From: Diadema setosum | Taxonomy: Eukaryota; Echinodermata; Echinoidea; Diadematoida; Diadematidae | Assembly: GCF_964275005.1 (NCBI RefSeq) | Contig: NC_092705.1 | Location: 24,881,630 to 24,945,629 of the forward strand | Reading direction: 5' to 3' | DNA: 64,000 nt | Shown: positions 1 to 64,000 of the stretch, in pieces | How positions within the stretch are numbered: position 1 is the first letter of the stretch | How the letters are laid out: each line of letters opens with the position of its first letter | Notes under the pieces: generated by a model | Databases searched by the model: none | What the model was told of the DNA's origin: nothing | The model's input: the letters and a program-made list of their open reading frames with translations, nothing else | Program-made: the position numbers and the translations under genes

Positions 1-635
1 GGGGTTCCAACTGGCTATAACTATTCAAACAGCCATCAGTTTTTCTAAATACAGTAAATGGACAAAAGAATTCCACAGGTGCATTTGTGCCTTTGATGAC
101 TGGGGATTGAAGCCGTAGTCTTTCAGAGCAATCTGAAGATTCATTTTGAAGTCTAACATAATGTCGATATGAAATTTCACAATGAGGAACATATAAAACA
201 AGAGTCAATCACTCAAGAAATATGTACAAGAATGTGAATCAGAGCTGAATGTTGTGAAGGTGTGTAAAATTGTGCCCACTGGAAAGCCGATTCTGAAAAA
301 CTGATATGGTACTTAAAGTTCTTTATAAATCAATATGTCAGATTGGTGTCAGGATATGCCCAATTGAGCAATTTTGATTTTCATTTCATCAATCTTTGCA
401 TTTAATTTCTTTTTGCACATTCCCATGCTCTTATCATTATGTATCACTTATATTCTTTAAGTAGGGATGACAAAAGGTGTTTATCATCGAGAGAGGTTGG
501 TCATTTTGCAATAAAACATAAATCAATTATCTTCCTACATGTGGGGCAGATCCAGTTGGCACATACTTCAAATTTTATTGATTGGCTGCTTCAAACATGG
601 GATTGAACCAAATATTACTGTTGTGACTCCATCTC

Positions 636-1199
636 TTAAAGGACAAGTTCACCTTCATTAACATAAGGATTGAGAGAATGTAGCAATATTAGTAGAACAC
701 ATCATTGAAAGTTTGAGGAAAATTGGACAATCCGTTCAAAAGTTATGAATTTTTGAAGTTTTTGTGCAGTCACTGCTGGATGAGAAGACTACTGCAGTGT
801 ATGATGTCACATGCGTACAACAATATAAGGAAAATATAAAGAGAATTTGACAAAATTTCATCTTTTGAAAAAAGTACACATTCCCTTGACTCGTTACTGA
901 CATATGTTATGGGTAATATTATTCCCATTGCCTTTAGAAAGAGGCAAGTCAAGTGCTCTTTTATTATGCGAAAAAAGTGAAAATATGTTGAATTTTCTTT
1001 ACATTTTCTTTATACTGTTGTACTCATATGACATCACGAGCCTTAGTAGTCTCCTCATCCAGCGGTTCCAACACAAAAGTTTTAAAAGTTCATAACTTTT
1101 GCATCGATTGTCCAATTTTCCTCAAACTTTCACTGATGTGTTCTAATATTGCTGCATTCTCTCAATCCTTATGTTTATGAAGGTGAACTTGTCCTTTAA
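636..1199. mobile_element. Foldback MITE with ~200-bp inverted arms
   Basis: The left arm, from ttaaaggacaagttcacctt, recurs as the reverse complement at the right end (aggtgaacttgtcctttaaa). The arms span about 636-852 and 1000-1199 and include matching gagaatg, tcaaactttca and gtccaattttcctcaaac segments. No transposase. TTAA at both tips suggests TTAA target duplication. It lies 34 bp from TERT exon 11. Confidence 0.8.
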
Positions 1200-1232
1200 A
1201 TCTCCTCGATCCTCCACAATAGGATTATTTAC

Positions 1233-1370
1233 CTTGATGAGCGGCAGAACGTATTCAGACATCAGCCAATGAAAGAAATCGGCCACCAGCTGGCGCTGTT
1301 TGACAAGGGCGTTGAAGGGGGGCTGCCGCCCTGCTTTGCTCTCGAGTCGACACCAGTGACAATCTTCCAT
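1233..1370 (-). CDS. TERT: TERT exon 11 (end of TRBD)
   Basis: 46 codons running MEDCHWCRLESKAG through LVADFFHWLMSEYVLPLIK. Matches human VRDCAWLRRSPG and [22 protein letters not shown], at the border with the RT domain. Donor GTAAAT. The next expected exon, with the FYVTE-like motif, is not visible between 1232 and 1, so it lies outside the window. Confidence 0.95.
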
Positions 1371-4300
1371 CTTAAGAACATGACAGCACGAAAAAAAAAA
1401 AAAGTTCTTTCTTTTGCCTTGTGGCAAATCCTCTCACTCACTCACACAACTTGTCCTGAGCCAAGATGCAATACGAACATAGATATATAGAATTCACAGT
1501 TCATTAACATATTGATGCAGTAGTCTGGTACAATGAATGCAGGGTATACATATGCGTATGCACAAACATATAGGCATGCATTACATGTGACACTGCATCA
1601 TAATTAAGTTCAGTGATTCTAAAGCTACAAAATGAAATGATGGAGAACTCATAAAAATGGTGTGTTCCTCACCAACTGAAATAAGCAATAGATAATTCAA
1701 CTTCCAATGTTATTTTTGAGGGAAAAAAGAGGGGGTTTAGAGGTTCAGGGTCAATTTACACAAATTGGCTCCTTTACTGTGCCAAAGTAGAAATTGCGAT
1801 CAAAGCATTGGCCCTAATTTCATTCTGAAAATCATATTCACAAAGCCCAATTCTATTCATTTTTTTACAGTATCTTTACTTGTACTGCTGACTGTTCTGA
1901 CAAGTTTCTGAAGGTAGTTCAAGCTCTTCATATATATCCCATGGGCACAAAATGGAGAAAAACAATAACAGAACAAAACTACAGTGTAGAATAAACAAGT
2001 ATTACACTACTTCCACATAGTTTTGTGCATTTAAACTTCAGAACTATCGTAAGTTCAAGGATTACTTCCGACAATACTGAAAACTAAAAACAGTAGGGTT
2101 GATCCAAAATGCTAATCCTCAGGCCTACAGGGAAATTTACCCACAAGAATTTTTGTGGTTTCTGTGAGACGGGTAGCGCATAACATAAAAGCGTATAAAT
2201 GTGGTGGGTTTTAATTATAATTTTAGCTATTTCACGGCTTATTGATTTTATACCGTAAGTGCAGAGTAAATGGAGCGACAAACATTGCCATTGTTGTGGT
2301 CTTTGGGGGGTGGGGTGGGGGAGAGTGGGTATAGAGAAGAAGGTGTTCAGGCTCAGTGATCAGGATATTTTGTGTGATATCACTGGCACATTTTTAAATC
2401 ACTGCCACCAGATACCCTATGTGGCACAATCCACTGACATATATCCTGGGTCCCATTTCATAAAACTTGTTATCAGTGACAACTGCCTCATTTCTGTGAC
2501 ACATTTGCTCTTAGCCAATCAGATGCAAGGATTTCAGTAGCTTACAACAACTATAACAGCTTGTCACTGATAACAAGTTTTATGAAACAGGGCCCTGGAT
2601 GTATAGTTTTAACTCATTCTTTCACAATATGCCTGCCCTTCTTTGAAACACTTTTGAAGACAGAGACAAGTAGTGTTCATCATTCCTATCACCATTAATA
2701 TCATCATCATGTTCTATGTATTCAGCATCAATTGGGTTAAAGTCACCTTAATGTCAGCAACGAGCTGGTGAAGCGAAAGCCTCTCAAATCGACCCAAAGA
2801 AACAAACTGCCTCACACCTGAACAAAGCATAGCACACACAATAAATCAGTATTACCACATGCATGCCATATGGACCATGTGACATGAGCCGTATGGAATA
2901 TAACAAAGCTTCTACTAGCTCTACTAAATAAAACAATTGCTACTTGACTGCCCAAACTCAAAGGAAATGACTGCCACAAAATAGGGGTTGCAAACTTATA
3001 TGATCACTGTGAAGCCATAGATGGCTTAAGCGATTTGTGACAAAGAAATGTATTGGAAAACATTTGAATCTCTCATGGCAAAAGCTGCAGATAGCTCTAC
3101 AATCTTTGACAAAATTGGACACATGCGATCTTAATCCCAAATACCAGAAATATATAAGATGACAAAATATAAACCAAATCACATCATGCATGACATAAAC
3201 ACATACAACACTAAAAGTGGAAAGCTTGAATGAGTGATTGGCAGCTACACGAATGCCCAAAGAAACAGCCCAACATAGAGAGAGCTTGATGCAATATTTG
3301 GCACATGCAAAAGTATACAAAAATTTGAAGAAAAAAAATGATGACTAGAGAAGAAAATTTTAAAGAAATGAAAATTCGCACAATGTATAGAAAAAGAGAG
3401 CAAAATATCTAACCTTTCAAAAAGGCACTCCTGTTGTGAGTACTCCCCCAGAGTTCCCCTGGAACAACCGTCAAGAGGACATGACGCAGGAAGAGATACA
3501 CCTGCCATGGGCACGTCTTCATCTTGATCAGCTGGGCTGCTTGGTCTGGAAGACTCGTCCTCATTCCCTCCCGCTCTGCGGCCAGTTTCGTTCCTTGCTT
3601 GCATCTCTTTCCCTTCCCAGCCTTCACAGTCAGAGAAGTTTTAGATTCCCTTGAAGACCGCCCTCCGTTGGTCTGTGACTCACCAGATGACGAGGTTTGT
3701 CCAAAGTCCTGCTTCGTCTCTTTGAAAACTGTGTGCGCATCAGGAAAATGAACATACTTTCCTTTGGTTTCTTTGACAGATGCATTTCGATGAACAACTG
3801 AAAAGGGTACAAAATGAGATGCTTTGTGACCTTCAAAACTTGACAAACTAGGCAGAAGACTTGAAGAAGGTTTTCCTGTATCCCCCTTTTTGTTTCTATG
3901 TTCCAGACAGGAGCTGGCCACATATCTAGATGGTTGTTCAATCTGCATCACTGCCAAAACCTGTTTGCTCCATGACTTATCCAGGACTTCTGCACCCAGA
4001 TCTTGATGATCACTGTCCATTCCCTGCTGCAGGCTTGCGGCCAGCGTGCCAGTCGGCTCTCCACCCAGAGTTTTCAAAGTCCTGCCACACCTCAAAGACG
4101 CATGTTGCAACTGCCACTCTGAGCAGGATGTCTTCAATTCCTCATCAGCTTCAGTATCTTTGGTCATCATGGCTGGTGCAGCATCAAATGACCCTCGACA
4201 TTCGACAGATGTGCCGCTCCAGCAGGAGGAGCTAAGAGAGGATCCCTTTGCTTGCTGGTCTCCTAAAACTTGATGTGCTTCCCCTCGACTCCATTGCCAA

Positions 4301-7300
4301 TGTCTTCTGGATGAAACGCTGCACTGCTGATCAGGGGAAGGAGATAAAATGTCATCTGCAGCCAAGCTTTGCCCACTTGAATCTAAGAGTATTGGGGATT
4401 CCTGTGATGAAGAGACATCTTTTTTAATACTGTTTGATTCTAATTCTTCCTGAGGTGACCCTGATGACATTTCCTCCCGTTGTTCACAGCTTGGGCTCGG
4501 TGTTTCTAATTTTGGAAGATTCCTATGTGGATGATGAGTGTCTTTGCCTACAAGATTGTCATGTGCTATGCTGGCAGTGTGACGTACCTGAAGCTCAACA
4601 CCCTCTATTTGTCCCTGAGTCTCTTTCTTCTTCTGGGAGTGTGATGGAGGGTCATCTGTTTCCATAGCGATGAGAGAGGCATCCCTTGGATATGCCCTGA
4701 AGTCATCATGGGCGTGGCTCTGGCTCAGAACAACGTGCACAGTTTCGCCCCCTGGCCTTGCCTCGGCCGGTGCATCAGCCTTCACGTTAGCCCCTTGGCA
4801 GTCACGAGCTGGGGGGCGCCCTCTACGATAGAAGACATATGGAACAAAGCCAACTCCTTGGCTTTCTGACTGAAGAGTGGACAGATGAGCTGACTCTTTT
4901 ACCATTTTGTCCTTCTCCGCTGAGTCTATGCAACTGGCTTGCAACAGACTGCTGGGATCTGAGCTCTTGACCTTTGACCTTGTATGAACATCACCATCAT
5001 CATCAGGAACAGCGGTGATTGATCCTTCTGGTATGGTGATTGGACAGTGGTGATTTAGCAAGGCAGTGATGTTGACCCGTCTGGGGAAATGAAGTAATCA
5101 ACACGTCATCAGTTTTCATGTCCTAAACATGATATTTGTCTAGACACATTCACACATGAAAGTTGTAACTACTTGTACATCTCATGAAACATCAATGATA
5201 TTTACACTCCTTACTTCCATTATTATACACCATAATGGTAAATACGCAAGCAATTGATAAGTACTTTAATCATGGCTGTCGAGCTTCGACCTTTTAAGTG
5301 CCCAGGGACTTCTTCCCAAGCTTTTTCATCACCATTCAATCGTCCCTCATAAACTTAATCTAGTTGTAGATCAGCAAGTCAACTCAAAAGTAGCAATGTA
5401 CTTCCGGCCTACAGGAAGGCCATCATGATACAATAGGGATAAGATAATCTCTATTCATTGACAATTAGTGTCCAGACATCTATGCCAAGAGGAAAGGAAA
5501 GCATTCTAGCGTGCATGCATATCGGTGAACAAAGCATAGAAAGGGTTAAGTCTTCCTCTTCTTGTTTATCTTCTGTCTGGCATTGATATCACAAAAACAA
5601 AATAACAAAAATAACTGCAACATGTTTACTTACCTGTGATGCTGTAGAAAGGTCTTCACCAGTTGCTGAACTTTGATGAGACGCCTAGGGGTCCGCGACG
5701 GCTATGACACAAAACATAACAAGAAAGAAATTTAGCATTCAGTTTACAGGATGACAGAACATAGGGATATCTCATATAATTCATCAGCAATGGCAAATTA
5801 ACTTACTTTGTACTTTAGTTTAATTTCAACCAGAAGAAAAGAAAGGTTAACACATTTCTCTGCTTGTGTTTATGTTCCCTATTCTAGTGGAAAACCAATA
5901 TCAATATGGCTAACTCTTCAAAATTCCTTGCTTTACTGACTTTCTCGCAATCTTAGACATCTTTGGCTTTGGAAAATGCAGTGACTACCAAAAGAAAAGA
6001 ATCTATCAGCGTGAATGGTGTCACAGGCCAAAAAAAAAAAAAAGAAAAGAAAAAAAGAATCAGAAAATCATGTAAAAGAAAAGGAAGCAGATGGGAACAG
6101 CTATTCAAATGCGTAAAAGTCTTTCTGCTTTACCAAAACTACACATTTGTACCTAGTGAATTGCTTTTATACATTTGTGGTTGTGAAATACTTCTATACA
6201 TTTGTGGTAGAGTATAACTGGTCAATACAACCAAATACCTCTAGAAATGTGCAGGGTGCTAGAGTTCACATGCGCACTCTCCTAGAGTAGCTATACTGAC
6301 AGAGTCTCTGGCTATCCAGAAGCGCAAACTCATTTCATAATCTCCCTCATGCAACTGAACAGACAAACATGAGCTTCACAAAACTTAAGAAAAGACATCT
6401 GACACTAAAACCGAACGGGGGTAAAAAGATTGGCATTAATTTATTTCTCACCGGTTTCTTCTTCTTCTTTCTTTGTTCCCCAGCTTTCCCACCACCATTT
6501 CCATCCATCCCCTTCCAAACAACTCCTTTGATTGACGACGCACCCTGCTTGGCAACACCTGCGTTTGTGTACGAGGTGGCGCCCTCACTTGGCGAAGTGA
6601 AGATATGTTGGGTGAGTCTATGAGCCCCAGCGTTGGATGCTGCAAGTCCTGCCAGGATGCCTGGATAAGATGAATAGAACAGGCAATACATACTTTACTG
6701 GAGAAACAGAACTGTTGGAAGGGATAACATACATCATGACTCAGAAGGCATTGGTCGTAATAATATCAGCCACTCTTTCTTCATTAGTCTCTCTGAATTG
6801 CAGCTCATTTTTAAAGAAGAACATAGGTTCCAATTTTACTTTCTGTATGAAATTGTGGGAAGAAAATGTCACAGTTTGCAGAACTAGTCTTCTTTAAACT
6901 GTCAGAGCAGGATTGATTTATAATGGATGAGGACAATTTTTTGCTAGATTCTTACTCTGTTTCGGCCAGTCGCGCCCTGTCATTCTGGAGTAGCAGGCGT
7001 TCAGGATGTAGAATGCTCGTTCCAATCCTCTGACGTGCTTCAAGGCATCCGACGCACCGCCGTCTTGATTTTCCTGGAAGCCACCCTTTCTCTTCCTCCT
7101 CCCCTTCCTCTTTTTACTTGCATCCTCACCTTCAGCATATTTCCCCCGGCCATCCCGAGTGTGGTGATGATGACATGTACTCTGACGGGGCTTTGACACT
7201 TCTTCACTCCGCGGATCAATAGATCTGTCGGGACCTACCCTCCTCACTCCATCACAAGTACTGACACTCGCATCGACACCTGTTGAATCTTTACAACGGT

Positions 7301-10300
7301 GTCTCTTCGCAACACTGCCATCTCCATCTAACTGCTCCTCCCCAGATCGTTTCCTCTTCAGTGATGCCTTGAGATCGCTTGTCTCCATGGCAACTCCATC
7401 CGCTCCTGCGTGATGCAAGCCCAAGGTCGCATTCGACTTTCCTACATCACTCCTCCCAACCATCTGACGTCTTGTCACACTTTCAGGTCTCATCTTCACC
7501 TTCGCTGAATTTGTGGCTTGCATCGTCTTTCCCTGTGACTTGTGCTCTTGTGATGTCACATCTGCTATCAAAGTACTTATTGGTGCACCTGAGATGAACA
7601 GATCACATGACATAAAAACAACAAAAGCTTTTGACAGATGTTTTAAACAAATTTATGCACATGCCTGGTAATCAAAGTATAATTTGTTGGATACTTGGGT
7701 GACAAATAAAATTTAGGCTTTTCTTGTATCTTTTCCTTCATGCTTTTCATGTAAACATGAAAAGCATGGACAAACAAAAAGTAGAGTAAAATCATATTTT
7801 GTAAGAGCATCATTCTTGATAATGTTACTCAGGTCATAACAGTAAGGTTTTAACCCTACACAGAAATTATATCACCTTATTGCTAAGAGTGGCATTTAGC
7901 CACACACTGTGTGATTTGAGGTTTATTTGCAATCCTTTTTCAAAGCTCCTCACAGTATGGATGCAAATTACAGCAGTCTAATCAGTTAGCATTGATGTAT
8001 GTGCAATGGAAGACCAAACAGATATTAAATAGTGGCCTACTGAAAGAGATGGCAATTTTTGTAAAAGCAAGCAGAAACATTGAGTATGCACTGCGGGGGG
8101 GGGGGGGGGGGATGATTTCATTCCATTTACAGAAAAACGGAGAAAAAACAAACAAACTTGGTCTGATATCGTGCAAACGAGCGACTCACCTGTCAACTGA
8201 ATGTAACAGGATGGAGGGGCTGCAATGAATACTGATAGGTTTTCCAAGAGGTACATCATTAACTCATCCCCAATCCTATGGAACAGGCAGAAATTAACAT
8301 GCCAATATTATTGACTGTACCCTAGACCAAGCATTACACATTTTATCATAATAGTTTTATAAACTCAAAAATAGTTCAGCAAGCAGTTGTAATCTTTTGC
8401 AACAAACATTGAAGAATCTCAAACACATGCAAATATATCTTAGGTTCAAATCAAAAGATGATAGAATCAACTTCACCTCTGGACTGACAGGACTTTTCAC
8501 TTACATTCAAACTCCTTTTGTAAGTCTGAAATACTGACCGGCATTGAGCAGGATATCATCGGAATATTAACTGGTATCAAGGGGATATCATTAGAATATT
8601 GACTGGCATTGAGCAGGATATCATCAGGATATTGACTAAGTATAGTTATCATTAGAATATTGACTGGTGTTGAGGGGGATATCACAATATTAGAGACTGG
8701 ACTTGAGGGAGATATCATTATACCGTGCAGGAGGGACGATCATTACACATGGCTATGAGTTGATTGCAACATATGGCCCAGGTAGGGCAAAAGATTTTCT
8801 GAGTCAGTATCATCATTCTCATTCTTCAAATCATGTGTGCTTTGAGCTGAAGTAGGGGAGCACTGACGAGCGGTGTTTGTTTCTTGTTGTTGTTTGTTTA
8901 TTGGTTTTTGGTTTTCTTTTAATAGTATCATGGCCTCTTTCTATATGTGACCTTGCATCACAAAACAAACAAAAAGTCGCAACCCTTGATTTTACGCGAG
9001 GACTCAAAAAAGGTGAATTGGGCAACCGAGTCAATTTTGTAGTTGTTTCTCTTTTCTTTTTCTTTTTTGAAAGGGCTATCCTTCTAGATTATTCTGTAGT
9101 TTGGGATCATAACATGAATGGGAAAGTGTGTTTTCAGCAGTTTTTCTACAACCCTTTTCTGGAGGAGAGTAGAATGATCAGGTACGTCTTAGAGGCCCCT
9201 TTTCATTTTTTGAAATCCTTTGCAAAATCTTCACTTTCAAGTCTAATAACTCTTGAAAGGATATTGCTACTGCTTTGAAAGTTGGCATTAATCATGGACA
9301 GAATGTGTTAACAGAACATGTTCAATTTCAGCTTAATCTCATAATCTCTTCATTGTTGTTGCTCTGGTGGTTTACATCCTGTGTTTTGTCCCTTCCATCA
9401 CACAGCTAGCACATCTTGGTAAAGATTAAATGCTTGAATAGACCCTGTACTTCAGAGTCTCTTTTCTCAGTTCACACTTTTCCAGAGTGTGTGCTTTCTT
9501 GGCAGCATTTAGGTAGGTTTATATGGGAGTCCATATGAATTGAGTTATACATCATTTTAAAGCTTAGGGTCTGTTCTTTCAGAATCTGCCTTTAACAAAA
9601 AATCCATGTCTGGCGACTTTTGTTGGTTTTGTGATGCAGGGTCACATATGATGCAAAGGTATGCCAGATATCATTTAACAAAATATTCCCTCTCCCATCA
9701 GTAAAAGCATATCCATAACTGTGGTGCATTGGATAAGGGCATACTCCCAAGTGGATGTTTATTTTGTAATATGTTGTTAGTTTGCTTATTTCAATTGGTT
9801 TCCTTGGGATGTTTACTACGGCTCAATTTTCATCTCATCTATTAAAGTCTTTACTGAATGAAAACAAAAGATTATCAAAGCAGAGAGGTGAAGATGTGCT
9901 ATGAAAGATTTTAATCAGTTGCCTTCCTGAGTTTGTACAAATGTATTTGTAAGATTGCAACTGCTGATCTATATTTCAACAAACATGTCGGCAAAAGGAA
10001 CCAGTGGGAATCGAACCTGTCATCTACTGCTTTCCCGGAAGCGACACTACCACCTGCAGGCAACCCCTGGTTGCCAGCAGTGACACAGTAAACTTGGAAC
10101 AAATACCCAGGCTCTGAAATTCTGACATTGAAATGCTAAGCAATCCATGGCAGACGAGGCTTATTGAATGAAATCAAGAGATTACTAAAGCAGAGGGGTG
10201 AAGAAGATGTGCTATGAAAGATTTCGATCTTCTTCATTGTCACTGCTCACCTGCTGAGGAGCTTACCCCAGTAGGGGGTTCTGAGCTGAATACTATTGTT

Positions 10301-12821
10301 GTTTGGAAGGTTCATCCCCGACGCTGGGCCCTGGAAGTCGCCTCCTGTTCCCCACTGTCATCACATTGAAAAAGCATGATGGGTATCAAGTTTAAAGGGG
10401 CATTCAGATGTTTTCATAATTTCACATCATGTAGTACATAAATTGACAGCTCCATGTTTAGCTTTGTGGAATTTATTGCGGTCCTTGAGCAGAGAAACCA
10501 ATACTCTACAAAATCTTAAACAGATAACACTGAACAGTGTTGATGACATAGGAGCCTCACATATTTCAGAAATATAGCAGTGTAATTCCATTACAATACC
10601 GCTTGCTCAACAAGTTCACCTGTGTAGAATCTATGCATGCTTTCTTCTTTTGTTTTGCTTCCTTGAGCCCCAACTCACGGATTCTTATGGTGAGGCTGCC
10701 ATGTCATCATCCTTGTTCAATGAAATTTGTTATAAATTTTGAAAACATTCTTCTTCCTCATCCCAATCACTATAAATTCTGAAACTATGTACTCAACATT
10801 AACTAATTTATAGTTGTTTAAATGTAAAAGTCTGAAAATCATTGGGAGGTCTCCTTTAATCCCTTTTCTGCCAGGGACTTTGGACAGTTTGTACAATGCT
10901 ATGGGGTTTTCTGTACCAATCAGCAATCGAAACACACAAAGGATTAGAGCACATCAACCAGCTCCATAACCATCAAATCAAGTATCTGCATTAGATCGCA
11001 ACTTCTTTTCTTTTTTTTTTCTTTTTTTTTCTTTTTTTTTTTTTTTTTTGGGGGGGGGGGGGTTTCCTGATTTGAAATTTTGCTCAAAAATAGGAAAATC
11101 ATACTAACAATAAAAACAATTCAACATTTTTCTTAATGCTACATGATTAAATACGTAGACCAGATACAGATAAATCTATAAATAACAGAAAGACAAATGA
11201 CCAACACATTGCTTCATTATGTAACTGCTCGTTCAAACAAAATCCAGTACTTTATACATATCTTACAGTGCACACATACACGTATCCCCCCCCCCCCCCA
11301 ACCACCTGTCTCTTACTGGTTTACTCATGCAGAAAATCTGCTCAGAACACTCACACACAAACACAAATACACACACTAAAGTTTGTGTGTCCCCTCTGCA
11401 ACCCCGAAAATTAGATTCCTTTCATAAGCTGGTAAATTGTAGACGCTAGTAGGTAATTCAAACCCTTTTCCAGAATGATAAAATGGGAAACTTCTTTATT
11501 ATAGAGGGGGAAACAATACTTAAGATTTCCAGTGAATATATTCTGATCCTGAAAAGAATCCAATCATTATTCTTCGTACTAAAGTGGAGTGAATTCTTAA
11601 AGCACTGTGGGACTAGTGTTTCATTTCTTTTCTTCTTCTTTTTTGAACTCATACTCATGTATTACCATAATATTTCATACATAATGTTAGAAGACATCAT
11701 TCTTCAACCACGTGAAATTTCATGACATTTGTCAAATGGATATATGATTGTAGAGCCAATTTAACCAAAGACATAAGAATCATATGAAAAAGCATATTCA
11801 GTGATCTCAAATGCACCACTGTCAACATTTCAGTACATAAGCTTCCGTCTTTCTCTTTTTGTTCAATTCTGGAAAAATGAAACAAAGCAAAGACTCATCT
11901 TACAGGTGCATACATCAAATTCGTTGGGTCACATTAATTACGCCTGATGCAGGAAACAAAAACAAAAAAATCATTAAGAGCACATTAACAAAGAATATAA
12001 AATATATACAAGCACTATATCCATAATATCACATCACATGAACACATTCTAAGCCTAAAGATAAGTAACTTTCAACAAACTCAGCTTACAGATCGGAATC
12101 CATTCAGCAGCACATTTTTTCCACATTTGCCCTGTCGCTCCAGGCGCTGGTGAGGACAGAAAGACAAAAAGACAGACAGACAAAAACACAGATGGAAAAG
12201 TGAGATAACACACAATCAGCTGTTATAATTTCACGGGCTTAATTTCCCCCCCCCCAAAAAAAAAAAAAAAAAAAAAAATCCCCCATTTTTTGGAGCAATA
12301 TTCTCTTCAACAAATCACTTCAAACATACAAATGCAATATGCCATGACATTTCGAAGTGCAACCAGGACTAAGTTACAATTCTTGCATAACAAGAAAAAT
12401 ATTAATCAGATATTATCTGATATCTTATATTTTGTGAGGATGGGCTGTTCTTAAGTATCATTAAGATCTATTATGCATCATTAGTATGAACTTCCATCAT
12501 CATGAAATATTCAGATTCTTGTGACTGTTATGCACCTTAATGTGCAATCGGATGTCGGCAAAAGGCAGATTTTCTGTGATCAACAGAAACTTGTGATAAT
12601 GGATCACATAGTCAATGAACTTTGCATTTGCGTCATGATCAAGTAAAGTGTAAACAAGAGTTGATCTTTGCCTTTTCTAAATGTGTAAATAAGCAAAATA
12701 GTTCAAAGGTTCAATGCACCTATTGCAAGAAAAAGGTTCACTATGAGTATAAAGATTGCAAGGTTCCAACCTCCAGACATCACCTATATGTGTCGCAGCA
12801 GAAGAGTAACGTGATTGGAAG

Positions 12822-12864
<43 letters not shown>

Positions 12865-15800
12865 GGGGGGGGGGGGGGTCATTTTGATTACTAAGGACCA
12901 TGCTTGCTGATGTGTCCAATCAGAACTATTCATTATTATAGTCTGTAACAAAATTATGACCATGTTTGTTATAACAGGAGGGCATTGTACACGCTTTTGA
13001 CATTCTGCTACCTAATTGGACAAATGACCAAAATTGGGCTCAAATGGAAGGGGAGCTTCAATTTTGCTGTATGAAATATTAGTAATGATTATTAAAAAGT
13101 TATGATATAAAGGTACAAATATGTGGCTTCTCAGGAGTTGATGGCTTGATGTAACTGCTGAAGTGGCCCTGCAGTGCATTTTCACTTCATCATATATTTC
13201 ATGGTATTCTTGCTAGATTCATATAACAGATATCACTTTGTCATCAGTTATAATCCTCACAGATCTTTGTTGTTAGGTTAAGAATACCTTGTATTTTGTG
13301 CCATAGAGAAAGCTCATGAAAATTTGAATGAATGACTATATATTTTCTGTCTCTTAAAGGGGAACTGCGGACCAGTTAAAAGTTAAGTCTGAAAATGAAG
13401 AGTAAAATTCTGTAAGCGCAACAGTGAAAATCTGATCAAATGGGATCAAAATTAGGAAAGTCATGATATTGCGAAGTTTCGCTGCTCTTTGCAAAACAGT
13501 TCTTGAAGAGTTGATACGAGTGTTGTGCTTTCTCCTATTTTATTTTGTTTGTGTTTTTCATTCAAACACTGAAAGTAAATGTTGACAACAATTTCACAGC
13601 CTTACCTAAATACCTGGGCTAAAAATCCTGTCAAAACATATCATTGGAAGGATTTATGATACTACACTAATAATTTATTCCCTTCATCCTGTGCTGTGAT
13701 GATGATGAACATATCATCTGCTGCTCGGTGCTTGTTGTAAAAGATAACAATTTATTGTTTATGCACTTGGGAATGAAACTAAAACTGACTTGGACTAGAA
13801 TGAATCATCATGACATAAAGAGGGAACATTCCTATTATCAGAATAAACACCTTTTTCTCCCACTCTTTCGTCCTTGTCATATTTCCCTTTTGTCAATAAG
13901 AGTGGTAAAAGAACTGGTCTTACGAAGAAATAGGTTTGTCCCGACTAAATTCAAAAAGGAAATATTTGTGGACTATTCTACGGTGTGTGACTGTTTTGAT
14001 TTACCTATAATTAGGTTTTTAATCTTTTTTTTTTTTTTTTTTTTGGTAGAAACATGAGTCATCAAGGCAGCACTTGTTAGTAAATGGTTAATCTATGTAT
14101 AAGCACTTGCATAAAATTTCTAAATATGTCCGGCCTGACGGATTTTACCTGCATCCTAACATTTTGTATCAAAATAATCTAGTACTTTATTCATACAATA
14201 TCAAAAATAGATGGAATCAAATATGCTCTACTTCTGTTTTTTATTTCATTTTCTATTTGTGAACAAATAAAACAGACCTTTCATTCAGTCTCAAAATGTA
14301 TCTTTTTAAAGATTTGATTGAATATTATAAATAAATCAATTTGGCAATAATTTCACAAGAAATTTCCAATCTCATATTGATTAAAAATTTCATGTCAAGA
14401 TGAGCTTGCATCACATATAGTTCTTGATGTCAACATTTTATAGATCAGATATAATCGATCTGCCTTCAGGAACATTTTTTTGTCTATGATGTCCTTCATG
14501 AGTGAACTGTGCGCGCACATCTGTGCTTGAACATTGGCATGATAATGTCTGTGCTTGTGTGTTTGTGTCTGTGCGTAGGTGTGCATGTGCGTGTGGCTGC
14601 ATGTGTCTTTCTTGGGGATTACTCGTTATCTCATGAGGCAAAGACATGTGCCAAAGTTGCAGTGGTTGTTGCTATTCAACTGTTCATTGTTTGACAAGAT
14701 TGCTTTTGTCGTGAAACACTTGGCTATTTTTCAATTCAATTCAATAGTTTAGTTATTTCCATTTAAAAAAAAAAAAATGATTCAAAGCAGTACACATGTC
14801 AATTTGACTTTCACTCAACTGATTAAAGGACAGTTCATTGAACACAATATAAAATATTGAATATATGCACGAATTATATTTCTCAGTTGCCTTCAGTAAA
14901 TCTTAACTATCTTCCCTTGCCTTCACAAGTGGTGTGTGTTTACGAGTTGATTTATGAAAATGAGTCAAAACAAGATGCAATCGTAGGGCCAAGGCTCTTT
15001 TAGACTCACACACAGAACCCTATTGACAACTTCCATCTGATCCGAGTGCTGCAGGAAGTCCAGGGGTCCAGAATATCCCAAATGGCATGATGGGATACCA
15101 AGGACAGTCGTTTGCAAGAAGGCTTTGTACCTGCATAGGAATTTCAATGTACCACATACAAAATAAAGAGCACAATGTTTCACAGAGCAAATCTATTCCT
15201 GACAAATGCTCTAGACATGAAAAGTCGTGTCTACAATTTGATATTTAAGCATTATACATGTACATTCAAAAAGAAAAAGAACCAAAACAACTTCAAAGCA
15301 ACTGTAAAGATTTGTTTCTTTTTTAACCTTTACATATAATGACATGGGAGGAAAAATGGAGACAATTGAAAAAACAAGTGAACACACTCCAAGGGTAGGG
15401 GTCTATCTTTTATCAAAACTTTGTGATTTCACCAGTTTGTACAATTAATTAGTAACACAATGGAGATCAACATGAAACATTCTATGATCTAAGATTTAAA
15501 ATGCTTCCGTGGGCATTTACTCAAGCATATTTAATGGAGGTTTAAAAAAAAAAAAAAAAAAAGAATTATGCTTACGGGTACTCATCCTGAATTAAAGTGG
15601 GATATGTCCCGTGGTTCTGCAGTATAATTGCAATTTGATATTCTGTGTAATTGCTACAGGTATTGAAGATTAAATACAAAGCATTATATTCCTATTTTCA
15701 TTCCCAATTCCAAATTTAGTCATTTTAATCTTGTGTACAAAATTCTGCACATCATGCAGATAAATGAACATATCTTACTCTTATTTTCCATAATCACCCT

Positions 15801-18800
15801 GGTATTCTTTTTGAAGTTCAAAGTCACTAATAGACATCACAGCAATTAAACTATGCATGGACTGAAATGAATGAGATCACTCAGATTATCATTTGCAGAT
15901 TCTGACAGGAATGATGAAGTTGATTTGATTTTCCCTTTATAGGGATGGTACAGTACTGGTGGAGATGAGAATTGGGCTTTTAACTTTTTGCGAGATACCA
16001 AGAAAACACTTATGAAATAGTACAGAGCATACCATTCTAAGAGGAATTCAAAGTTTATTTGTTGAAAATCGGGTTTGGAATGACTGAAACATCCAAAAAC
16101 AAAGTAAAACAAAGCGATCATAAGAAAGTGTGGGTCCCACACTTTATTAGAATTGCTCTGTTTTGGATGTATCAGCCACTTCAAAACCAATTTTCATCAA
16201 ATAAACATTGAATTCCTCATGGAATTACATACTCTTTCATATTTCATAAGAGGTTTCTCATTATCTCACCAAAAACTGTTAGAAACCTCAAATTAGGTCT
16301 CAACCAAAACTATATGATCCCTTTAACTGCTTATAATTTTAAACATCTTGTATCAATTTTGTTTACCCATACTTCCGTTGTCCATACTTCCGTTGTCAAT
16401 ACTTTTTATTCATATCCCATTTCCAGCTACTGAACAGAATATCACGTTTCAAAAAAGTCCCGAAATATGACAGTCTCTTTTGAAGAGCTTCCACTTGCAC
16501 TTAAGTTTGGCATAATCAGATCATTTTAGTTTGAATCAGTCATATCAAATTTCTGATTCGACCATCCACCAGGTTTGCCACTGGGAAATTTCATGATTCC
16601 TCGAATGTCCAAGTTTTCCTTGAAAGTTTCCAGATCCTATTACTCTACCAAATAGATGACATCTGAATGTCACGGAATCTTAACTGGTGAATCGAGCATC
16701 CCGACATTTAATTTATTTATTCAATTTCATTTCTAAAAAAGGGTAGTCACATTCAGGGCCCAGGGGCCTGCTATTAAGTGAACCCTGCTATAAATATCAA
16801 ATACTGTACTGTCAAATCACATAGTACTACAACAAAAACAAAAAATAAACATGTGGAAACATTAAAGATGCAATATCTACACAGATAAAAAGTGATACAA
16901 AGATTAAAGATAACAGCGGTGAGAAATTATCAAAGGCAAGGTCAAATAAATCACAATATCAAAATGAGTTATCTCAGGACATACACCAATTGTATTATGT
17001 ATTGTATGCAAATTACACATCCAGAATCCTATAAACTTAGGAAGGATGGTTTTGTAGTGACGAGAAAGTTTGTCAATTCTTTTACTGCCATCTCTGGCAG
17101 GCTTGGGCTAATACATGTTTATCAGCGAGTGACTGCTTGTTGTAACAGTGCATTCTGCTCACACCTCAAGAGAATCTGTAAAATACTGATACAATGTATC
17201 TTATCTGCTTAACAACAAACAATGTGTCAAGAATCAACAGAAAGGGAAATCAAGGGATACTGAATTGTCACTGCTAAATCTATCTGTAGTTTTGACTTCT
17301 TAGGAGGTAATTTTGTGACATTCTATCACAATTACAACTGCCATATCAAAGCAAAATTACACATTCACAAGTGAGAGATTAGAAAATGCACCTGTTATCT
17401 TTAAGCCAAATGTGTTCAAGCAACCACCTACTTAAAAGGAATATTCAATTCAATTCTCTCTGAAACAAATACAAGATGCAGACCTTATATAGGCCTACAG
17501 AGAAAACTGCCGATAAAAAAAAAGAAAAAAAAAAAGATGTTTTTCTGTATCATTTTGGCAGTGTTTATGGACAGATTTGACAACCGAAAAGGGCAGTTCA
17601 TAATTTCATTAAAACAATATGTGCATTTAATCTATGAAATTGTATGGCTGATAGTCAACAGAAGTGTCATTTTCAGAACTGGAGAACGCAAAGGTCACTG
17701 AGGGAGGAATGAGAGCTTTATACAGGTGACTTATGTGGTTCCACGACATTAGCTCCTGCGACAATTGCTCCCATGAAATATCTGCACCCTAAGCCAAACA
17801 TAAATTCTACACACAAAGATAGTTAACCCTAAAATCTTAACCTAATCCGAACATCAAACTAAACCTAAAACCCTATCACAACCCTAACCCTAACCCCAAG
17901 TCCTTGGAGAAAATAAGACAGGAGCAAATGTTGTGTCACCAACTTATGTACATATCTCCAACCTAGCATGCTTTTATGGTATTTGATTTTACTACCCTTT
18001 CTTAATGTAACAGTTCTCATGATGTGAAAAATCAAAGATATTCAGAAAGAAAAAGGCGATTACTTGGTCATATAATTCTTCTTGAATTCAACCACAAAGT
18101 AGTCGATCGGGTTGAAAAAAAAAATATCTGAAGTAAAGATGTAAGATGTGAAAACACAGAAGAAAAACATTTAAATGTCACAACAAATTGCTAAAGATTT
18201 CAATTTTGCTTTGCCCTGAATCATATTTCAAGAACAGTTTAGATCCATATTATACCTTTGAAATTTCACCTCTGACATTGTTAGCTCTGATACTCTGACC
18301 CAAAATCACAGATCAGCACAAGCAAACCACTCTCCTCGGGCGCGCAAATATTAGTGTGCTATTTGCGGACCATTTCACCAAATTTTCAGTGGCACTGAAA
18401 CATCACACCCTCCGTTTATGACTTAAGTGCCATTTCACATCATGAGTGTTCAAGTCAGCTTTGATAAATAGCTAGTTAAATCGGACGCACAGAATGTTTA
18501 CAGAGTAGGTTTCATCAATCTCCAACCTTCCATAAGAAAGAGAATTTGTTTCATGTTTTAATTTAAATACAGCCGTAATAGAGTACCAAAATGTGATGTC
18601 ATTCCATGCCATTTATCGCCATGGAAACTGGTCCCAAACAACCTCATCTGGCCCAGGTGTTTATGCTTGCGCCTGGTTCCAACCCAAGCTATAGCAAAAG
18701 ACTGTGACATCTGATCACCTCGATACTCTATAGCCGCATACATGTAAGCAGTTGAGGTGGGGATGACATCATCACTTCAAAAGGCTCCCATTGGCCAGCA

Positions 18801-19930
18801 CATCCAACGTCACTAACTTTTCTTTTATGACGTGAAATATGCAAGAATAAGTTCAAGTCCTCATCCAGCAAATCATCGAAAGTGCTGTAAAAACCTAGCA
18901 ATGGTGACTTTCAGGGGTGAAAGGATATGCTTACTTCGGAATGAAAAAATAACAAATTAGGACACTTTTGGATACCAACCAGTGGAAGAGTCAATGAGGT
19001 GATGATATTACCGCCTTTTTTTACTTTGCATGAATACATGGTTGCGTCCAGTAACGGTATTCACTTTTTTCATGATTTCATGTAAAACTTCCAAATTTTG
19101 TTTCTGTCCCCATTTCTTTTGATGAAGCTTATACCATTCTGTTTATCCGATTCTACTCTACATCAGAGTCAACCTCAACATGCCATGGATTTGCATTCTG
19201 AAATTTTGACAATTTAAAGACAAAAGAGGCAAAAAAAAAAAAATAGAGAGACATGAAAATGATTTGGATTGAGGAGGGCTCAACAAGTTTGCTCACCCCG
19301 TTTTCCTCGGGCAAGCACAAATCAGTGGCTACTTAATATGGACCATTCAAATTAAAATGTCTGAACAGGCAAGACTTTGTTATCTCTGCTACTGCAGAGA
19401 AATACTAGTAGAAACAAACTGTTAAAAACAAGTCACAGAAAATGGTAATTCCAGAAGTTTCAGCAAAGAAAAAGACTGAATAATGTGAAGTACAGCAACC
19501 ACATCACCACTGTGATGTGTTGCATATGTATTTGGTTGTGTCACCTGCAAATAAAATGATTTAATGCAATTTTCCACAAGAAATTCTGTATATGCCAGGA
19601 TTTCTTATAAATTTCACTCACTTGAAATAAAAAGTTCAAGGTTCCTGCTCATGGTCAAACTAAATCAGTTATATCCATGCTAAACAAAATAAGATTTGTT
19701 TTTCTCTCTTTTGATTCTTTCATAAAATTGTAGGTTCGATCAAGGATTATATCTGTGGTTTACATCTTGAAATGTTTTCAGGATATTGGGCCATCATGAA
19801 AGAGTACAAGCTCTGAGACCACTCACCCAGCTTTATCCTTAGATGTTATGACGTCGGGACACTTGGGCAACGATTCCAGAAAGTCCCGCAAATTTTGGAC
19901 TTTCGGGAAAATTCTTTCCAGAATATCCAT
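1233..19930 (-). CDS. TERT: Telomerase reverse transcriptase, N-terminal two-thirds (11 exons placed, 3' end outside window)
   Basis: TERT is the catalytic protein of telomerase and adds telomere repeats from an RNA template in the nucleus. Exons, 5' to 3': 19930-19827, 15130-15010, 12146-12090, 10354-10251, 8275-8190, 7588-6956, 6660-6452, 5701-5634, 5080-3414, 2817-2747, 1370-1233. All joins have GT-AG borders and keep phase (3258 nt, 1086 codons). The order matches vertebrate TERT: TEN domain (VQNLRDFLESL; GKNVLLNGF; IGDELMMYLLENLSVF; APPSCYIQLTG), basic linker, then TRBD (TPRRL; LLNHHCPI; CPWQVYLFLRHVL; VPGELWGSTHN; DFFHWLMSEYVLPLIK). An in-frame TAA precedes the start ATG. A TEN exon of roughly 25-30 codons, phase 0 at both ends, should lie between 15,009 and 12,147 and was not found. 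The RT motifs and CTE lie beyond base 1. Exon 9 carries an exceptional insertion. Identification is very secure; comparison with other TERTs is from memory. Confidence 0.95.
2448..2595. mobile_element. Short foldback MITE (TTTCATAAAACTTGTTATCA type)
   Basis: Near-perfect inverted repeat: gggtcccatttcataaaact against ttttatgaaacagggccc, with ttatcagtgaca/tgtcactgataa inside. It sits in the TERT intron between exons 11 and 10 and resembles the element at 57,244-57,420. Confidence 0.75.
2747..2817 (-). CDS. TERT: TERT exon 10 (TRBD)
   Basis: Encodes VRQFVSLGRFERLSLHQLVA and DIK after completing a Gly codon. Matches human [22 protein letters not shown]. Acceptor gctttgttcag, donor GTGACT, ends in phase 0. 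Confidence 0.92.
3414..5080 (-). CDS. TERT: TERT exon 9 (TRBD CP and QFP motifs with a ~500-residue insertion)
   Basis: One 1667-nt exon. Its first codons, RVNITALLNHHCPITIPEG, match the human GVLLKTHCPLRAAV stretch (CP motif). Its last codons, CPWQVYLFLRHVLLTVVPGE and LWGSTHNRSAFLKG, match human [32 protein letters not shown] (QFP motif). Human TERT has fewer than 40 residues between them; here there are about 500, rich in Ser, Gln, Glu, Asp, Lys and His with no stop codon. Composition suggests disorder, and I recognise no domain. Donor is GTTAGA, slightly off consensus, but the phase joins exon 10 exactly. Confidence 0.93.
5634..5701 (-). CDS. TERT: TERT exon 8 (TRBD)
   Basis: Encodes PSRTPRRLIKVQQLVKTF and LQHH, then two bases of Arg. 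Matches human [27 protein letters not shown]. Borders tgtcatag and GTAAGT. Confidence 0.9.
6452..6660 (-). CDS. TERT: TERT exon 7 (TRBD, T-motif region)
   Basis: Starts SILAGLAASNAGAHRLTQHI, aligning with human [25 protein letters not shown]. A Gly/Lys-rich spacer ending in a lysine run (KKKKKP) follows, longer than the human one. Acceptor tcatcttatccag, donor GTGAGA, ends in phase 0. Confidence 0.9.
6956..7588 (-). CDS. TERT: TERT exon 6 (end of TEN, basic linker, start of TRBD)
   Basis: Begins GAPISTLIADVTSQE, the end of the TEN domain. A long, hydrophilic, probably disordered linker follows with basic clusters that may act as nuclear localisation signals (SLKRKRSGEEQL, KRHRCK, KKRKGRRKRKGG). 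It ends with RAFYILNACYSRMTGRDWPK, where the TRBD begins. Donor GTAAGA; the final base A starts a Ser codon (AGC) completed by exon 7. Confidence 0.9.
8190..8275 (-). CDS. TERT: TERT exon 5 (TEN domain core)
   Basis: Encodes IGDELMMYLLENLSVF then IAAPPSCYIQLT, the counterpart of human [29 protein letters not shown]. Acceptor ttccatag, donor GTGAGT. The last G starts the GGT Gly codon completed by exon 6. Confidence 0.95.
8535..8720. repeat. Degenerate minisatellite, ~32-35 bp unit
   Basis: Five or six imperfect tandem units built on gatatcatYRgaatattgact followed by gg(c/t)attgag. Lies in the TERT intron between exons 5 and 4. Confidence 0.75.
9925..10100 (-). mobile_element. tRNA-derived SINE (minus orientation)
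   Basis: On the minus strand, a B-box-like GGTTCGATTCC (10,007-10,017) lies downstream of an A-box-like GGTGGTAGTGTCGC, the spacing of a pol III tRNA promoter. No acceptor-stem folding is evident, so this is a SINE rather than a tRNA gene. Similar ~60-bp sequences flank it as direct repeats (9852-9913 and 10,158-10,226), longer than a usual target duplication. Confidence 0.55.
10251..10354 (-). CDS. TERT: TERT exon 4 (TEN domain)
   Basis: Borders gatgacag and GTGAGC. Encodes WGTGGDFQGPASG, then LPNNNSIQLRTPYWGKLLS and two bases of Arg. Matches human [21 protein letters not shown], and the split Arg codon joins exactly to IGDEL of exon 5. A TTAA-type MITE lies just 37 bp upstream in the transcript sense (10,391). 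Confidence 0.92.
10391..10859. mobile_element. MITE family II, copy 1
   Basis: Starts ttaaaggggcattcagatg and ends gggaggtctcctttaa. Body shared with 41,012-41,440 and 52,359-52,834, for example ctcaaggaccacaa, tgaggctgccatgtcatcat and gccccaactca in one orientation or the other. TTAA at both ends fits piggyBac-type MITEs. In a TERT intron. Confidence 0.8.
12090..12146 (-). CDS. TERT: TERT exon 3 (TEN domain, GKNVL motif)
   Basis: A 57-nt exon behind a strong pyrimidine tract (tctttctgtcctcaccag) and before GTAAGC. It encodes RLERQGKCGKNVLLNGFRS, matching human RLCERGAKNVLAFGF. Phase 0 on both sides. Confidence 0.88.
12147..15009 (-). other. TERT: TERT intronic interval with one unidentified exon
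   Basis: Should hide a phase-0/phase-0 TEN exon. I saw only weak candidates: a 58-codon open stretch ending at a GTGCAT donor near 12,535, and 10 codons ending MQ before GTAAAA near 14,138. Also contains a T-then-G homopolymer block (12,826-12,878), a T run (14,026-14,044), and a ~200-bp repeat (14,735-14,935) that recurs at about 58,525-58,720. Confidence 0.5.
15010..15130 (-). CDS. TERT: TERT exon 2 (TEN domain)
   Basis: Flanked by ttcctatgcag and GTGAGT, it completes a Gly codon and adds 40 codons, including GPLDFLQHSDQMEVVNRVLC. DQMEVVNRVLC aligns with the GDPAAFRALVAQCLVCV segment of human TEN. Ends in phase 0. Confidence 0.82.
15933..16326. mobile_element. MITE family I, copy 1
   Basis: About 390 bp. 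One end is (t)atagggatggtacagtactgg, the other ttggttgagacctaatt read from the minus strand. The halves partly fold on each other (ttcaaagtttatttg and caaataaac). In TERT intron 1. Four more copies are at 36,558, 39,181, 45,463 and 47,779. Confidence 0.85.
17725..17940. mobile_element. Foldback repeat carrying telomere-like CCCTAA units, copy 1
   Basis: Ends share ctcctgcgacaattgctcc and gacaggagcaaatgttgtgtcacc. The middle holds aaccctaaccctaacccc and degenerate ctaaaccctaa units. The same structure occurs inverted at 62,985-63,196. In TERT intron 1. The telomere-like units belong to the repeat, not to a chromosome end. Confidence 0.7.
19827..19930 (-). CDS. TERT: TERT exon 1 (start codon, TEN domain N-terminus)
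   Basis: Codes MDILERIFPKVQNLRDFLES and 14 more residues, then two bases of a split Gly codon before GTGAGT. VQNLRDFLESL matches the start of vertebrate TERT (VQTLEEF in fish, VLPLATFVRRL in human). The ATG follows GGAGG and is the first Met after an in-frame TAA at about 19,964. A purine-to-pyrimidine tract ending ctcgttccag just upstream (about 19,969-19,978 on plus) could be a 5'UTR intron acceptor. Confidence 0.88.
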
Positions 19931-22900
19931 CCTCCTTTCAGTTTCATTTCTGACACAGGCTTAGGTTTCTGGAACGAGAGAGAACATGTTGCAGCAAAAT
20001 CAGAGTGGTCTCCTCTTTCAAAGTACAAAGGAAGAGTCAGAACCTGCAAAGCAACAACCACCTCCGTGAATCTAGAGAGAGAGAATTCTAATCCCGATCC
20101 TTTTCAAAGAAATTCATACATGCTTGGAAGATGTGTGCAAAAGACAACAGTTTGTCAAGGAAATTTTTGTTGCTGCTGTCGATTCCTAGATGCATGATTT
20201 TTTACAGGGTCTTACTCTGTTACCAAATTTTGCATTCACTTTGTGAGAGTGGGAGGAGGTTCTCTATGAAACGTTAAAAGAAAAGGTCTTTGAAAGACGG
20301 GGAGAAGAGGAGGTGTGGCCATGGTAATGGACCTGCTTAAATGCAGAATTACTCATCAACCTCTGATTACATTTGTTTCTTGCTGCAGCGGGCATACTGG
20401 TAATTTCACTCAAACAGATATTTCAATAACTCTTTGAGAATACTAAAGTCCATTCGATGTGCAAGAAGAACAAAAAATATTGATTTCAACAGACAAATGT
20501 AGATGTTCTGCTTGCAAGGAAAACGTTCCCTGTCAATGGTTAGCTGAAAACAAACTTTCCAGATTTGCAATCCCACACGTGTGAACCTAATAACAACTTT
20601 GCTTTTCATTCTATTTTTCATCCTATTATTTATCCTGTTTTTATTGTCACTCTGCACATCGAGACCAGAATGTCAACCCTACCCATCAAGTATGTTGGAG
20701 ATTTATCTAGCAGTAGCAACATTCCAAAATCATTCATTGGTACAATGCAACAGCTCTCTATTACAAACATCTTCTTTTCAAATTTTTACCCAAAGATGAC
20801 GTTCTGTATGAGAACAAAGAGTTTCGGGATGAAGTTCAAACTACATGTACAAACACCTACATAGATAACAACAAAGCAATTGAAGCATTCTCTGTGGTTC
20901 CTTTTCATTTTGTTTACATTCTAATGGCGCCTTCTCATTGCCATAATTGCTGCAATGTGCGACATTTTTCTGAAGTATTTGGTGTTATGATACACTGCAA
21001 CTATAGGCGCTGCAGTCCTTCCTAAATCAGTATTCACAACAACTTTTATGATGCATAAATTCACAAATTCCATCCCGCCTTAAACACCAGAAGTGTTCTC
21101 CTTTTCTTTTTCATTTCTTTGCAATGTTTGTGTCATCTTCCGCTAAGGGATGATTATAAAATGTACATCATGTAATTTAGTGTCAAAATTCATTATGAAG
21201 AGGATGTTTTTCATGGTCATCGTAGGCTGAAAACAACTCAATATGTAATTTGTTAACCCTAAATCACATCATCCCTAAATGAATAATTGTCTCCCAGAGT
21301 TACTGCGAAGTTCAAAGTTTTCACCATCTTTGGCATGTTCACCTATAATGTACAAAGTGCAGTAGATGACCACTAGCATCAATGTGCAATCTGGTTTGAA
21401 TCAATCTTTGTTCAATTTCAGAAATGGAAATTTGACATTATATTCCTCGAATTTGTTTTTGTTTCATTTCACGCTTTATGCCTTTTGCAAAAACGTCACA
21501 TTTTGTTAGTACACTTGTAAATGTGCTTCGTATCACCCTACATTTTTAACACTGCATTCTGACCGCATATCAGTCGATGTACAGTAACCCAAAGTTTGTC
21601 ATGCAAAAAACACTTTCTTTCTTTTTTAAGTTTTAAGACCCTCACAACAGGTTACAAATTTGGACCAAAACGTTTAGAGCTAGTTTATAGGGTGGCAAAC
21701 ATTCTTTCTTAAGAGTTGTCTTAATCTCATTCTCAAAGTGATCCCCTGCATTATATACCATGTATACAAACCTTCATTCAAAGTACAAAGTTTGAAGGTG
21801 ACCTGGTATTCATGTATGGCAAATAAAGAATTTGCAGAATATCATGTACATTGTAATACAATTGACAGATTGGCATGTGATACAAGTACAGTCACTACTA
21901 AATATTCCTTCACTGGATTTACCCTTTTTCTGACTACTGTATATTCATGTCTTGCACTTCAGCAAAACAAAAATTTGTTTCAACATCTTCCATCACAGCC
22001 TGGGAAATCCTTTGTCATGGATTTGCAATTATCTCATAATTTTTGGGTTCAAAATCTGTTGATAGCCTGGTAACAAGTTATTGCAACATTTACGTGATAG
22101 AGACAAGTGGCTTGAATTAAAGTAGACAAGTTCACCTTTCTTTCCATCTGTGTTCATATTGAAACATTGTTATGGGTACCAACCCACATAAATTGCAGTT
22201 AGATATGTCTAGTTGTTGTCTTCAACGACTACAGTAAAAGCAGATGAAATGAATGGTAGCAGTTTCATCCAAATCGGACCTAAAATAAGGTGTTATGGAA
22301 GTTTAAAAGTTTCCTTTGTTTTCCCGAAACGCTACGATCAGAAACAGACGTGGGTCTGTGCAAACCAGGTGTGGCGATGACGTCAGCTCTTCCCAAGTCG
22401 GACATTGACCTACACACAAATCTTCACTTAATTTCTTTTGACACACAATGAAAACAGAAAAGCTTGAATCCTTACATCAAATTGTTTTGCTGTAGCCTTT
22501 AATGACTTTTTAGGGACCAGAGTGGTAGGCGGTGAATCACTGAGCTGAAACATGTCTTGTTTTACTATTATTCTCACAAACCAATGGCAGAGTTTTGAGT
22601 TGATGACATCAGTACAAGGTAGCTCAACTAATTTGCATGCATAGGTTTGCAGCCAAATCACTGCCAAGAAAACATGGCAAATTTTTTTCACACAACTAAT
22701 GGGAGAGTTTCGAGTCGATGACAACAGTAGCTCAACTAATTTGCATAAATAGTGTTTGCGACTAAATCACTGCCATGAAAACAAGGGAAACTTAATTTTA
22801 TGATAACTTTCATATTCTATGAGAGATTTTGATGAAACTATAACATTCTGTTCATGTAATCTGGCTCCATTACGGAAATCAACTTGAACCAACATTCAAC

Positions 22901-24780
22901 TGCACATTTGAATTTATAGAGCTATCCTGCATGAATCGCAGTTCCATTAAAATGGAGAGAATAAAAAAGAAGTAAAGGCAAAAACAAAATCTGACCTTGG
23001 TCTTGGGCTGTTCAAAGACAGTACCATACAGGTGTACAAATGTACTTCCAGTTCAATGATTCAAATTCCTTTCATGGCTTTTCATACAAATCCCTTCATT
23101 TACAATGTTTTGAAGACAGTAGCAGTACTTCCAAGAAGCCACGTCAGTACCTCGTCACACCACTGTAGGCACAACTTTGTCTGGCATGGGTATACATCTG
23201 GGGTATCTTGTGATGCCACGCAGAGCAGGGATCTTAAAATCAGAGTATCAACCAGTGGCAGTGTAGGCCCTACTGAGATCAGGTGCATATGATTTGACTT
23301 TTAGTAGCAAAGAAATCAAGTTATCAACTAATCAAGTAAACAAGTTTAAGAAATTGCTGTCATACATCAGCAAATAAATTATAGAACCTAATTTTTATTG
23401 ACATCAACAAGCTATACTTATACTTGCCAGTTAAATTGGTCTAGGTTCTATACTCACAATCCCTACAATTTTTACATCCCATCTGAACTTGCATGAAGTG
23501 TGCAACATTTTTACCAGACTGGTACAGTGGTAGGTGCCCAATTAGTTTTTTGTTTTGGGGCTGATTTTTTTTCTTTCTATTTAGGGCATGCACACAATGG
23601 AATTTCAACTCCAATCGACCACTTGCAAAACACATGAAAGCCTGCTGTAGGTGAAGACCAAGACAGTCGCCATTCCTTGAGTGGGAAAGCCGGCTCAAAA
23701 CTGTTATGACCAGGTTACTGTGATAAACTGCATACTGCATGTAGGCCGTAGAGCAAGTTGTCAATCAAATTCTTGTAGCTCTACCTTGAATTTATCTCCG
23801 AACTCTAGGGTGTGTTCGGCCAGAATTTCCACTTTTTCAAGGTTGGCACGTCAAGCTATCTTCGGCGAAATTCTTGACGCTTTCAATAGCGATTTGGACT
23901 AGCTTTGACTCGGTCGGTGAACGGTACAGTGTAGAATTGCAAATTGCAATTTTGCGAACTTCGCTTCGGGCACGCCATGTGTAACGGTTAGGGTTCGGTT
24001 CTAAAGTGTGAACCCGTTTAACCCCGCGCAAACTGTAGATCTATGGCCTGTAAGAATTCACGTTGAACCTCTCTCTAGTTCGCGGCTTTCAACCTGCTGT
24101 ACAAAATTGGGTCGGTCAGCTTTAATTCCAGACCCTAACTATAGGGCGAACAGATGGATCACGGGGCAAAACGAATGAAGGTTTGCTTGCCTTATTTCGA
24201 CATCATGACTTTGTGGCCCATGATCGATGAGGTAGAAAACTAGAAATCTGGTAGAAACGAATTTGTTTGGTCTGGAGGGGCCTAGGGGTCTGGAGCCTCG
24301 GCCTCGTGGAGTCAATCAGATGCGCTTTGCCTTCAGCTTGACTTTTCTTCCTTGCAGAAATGTTCTGGACTAAGAAAGGGATGTCTTGTCATCCCCTTCC
24401 TCTTTGCCCATTCCTAGCTATTCAAATCAGAATTAGCATATTATGACACTTTATCGGACAGCATCCCACTCCTGTCTGTTGACTTTAATACCAGGATCTT
24501 TCTTCACATGTTGCAGTACGTGCGACAAACACAATATCACTAGGATCCAAGCATAGTATCAACACGATCTTACGTAATTCACCATGTGAACATCAAGCCC
24601 GTGGGATCGATCGGCTGCAATCGCGGTTGATCGAGGCCAGGGAAAGTTTGTGCAGGGAAACTCCCCCAATGTATACAACGCAGAGCACGCGGAAGTGCGC
24701 CCACGTCCACACCTACCTACGTACAGTACGTGCGAACAGCAGGGTGCCGCCGACGACTTGGGCAGGCGCTCACGCTCTGT
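19931..24780. other. Intergenic region between divergent TERT and nitrobindin A
   Basis: Contains presumed TERT 5'UTR/promoter sequence and, from about 22,580, the left part of duplicated block A. A ~100-bp unit (gagttgatgacatcagta ... aatttgcat ... aaatcactgcca) is repeated in tandem at 22,580-22,683 and 22,694-22,793, and again at 38,655-38,755. No credible gene seen. Confidence 0.6.
20576..20581. promoter_or_regulatory. Canonical E-box upstream of TERT
   Basis: CACGTG within ccacacgtgtgaacc, about 650 bp upstream of the TERT ATG. Vertebrate TERT promoters use E-boxes for Myc/Max. A six-base site occurs often by chance, so function here is only a possibility. Confidence 0.25.
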
Positions 24781-24789
24781 GTGCCTAGC

Positions 24790-24804
24790 TGTATGTATAA
24801 ACCT
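24790..24804 (+). promoter_or_regulatory. Putative TATA-like element, nitrobindin A
   Basis: gtatgtataaacc lies in a 5' region conserved with copy B, where the aligned sequence is a better TATA box (gtatataaac). About 240 bp upstream of the ATG; no TSS data, and the copy A version is degenerate. Confidence 0.35.
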
Positions 24805-25045
24805 ACAGGAAGAGAGCGAGCCACCCCTGTCTGTATACACATACATCGCGATGATTTGATCTGGAACGGGATTTTACAGTTTCTCCGTATTTATCAATTA
24901 CGCAGAAGAACAAAATAACCCGTTGTGAGCAAGCAGTTGTGAGAAGGACAAAATATCCCGTTGTGAAGCAAGCTACTGGTGTTTGGCTACAGAAAGTCCT
25001 AAGTACCTCTTTCCGAGTTTTGTTCGAAATTTATAGATTTACAGG

Positions 25046-25058
25046 ATGTCTTCATCAG
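25046..25058 (+). CDS. Nitrobindin A exon 1
   Basis: ATG TCT TCA TCA G before GTAAAT, giving MSSS plus one base of a Gly codon. Identical to copy B exon 1 and its preceding gatttacagg. Too short to find except by comparison. Confidence 0.85.
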
Positions 25059-28000
25059 GTAAATGGTGATTGATGTTGATTTAGAATCTAGTCTAGTTAT
25101 CTACTTCATACTCCGTTCTTTTCAGTCTCATGATCATGCGACACGCGCTCAGATCTCTATGGAGTAGGATTTCTACTTCCTCGCTAGAATCTACATACAT
25201 ACATACATATTACATTATCTAAGTTTTGCTTTATGCCTGAAGCAGTGCATCGTTGATAACATTTATCTCGGGTCCTATACTGACTATATCGTCTGGCATG
25301 ATAATTCACGCATTCTAAACTCCAAGTTTGGAGAATCTCTGGAACAGAACAAGTTCCTAATGACAATGTATTACCATTGCATTGCGTTGTTGTGTGGTGT
25401 CGGTGCAGTGGTCTTTACTCGTGTACATGATATCCCATGTTATTTACTGTTACCTTGAGCTGGTAGGGTAGCCCTCAAAATCCGGAATAGCAAATTCTTG
25501 GGAAGGTCCAAAGAAATGTGTAATACCAACCATGGTATGCCTACTCTGTATAGGAATGTTATTTAACATTTCCAATTGGAAAATTGGAATTGAGATACAT
25601 AGCATAATTTGAAACTGACCATACCATTGTAACAACAGTTATCACATCCAGTACTGATGATTTTTCACATATGATGATTATTCATTTTCATTTTTCTTTG
25701 CAAACAAGTTGTGTCATGTGATTTTATCAGATGTGAAAGAAGTATCAACAGTAACTAGGTTATCTATAGAACAGCATCAGAAGCAAAACACTCTAGCCAA
25801 AATTACTCTAATTAGTAGGCTGATATTATCATGTTTGTATTACTGACTCTTGGATTGATTGCTAGTGGGCTTGTAGAATAATGTAGAAAGATGTTGAGAA
25901 CGGGCTAATTTTGCTACAACACGCATTTCCCATAGACAAATTTGCCCAAGTATACTCTGGACTCGTCCTCAATGGGTTAATGGCATCCTGAGCCTGAGGC
26001 ACTAGTTCAATCAAAGTGATCTATCTTTTTATAATATGTTGATGCTCCTTCATCTTTCTGGGTATGATGTTTGTGGTGAGAAAATTGTTTGTAGTTTTGT
26101 CTGTCTCTTTGTTTTCAGATAGGATTAGGGGCGAGTGTGGAAGCTTGAACGGTAGTTTCATTTTTTTTTTTCTGAAGCAGCCACTAGATTCTTCTGTGTT
26201 TTGTTTCATTTTGTTTGTTTGTTTGTTTGTTTTTTTTTGGGGGGGACACAGTGGTTATATTTGTTCTTTGTTTGTTTTTAGTTCAGACTGTGGAAATGAA
26301 TGATTTCACTTGGTCTATCCAGGAATCAGATGATGCACTACCTACTTTTGAACACTGATGCAGACTTCGACCTCTCCTTTTCTAATGATTGTTTTATCTC
26401 CAGGTCCTGCTCTCCATGATGCGGTCAAGCCGCTCGAGTGGTTGCTAGGAAAGTGGGAATCTGTGAAAGCCGAGGGTTTCTATCCAACCATTAAGCCTTT
26501 TGACTACAAGGAGTCCTTAGTATTCTCACATATTGGACAGCCAATGTTGAATTTCAGGTACTTCAAGTTTTGATTGATCGTAAGTAAGTCACTGTTTACC
26601 TTGCCACAAAATTGTCCAAAGCTCTCTTGACCTTTTTGCCTTGAAGTAATTTGTTATTATAACTCAACCTTCCATCTATGGCTGACAAGGAACAGGTCGT
26701 GTTCTGTTTTGATGACCACCAAATATAAGAAACTGTTAAAGAAGAAACACATATTTTGCTTCAACTTCAGATACATATGCAGTAGAATATGCACAATGTC
26801 AAGAACGTCATGGTAAATGACTGTTGTGGCGCGTTATCATAATCATAGCACTGTCATCTATTGCTTCTTGAACAAATGAATTGCATTTTACAATTTACTT
26901 TTGTTTACATCATGCATGCTGTAGACATATTTTGCAATAATTTTTGAATATGACTTCTTGAAGTAACGAGTTGTCAAAGAAATCCACTCAGGTGGTCATT
27001 TTATCATTGTCATCACATTTACATCTTGTACTCTTAAAAACAGATTGTATAATACCAAGTGTATTTGTGAACATAGTTTGCTTTTTTCCCCATGACTAAG
27101 ATTATTAGGAAGTTACCAGAAAATTTCACTCTACTTTGTATGCAACAAGTTTTGTTTTCTTCGATACATCTTGTAAGTTTTATATTTTGCAAGTTTTACT
27201 TGAAATACAAGTTGAAATGTTTTGTTTGTAATAGATGTCCATTTTTTATTTGTTGATGTCAAAAACAGCAACTACAAAATAATTATGAGGGCCTGTCGCT
27301 ATGATTTGTCTCTTCAATGTGCAGCTTCTCCTCACATGACCCAAATAGCAAGCCCATGCACAATGAGAGTGGCTTTCTACGCGTTAACATAGGCACCAAC
27401 CAGGTGGCATTCTTGTCAGCTCAAAACATAGGTAAGCAGGTGTCGTGGTTGCCTTGGAAGAGCTGCTAGCATCACCCTTCAGATATTACAGGGGGAACCA
27501 TGTTAATGATGAGGTGTTGCCATAATATAGGAGATTATTATTATAGGCAATTCCTGTTCAAACAAAGTCCTCGGGACCTGCAATTTTCTTTCGTTATATC
27601 AAACTCTCTTCATAACTGAACAGTAGAATACATAAAGAACATTAGGACCTAAATTATCACTTCATTGTAACAAGTGTCATACCCATGTGTGTGCACCCTC
27701 CCCTTTGATATTGTAAAGGCACCCCTCCCCACCCCCCCCCCCCCACCCCACCCCTTTTAGGGAATTCCTGGATCCACCCATGGGATGTGCATGAGCCTCT
27801 TCAGTTTCTGGCCAATCATCTTTTGACATCCTTTCAAATATTGCTCCTCTGATAAGGGCTGAGTTAATCACAGCATGTAATGAGATTTGTCTAAAAAGCA
27901 CTGAAATCCTAAACTTAGCATTGCATGTTATTACTGGAAGAAGATTAAGACTCTTATGTAATCATTTGTACAACACTATAACACTACTGGATTTCTGTGC

Positions 28001-28870
28001 CAGTTGAGTTGGCACTTGAAGCAAACTAAGATTGAAGATTTGGTATCTTTACACAATGCGTCATACTTGGCAATACAGCATTTTCTTCAGCTACTTCCAA
28101 ACTTGGGAACTGATGACTTTCCCTGAATCTGTGACATCAACATTTCTTCAGTATCTCCATGGAGCTTACCATAGCTTCATGGTCTCTCGTAGACAATAAC
28201 AAAGATCCAGTGAATTCTTTACTGTATTGCCTTCAAAATGAAAATGGCAGTACAAATACATCATTATTGTAATATCTATCATGATCATCATCATTGAGTC
28301 CATCTTCAACCCAGCCAGCAACTGTCCCCTTTTTGTCCCTTTGCAGGTGTGGTTGAGATCGAGGAAGGGGAAGTGAATGGGACGGTTCTCTCCCTGGAAT
28401 CAACCTCGGTCAGCAGTATGTCGTTTGGCAAAGAACCCAAGACCACCAAGGTAAGTTCGTCCATACAGAGATTGCTTGCTGTTGACTGGATGCCAGTAGA
28501 TGCTGAATAGTGATTGATTAATCAAGTGGCTTTTGTTTGCAATAGGAATATAAAAAAGGGAGGGAACACACACTTAAAATGAGGAAGTATGGCCACACAT
28601 TGTTCCAAAGAATAACAGCAAAGCTCAGACCCCCACCCCACTGATTTATCAGCATGTCGGCATATGCAGCAATGGTCTTCTTAGGCAAACAAAGGAAGAA
28701 TTTTCTGTGTCCTGTTCAAACTGACCCCAATATTTTGTCTTTCGCCACAGATCGCCAGAACGTTCAGTCTGGTCGATGAGAACACCCTGGAGCAGAACGT
28801 CGCCATGGCAACAAGCAGGACACCAGAACTCCTTCCGCATCTGAAGGTCCAGTATAAGAAGGTTGAATAG
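25046..28870 (+). CDS. THAP4-like: Stand-alone nitrobindin (THAP4 heme-domain homologue), copy A
   Basis: Five exons: 25,046-25,058; 26,404-26,557; 27,325-27,431; 28,347-28,450; 28,751-28,870; phases 1, 2, 1, 0; 165 residues. The product is a nitrobindin, a ten-stranded beta-barrel that binds ferric heme. In vertebrates it forms the C-terminus of THAP4, which isomerises peroxynitrite to nitrate. Visible motifs: LEWLLGKWES (GxW) at 16-25, SHIGQPMLNF at 46-55, KPMHNESGF at 65-73 with the distal Met67-His68, GVVEIEEGEVNG in exon 4, and LLPHLKVQYKKVE at the end with the presumed proximal heme ligand His156. There is no THAP zinc finger: an in-frame TAG lies 12 nt before the ATG. Divergent from TERT, and duplicated as copy B. 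Functional prediction rests on the family. Confidence 0.93.
26404..26557 (+). CDS. Nitrobindin A exon 2
   Basis: Encodes GPALHDAVKPLEWLLGKWES through GQPMLNF, the first barrel strands with the GxW signature. Acceptor ttatctccag, donor gtactt, which is also the donor in copy B. Confidence 0.95.
27325..27431 (+). CDS. Nitrobindin A exon 3 (distal Met-His)
   Basis: Encodes SFSSHDPNSKPMHNESGF and RVNIGTNQVAFLSAQNI. PMHNESGF corresponds to PMHRECGF of human THAP4. Acceptor aatgtgcag, donor gtaagc. Confidence 0.93.
28347..28450 (+). CDS. Nitrobindin A exon 4
   Basis: Encodes GVVEIEEGEVNGTVLSLEST, then SVSSMSFGKEPKTTK. Acceptor cctttgcag, donor gtaagt. Confidence 0.95.
28751..28870 (+). CDS. Nitrobindin A exon 5 (stop, proximal His)
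   Basis: Encodes IARTFSLVDENTLEQNVAMA, TSRTPELLPHLKVQYKKVE and TAG. Acceptor ttcgccacag. Confidence 0.95.
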   Translation: MARTFSLVDENTLEQNVAMATSRTPELLPHLKVQYKKVE

Positions 28871-31060
28871 GATGGCCGTACAACTTCCAGTCAGAAGAGA
28901 CTGCAGTACAAGTATTGTACACCCCCTGCAATGATAATCAACAGACGTGTACGTTGATAAACAAGGTTACAGAAGATGGCGAAGAAAAAATTATAATTAA
29001 ACAGGCGAACAAAAAGATAGTAATAGGCAATGAAATGTTGAAGTGTTTTCAAAGGGACTGTATTGCTGATAGCCTTGTTGAATATCGGCATACCTAAATC
29101 TGATCAAGCTGAAAAAATGCTACACTATGCACATTTTTGAATGGCTGATTCTCAAATATGCAGGAAAGAAAAGGCAGTCTCATTTCACCAATTCGAGTTG
29201 AATTCTTTCTACTTCAGAGTACTGTGATGCTTGTTTTTCCCACTATGTTTTGTGCACCAATTCATTGTCTCTGGATGATCGAATGCTCTGAATATGAATA
29301 ATTGTGCGCTTTGTAGTTGCTAATTCTGACAATACTGCCTCTGTAACTGTTAATGAGGGCGGGTCATATTGTACTTCTGTAAGCTTTCAGTTTTTCACTT
29401 AGGAAATTTTGATAAAAGTGAAGGCAGTTAATCAAAAATGAAGCAGCAGACATCATGTGAGAATAATTTGAATAATTTGATGAAAACTGCCAGAGGTTTA
29501 CTCTCATTACAGCATTTACACTTCCAACAGACACACCTGCCATCATCATACAATGTATTTATTTCTGTTTTTCAGTTTCCTTCATCCATTTTTTACCTTT
29601 TAAACCTAAAGACTTTGAGCAACATTCTGTAAATGCTATGAAAATGAGCACTGATACAGCTGAAGCAATTGTTTCACATGGTGGTGAAAATATTTTTGAA
29701 AGAATTTCCAAAAGGTAGTGTGAGAAAAAAAAAAAAGGCAAGGAAAATATAAATACATCTAATTATGATCATTGCTGTATCATGTTTATCGAGTCAGATT
29801 TATGCCCTGAGCAGAAATAGAATGGTAGTAATGTAAAGCCAAATGTACTTTGGATTGTTTTAAACGATCACATTTACTGTGAGGTAATTTACTTCACTAA
29901 TATGTGGGAAAAACATCTTTGTCCTGATTGAAACTGAAATTGTTCAAGCACCCATTGGATGCACCTACCTGATGTAGTTAAATCATGCCCACTTTTAATG
30001 AACACCATTTTCATTCAGTTATTCATGGCAGTTATTCCGAGTCTGTCATCCTTGTCAAAGCCAAGCTAGATGTACTTTAAGGCTTCTTTTTTTGTTTACA
30101 GTCTTTGAGTAACAAAATTCAATGAAGATACCAAAAACGGTAGTTTATGGAAAATCAAATAAAAAAAAATAATTTGTTTTCTTGTTTTATTTCTTGAAAT
30201 GGCAGAAGTCATGGATATCTTGCTGAAAACAGTCTAAAAAGAAACACCAAGAACTTGTAGCAAAGTGTGGCTCTGGATTTGAGGATGATGTGTAATAACA
30301 AATTATAAAAGCAGCATTTTATCTTTGTAGTCAAGTTTTCAGGGATCAAGTACTTTTGATGATGTAGTTTTTGAGTTAAGAAAGGGCTTAGTTATCATTT
30401 GATGCTCATGTACGAACAATGTATAGATACATGTAACTGCAAAGTGTTGTCTCGCATATCCAAACTAACTTGCAGAGTGTCCAGTAGCCCTCAAGTCAAG
30501 TTTTTGTGCAACTTGTGTGAAACAAAATCGCATTCTACAAGATGAGTAAATTTTACTGCACATAATGACAGCCACCACCATGTCAGTTCAACTTTGTCTC
30601 TCCTAAATTAGTCTTTTTGACACCCAAAGTTTGATGTAAGCTGATGGGATACTAGTGCTACATTTTTAACCAAGACCTGTACCCAAAACCAGTCTTTGAC
30701 CAGCCACTTATGGAAAGCACAATTCTCACACACACTGTTGCTTTTAATACTCTATGTTCTTTGAGCAGTGGAAACACATGGGTAGATGCACTTTCCTTTT
30801 ATTTTTTTTTCTCAGTTAATTTACATGTGTGCCGATCTTGCCAGATCAGATTATCAATTCACTTTCTCCAAGGTTTCATATTAAATTAGCTGAAGACAGT
30901 TTTTCTATTACGTGGTAAAAAAGGGTATACATTGTACAGTATTTTGCAATTCACTGTTCAATTTACTTTGGTTAGTGACTTATGAAATCAAAATACAAAG
31001 TGTATATTGTGTAAGGATGTGAGCTTGAGATTTGTCTGAAATAAACACACTAAAAAAGAA
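28871..31060 (+). other. Probable long 3'UTR of nitrobindin A
   Basis: No intron-exon structure after the stop. Sequence stays alignable with copy B up to an AATAAA at 31,040-31,045, which both copies share. An earlier AATAAA near 30,157 is present only here. Conservation may simply reflect a recent duplication. Confidence 0.45.
31040..31045 (+). terminator. Poly(A) signal, nitrobindin A
   Basis: AATAAA in gtctgaaataaacacac, aligned with gtttgaaataaatcacac at 51,437 in copy B. Confidence 0.45.
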
Positions 31061-31849
31061 AGGTATCATTTACCATGTCAGTGTCATTCAGTGCTGGACT
31101 AAAAGATTGGTACTTTCTTGTCAGACCTCTCCCAACAGTGATGCATGTATGGTATTCTGCAAATTTTTTTAAAGTTTCTACAATGAAGATGGACTTTGCA
31201 ATCAAACCAGCATGTGCAATGTACATGCTGCTCAAATGCTTGAATACGCACAAATTTTGATGGAGAGATGTATAATTGTTTTGCAGTTGTTCCATAGCCA
31301 GAACTCACAATAACATGTGCAATATCCCTTGCTAGAACTACCAAAATCCAATAAACTTTAGTCTAAAGGAGGAATTTGCTATCCAAATAACATGTACAAC
31401 ACCCACAATTCAGACTTCCAATAATTTTCCACAAATATTGACCCAAGGCAAGTTTTGTTCTTATTCAACCATGTAGCTACAAAACGTAATCCAAGTTTTT
31501 AATTTCCCACAAACTGACCAAAGCACTGAATTGTTATCACGATTTCTTAAAGCATATGGAATGCATGTGCCTGTGGTCTACACATTTAATTGAACTTTTA
31601 TCCTAAGAAGGACTTTGTAATAAGACCATGCACCAAAAGCAAACTTAACAGGTCAAACCACCACCTGATATGTATTTGAATACAAACACAATCTTCAGTT
31701 ATGGATCATCACATACAATGTACTGTATTCCTTTTTCTGTGACGGCTAAAAGCAGTCTCCGCCCTCTTGAGATGAACTTTTGAGTTTAAATGAACGAGGA
31801 GAACACTTTTTTTTTGAAAGCACTCTACCACTTTCTCTTAATTCGCCGA

Positions 31850-32075
31850 CACCAATGTTCTCTTCATTCTCTGGTAAAGTTTCTTTTCATAAAATTATGT
31901 GAAAATAAAACTTAACTAATGTATGTATGTATGCAAATATGTTTTTGGTTGGTTGGTGTGTTTGGTTTTATTTCTTCCTTTTTCCAAATTACGCATAACA
32001 AAAGAATACACATATTTAGAAATTAACATTACACGACGCATAAGCCAGCATACTGTCTTACAAATTAATTCAAAG

Positions 32076-32122
<47 letters not shown>

Positions 32123-32870
32123 TATATGAACATGACAGCATTCGATGTATGAGACGTGTAGCATAATATCATTCACAAAAAAATGTTCAGAAGCGAATCG
32201 TTGAATCAACAGTTGTAAATTATATACAGACGTGTAAATAATGATGTCATGTTCCAATAAACGAATTTCAGGGGGAAAAAAGATAAAAGAGGGGGATTTA
32301 AATAAATTGATTTTAGAATTAAGCATTTTCAACCATTATAATAACAGAAAAGCAGGAGACCGCGATCATAAGCAGCAGCGTGACACGGATCAAGGCCTCG
32401 GGGTAAAATTCCAGACTTAAATTCGATTTACATAACAGTATGACGGACGTGTCTACAAAATAGAATATATAATCAAATCCAAAATATCGTAGTAATTTGT
32501 GAGGTCAAAAATAAAGGGAAAATTCAAAATACTTATCGTTTATTTGTTTTCAATAGGCATTCTTTACTATGATACTGTGCTGAGGTGAGTGCTGTCTGTG
32601 CTGTGCTGTGCTGTGCATGCCATGAAATACAATTTTGTTAATTTAACGTTTGGGTATATAATACATGATTGGTTTGTTTCTTGTGTATTTTTGTGTCACA
32701 TGTATGTCCGTTACGTACTTCTGTATACAATATCAACAATTTTAACATGCAGCAAATTACTAAGCTCCTAATATACTGATATAAACTGTTTATGAGTGGA
32801 CAAAAAAAAATTCTTATCACTCGTATACATCATTATATTTCGAGAAAAGATATTTTTTCATAAGTGCCTT
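31850..32870. other. Spacer after block A
   Basis: Unique-looking AT-rich sequence with a (TA)n run at 32,078-32,120 and a short tgctg repeat at 32,597-32,622. No gene seen. Confidence 0.5.
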
Positions 32871-32879
32871 AAAAGAATA

Positions 32880-33278
32880 TTATTTAGTCTTAGTGGTTGC
32901 CTTGATTTGTTCAGGGAGATTAGTCCAAACGTCTGGTCCATGGTGTCTAATTGACTTGTGAGCTATCACTAGCTTGGGATTGTGGAGGTGATAATCTTTG
33001 GAATGTCGTGTTGGGTAAGCGTGGACGCTGGAGTTCACAGTGAATGGGTTGTGGAACGAGGAAGGGTGGGTGTTGGTTGTGTATTTGTACATGAATATTG
33101 CGCATTGTAAAGTATGAATATCGTTTATTTTCAGGGTTTTTAATTTAGAGAATAATGGTTCAGTGTTTGCAAGAGAATGTGAGTTTGTACAAATGCGGAG
33201 TGCTCTTTTTTTTTTCTTCTTTTTTTGGAGAAGGTGAACTGATTGAATTTTTGTCTTATTAGAATATGCCCATACCAT
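32880..33278 (-). pseudogene. LINE RT C-terminal fragment
   Basis: RALRICTNS, TLKINDIHTLQCAIFMYKY, SVHAYPTRHSKDYHLHNP and HGPDVWTNLPEQIK: the conserved tail after the RT core in CR1/L2-type elements, ending in a stop. Confidence 0.85.
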
Positions 33279-33666
33279 ATTGCAGTATGTGATGTATGGT
33301 AAAATCAGTGCATTCTATAAAATAAAAAGAGACTTTTCTATCCAAAGATCTTTCAGTTTGAACGATATACCTATGTTTCTCGATACAATACTATATATAT
33401 TTTTTACATGTTCATTCCAGGTAAGATTAGCATCAATACTAACACCAAGAAATTTGGTAGCCATTTTTTCTACAAGGGGTAACCCATTAATATATAAATT
33501 GCATTCAATATCAGAAGAATGAACATTGTTAAAATATATAAAATTAGTTTTATCAATATTTTAAGATAATTTATTGCATTTGAACCAAGAAGAAGCTTTA
33601 CATAATTCAAAATTAAGTGTGCGGATAAGTATCTGTGGATCTTTATGTGAATAAAGTATATTTGTA

Positions 33667-33981
33667 TTATCTGCAAACAAAATATATGTTAAAATTGGTG
33701 ACGCATCGATTATATCTAACATGGATAAGAAATAAAAGAGGGCCTAAGATAGACCCTTGTGGTACTCCGCAATTGATTTCTAATCTCCTGGAGGAACATG
33801 ATTCAAATTCAGCATATTGCTCACGGTTAGATAAATAATCAGTGAACCATAGCAAGGGAATTCCTCCAACTCCATAATGTTTTAATTTTCGAATAAGAAT
33901 TTTGTGATCAATAGTATCAAATGCCTTACTCAGGTTCCATGAAAATTCCAACAATATGTTCCTTATTAATAAAAGCTTCAA
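33667..33981 (-). pseudogene. LINE reverse transcriptase fragment (FADN mutant)
   Basis: Palm motif A is intact (SKAFDTIDH) and motif B is intact ([13 protein letters not shown]). A frameshift before motif C and an Asp-to-Asn change (FADN, bases 33,666-33,677) remove catalytic capacity. Confidence 0.85.
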
Positions 33982-34107
33982 TTATTTTATCACAAAGTTG
34001 AATAATAGCGTAATCTGTTGAGTGATTTTTTTTCTAAATCCGAATTGATTCAGAATAAGAATTTCATTTTCATTTAAAAAAGAAAATAGTTTTTATAGAA
34101 ATTTTCT

Positions 34108-34425
34108 CTAAAATTTTTGATATGCTGAGGAGAAGGGATATTGGGTGGTAATTTTTTGTTGAGTGTGATCGTCTTTTTTATGAATGGGAATCACTTTTGC
34201 GATTTTCAGTGAGTTTGGGCAGCGGCCAGAACTGAGAGATATGTTGAATATGTGTACTAGTGGGTATGCGATAAAATGAATAATCTGTTTAAGGAGATAA
34301 ACACTTAAACCATCGTAATCCGAAGACTTGCTGGATTTAAGATCTTTAACAATGCTAACTATTTCATGGTATGAAGTTGGTGAGAAAAAAAGAAAAATAC
34401 CAAGTGATTCAGTAAAATACTGCAT
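34108..34425 (-). pseudogene. LINE RT N-terminal fragment
   Basis: SKSSDYDGLSVYLLK and LSSGRCPNSLKIAKVIPIHK match the RT start of the plus-strand LINE at 59.8 kb (SRSSGHDEISVYILK, LSSGICPNSLKIAKVLP). Confidence 0.85.
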
Positions 34426-34725
34426 AAAACTACTATCAGTTACATTTATGGAAGATGCTCAATTTGATCCTATATTAATAAAATACTCATTGAAAGAATT
34501 AGCAATATCATTTGGGTCCGTAATTTCATATCCATTTTCAATAATTTTAATACAAGTGGGGTTTTTTTATTTCCCAAAAGATCCTTAATTACCTTCCAAA
34601 TTGAGGTTGTATTGGATCCTTTAGATTCAATATTTTTTTAATAATAAAATTTGCGTGACAATCGTATAATAGTTGTTAATAATTATATTCCTGTACTTTT
34701 TATATCTATTAAAATCAACATCTAA

Positions 34726-35307
34726 TCACGTGTGTAACGTTTTCCTGTATAAATTGTTGCGTGTTTTTATCGATAACAAATACCCTTGGTAATCCATGAT
34801 CTGTGGGGCTTTCTCCTGTTTTTTTTTTCTTTCGTACCAGGGGTATATTAGTGTTATATAAAAAAGAAGCTTATTTATAAATAGATCGTACGAGCTGTTG
34901 ACATCTGATTCACCGAAAATATCATCCCAAAACTCAACCATGTCAACTACCAAATCAGCAATTAATCTATCAATATTTTGTTGTGTTTCTCTTCTAATAT
35001 ATTCACGTTTATACTTATTCCAAATAATATCAACCTTATTCCGAGAAATAACAAAAATAGGGAGATGGTCAGATACATCAAAATATAAAACACCATCAAA
35101 ATTTTCTGACTCACTGCCATTGGAAAATACATTATCTATTAAACTTTCAGAGTTGTTAACTATTCTGGTTGCTTTATTGATGTGAGGATGAAAACTATAC
35201 ATGGATAGTGTATTCAATAACTTAAAACTGCTATTATCTAATTTACAGGGTAAAATATCAATATTATAATCACCCATAAGATAAATATATTTGTTTTCAC
35301 GTGCCAA
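34726..35307 (-). pseudogene. LINE endonuclease fragment
   Basis: 193-codon open frame with GDYNID and SDHLPIF, hallmark EEP endonuclease motifs, continuing into the spacer before the RT domain. Confidence 0.85.
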
Positions 35308-35770
35308 TTTATTAAGGATATATTCTTATTTTTCGAAAAATAAATCTATTGAGTTGCTAGGGGGTCTATAAACCACCCAAGTAATCATATTTTTTGAGGT
35401 ATTACATGTAAGCTCTACAAATGTATTTTCGGTTCCTTCAATGTATATATTATTTTTGTTTTTAAAAGTGAGAGAATCATGAACATATAAGGCGACACCT
35501 CCTCCTCGTCTAAATCTGCGATCATTTCGTAAAATTTTATGATTATCAATATTAAATACGGGGGCAGAGTTTTTATGTAACCAAGTCTCTGTTATTCCCA
35601 TTACTGAAAATTGAAAATTATTAATCGAAGACCATAATAAATCAAAAGAATCACAATTTTTGTTCATACTTGTAGCATTTAAATGAAGCAGACTGAAGTG
35701 ATGTGATATATTTTGTATGCATATATCTGTTTGTATACAAATATGTATGTGTGTGAGTGGTATTATATAC

Positions 35771-35810
<40 letters not shown>

Positions 35811-35899
35811 GTATGTCTATATTTATGTGTGAATGTGAGTTAATTAATTTGTACTTGCAATCACGGCTGCAGACCACTGTGCAGTTATGTAACACAGTT

Positions 35900-36286
35900 C
35901 CAGAGAGGATGTATTTTGAAGATTGTTTTTACATCCGTGACACCCACACTGTAAACTACAAGACTGTGTCTTAAGATTTGTCGTCAATATTATTTTCTAA
36001 TTTTAATGAATCAAGTATGTAAATTAAGCCCAAGATCTAATTTTTGCATAATTAAAAGTTTGAGAGTCTATTTGGTTTGTATATCTGTTTAAGATATTCA
36101 ACAATGATTTTACTTCATAAAAAACTTCCAAAAGTCAATACAAATGTAATGTATTCTATTGTTTTCAAAATTTCTCATATATTTCTTTGTTTTTCGTCTT
36201 TGGTTTTTTTCTTTGTTTTCTTTTACTTTAGTATTAGAAATTGTCACTGACGGGTAATTCCAGCGTTACGAACATTACATTCAGAT

Positions 36287-36329
<43 letters not shown>

Positions 36330-37392
36330 TTTTGTTGACTTATGTCAACAACTCAGCATAATCACTCTGGATCCATTCTTGGTTTCTTCTAACCCAGTGA
36401 TCCCGTCGTGTTAACAGTCCCAATTTTGGTTAGTAACTATAAATCATTTGGTAGATATAACACAAAGTGCTTGTCGTTACGGACATTAATTGGACACGAT
36501 TATTTACCTCCATGTTGATAATGTATTATGTTGAAAAAAGAATATGACTTGGAGCATTAAAGGGATGTTACAGTATTGGTTATAAGTGAGAATTGGGCTT
36601 TTATTTTTTGCGAGATGTCAAGAAGTTTGAAAAATAGTACAGAGCGTACCTTTCTAAGAGGAATTCAAAGTTTGTTTGATGAATATCAGTTTTGGAATGG
36701 CTGAGACATCCGAAAATAAAGTAAAACAAAGCGATCGTAATGAAAACTGGGCCCCACATTTTATTAGAATTGCTCTTTTTTGGGCATGTCAGCCATTTCA
36801 AAACCAATTTTCATCAAATAAACGTTGAATTCCTTTTGTAATTACATGCTCTTTCATATTTCATGAGAGGTTTCTCATAATCTCACCCAAAAATGTTAGA
36901 AACCCGCAGTTAGGTCTCAACCAAAACTATACGATCCATTTAAATTAAAAAACAAAATAAAAAAATCTTCGAAAATGAGTGCTCAGGTCCTGTTGAACAT
37001 TAATAATTGTGATGTACAACCAATTTAGCATTTACTCTACAGGTTCACAAGTGTAGCGTTACGGACATCACACTTTTAGCGTGATGGACATTACAACATT
37101 GTCCACTTTAAAGTCCCGATAGTCATACTTTATCACAGTTGTTATCTAAAGACAAGGCTAATTATTGTTTGTTTGTTTTTCTCTTTTTGGTCTTTGCTTG
37201 ACCATAAACTACTTTGAAATAAAGTGTTGATAATTATGGAATAATGAGAGTCAAAGATTTTGTGTTTTTACACACGCACACACACACACACACACACAAA
37301 TATCCCCCCCCCCCCGGCCCTTTAGGGTTAGAAATTGTTCAAGCATAATCTCCATGATATTTCAATATGATTCCATGCACACACAAAAATTA

Positions 37393-37440
<48 letters not shown>

Positions 37441-38640
37441 ATTATCATTATTATGATTATTATTATCATTATTATTATTACAACTTGGTACTGCACGCAT
37501 CGTACGGAAGATTGGCAATAGCTACTGTAAATATGTCCAGATACCGTATGGAATGCACAAAATCGAAACTTTAACTTTCAATCTCAACCACATTATCACA
37601 TTATCACAAACACCCAGGGGTAAGCTACAACATTTTTTATCAAGATCTTGGAAAAATTCACTGAATCATAGGTGACGCGGCTACTGCACTAGATGAAGAC
37701 AGTCATGCCATTTGTCATTTCGAGAGAAAAATAACTGGACTGACATAGAGATATACACGTAATATGGTCAAATTTTACAAAGGTATTATCTTCAATCGAT
37801 TTTTTTTTACGATGGAGTCGTAATAAAATTTCATAGTAATAACAACAATTTCGATAGAGAATTTTATAGCCTACAACAACTTACTGAAATATGGGTACAG
37901 ATTGGTGATGGATAAGAAAGATACGCATGAATAAATTTGAAATCTGATGACGTACGTCATAATGAAATTTCATGTTTGCAAAATATAAAGATTATAGAAA
38001 TGGAGCAAGAGCCAATGTTGAGCGATCACACATGTATTTTATCTAATGATTATAACTCACTTTGTGTTTGTACTGTCTTCGTAATGTAAACGAATGTAGT
38101 GTTTTGTGTATCATGCTGTATTTCTTTTTGTTTTGTTCTTACATCTGTATATTTGTTCCTCTCGTTGTTTATAAATATGAAAATGATTACCACCAATGCA
38201 TTTTTTAATTGATTATCTGGGTCGGCCAGATTTTAAGGAAACTTTTAATTCCTCGTTGGCTGTATCCCTTCAGCTTTATGTATTCCAAAGATCCGTCTAT
38301 GCTCTGTGCTTGTCATGATTGTTAATCAATGTCTTTCTCTGTTGTTGTTTTTTATGCTGAACAAATAAATTCAAATTCAATGATAAAAAATGTTAAACCA
38401 AATAACATCCTGAGCTCATGACACATAATTACTGCAAATTTCTAGAGCTAAGAGTTTGAGATTTTAGAGATAATTTAATGCTTTACACAAGATATGTACA
38501 GAAATTAGAAAGAAATACAGAAAGAAAGAATCTGTACAGAAACAGAAGATGGTCCGTGAGCTTTCACGGATCGCCTAAAAGATCAAAAACTAAGAGAGAA
38601 TACGTAACAGAAACAGCTGATTCGTAAACTTTCATTTTTG
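35900..38640. other. Repeat-rich spacer before block B
   Basis: Contains MITE I copy 2, (GT)n at 36,289-36,328, (CA)n and a C run at 37,274-37,317, (TA)n at 37,401-37,436, and an AT-rich stretch ending aacaaataaattcaaattcaa (38,360-38,380) that resembles a truncated LINE 3' end. No gene. Confidence 0.5.
36558..36943. mobile_element. MITE family I, copy 2
   Basis: Same ends and body as 15,933-16,326: ttaaagggatgttacagtat at one tip and aaccaaaactatacgatcc at the other. Confidence 0.85.
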
Positions 38641-39180
38641 CACGCGAACCGATGGCAGATTTTCAAGTTGATGGCATTCAGTTGCTGAATTAATTTGCAT
38701 ACAATAGCGTTTGTAACTAAATCACGGCCAAGAAAGGATGGGGAACTTTAGTTTACCATAGCTTTCTTATCCTACGAGAGATTTCGATAAAACCAATAAC
38801 ATTCCGTTCATCTGATTTGGCCCCATTTACTGACGTCAACTTGAATAATCATTCAACTGCATTTGAATCAACTATCCTGCTTGAAACGCAGTGCCATGAA
38901 AATGAAGAGGAAAAAAAGAAAAAAGAAAAGTCTGACCTTAGTCTTGGGCTGCTTGAAGACGGCATGTGACATATTTCCAGTTTAAAGATTCAAGTTCCTT
39001 CCATGAGTTTTTCGTACAATTGTCTTGGTTTACTATGATTTGAAGACAGTATAAAATGTACCTCCAGGAAGCCACGCTAGTACCTACCTCGTCACACCAC
39101 TATACCACTTTAGGCACAACGTTGTCTGGCATGGGTCATAGTTGGGCATGTCAAGTGATGCCAAGCAGGGCAGGATATCA

Positions 39181-39567
39181 AAAGGATCGTATAGTTTTGG
39201 TTGAGACCTAATTTCAGGTTTCTAACATTTTTGGTGAGATAATGAGAACCTCTAATGAAATGTGAAAGAGCATGTTATTCCAAGAGGGATTCAATGTTTA
39301 TTTGCTGAAAATTGATTTTGAAATGGCTGAGATATCCAAAATAGGGCAATCCTAATAAAAGGTGGGACCCATATTTTATTAGAATCACTTTGTTTTACTT
39401 TGTTTTTGGATGTCTCAGCCATTCCAAAACCACGTTTTCATCTAACAAACTTTGAATTCATCTTAAGACGGTATGATGTGAATTATTTCATAGGTGGTAT
39501 CTTGGTATCTCGCAAAAAGTTAAAAGCCCAATCCTCATCTCCACCAATACTATACCATCCCTTTAAA
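39181..39567. mobile_element. MITE family I, copy 3
   Basis: Inverse orientation to copies 1 and 2: starts aaaggatcgtatagttttgg and ends ctataccatccctttaaa. Inserted in block B, absent from the matching place in block A. Confidence 0.85.
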
Positions 39568-39857
39568 AAGCAGAGTATCGACCAATTTATCACTGCAGGT
39601 GAATATAATTTGCCTTCAAGTAGCAAAGAAATTATAATTTATGTAGTAAACAGGTTTTAGAAAATGCTACCATACGGTGACAAATAGATTATAATTTGTA
39701 TGTATAGGGACATTAGCAGGCTAGAACCCCTATAGACCCTGTAATGCATAAATTGGTCTGGGTTCTTGAACACAACTAAACAAAATAATCCCGACATCCA
39801 AACTGAAGACAAAAGTGTGCAATTCAAGTTTAATCTAGCAGGTAGTTAGGTAATATA

Positions 39858-39973
39858 GGTTTGTTTGTTTGTTTGTTTGTTGTTTGTTTGTTTGTTTATT
39901 TATTGGGTTTTTTGTTTGTTTGTTTGTTTGTTCGTTCGTTCGTTCGTTCGTTCGTTCGTTCGTTCGTTCGTTT
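39858..39973. repeat. (GTTT)n / (GTTC)n microsatellite
   Basis: Runs of gttt change abruptly into at least ten gttc units. In block B only. Confidence 0.9.
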
Positions 39974-41011
39974 GTGGGTTCTGTTTTGTCAGAGGGCACG
40001 CACACAATGAAATTTTAGACCAGTTGCAACGCACATGAAAGCCTGCTTTGGGTGAAAACCAAGTCGCGGTTCCTTAAAATTGAGTGGGAGAGCCGTCTCA
40101 AATTAACCAGATTACTGTGAACTATAGTGATCTACTTAGTACATTAATATCGCACCTCGCCATTTATCAAAATATCTTGTAGATCTACCTTGAGTTTATC
40201 TCTTAACCTCTATTCAGCGTGTGTTCATCCAACCCACTTGCACTTTTGCAAGGTTTGTACGTCAAAATAACTTCGTTGTCGTCTGCTCGGCAATGCTGCC
40301 AAAAGACAGCGGAATAAATTCTTATCGCTTTGAATAGCGCGATTTGAACTATAGCCCGTAGCCTTGTCTCGGTCAATCGGTGAACGGTTAAAGGCATAAT
40401 TTTCTATTTGCAGATGCAACAAAAACCAAACATTAGTGCTTTAAAATGGTTCAAAAATGTGAGTTTGGGATAGAAACAACCACTGTAAAAAACTGAATCC
40501 GTATTATCGATGTTAACTATCGTTAAATACACTAAATGCGAACACTAGTCATAATTCACTTCAAATCAATTCAATTCAAAGGTTTTATTTTCACTTCTTT
40601 CAACAGAATGTACAAAAAGTTTACAACATGCATTTTAAGGAATAATGCATAGCTATCAAGGAATAACTTGTGCATGTCAGTAGTCATTACATAATAAAAA
40701 TGTTTTCAGACTAAACCTTCTATATAGAAGGTTTAGTCTGAAAACATTTTTATTACAGTTATGGTTTATCAAGAAAAATACTGATATCTCCCTATATTTT
40801 AGGCTTTTTTGCGAGAATTTTATATAGTAGGATATTTTGTGATACAACAGACCAACACATATGCATGAAATGTGATATCTTTAAATCTCTGCTCTCAAAG
40901 GTAAAATGCACCTTTAACCAGAGTTTATACTTCGCTTCGGGATCGGGAGTTCGGGCACGCCATAAAGAGTGAACCCGCGCAAAGTAAATGTATGGACCCT
41001 GAGAATTTACT

Positions 41012-41440
41012 TTTAAAGGAGACCTCCGGATGATTTCCAGACTTTTACATTTGAACTACTATAAATTAGTCATACCGAGTATGGAGTTTCAGAATTTATA
41101 GTGAATGGGTTGAGGAATAAAAATGTTTTAAAAAATACAACAAATTGCAATGAACAATTAAGGAGGATGACATGGCAGCCTCACCATAAGAATGCATGAG
41201 TTGGGGCTCAAGGGAGCAGAACAAAAGAAGATGACATACATACACTCTACGCAGGTGATTGTGATGGAATACACTGCTACATTTCTGAATATTGTGAGGC
41301 TCCTATGTCATTAACACTGTTCAATGAAGATTTCTTCAAAGCTCAAGGACCACAATAAATTCCACAAATCTATACAACGGAGCTGTCGATGTATGTATTA
41401 CAATGTGAAATTACAAAAATCATCAGCCATGCCCCTTTAA
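41012..41440. mobile_element. MITE family II, copy 2
   Basis: Starts ttaaaggagacctccggatg and ends ccatgcccctttaa. Same body as copies 1 and 3. Inserted in the 5' flank of nitrobindin B, absent from block A. Confidence 0.85.
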
Positions 41441-42645
41441 CCTCTCTCAAGCTAGCCTATAATCTAGGCGGAGTATGATTGTATGCAGCTATTTTCTTTG
41501 CTGTTACGCTAAACGTCTGATGAGGCGAGACTATTGTCTTTGGTAAAAAGCGATACGTCTGATGCGGCGATACTACAAACAGTGGAAGCATCTTCTTAAT
41601 TCATTTTATTTCAATTCATTCGGAATTTTCTGCATTTGATATACAAGTTATATACGGTCATTTCTGTTTCAAACCCATTGTGAAGGCTTACAGTCTGTTG
41701 GCTACATCCAAACATATCTGAAACTTGTGCGTACAAGAGCATGGGCTAGCTGTATAAAGAAGAATGAAGAAAAGGAAACGAAAGCACGTCGATTGGAAGC
41801 TACTCAGGATATTGAAAAAAAGAAACAATCTTTAGATACAGGACTATAGTAAGGCGAGTGTGACGAGTGCTGGTGCAAGTGAATGTGCCCAGCAAGCGCG
41901 CGTTCAAATAGTTTATTACAAGGAAGCTTCACGGGGGAGGGGGAGGAACAAAAAAAAAAAAAAAAAAAAACTTAGACCATTTTGTGGATGCATTTATCAG
42001 AAATCAACAGTTCACTAATCCCCATAATTTGATGGGGTTTTTTCATATTTGCTTTGAAAGGGAAAAGAGTCTTGCTTGCCCTATTTCGACGTCATGACTT
42101 AGCCATGATCGATGAGGTAGAAGAAACTAGAAATCTCGTAAAGAAACGAATTTGTTTGGAGCCTTGCCGGAGTGAATTAAGATGTGCCAGCGTAAATGTC
42201 CTTCCTTGCAGAAATATTGTTCTTGACTGAGAAAGAGATGTCTTAATTGTTATGGGGCTCCGAGCCCTTCGTCTTCGCCTATTTCAAAGTATAGGGCCTA
42301 CAATATCATTATTTCAAAGCACAATTGGCGGGCAACATGATGGATCTAGACAGCATCCATTCCTGTTGAATTATCAGGCTCCTCCTTGTTTTCATCTTAT
42401 AGTTTATCAGATAAACACTATCACTAGGATCCAAGCGTCAACACGATCTTACGTAATTCACCATGTGAACATCAAGCCCGTGGTATTGATCTAGATTGCA
42501 ATCGTGGTTAAGCGAGGCCACAGCAAGTTCCCCAGGGTAAATGCGAGCGGAAGTGGCACCCACGTCTACACGACGTACGTACGAACAGCCGGGTGCCGAA
42601 GAGTTGGCCGGGCGTGCACGCTATGCGAGAAGCTGAACTGTCGTC

Positions 42646-42660
42646 CGGTATATAAACTCG
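42646..42660 (+). promoter_or_regulatory. TATA box, nitrobindin B
   Basis: cggtatataaactcg, about 170 bp upstream of the ATG, in a region alignable with the copy A promoter. A strong TATA match followed downstream by the shared ttacgcagaagaacaaaataacc. Confidence 0.5.
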
Positions 42661-42823
42661 CAGAATTAGAGCCTGGTTATCTGGAGCTGGATTTTCTGCG
42701 TTTTTACCAATTACGCAGAAGAACAAAATAACCGGTTGAGCACACCCTAGGCTGCTGGTGTTTGACATCGGAGAGTCCTAAGTACCTGTTCCCGAGTTTT
42801 GTTCGAAATTTCAGATTTACAGG

Positions 42824-42836
42824 ATGTCTTCATCAG
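42824..42836 (+). CDS. Nitrobindin B exon 1
   Basis: ATG TCT TCA TCA G before GTAAAT, identical to copy A exon 1. Confidence 0.85.
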
Positions 42837-45800
42837 GTAAATTGTGATTATTGTTGAAACACTTTGTACTCTTTTTCTTTTCAGTCTCATGCAACTCAGC
42901 TCGGTTCTTTCCGAGTAAAAAGTTATGACCATAAAGTTTGTATTTTATGGTCATAATAATAAATCGAGAAGCAGTTCAGTGATATTTGCTGATAAGCCTG
43001 CATAATATGTTGCGCTGTTTTGTTTTTCTATAGTAATACTGTTTTATAAACTGGTACCTATTATGTCTGTAAAGTAGTCATCTGTAACGCATGAGCGTTC
43101 CCGATTCCGATTTCCGGAAAGGGGTCTATGGGGGACCAAGTCGGGAAAAATTCGTTGAAGTAGAGGTTGTTTAGTATTTTTCCCGAAACATTTTTAATTG
43201 GGGTAAAATTTTCAAATCGTTTCCAAATGATCCTGAAATAGGGATTATATGGTATTAGTATGGGATTGGTTTCAACCCTCCCTCCTCCACCATCCCCCCC
43301 CCCCCCAAAAAAAAAAAAATAATAATAATAAAGTTCCGGAAGCGAGGTTTCGGGTCTTCCTGATGTTTTCCCGATCTCCTTATCCCGATCTCCCGGTCCA
43401 GGCTTCTCTACGCAAGACATTTGGAGTCAGATGCACTACAAATATACGTCATGCTGCTCTCTCGTTTCCCTTCCAATTCACGGGAGGTAATTTTGCTGGC
43501 TCCTCTTCCAAAAAGGGGTCAAAATCTTAAACCCTTCCCTCCCTTGAAGAGGGTAATTCCGTTAAGAAACCTTGAATAAGTATGATAATAATTTGTGCAT
43601 CGTTAATCGCCTGCGAGATGGGGCCTCGCGTGATGTGAAAGATTTCTGCCAGATGTAAAATGATACGGTATACTGAGTCACTTTATAGTTATAAGAGCCT
43701 CCCATTCAGTCAAATCTATCTAACTTCATATGTTAGTAATCTCTCGTCTTTCTGGATAATGATAAATTTTATGATGGAAGTACTCTTCTTGACCGAATTT
43801 CCAGTGCAAGAAGTTGTCTGTACATAATTTCCTCTGTCTTTATGTTTTCAGATGGGATTTGGGACGAGTGCGGAATCTTTAGTATTGTTTCACAATTATC
43901 TTGTATTTCTTTGTTTCTGAAGCAGCCACTATATTTTTTTCCTTTTTTTTCCTTTTTTTTTTGTATGAAGGTTATAGGGTTATTGGTTATTTGTTTGTTT
44001 TTAATTCAAACTCTGAAGACAAATGATTTCAGTTGGATGGTAAGATTTCATGATTTCAGTTAGTTTGTCAAGGAACCAGATAATGCAACCTACTTTTGAA
44101 CACTGATGCAGGCTTTGACCTCTCCTTTTTCTAATGATTGTCTTGTCTCCAGCCCCTCTTCACGATGCCATCAAGCCGCTGAAGTGGTTGCTAGGCAAGT
44201 GGGAATCCGTACAAGGAGAAGGTTTTTACCCCACCATTAAAAATTTCTCCCTCAAGGAGACCATTGCGTTTTCAAACGTTGGGGAGCCAATGATGCAGTT
44301 CAGGTACTTTTTGATTGATTTTGATTGGTTGTAATTAATTAATTAATTAATTAATTAATTAATTAATTAATTAATTGATTAATTAATTAATTAATTAATT
44401 AATTAATTAATTTTGATTGATTGTAAGTAAGTTGCTATCTTGCAACAATCATGACCATGCTTAGCCCTGTAGACCTGGCATTTTTCTCTGTTTTATTGCC
44501 AAGTAATTTGATATTATTGATATTATAACCCATTCTGCTATGTCAATGGCTGAAAGGGTACAAGGTTTATAGTTGTGTCTTATTTGGATGACTACCAGAT
44601 ATAAGAAAATGACGAAAACATTGCCACAATTTCAAATATTAATTTTATAAGTATAAGTCTGTAAAGACCTTGGGAAATATCAAGAGCACCATAGCACAAG
44701 TCTGTAGTGGGATGTTACATTATTCTAGTAATCATAACTCTTCCGTCTAGTGCTCTTGAACAAAATAATGAATTTCAGTTTATAATTTACTTTTACGTAT
44801 ACAGTGTCATGTGCGATATAATGCTCTAGACTTCTATTTTGCAATAATCTTTGAACTTTGACTAATTATTGATGTATGTGTTGTCGAAGATGTCTACCCA
44901 TGCGGGTAGTTCATAATGTCATGACCATTATATTTACGGTTACAGTTCGTTATTCCGAAGGTTCGTTATTCCGAAGGTTCTTTAGACCGAAGGTTCGTAA
45001 TTCCAAAGGATCGTTATTTCGAAAATTCGTTATTCCGAAGGTTCGTTAATCCGAAAATTAAATAAGGTTCGTTATTCCAAAGGTTCGTTAATCCGAAAAT
45101 GAAACAAAGCTCTTTATTCCGAAGGTTCGTTACGGACTCTATTTCATTTCGGATCAACGAACCTTCGGAATAACGAACCCTATTTCATTATCGGATTAAC
45201 GAACCTATGGAATAACGAACCCTATTTCATTTTCGGATAAACGAGCCTTCGGAATAAGGAACCCTATTTCATTTTCGGATTAACGAACCTTCGGATTAAC
45301 GAACCTTCGGAATAATGAACCTTCGGAATAACGCCATAAATGTTCGGATTAACGAACCTCTAGGTATAAGGAATTTGTGTGTTTCGGATTAACAAACCTT
45401 CGGAATAACGAACCTTCGGAATAACGAACAGCACCCTATATTTACATCTATAGTAGGCTACTCTTAAATGGTATAGTTTTGGTTGAGATGGAACTTTAGG
45501 TTTCGATATTCTTTTGTGAGATGATGAGAAAACCTCTTACGAAATATGAGAGAGAATGTCATTCTAAGAGGGATCCAAAGTTTATTTGATGAAAATTTAT
45601 TTTTAAATGGCTGAGATATCCAAAACAAGCAGATGCTGATAAAAGCTGGGTCCACCTTTTATTTGTATCACTTTGGTTATCTTTGTTTTTAGATATCTCA
45701 GCCATCTCAAACCCAATTTTCATAACATAAACTTTGAGCTTCTCTTAGAATAATTTTGCTCTGTAACATTTCATAAGTGGTTTCTTAGTGTCTCGCAAAA

Positions 45801-48800
45801 AGTTGAAAGCTCAACCCTCATCACCAATACTGTACCGACCCTTTAAAGAGATTATTCAGTAATTATGCGAACATGATACGTTTTTTCCATCATTATGATT
45901 AATATGATCGTCAGGAAGTTATCAGAAAAGGTCAGAATATTTCAAATGCAACATTTATTTTTCCTTAACATGTTTTTAATTAGTTACTGTGAAAGTTTGA
46001 CTTGAAATTCAAGCTCACATTAATATTTTGTTTGAAATAGAATCTATTCTTAATTCTTTTACGTCCCCCCCCCCCCAAAAAAAAAAACAGATAACGTACG
46101 AGCCTGTTTCATCACGTTTTGTCTCTTAAATTGACAGCTCCTCATCACGTGACGCAAATAACAAGCCCTTCCAGAGTGAGTGTGGCTTTCTCCAAGTTAA
46201 CGTTGGCACCAAACGTGCGGCATTCTTGTCGAGTATCAGCATTGGTAAGCAGGTGTCTCATGATTGCCTTGGTACAACCGTGGCCTTTCAGACAAAGGAA
46301 AATCAGGTTAATGATGAGGTGTTGCCATAATTATGTTGTAGATTATATCATGAATGTGAAAGACCCTCTTGATTGTGAGATTCATTTCACATCTTTAAAA
46401 AAATGGCATAGCTTCTTCTCGTGGTTTCCCAGCGCAGGTTAACATGGGGTCAAAGTTATGCGACTTTTGACGAGTTGGAGGCATGAGTTAGAGGCATGAT
46501 ATTTGCTTTCATTATCGCTTTCTTGTAATGAGCAACATTTTTATGCTTTACGCTGGGGCAGGAACCATCTCTCGTTCAGGTAATCTTCTTTAGTTAATCA
46601 GTGGTCAGCTGTGCTAGCCATTAGTATGGGACTGCGGGTGATTTTACAGTGGGTGGAGTGGAGGTGTATAATGTGAAAGTCCCGGGAAATATTGCTCCGG
46701 TGGTTGCGCATGCGCCTCTTAAGTTGCTAGCCAATCAGGATAGGGACTTGTTATATGTGGTCTTTTTTCCCCAACATCAATGATCAAAGCGTCAATGTAA
46801 AATGATAGCTTGTCTCAAATGAGATTTTTGTATGAAGATATAAAAACTAGGCAATGCCACTGCATTCTTTTTAAATGAAGATTAAGACTTTTACTTAACC
46901 ATTCTCTTGCATGGAGTGTGAACAATGTATACAATGGTAAAGTTTTCAGTGTCGGTCAGCACTTGACAAGCATACAAAGCATCTGTATACACAGGACCAT
47001 TTATTACTAATACTTAGTAATACATCATTTTCTTCAGCTACGTCCAAACTCGACCGGGAACTGACAACTGTCCCTGAATCTGGAGAATCTATCTCAGATA
47101 ACAGCAATGACTTGATTGATTTTTGGTGTTTTTTTTAAGTAGTGCCTTCAAACTTAAAAGTGACAGTCATAGTAGGGGCGGATTTTTTTTTTAACAAAAG
47201 AAACAAAAAGAAGAGATGAAATGAAACCCGGAAGTAGCACCAGAAATCCTTTTTGCTGCCGCCCCTCCCCCCCCCCCCCCTTTACGGAATTCCTGGATCC
47301 GCCCCTGGCATGTATAGATGTGTCACTATTGTAACATTTATCGAGGTTATCTTCGAGACTGTCTGTCGATCGTGTTTAAAGACATTATTTACTATTTTCA
47401 GAAGAAACAAAAACCCAGCTTTAGTGCTCAGTACAAAATAGTTCTAAAATGTGAGTTAGGGATAGAAACAACCAATGCAAAATGTTCATCATTATAATCA
47501 ATGCTTATTATTTTTAAATATATACAAGATGTGAGCAATAGTTATGATAAAAGTATTTCTAGAATAAACCGTCTGCAGTTATGGTTTATTGAGAAAAATA
47601 GCTATATCTCCTTTATATTTTTGGCTTTATTGCGATTTTTTTTATATATGGTAGGATGTGACACAACTGACCTGCTCATATGCATCAAATGTTATAATTC
47701 AAACTATTTTTAATCACTGCATGCTCATAATGGTAAGATCGATGTACAGTATACCTTAAAGTATCGATGTACAATACCTTAAAGGGATTGTATAGTTTTG
47801 TTTGAGACCTAACTTCAGGTTTCTGACATTTTTGGGTGAGATAATGAGAAACCTCGTATGAAATATGAAATAGCATGTAATTCCAAGAGGAATTCAACGT
47901 TTATTTGATGAAAATTGGTTTTGAAATGGCCGAGATACGTAAAATAGAGCAATCTTAATAATACTCAGTAGGTGGGACCCACCTTTTATTATGACCGCTT
48001 TATGTTACTTTGTTTTTGGATGTCTTTATAGCTATTCCAAAACCGATTTTCATCAAATAAACTTTGAATTCGTCTTAGAATGGTATGCTATGTACTATTT
48101 CATAAGTGGTTTCTTGGTATCTTACAAACAGTTAAAAGCCTTATCCTCGCCTCCACCAATAATGTATCATCCCTTTAAACGTCATCACCTTTAAACATCA
48201 TCAAGGTTGCCTTCATACTCGGCCAGTAACGAATACTTATCCCCTTTGTGTCTCTCTGCAGGTGTGGTTGAGATGGCGGAAGGGGAGGTGAACGGGACGG
48301 AGCTAAGCCTGGAGTCGACCTCTGTCAGCAACGTGTGGTTCGCCAACGAACCCAAGACCACCAAGGTGAGCTGAGGTGCACGTCACGAGACCGACACCCA
48401 CGAGTCATACAGCCCACGAGTCATACAGCCCACGAGTCATATACAGCTCACAAGTCATACAGCCCATGAGTTCTACAGTTTAAGAGTCATACAACCCATT
48501 AATAGTTTCGACACTTAACTATCAAGGCCCACGAGACCGACACGTTGAGCCCCGTGTTTTATCTATCGAACTGGTGGGCCGTTTTTCCCTAGTCGAACTC
48601 ATGGGCTGTATTTGCCCAAGGTCGAACCAGGGTACCCACCTTCCTGGTCGAACTCATGGGCAGTATGACTCGTGAGGTGTGTGACTCATGAACCCTGTTT
48701 TCAACGTCGAACTCGTGGGCTCTACGTATGACTCTTGGGTGTCGATCGGTCTCGTGGGATGACCCCTAGCAGTGAGTTTATCGTACAGCGATTGCTTGCT

Positions 48801-48907
48801 GGTTGGCCAGATGCCAATAGTAGTAGTAGTAGTAATGATGATAATAATGATAATAATAATAATGATAATAATAATAATAATAATAATAGTAATTATTATT
48901 ATTATTA

Positions 48908-48983
<76 letters not shown>

Positions 48984-49581
48984 CATTATTATTATAATCA
49001 TAATTATAATTATAATAACAATAACAACAATAATAAGAAGAAGAATTTAATGATAATAACAATAATGATAACAATCAACGCATCATAACTAGTGCGTATA
49101 TCCCTATGGGCTCAAAAAAAAAATATTCAAAATACAATTCCAATAATAATAGATAATGATTGATACGTCATTATGCTTTGTTTGCAATAAAAATATATTT
49201 GAAAGGGGAAGGAGAACCTACTTGAAATGAGGTGGTGTGTCAAAAAAAAAAATCTAATATCCCATGTCGCAAAAATGCTCAGACCCCCCTCCCCTCCCCC
49301 CCCCCCCCCCCCACACACACACTGATGTACATATTCGTGTCCCTTCATATGCGGCAACGGTCATCTTCCGCGAACAAAGGAACAATTTTTCCTTTCCTGT
49401 TCAAACTGATCCCAATAGCTTGTTTTGTTTGTTTGTTTGTTTGTAATTTTTTTTGCTGCAGATCACCAGAACGTTCAAGCTGATCAATGAGAACACCCTG
49501 GAGCAAAAGGTCTCCATGGCAACAACCAAGACACCAGATCTCGCTCCGCATCTCAAGATCCAGTACAAGAAGATTCAGTAG
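42824..49581 (+). CDS. THAP4-like: Diverged stand-alone nitrobindin, copy B
   Basis: Five exons: 42,824-42,836; 44,153-44,303; 46,138-46,244; 48,262-48,365; 49,462-49,581; phases identical to copy A; 164 residues, no disabling lesion seen. It retains the barrel signatures LKWLLGKWES, GVVEMAEGEVNG, MATTKTP and the C-terminal LAPHLKIQYKKIQ with the presumed proximal ligand His155. It differs in the distal region: SHIGQPMLNF has become SNVGEPMMQF, and the Met-His of PMHNESGF has become Phe66-Gln67 (PFQSECGF). Heme binding may persist, but the distal pocket should differ. It is either a neofunctionalised paralogue or one under relaxed selection. Confidence 0.92.
44153..44303 (+). CDS. Nitrobindin B exon 2
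   Basis: Encodes APLHDAIKPLKWLLGKWES through GEPMMQF, one codon shorter than copy A near the start. Acceptor cttgtctccag, donor gtactt. Confidence 0.95.
44334..44413. repeat. (TTAA)n microsatellite
   Basis: About 19 ttaa units with one interruption, between two copies of ttttgattgattgtaa-like sequence, just after nitrobindin B exon 2. Confidence 0.95.
44945..45430. repeat. Palindromic array of TTCGTTATTCCGAAGG units
   Basis: Left half is tandem gttcgttattccgaag; right half is tandem ccttcggaataacgaac, so the whole is a large inverted repeat of short self-complementary units. Related degenerate units occur at 59,160-59,690. Confidence 0.9.
45463..45847. mobile_element. MITE family I, copy 4
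   Basis: Starts cttaaatggtatagttttgg and ends ctgtaccgaccctttaaa. More diverged than the other copies. In nitrobindin B intron 2, next to the palindromic array. Confidence 0.82.
46138..46244 (+). CDS. Nitrobindin B exon 3 (distal motif changed)
   Basis: Encodes SSSSRDANNKPFQSECGF and QVNVGTKRAAFLSSISI. PFQ replaces PMH. Acceptor aattgacag, donor gtaagc, same length as copy A. Confidence 0.92.
47779..48179. mobile_element. MITE family I, copy 5
   Basis: Starts ttaaagggattgtatagttt and ends aatgtatcatccctttaaac. In nitrobindin B intron 3, 83 bp before exon 4. Confidence 0.85.
48262..48365 (+). CDS. Nitrobindin B exon 4
   Basis: Encodes GVVEMAEGEVNGTELSLEST, then SVSNVWFANEPKTTK. Acceptor ctctctgcag, donor gtgagc. 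Confidence 0.95.
48376..48770. repeat. Inverted-repeat array of CCCACGAGTCATACAG units
   Basis: Left arm has tandem cccacgagtcatacag units after gtcacgagaccgacaccc. Right arm has complementary tatgactcgtgagg and gtcgaactcatgggc units, ending gtgtcgatcggtctcgtggg. Starts 11 bp after nitrobindin B exon 4. Confidence 0.85.
48817..49078. repeat. (AAT/ATT)n microsatellite
   Basis: More than 200 bp of trinucleotide repeat, switching from aat-rich to att and back. The long Ile- or Asn-rich open frames across it are artefacts. Confidence 0.95.
49462..49581 (+). CDS. Nitrobindin B exon 5 (stop)
   Basis: Encodes ITRTFKLINENTLEQKVSMA, TTKTPDLAPHLKIQYKKIQ and TAG. Acceptor tttgctgcag. Confidence 0.95.
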   Translation: MTRTFKLINENTLEQKVSMATTKTPDLAPHLKIQYKKIQ

Positions 49582-51450
49582 GATGACCACACGAGCTCGG
49601 GTCAGATGAGATAGCAATACAAGCGATACAATGTGAATCAGTAGAGTTATATGTTTATAACCAAGGTAACATAAGACGAGGAAAAAAACAAACAATAGGA
49701 TCCACAGACAAACATGAAGACAAAAGTATATGAGCAATGAAGTGCTGAAGTGCTTTCGTAGGGATTGCATGACTAAATCAGAATAAGCTGAGAAAATGCT
49801 ATTGCACGCATTTACATTTTAAAAGCTGCTTCTCTAAAACACGGGAAAGAAAAGACAGTCTGATTTTACCAACCAAAGATGAACATGTAACTATCAGGCG
49901 ACGTCTTCACGGCGTCTAGTCTGGCTAGACTACACAAAAATTTCCGTCGCGTCGCACTACGGACCGCATTTAAGCTTTGTTATTGAATATCACGTTCTAT
50001 CACGTTTTGTTGCGTTCACCTATAGTTTTATTTTGACCTAAATGTTTCTCATTGGCACCGGGACTACCATGGCAATTTTTTGATAGTTTAAAGATATGAG
50101 CAGGCATCCACGGCAAGCACGACCTATCACGTTTGCCCAACCCGTCCTATCGCGTTGTCTCCCGTCCATCCCGTTTAGTCCATGGTGGTCTGAAACGTGA
50201 CTGCCGTGGCCGTTGGGAACCTGGTGTAAACGGAGCATTACCTTTTGTAAACTTCCATGGTGGGTAATTTTGAAAGAGATGGAGGCACTTATTTGGAAGA
50301 TGAAGTAACAGGCATCATGTAAGAACAATGTGAGTGATTTTAATAAAAGTGCCAGAGGGTTTCTCACATCATTGCATTTACACTTCCAACAGACGCACTC
50401 GTCATTATTATTCCTTTTTATGTTTTCATTTTTATTCTTTTTCTTTCGTGCGTTACCATGAAAAGCTAATGATTTTGAGAAATTTTCTGTGAATGTTATG
50501 CAATGAACACTGTTATATCTCATGCAGTTGTTTCATACATCCGTGGAAATACTTCTACTAAATTTTGTTGTTCTTGTTTTATTTCTTGTGATGGCGGGAG
50601 TCATGAATATCTTGCTGAAAACAGTTTAAAACACAACGAAAACTTGTAGCAAAGTATGACCCTGGACTCTGGACTCTGGATGATGTTTTATAACAAATTA
50701 TGAAAGCAGCATTTTGACTTATATGTTTCTTTGTTTTCAAGTTTTTAGGAATCAAATGCTTTTGATGATGATGATGTAGTGATCAAGTTAAGAATGACTT
50801 GAATAAGTTTAGATATCATTCATTAATGAACATGTTCATACAATGTATAATAATTGTGATGCGTTGTCTTGCATATCCAAACTTTCACTCATAGATTGCC
50901 CATTTTCCCTTGTCAATTCAAGTTATTTCACAACTTAAACAAAATCTCATTCTATACATGAAGATTTACTTGGGGATGTATACCACCCCAACACTCACGA
51001 CCACGTCGGCTTCTCTTTGTCTCTTTTTAACACAAAAAGTTTGACTTAGGCTGAAAGCATACTCGTGCTATAACCAAGACTAACTTGTGCTCAAGACAAA
51101 TCTTTTACCAGCCTGTTATAGATAGGACAATAATGTACACGTCATTGCCTTTGTGTCCTTTGAGGAATAGAAACCCTTTCTTTCTGCACTTTCTTTCTTT
51201 TTGAGTTAGTTTACATCTGTGCAGATCTTGCCAGACCAGAGTACCAATTAACTTTCCCAAGGTTTTATATTGAATTAACTGATGACAGCTTTTGTTTATT
51301 TGTTATGAAATATCTACTTCGCAATTATTCAAAGTTCTGCAATTCAAAGTTCCACTTACTTTTGTTAGTGACTTATGAAATCAAAGTTCAAAGTTTATAC
51401 TGTGTGAAGATGTGAATGAGCTCAATATTTGTTTGAAATAAATCACACAC
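49582..51450 (+). other. Probable 3'UTR of nitrobindin B
   Basis: Alignable with the copy A 3' region as far as the shared AATAAA at 51,437-51,442. A stretch at 49,896-50,245 (gcgacgtcttcacggcgtct ... tggccgttgggaacctgg) looks like an insertion absent from copy A. Confidence 0.45.
51437..51442 (+). terminator. Poly(A) signal, nitrobindin B
   Basis: AATAAA in gtttgaaataaatcacac, positionally equivalent to 31,040 in copy A. Confidence 0.45.
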
Positions 51451-51572
51451 AAAAAAAAAACGTATCTTTGCCATGTCAGTGTCATTCAGTGCTGAAACTT
51501 TTTTCTGTGCTGAAGATTGGCGCTTCGTTATCAGACCCCCCCCCCCTGTATTTATACATTTTTCTCACATAA

Positions 51573-51574
<2 letters not shown>

Positions 51575-51615
<41 letters not shown>
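51575..51615. repeat. (GT)n microsatellite
   Basis: About 20 gt units, absent from the matching place in block A. Confidence 0.95.
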
Positions 51616-51616
<1 letters not shown>

Positions 51617-52358
51617 CATAATAGTATTTTTTTTAACGAACCAAAAGTGTGTGACCGGTTCCGCGGCCACTGTATTATAATAGTATTCTGCAAACTTTCT
51701 ACCGTGTACGCCCAGAATGTTCAATGTAAATGTATACTGCTCAAACACTTAAATACGCACAAATTTTGATGTAGAGATGAACAATTGTTAACCCTAGCCA
51801 GAACTCACAATAGCATGTGTAAAAGCCTGTTATAGAACCCGATAGACTTTGGTCTAGAGGTGGAATTTGTAATCCAAATATCTAACACAATACCCATAAT
51901 TCAAATTTCTGATAATCTATACAAACAATGTTGGCCCAAGGCTAGCCTTTGTTACGTATAGTTATATCATGCGCAAAAACTGTAATCTAAACATTTACAT
52001 TCACACAAACTGACCAAGGGGCCTAATTGTTATTTTTCTTTTTAAGAAGTGCAATCTAGTGACAGGTGTATATAGTTAGTACAGTTCAACTTTGATCCAA
52101 AGTATCGGAATTGATCTAGAACACCATGCAGGTACAAACTATAACAGGTCAAACCACCGCCTGATGTATTTGAATGCAAATACGAATATTCAATGTAGGA
52201 TCATTGAATATATTCCTTTCTCATTTTCTGTGACTGCTAATAGCAGCCTCCGACATTTTGAGATGAACCTTTTCACAGTTGAATTGAACAAGGAGCGCAC
52301 GATTGTTTGTTTATTTGTTTGTTTGTGTTTGTTTTCTCAAGCGCTCTACCACTTGCTC

Positions 52359-52834
52359 TTAAAGGGGACCTCCGGATGATTTTTCAGACTTTTACATTTG
52401 AACAACTATAATTCAGTTAAACTGAGTACAGAGTTTCAGAATTTATAGTGATTGGGATGAGGAATGAGAATGTTTTCAAAATTTGTAACAAATTGCAATG
52501 AACAAGGATGATGACATGGCAGCCTCACCATAGGAATGCATGAGTTGGGGCTCACGGAAGCAGAACAAAAGAAGAAGACATGCATAGATTCTTCACAGGT
52601 GAACTTGTTGAGCAAGTGGTATTGTAATGGAATTGCACTGCTACATTTCTGAAATATGTGAGGCTCTGCAAATGATGTCATCAACACTGTTCAGTGTAAT
52701 TTGTTTAAGATTTTCAATTTATTGGTTTCTCTGCTCAAGGACCACAACAAATTCCACGAATCTATACATGGAGCTTTTGATTTATGTACTACATGATGTG
52801 AAATTATGAAAATCGTCCGGAATGTCCCTTTAAA
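52359..52834. mobile_element. MITE family II, copy 3
   Basis: Starts ttaaaggggacctccggatg and ends cggaatgtccctttaa, the best-preserved termini of the family. It sits at the right edge of duplication block B. Confidence 0.88.
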
Positions 52835-53011
52835 GGTGGCCTCACACTATGCGTTTTTTTCTTGCGACTGCTTGCGGTTTCGAGAAGTCGCACGCGGTTC
52901 TCGACCGCATGCGACTTCTCGCGACTTCTTGCGACTCGATGATTGCGATCTGGCACCCGCAACAGATCGCAAGCACTGCGATCGAAAAAAAACCGCATAG
53001 TGTGAGGCCAC
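52835..53011. mobile_element. Foldback element GTGGCCTCACACTATGCG
   Basis: Perfect terminal inverted repeat: ggtggcctcacactatgcg against cgcatagtgtgaggccac, with an inner tract rich in cttgcgac/gtcgcaag motifs. Directly abuts MITE II copy 3. Confidence 0.85.
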
Positions 53012-53116
53012 ACCGAGGTGCTATTCACTCTCTTTCAGATTTTTTCTTTTATAGAATGATGAGATTTTTTTTAAATGGAAATGTATATGATACATATAAT
53101 TATCTGTACGTATATA

Positions 53117-53158
<42 letters not shown>

Positions 53159-54919
53159 ATATAATCAATATACACGCATATAATATACACATATACATAT
53201 GCACAATTAAATACACACATTTACTTAATGTATATTTGTGTGTATGTGCGTGTGTACGTGTGTGTGTGTGCGTGTGTGTGTGTTAAGTGATTCGTACTCC
53301 ACGTGTTAGTCAATCAATATCATCAATAACTTGGGAGAACAGAACTCCAAAAATCCATCATGCTGTCAATACATGTACCAACAGTTTATTTACAAAAGCA
53401 CACAAATTTTCGGCACCCTGCACTTTGTCAAGTGAGCTTTATGCTGAGAGAACAATATCAGGTCATAACATAGCCAACGCGTTACCAAGGATGCCCGCTT
53501 GAAGTCATATCTAATGTATATACCTGTAGATATAATATAGATATACTTTGAAATTGAATTGATGCATAAGTTTGTATTTAAATGTTGTATGACCATGCAC
53601 GTGTCAAAGAGAAAAGATGACAGACGTGGGGGGGGGGGAGCAGATAAAAGGAAAAAAAAATCCAATTTCCGCGAAGGGCAAGTATGATGCGCCAACATCG
53701 ATAACGTAATATTGAGTTCTGGTGAAAGAAGAACCGGAAAAATAATGAGATGTAAAGCAGCATTGCCACGGAGTAAAACACTGACACGTTTATGAAAGCA
53801 ATTACTCTGAGTCTGATATCTTTTCAGAATGCGTGCATGTGGTCCGTCTTAATCTGTTACTTCTTAACATCTGGTAATTCCCACTGGTTTCACATATATT
53901 CTGTCTTGTTTCCGTATTTAGCAGCGAGTTAAAAGAAAACAGAGGAATGATGTCTCCTTGTTCCTCTTGCGGAAAGGGAGGAATGAAAAGACAAGACTTA
54001 ATATACAGGTCACTGTAACGAGAGTCACATTCCTTCTTTAGGCGGTTGTTTCCATAGCAACTACATATTTACACTTCTTCTCAGCTGTGCACTGAGAATC
54101 AGACTCACCGGTCAATCGTGTTTATTCTCGAATGAATTATGTGATGTTCGGGCTAAATGGGCGTGGGTCTTTTTTTTTTTTTTTTTTTTTCATCATTATT
54201 ATCGTCATTCTGGGAAGGATAAATACGAAGTCTGGATGTAATGCACGCTTCTCTTCATCATGAAAAATCAGAGTGAATACATTCAGCAGCTATCAGAAGA
54301 AAAGAAAACTTTCAGACACTGACACGATTCAATTCGCAGAAATCCCGGTTCGCCACGTGATGGTATACGAGCGCGGTTCTTAGAAGTAGTCGAGTATTCG
54401 AGTATATTCTGAGTAATGCACGGGTTAGTGTATAGTGCGTCGGGTTACCTCAAGGAATGGATTAACAAGTCGTTTAATCCTCTACTGAGCACCTTACATT
54501 TGCACTAATCCATTCTATTAGAATGGATTAACAAGTCTTTTAATCATCTTCTAAGCAGCTTACATTTACACTAATACATTCTATATTAATCATCGGAATA
54601 GCATTCGTTAAATCAAATCAAGTAAGACCGTTTCCACTGTTGGCTGTTTGAATGCAGGAAATTAATAATAGATGTGAAATATAAGGGCCTTGTGTTTCTG
54701 TTTCAGATCCCGCTTTTATATGCGACAAGCTCACACACAACAGACCAGTTTCCAAACATTATTCAAATTTTATGCATGCCTTCAAAACAAAGGATGTTCC
54801 AACCATAACCAAAATGTCCCGCGGAGGCTTCTTCCGACGCGACGCGACGTGGCAAGAACAGTTACACTGAGACCCGCAAACTGATCGATTGCAAACTATT
54901 GAAAGGCAATTTTTAGTTA

Positions 54920-55110
54920 TGTGTATATCATATTATAGTGTCATGAATATGCATGTTGGTACAAAGTGGGTGTGGCCTGTTCGGCTCACGGTGGCCAAGA
55001 CAAGATGGCTCGAGGCTGGGACCATGCCGTTTGAGGAGGCGAGGGAAGAATAAAGTTTTCGTTACTTTAAGTTTGATTTCCTAGTGGTGGTTATTTATTT
55101 TGGTGTCAGA
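54920..55110 (+). mobile_element. Possible LTR fragment plus primer-binding-like site
   Basis: A GC-richer block with AATAAA at 55,049-55,054, followed by tggtgtcaga at 55,101. That string resembles the sequence just after the 5' LTR of many Gypsy-type elements. No gag/pol and no clear TG...CA ends, so this is tentative. Confidence 0.3.
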
Positions 55111-55162
55111 ATGTGTGACATGTTGTTCCTCCACCAGGATTTCCCTCCTTCCGTAATAATAG

Positions 55163-55236
55163 TTTCATTTCGTTTCATTTCATTTCATTTCATTTCATTT
55201 CATTTCATTTCATTTCATTTCATTTCATTTCATTTA
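55163..55236 (-). repeat. (CATTT)n array, likely a LINE 3' tail
   Basis: About 14 catttcattt-type units. On the minus strand it reads ttaataaatgaaatgaaat, i.e. an AATAAA followed by a short tandem tail, the usual 3' end of CR1/L2-like LINEs. Confidence 0.6.
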
Positions 55237-57243
55237 TTAAGTTTCCACACAAATCATACTGTATTGTGTTTACAACATCCATCTACGACAATGTAAGGTA
55301 ACACCATGGAGCTTTGGTAGCTCCATGGTAACACATAAAAGTGCAGTATACATACAAATAGCATTCACATGGCACAAAATCAATACTGAAGTCATTCTCA
55401 CGTACATTACATTCATGACGGATAATTTAGTAAAATTGTGTGTGATGGGAACCTACATAGAAGCAACTGCTTGTAAGAGTAGGCTCCCAGAAAGAAAGTC
55501 AATGTTCTCGATATAGGCCTACTGAATCAATTTCACTGGAATTAAAAAGACAGAATAATCCGACATAGCGGTGCATCTGGCTCTAATTTAGACAGATATG
55601 TTATTCTAGATACATTCTCCTAGAAAAGCTCCGCCGCAAAGAACAGAAAAGGGTATACATTCTGTATATAAGACCTGAATACTGAGACCATTCATTGATC
55701 AATGTCATAATTTGTTTTATACCATTGCTTTTTACGTTGAAAGTATAGCATTGTGTCACCGGAACATACAATTTTTGTTCAAAAAAAAAAAGACACAGAA
55801 AATAAAACCATTTTTTATATTTACAAATATATTTCCAAACCATGTCGATATTTCAGTCTAGATGTAGACATGTCAAATAATCTGTTTCATTTCGAATACT
55901 GTAGAATCGAAGTTGAAAATAAGAATACGATTCTTGAAATTCACGCTATACATAGAAGGGGTCATTTGCAACTGTGCATAATATGCGTCCAAGTCGTTGA
56001 TCTCTTGTTGATAATATATCAAAGGTATAAAAAAGAAATAGTTTTGAGTTCGAGTTTAGGTCATTTCAACTGCTTGCGATTTTTGTAGTGATTTACGTGT
56101 ACAGATGATGCATGCCCGGGTTCAAGGTTACATTCAGCGTTACTTATTGTACTGTATTTGTTCTTAATTTGAGTGAGAAGACGTTTGTAGTGTAAAACTT
56201 TATCATCAAATATTGGAGAAAACGTCACTTGAAAAGTTCAACCACCATAATTGAATAGATAAGTAGAGAGAGAGAGAGAGAGCTGCGATGTAATCCTACG
56301 TCCTTTTACCACACAATATTAGTTTGTGTATACATTTCGGGCAAATTCTCGGTTTGTTTCAGGCAAATCGCAGAATCAATGGCTTCAGAATCTGCAATGA
56401 AAAAAGAAAAAACAGATACAGATGGACACAAAAGATATAGGACCCTGTCTCTTGCGCCATCGCGAAGATTGATCTTCACAAAGAATAAAACTAAGTATAG
56501 GAGGTGATATATTTTAACTCCACACTTTCGTCGCAGTGTTCGTGATTGTGGATCCAGTGCAAATAATTCTGTTTGCAGCAGGTAAATCCCCGAATAAATG
56601 GCTGCAGTCTTCAGAAAACGGTGCTAAAGTGGATAGAACAATAGGTCCGAATTTGTGTTTATTTTTGGGGAGCCACCCATTTTCGTCCTGATACTCGCAC
56701 TATGGAAAGCGACATGTGAAAAAAAAAGAAGAAGAAAAGAACGGTCTCGAAACAAGGAGCCGGGGAAATTTCGTGACTCTGTGGAGTGTAATCTTGGATT
56801 TTCCTAGATTTCATACGGCATGAATTGGGTCGTTTAGACGAATCATTTCATTCACATGGCAGATACAACATCACTGTCATAACACTTCCATTTATTTCAG
56901 ACCAAAAATCTGTCTTGTGTTTTACGACTTGGCTGAAGAGACATTAAAATGAAACTATTGCGCATCGACCATTATCAAAGACGTTATCACATAATGATTG
57001 AAAGCGCGAGAAAATCCTAGCCTGCTATGCCCTCTTCGTGAGCGTTCGATAGGGCCTATGGCTATTGAAATTGCAAAGAACAACGTCACATGCAGTCACG
57101 TGACCATAATGGTAATTTTTTTAGTTCCCATTTTATGACTCCGTAACAAATCAAAACTTCCTCACTATAAACTCGTCCCACTTCTTTCATATTTAAAATG
57201 ATCTACTGATTTCTCGAATTTCAGTCTGAAAAGAAATTACCTG

Positions 57244-57420
57244 GGGGGCGTTTCATCAACGAGTTCGTCGGAGGTTTTCACCGACGAATTTGCTATCAGC
57301 CAATCAGACGCAAGGATTTACACTGACAACTGTTAAAAGCTAATGAAATCCTTGGTCTGATTGGCTGATAGCAAATTTGTCGGTGAAATCTCCGACGAAC
57401 TCATTGATGAAACGCCCCCC
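57244..57420. mobile_element. Foldback element GGGGGGCGTTTCATCAA
   Basis: Nearly perfect palindrome: ggggggcgtttcatcaacga against tcattgatgaaacgcccccc, with gctatcagccaatcaga/tctgattggctgatagc inside. Highly preserved, so probably a recent insertion. Lies about 200 bp upstream of a putative promoter. Confidence 0.88.
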
Positions 57421-57619
57421 TGAACTTCTTGAATTTCATTCGAATAAAAGTTTCACCTGGTTATCACTCATATGATAGCCCTATAACCCACGACCAAAGG
57501 ATATCGGTCTTTTGTCGAACATTTCGCGCTTCATAAATACTCCCTCACTGAAAAGACCAGTGACCACCGCGCAACACTGAGCTCGTACAAAAGAGGAAAG
57601 GATTATAGGCACCTTCACT

Positions 57620-57634
57620 TTAGATATATAGCCC
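57620..57634 (+). promoter_or_regulatory. TATA-like element of secreted-protein gene
   Basis: tagatatatagccc, about 70 bp upstream of the ATG at 57,698, a plausible position for a TATA box with a short 5'UTR. Confidence 0.4.
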
Positions 57635-57697
57635 AGTCGAGTCTACACCATTCACATCGTTACTGAGCGCAGGTGTACCATTCAGATCTCTAACATC

Positions 57698-57797
57698 ATG
57701 AGTGGGGTAAAGATCCTTGTAGTGGTTGCGTTGGTCATCGCTCTTGCTGAACCGTCTCTTCAGTGCCTACCCCCGAGGAAATCTCCTCCATCAGAGC
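57698..57797 (+). CDS. First exon of an unidentified secreted protein (partial)
   Basis: Encodes MSGVKILVVVALVIALAEPS, then LQCLPPRKSPPSE, and stops at a consensus donor (GAGC|GTAAGT). It has a short polar start, a hydrophobic core (ILVVVALVIALA) and a probable cleavage site around PSLQC, a typical signal peptide. A TATA-like box and short leader precede it. No further exon was recognised before 64,000; a MITE II relic occupies the start of the presumed intron. I do not recognise the family. It could be a secreted peptide or extracellular protein, or a chance open frame. Confidence 0.5.
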
Positions 57798-57858
57798 GTA
57801 AGTCTGAGCTATCTCCCTCACCTTTTTCTTCGACCCTTTCTCGTTCTGTCTGCATGAA

Positions 57859-58258
57859 TTTAAAGAGGCATTCCAGACAATTTATACAATTGCACATCAT
57901 CAAGTATATGAATCAATAGTGCCATGTATTGATTTGTGGAATTCATTGGATTCTATACTCTGAAAAGCCCCCAAAACATATAAAGGCTGACGACATAGAA
58001 AGCTAAAATCACTCTAGTAACGTAACATAGTAATGTCATTCCAATTCCACTTGCTTTGTAAGTTCACCTATGTAGCTAATTTTATGCATGTTTTTTTCCG
58101 TTTGTTCTGCCTGCCTTGAACACCCAATCATAAAGCTGCTATGTCATCATCCTTGTTCATCATGATTTGTTATGAATTTTGAAACCATTCTTCACTTATT
58201 CCTCATCCACTTACTAATAGACGTTCAAATGCAAAAGTCTAAAATCATCTTGAGGTCT
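57859..58258. mobile_element. MITE family II, copy 4 (degenerate)
   Basis: Starts ttaaagaggcattccagaca and shares the ttgtaagttcacctatgtag and gctatgtcatcatcc stretches with copies 1-3. The far end is decayed (cttgaggtctatg). Confidence 0.7.
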
Positions 58259-58314
58259 ATGTATAAAAAAATCAAAAAAAAAATCGATGTAATCTATCGA
58301 TGTTACCCGAAACG

Positions 58315-58354
<40 letters not shown>

Positions 58355-59150
58355 AAATAATGATAAATAAATAAGATTCTTCTTCCGATTTTGAGGTTTC
58401 ACTACATTCAAAGATGCGTAATCAATTCTATAATATGCATCCATTTTTTTTTACTTAGTCCAAAAAACTTTCGTTGTTTGCTTTTGTCTTTTATTGATAG
58501 TATCATGTCAATATGTCTGCATTTATGTATCTATGTCCATTCAAAGTTTGTTTAAATGTTTCAATGCAATAGTTTATCTTTTTCCATAAAAAAGAACATG
58601 ATTCAAAGCGGAACACGTCGTCAATTTGACTTCCATTCATCTGATAAGGACAGTTCATTGAACACAATATAAAGTATGTGTACGAATGATATTAGAACAT
58701 CTCTTCCAACTTTCTGTCTATCTAAAGAGGACTCATTTCCTTTCATATAACATACTAACTGTAAACCTCTCTTTACTTCTGTTTTTTTTTTGTATCCTTT
58801 TTGTTTCTTCCTACGTCATCTTATCTTCCCTATAAACATCACGCTTTCTGTGCTCCGCTATGTTTGCGATCAATAATCAATGAATACTGCTCCAAACGTT
58901 GACGTCAATAGACGCACACTGTAAGCACTGGTAAGGGTACGTTTTGTCGCGTGTAGCACCATTATAGTATTATTCAAACTCTGGTCATGTATACCTTTGT
59001 GATATACAGGGCCGGCGCAATTTGCTTTGAAACGGATTAATCCCGGAAGTTGTACCAAGAAAATTGCCGCTGAAGGCTTTTTCTTTCTTTTTGCTTGTCA
59101 GCTGATGGAACCCGAAAGTGTCACGAGAAATATATCCCTGTGATAAAATG
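58259..59150. other. Noncoding stretch
   Basis: Holds a (CAA)n run at 58,315-58,353 and a repeat shared with 14,735-14,935 (gattcaaagcggaacac ... ggacagttcattgaacacaatataaa). Nothing else recognised. Confidence 0.5.
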
Positions 59151-59159
59151 GTTATATTT

Positions 59160-59690
59160 GTTATTCCGAGAGAGATTCGTTATTCCAAAGGTTCGTTAGG
59201 AACGAAAATGACGAAAAAAAATAAAGATTCGATAAACCGAATATTCGTTAATCCGAAAACGAAAATATCTTCGCAATTCGGACAGTTTGTTTTGTACCGT
59301 GAGAGATAATGTTCTAAAGAGGCCTCTGTCCGAGTTCTACGCATTTTTCCTCTTCTTTTTCATTTTCGGGACAATGATTCCTGTTTCATTTTCGGATTAA
59401 CGGACACCTATTTCACTTTCGGATGAACGATCCTTCAATTTTGATTAATAAACCTTCGGAATGACGAACTTTGCTTCATTTTTTAATGAACAAAATAACG
59501 AACCTTCCTAACAACGAATCTGCAGAATAACGCCACATATTGTTGTGTTCGGTTTGACATGATTGATGAACCCTTTTTTTCAGATTAACGAGCACCCATA
59601 TGTTTATGAAATTTGTGCGTTTCGGAATAAAAAGCCTTATTTCTTTTTCGGATACATGAAACTTCGAAGTAACGAACATCACCCCCCTCC
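59160..59690. repeat. Degenerate TTCGTTATTCCGAAGG-type array
   Basis: Scattered ttcgttattccaaaggttcg units, then complementary cttcggaatgacgaac-type units: the same palindromic family as 44,945-45,430 but older. Confidence 0.7.
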
Positions 59691-59746
59691 GTTCCAGATA
59701 CGCGTAGTGTTGAAACACATGGTGTAAAATCTGCCTTCAGAAATGA

Positions 59747-60922
59747 TTGTATTTGCGTATACGTCAATATTTTATTTTATGTTATGATATATCCGACCAT
59801 TTACCGATATTCATTATTCTTCGTTATTCTGAAAACGTCAAAAGTATTTCAAAACCCAGGCCAATAATGTACAGAAAAGGATCAGACGAGAATATTGAAT
59901 TACTTAATTCTGACTTAGCGAAGGAAGAATGGCAAGAAGTGTATCTCCAAAATAACGCCGATAAAGCTTATGACATTTTCCTAGATAAACTTTTATATTA
60001 TTATCGAAAAAACATTTCTTTAGTTAAAAAAAAAAACACACGTAGAAAGAACAAACATCCCTGGATTACAAAGGGAATCATCAATTCAATAAAAACCCGT
60101 AATAAATTGTACAAACTGGCGATTACTACCCACAATATAAAACATTTTACCGATTACAAAAAATATAGAAATATACTCAGTAACTTGATTCGTATTTCTC
60201 GTAAAATGTATTATTCTGATAAGTTTGATAATCAAAAGGATAACGTAAATGGCTTATGGGAAACTATATATGAAATAACAGGTAAAAATAATAAGGAAAC
60301 ATCGTCCGTTTTTTATAATGACAACAAAGAACTCACAAACCCTGATGAAATATCTAAGGCTTTTAACTCATACTTTGTAAATATTGGCCCCCAATTAGCT
60401 TCAAAAATAAAAAAAAACAAACATGTTCATTTAAACTTTACTGAATTTCTTCCACCAAACTGCGACAAATCGCTTTTCTTTACCCCAACAGATGAGGAAG
60501 AAATACTGGAGATTGTTAACAGATTAAAGCCAAGTAGATCTAGTGGCCATGATGAAATAAGTGTTTATATACTAAAGAAAATCATCAAACAAATAACTAC
60601 ACCTTTATCCTACATTTTCAATCTTTCACTGTCTTCTGGAATATGCCCAAACTCATTAAAAATTGCGAAAGTATTACCTAGTATTTCTAAAATTCTGGAA
60701 AAAATTATTCATATACGCCTGTACATTTTTCTTCATGTAAATGACCTACTTATACCTAATCAGTTTGGATTTAGAAAGGGTCATTCCACCGATTTAGCAA
60801 TTATTCAATTGTTAGATAAGATTACTGAATCTTTTGCAAATAAAAAACAACTTATAGGAATTTTCATGGATTTATCAAAGGCTTTTTATACCATAGATCA
60901 TGATATATTAATTTACAAATGA
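59747..60922 (+). pseudogene. LINE endonuclease-end and RT N-terminal part
   Basis: 391-codon open frame, the longest in the element. SDHLPIF marks the endonuclease C-terminus. SSGHDEISVYILK and GFRKGHST are RT motifs. SKAFYTIDH lacks the motif A catalytic Asp. Ends at TGA, after which the same frame continues KRYGIRGLALSWIIDYLSNR. Confidence 0.9.
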
Positions 60923-61266
60923 AAAAGATATGGTATTCGTGGTTTAGCACTTTCTTGGATTATTGATTATTTATCCAACAGAAAGCAATATGTACTATTT
61001 AAGTCATCTAAATCTCCGAATTTTAATATTGTATGTGGTGTTCCCCAGGGATCAATTCTTGGCCCCCTACTGTTCCTCGTATATATCAATGATATAATAA
61101 ATACATCAAAAACTCTTAAATTCATACTTTTTGCGGATGACACCAATATTTTTTACTCCCATGAGAACCTCGAAACACTGTTTAATACTCTAACACGGAA
61201 ATAGACAAAGTCTCCCAATGGTTTATATGTAATGAATTATCCCTTCATGTCTCTAAAACAAATTTT

Positions 61267-61977
61267 ATGCGTTTCAAACCTACTGCTTCACAGAACATCA
61301 ACAGCAGTTATAATATTAATATTGATGGTTTATCCTTAACTGAAGTAAGATTTACTAAGTTTTTAGGAATCACAATTGACTCGAGTTTAACTTGGAACGA
61401 TCACATTCATAATATCCACACGTCTGTCTCAAGAACTGTAGGAATTTTATATCGACTGAAAAACTTCATTTCTCAAAATTCTCTGACTATTTTATATAAT
61501 GCATTGATCTTACCACATATCACATAGGCCTACTGCAATATCGTTTGGGGAAACTGTGGCTCAACTAAAATTAATCCAATTTTTACTCTCCAAAAACGTG
61601 CTGTACGTTTAATTACCAATTCCCGATACTTATCCCCATCCAATCCCCTATTTCGTCAACTAAAAACATTGAAAATTAAGGATTTTCACACCTTTCAAAC
61701 TGCTGTTTTTATGTATAAATATACATTTAATTGTCTTCCAAAAATTTTTGATGGCTTCTTCACTCCAAATTCCACTGTTCATTCATATCCAACACGTCAG
61801 TCGTCCGATTACCATCTCGAAAACCCCAGAATCATTTTAGCTCAAAAATCATTAAAACATAATGGACTAGATATTTGGAATTCTTTACCCCCTAATTTAA
61901 AACAATGTACGTCGTTGAACATTTTCAAACGAGAACTAAAAAACACCCTCATAATCCAGTATACTTCTGATGTATAA
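61267..61977 (+). pseudogene. LINE RT C-terminal part
   Basis: One frame interrupted by a TAG at 61,525: FTKFLGITIDSSLTWNDHI, ILYNALILPHIT, stop, then AYCNIVWGN, LQKRAVRLITN, FHTFQTAVFMYKYTFN to the terminal stop. Confidence 0.88.
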
Positions 61978-62419
61978 ATATTCATACCACCTGGTCAACA
62001 AACACCCTAAACAATGAGTTCACGGCCATAACTGAAGTAACATTCACCTCATCACACTAATACACAAAATAACACTCAACGTACATACCAAGATTCACCC
62101 CAGCACAATGCACACCGCACTGCACCGCACGCCCTTCGCACAATGTATCTCTTTATTGTGCCCTTCGCACAATTACCCCCCACTCAGTGAGTGGCAAGAT
62201 TTTCTTTGTGTATCTTCCTCGTCAAGCTTAGCTTATGATGATGGTCCCCTGCATTTCATTTTTATCATCTCCTATTGCTTCCTTTTATATATGATATTCG
62301 TTCTTGAAAAAAAAAATGTATGTATGATCCAAATGTTACGAATATTAGCTCTGTAAATGACTATGTAAGTATTTTGTTGATTTGTTGATTTGTATTGATT
62401 TTGAAATGCAGAAATAAAA

Positions 62420-62442
62420 ACTGAACTGAACTGAACTGAAAT
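62420..62442 (+). repeat. (ACTGA)n LINE 3' tail
   Basis: Tandem aactg units directly after gaaataaa: the 3' terminus of the LINE above. Confidence 0.8.
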
Positions 62443-62984
62443 GCAATGGAAAAAAAAAAAACAGATATGTGTGTGGTGGCTAATGTTCATCATTAAAACG
62501 AAAGTGGAAGTGTGAATTTTGGATCGTAAAGTATAAAAAATCCTCCTTTCATATCAATGACACTCCCGCCGGAAATTCAAGATCATGATAAAAGGCATCT
62601 TTTTTTCTTTCTTTTTTTTTATATAGTTTTCTATCTTTTCATTTTTCCTCTTTATTTGTGGTCAAGTGATTTATTTGCCGTCTGATATTTATGTTAGTGC
62701 TTTATCGTCCATATTTTCAACCACGTGACGCATTGTTCGAAGAGTCTTCTTCCTGTGCGAGCGTTCATTCAAGACACACGAAAGGATGTTGTCTTGTCTT
62801 GTATAAATTATTACCTTGCGTTAATTTTTTTTTTTTATGACGTCAACTTCCAACCACATCCCATACCAAACAAACAAGATGTGAATGGTCATAGAACGAG
62901 GTTGTTGAGTCATTCAGAAGAAAATGAAGAAGAATGAATGTAGGCAGGGAGGTGGATGTAGGCCTACCTGTACATGCATAAAAG

Positions 62985-63196
62985 GAGGTGACACGACATT
63001 TTCTCCTGCGACAATTGCTCCGATCTTTTTTTCTTTTCTTTTTTTTTCTCCAAGGACTTAGGGTTAGGGTTAGGGTTGTGATAGGGTTTTAGGTTTAGTT
63101 TGATGTGAGGATTAGGGTTAGGGTTACGTTTGGAAGTAGAATTTATGTTTGACTTAACGTGCAGACATTTCATGGGAGTAATTGTCGCAGGAGCAA
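62985..63196. mobile_element. Foldback repeat carrying telomere-like TTAGGG units, copy 2
   Basis: Ends share tctcctgcgacaattgctcc and gagtaattgtcgcaggagca. The middle holds ttagggttagggttaggg (63,058-63,075) and variant units. Inverted relative to 17,725-17,940. Confidence 0.75.
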
Positions 63197-63254
63197 CCCT
63201 TACGGAACAAACACACGGTCACACAGTGTGGTTTATGTGGAAATGCCCAATAGT

Positions 63255-63345
63255 GTCAAGACTCCTGAAGAAGGCGTAGGACGCCGAAAATTTGAGTCGA
63301 ATAAACTCGTGTTTTATTGGACAAAAATGCATTACCAGTTTGTTT
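63255..63345 (+). repeat. GC-stem repeat resembling a Penelope-type element end
   Basis: cctgaagaaggcgtaggacgccgaaaat followed by gagtcgaataaactcgtg. A related inverted sequence lies at 53,395-53,470 (gtgccgaaaatttgtgtgc on minus). Such short stem motifs occur in Penelope-like element ends; no ORF is present. Confidence 0.3.
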
Positions 63346-63389
63346 CTTCATTTCTTCGTCGAGCCAATATGTGAAATCTCAACATATAT

Positions 63390-63397
<8 letters not shown>

Positions 63398-63434
<37 letters not shown>
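63398..63434. repeat. (TA)n microsatellite
   Basis: About 18 ta units between tacatgta and catttctc. Confidence 0.95.
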
Positions 63435-63437
<3 letters not shown>

Positions 63438-63628
63438 TTCTCGTATATAAAGTATATTTACACTCAGATTTGTATATTCAGCCGTGGAGTGGAAATATTT
63501 GTATGGAATTTAGATTAAATACCACGTGGTGTAATGTCATCAGTACGATTATCCGTGCATTACTCTAGATGAGGTGACAGCTGTACTAACAAATATGATA
63601 AATAAATATCAGCATTATGATATAACGT

Positions 63629-63915
63629 CACTGCAAAAACATCGGTGTTAGATTTGACACCATGGGTGTTAAATCTTACACCGATCAAGTGTCAATAGAG
63701 GACAACACCGACAGGTGTAGAAATTACGTTGTGACGGTGTTGAAAAGTGTTCACCTGGCACTTCGTGCATGGTGTTATTTGACACTGCTTTGGTGTTTAT
63801 TCAACAATGACAACGCATGGTGTTGATTTGATATTGCTGGGTGTTAATGTCAATGGTATAACGCACCTGCCCAGTGCCAATAGGATACCACATCAACTGG
63901 TGTTACTGTTGTGTA
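63629..63915. repeat. GGTGTT-rich internally repetitive element
   Basis: Begins cactgcaaaaacatcggtgt and contains many ggtgttnnatttgacac and complementary aacacc units. Probably a short DNA element or satellite-like repeat; right end unclear. Confidence 0.5.
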
Positions 63916-64000
63916 AACGCGTTCACAACTTAAAAAAAAAAAGCAAGTACTTTATCGGAGAGTTTGTTTGTTTGTTTTTTGATCGTCTTGTTTAAGTGAA

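Follow-up and report, generated by a model that had tools for sequence, protein, structure and literature searches.

A TERT exon of Diadema setosum with a 508-residue linker between the CP and QFP motifs

Introduction

A TERT gene lies on the minus strand near the start of a 64,000-nucleotide stretch of the Diadema setosum genome (contig NC_092705.1, positions 24,881,630 to 24,945,629; the whole of this stretch is called the window here), and one of its exons raises the question of whether some 500 residues between two motifs of the RNA-binding domain (TRBD) are a real, translated part of the protein or have to be explained as an intron, as foreign DNA or as a chance open frame. TERT is conserved in other respects, and gripping the telomerase RNA is the task of the TRBD; a loop of 500 residues between two TRBD motifs shows how much length the fold can tolerate. 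The first-pass annotation of this DNA, made by comparison with the human protein, had described the stretch as an intact, low-complexity and disordered insertion, argued that it is translated and suggested that it might provide contacts peculiar to its lineage.

Results

The exon and its place in the TERT gene. Three linkers have been defined in TERT, of which L3 runs from v-III to QFP (PMC3546421). The features of the gene within the window, in the order of transcription, are the following.

8190..8307, minus strand: end part of the TEN-domain exon (IGDELMMYLLENLSVFIAAPPSCYIQLTG), matched by PF11474 (TEN_TERT) with E 8.8e-5
6956..7588, minus strand: exon of linker L1 (TEN to TRBD), 633 nt, an open frame with Lys/Arg-rich runs
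6452..6660, minus strand: exon of linker L2, 209 nt, acceptor 8.9 bits, junctions in phase
5634..5701, minus strand: 68-nt exon with the first half of the CP (v-III) motif, junctions in phase
3414..5080, minus strand: exon with the end of the CP motif, the 508-residue linker L3 and the QFP motif, identified by frame, profile and splice sites
3514..5037, minus strand: linker L3 proper (exon residues 15-522), the span of the 508-residue count
2747..2817, minus strand: exon after QFP (VRQFVSLGRFERLSLHQLVADIK), 71 nt, in phase and inside the 85-bit match to 4o26
1233..1370, minus strand: T-motif exon, 138 nt, matched by PF12009 with E 1.4e-7

The exon at the centre of the question has an acceptor at 5080 (CTTCATTTCCCCAG|A, 10.2 bits) and a donor at 3414 (AAG|GTTAGA, 6.8 bits) and lies within an open frame of 562 aa (5097..3409, minus strand); the coordinates and splice edges first given for it are right. 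Its translation of 555 codons has NHHCPI starting at residue 9 and CPWQVY at residue 523; the 508 residues between them, free of stops and contained in one exon, bear out the proposed spacer of about 500 residues. The equivalent in human TERT is about 41 residues long, of which 38 (419-456) were counted by alignment with 7qxa and three further residues of the human protein were added.

When the six exons from L1 to the T motif were spliced at consensus sites, they gave 929 residues without a stop, ending in phase. The splice scores of the L1 exon were 9.4 bits (acceptor) and 5.4 bits (donor), and the L2 exon was assigned by eye, on a presumed likeness to the human TERT sequence. At the upstream end, the TEN-domain match is present but partial: PF11474 reached 23.2 bits, short of its cut-off of 25, and covered only profile positions 101-147 of 156, in an entry that takes in just the 3' part of the exon and whose donor, after 8190, was read by eye. 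Beyond the window, in the 20 kb downstream, further motifs were seen by eye in open frames, among them VDIEKCYD and RLIDDF, which we take to be RT motifs A and C, respectively. A search of the genome with PF12009, in which 10 candidates were scored, gave this TERT gene as the sole match, at 30.3 bits for the T-motif exon (above the cut-off).

Homology on both sides of the linker. The QFP end of the exon aligned with human TERT (7qxa, 419-489; E 3e-6) and, below the cut-off of 25, with PF12009 (21.9 bits, E 2.1e-4). The spliced protein matched the TRBD of medaka (4o26) in two collinear pieces with E 2.2e-24. The second of these is the strong one, running from query residues 817-928 to chain residues 99-209 with 85 bits, and together with the PF12009 matches it places a TRBD with QFP and T motifs in this protein; the first (query 279-319 to chain 50-90) is weak, with 5.1 bits and an independent E of 46. 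The CP side, to which the 68-nt exon contributes once spliced, was likewise weakly aligned with fugu 4lmo (60-99; 13.1 bits, whole-sequence E 0.44), again in order. In both medaka and fugu the CP and QFP-T sides thus follow each other as they do here, with the CP side weak in each case. The distance between the two sides is what differs: 8 residues in 4o26 and 19 in 4lmo, short gaps that may understate the native spacing if these solved constructs were trimmed, against 497 in the sea urchin protein when it is compared with medaka.

Open frame and coding signal. The exon frame contains no stop, compared with 33 and 25 stops in the other two frames of the same strand. Dinucleotide shuffling of the middle 1480 nt (2000 shuffles, 6000 frames) left a mean of 18.3 stops and a minimum of 6, and an open frame arose in 0 of 6000, which rules out chance as the origin of the frame. 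The period-3 signal of L3 (8.13) exceeded both the 95% point (3.28) and the maximum (7.24) of a null made up of 1515-nt windows taken elsewhere in the window, at steps of 500 nt beginning with position 9501. It was unevenly distributed along the linker: among 10 overlapping windows of 300 nt, six were above the 95% point (2.39) and four were not, none passed the 99% point (5.52; null of 162 windows), and residues 251-350 gave no signal at this window size (1.05). The absence of stops, the phase kept across the junctions and the periodicity together give good support to the earlier view that an intact frame of this length is translated; what the frame does not prove is that the whole of it is retained in every mRNA, since it holds a 186-nt candidate intron whose removal would leave the frame unchanged.

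Candidate splicing within the exon. This internal intron (an exitron) would be located as follows.

4402..4587, minus strand: candidate in-frame exitron, 186 nt, residues 165-226, CAG|GTACGT to TCTCTTCATCACAG|G

If a part of the stretch were spliced out, as an intron or as an exitron used in some transcripts, with 4587-4402 as the best candidate, the linker would be shorter or would exist in two isoforms, an outcome compatible with a long linker but one that we consider unlikely. Its donor (9.3 bits) and acceptor (11.1 bits, stronger than the exon's own at 10.2) make a pair whose strength was reached in frame by 31 of 1000 sequences shuffled by codon and 32 of 1000 shuffled by dinucleotide; at about 3%, such a chance level is weak evidence. 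The score matrices were entered by hand. Also in favor of an intron are the GC of the piece (0.425) and its low synonymous codon score (-0.415, with 46 of 443 L3 windows lower), and long and short forms of sea urchin TERT, SpuL and SpuS, are in print (PMC3546421). Against this, the exon frame runs through the candidate without a stop, something seen in only 67 of the 1559 noncoding windows of equal length (186 nt), and its loss would take away just 62 of the 508 residues. For most of L3 to be lost, weaker sites would have to be used: a donor at 4994 (4.9 bits) with an acceptor at 3797 (7.6 bits) would drop 399 residues, and a splice joining the upstream exon to an acceptor at 3847 (4.3 bits) would drop 411. 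A donor stronger still, CTG|GTGAGT at 3683 (10.3 bits), which could speak for splicing, has no in-frame partner among the sites listed, and the two sets of 1000 shuffles produced a donor this strong in 155 and 210 cases.

Codon usage and the search for further copies. In its own frame, L3 had a synonymous codon score of -0.142, below that of its own mononucleotide shuffles (-0.028) and of the other frames (0.069 and -0.002) and above the noncoding mean (-0.294); the reference values were 0.325 for the conserved TERT exons (352 codons) and a mean of 0.279 for 29 kinase exons from elsewhere in this genome. GC3 was 0.43 in L3 versus 0.68 in the conserved TERT exons. The L1 exon was intermediate (score -0.06, GC3 0.495), and its true frame, too, was not the best of the three, which makes the codon test a poor means of recognizing linkers; as it gave no support for L3 and failed to recognize L1, we set it aside for judging translation. 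On the simplest reading, preferred codons accompany conserved residues, and the linkers do without them.

The departure from the codon usage of the conserved TERT exons and the great length of L3 might alternatively point to a recent foreign insertion into the exon, by a mobile element or a duplicated domain. We rejected this explanation, to which we attach almost no probability: when the 912.7-Mb genome was searched with the exon as DNA and as protein, the exon itself was the sole match among the best candidates scored, no direct repeats of at least 14 nt were present within 3300-5800, and the codon pattern is in part shared by the L1 linker.

Composition and predicted disorder. The spacer had been called low in complexity, a description that did not hold: its complexity is ordinary (4.03 bits), with two short Ser-rich patches in which the 12-mer entropy falls below 2.2 bits. 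Ser makes up 14.6% of the linker, and its net charge is -7, slightly acidic overall. A Pfam search of the L3 exon at E values up to 1 returned no family besides the QFP match. None of 15 short motif patterns was clearly enriched in L3; W.W occurs once, as often as or less often than in 70 of 2000 shuffles, and RGG does not occur.

The proposal that the spacer is disordered was moderately supported. In its favor are the Ser-rich composition and an AF2 model computed without an alignment, in which L3 blocks had pLDDT values of 28-46 (one block, 54) and the linker showed little secondary structure beyond a few strand residues and a short helix at 512-518. Helices were formed in the QFP region of that model, where the best two blocks had pLDDT 68 and 71; a single-sequence model of this kind is weak evidence on disorder. 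The disorder scales lean weakly the same way, with a FoldIndex of -0.018 for L3 as a whole and a mean TOP-IDP of 0.195 (raw). On the other side, this FoldIndex is near zero, and in the exon it ranges from -0.26 to 0.15; of 21 windows, 7 are positive and so lean to order, including two located at the conserved ends.

Telomerase RNA. At gathering scores, Rfam found nothing within the window. In the genome, a search with RF00024 gave one hit, which was dropped (23 bits, E 0.31, compared with a gathering score of 70); it resembles a simple repeat without a visible template, and weak hits were also obtained in 5 of 14 control genomes.

Discussion

Our results suggest that the stretch is probably genuine, translated TERT sequence, from a gene that seems intact and of which the genome searches gave one copy, and that L3 has grown in it to about 500 residues as a weakly constrained, largely disordered loop. 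It lies in a single open exon that keeps phase with the adjacent exons, conserved motifs stand on both sides of it, and no other copy was found in the genome among the best candidates scored. In such a protein, the helical RNA-binding domain would fold as in other animals, and L3 would leave the surface of the domain as a disordered loop whose two ends may be kept close by the helices of CP and QFP; the length of the linker would be tolerated because its ends are held in this way, and its sequence would be under weak constraint. Any function that L3 performs would most likely be regulatory, by modification or partner docking, and not that of a component of the catalytic core.

A more specific role was considered in view of the position of L3 between two TRBD motifs. 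In the telomerase RNAs of echinoderms, the eCR4/5 element replaces the CR4/5 known from vertebrates, and coevolution with the TRBD was presumed by the authors who described it (PMC8480181); L3 could accordingly be pictured as a lineage-specific RNA- or protein-binding element coadapted to the echinoderm RNA, and the basic stretch KAGKGKRCKQGTK at residues 486-498, shortly before QFP, would suit such a function. From the sequence as it stands, we think this improbable: the linker has no domain, no clearly enriched motif among those searched and no RGG, it is slightly acidic overall, and the RF00024 search yielded no telomerase RNA in this genome against which to set it, while eCR4/5 is also found in protostomes (PMC8480181). 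More improbable still, in our view, is a combination in which L3 would be functional and subject to alternative splicing, having taken on some of the contact that disappeared as CR4/5 gave way to eCR4/5, with the 186-nt exitron switching between two forms of TERT. The RNA element bound by the TRBD has changed in echinoderms as well, and L3 across the echinoderm classes bears on joint change of protein and RNA.

Long linkers are a known phenomenon in sea urchin TERT. L1 to L3 vary in length and sequence, and when the TERTs of 28 metazoan species were grouped by total linker length, the sea urchin was among the long ones; by cumulative length, marsupials, sauropsids, a shark and the sea urchin have long linkers, and eutherians and ray-finned fish have short ones (PMC3546421). 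The linkers of both forms of Strongylocentrotus purpuratus TERT, SpuL and SpuS, were called extremely long in the same paper, citing Wells et al. 2009 (PMC3546421), and the protein keeps all 11 canonical motifs (PMC5405514). These reports make the general phenomenon an already known one, which the comparison with the human protein alone, from which the locus was first judged, had missed. In the Diadema protein, too, the linkers are far longer than those of human TERT, with L3 at 508 residues, and we regard this L3 as mostly an extreme example of the pattern reported for sea urchins. The excerpted TERT-linker literature gives no length for L3 alone in any echinoderm, a figure that may nevertheless be in print.

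The L3 of vertebrate TERT occupies the same place, between the same motifs, as the 508-residue linker described here. The arrangement of exons is different, since vertebrates have a second exon that passes through a variable linker and stops within the TRBD (PMC3546421), whereas in Diadema L1, L2 and L3 are in separate exons. A further difference concerns S. purpuratus, with its two forms SpuL and SpuS (PMC3546421), in contrast to the one TERT locus found here among the best candidates scored. By itself, this TERT extends a pattern that had already been reported.

As a separate observation on the same genome, one consistent with an echinoid distinct from S. purpuratus, the gene for the sperm sodium-proton exchanger encodes a protein in which 218 of 248 residues, in four aligned stretches, are identical to those of the solved protein, which we take to be that of S. 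purpuratus.

Linker composition and neighboring features

GC content at third codon positions was 0.43 in L3, the TERT linker between the CP and QFP motifs (3514-5037, minus strand), and 0.495 in the exon of the L1 linker (6956-7588, minus strand), compared with 0.68 in the conserved TERT exons; conserved residues and codon bias seem to be linked in TERT exons. L1 and the L2 linker (6452-6660, minus strand) contain dense basic runs, KKRKGRRKRKGG and RKKKKKP, possibly acting as nuclear or nucleolar signals or as RNA contacts. This L2 looks longer than its human counterpart. Two further features lie in or near TERT exons:

4402-4587, minus strand, candidate exitron of 186 nt with a strong splice pair, in-frame within the TERT exon at 3414..5080
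8530-8637, tandem repeat (33-nt unit, 3.3 copies), a short way upstream (5' on the TERT strand) of the located TEN exon

Other loci in the window and genome

One open frame matched a reverse transcriptase:

59747-60919, plus strand, 391 residues, PF00078, E 4.1e-10

It had no matches among solved structures at E 0.01 and is probably a retroelement unrelated to TERT. Elsewhere in the genome, kinase-like open frames are clustered on two contigs (counts among the matches listed), apparently as tandem arrays:

C7:18505386-18728875, at least 16 matches
C2:17776755-17839522, at least 6 matches
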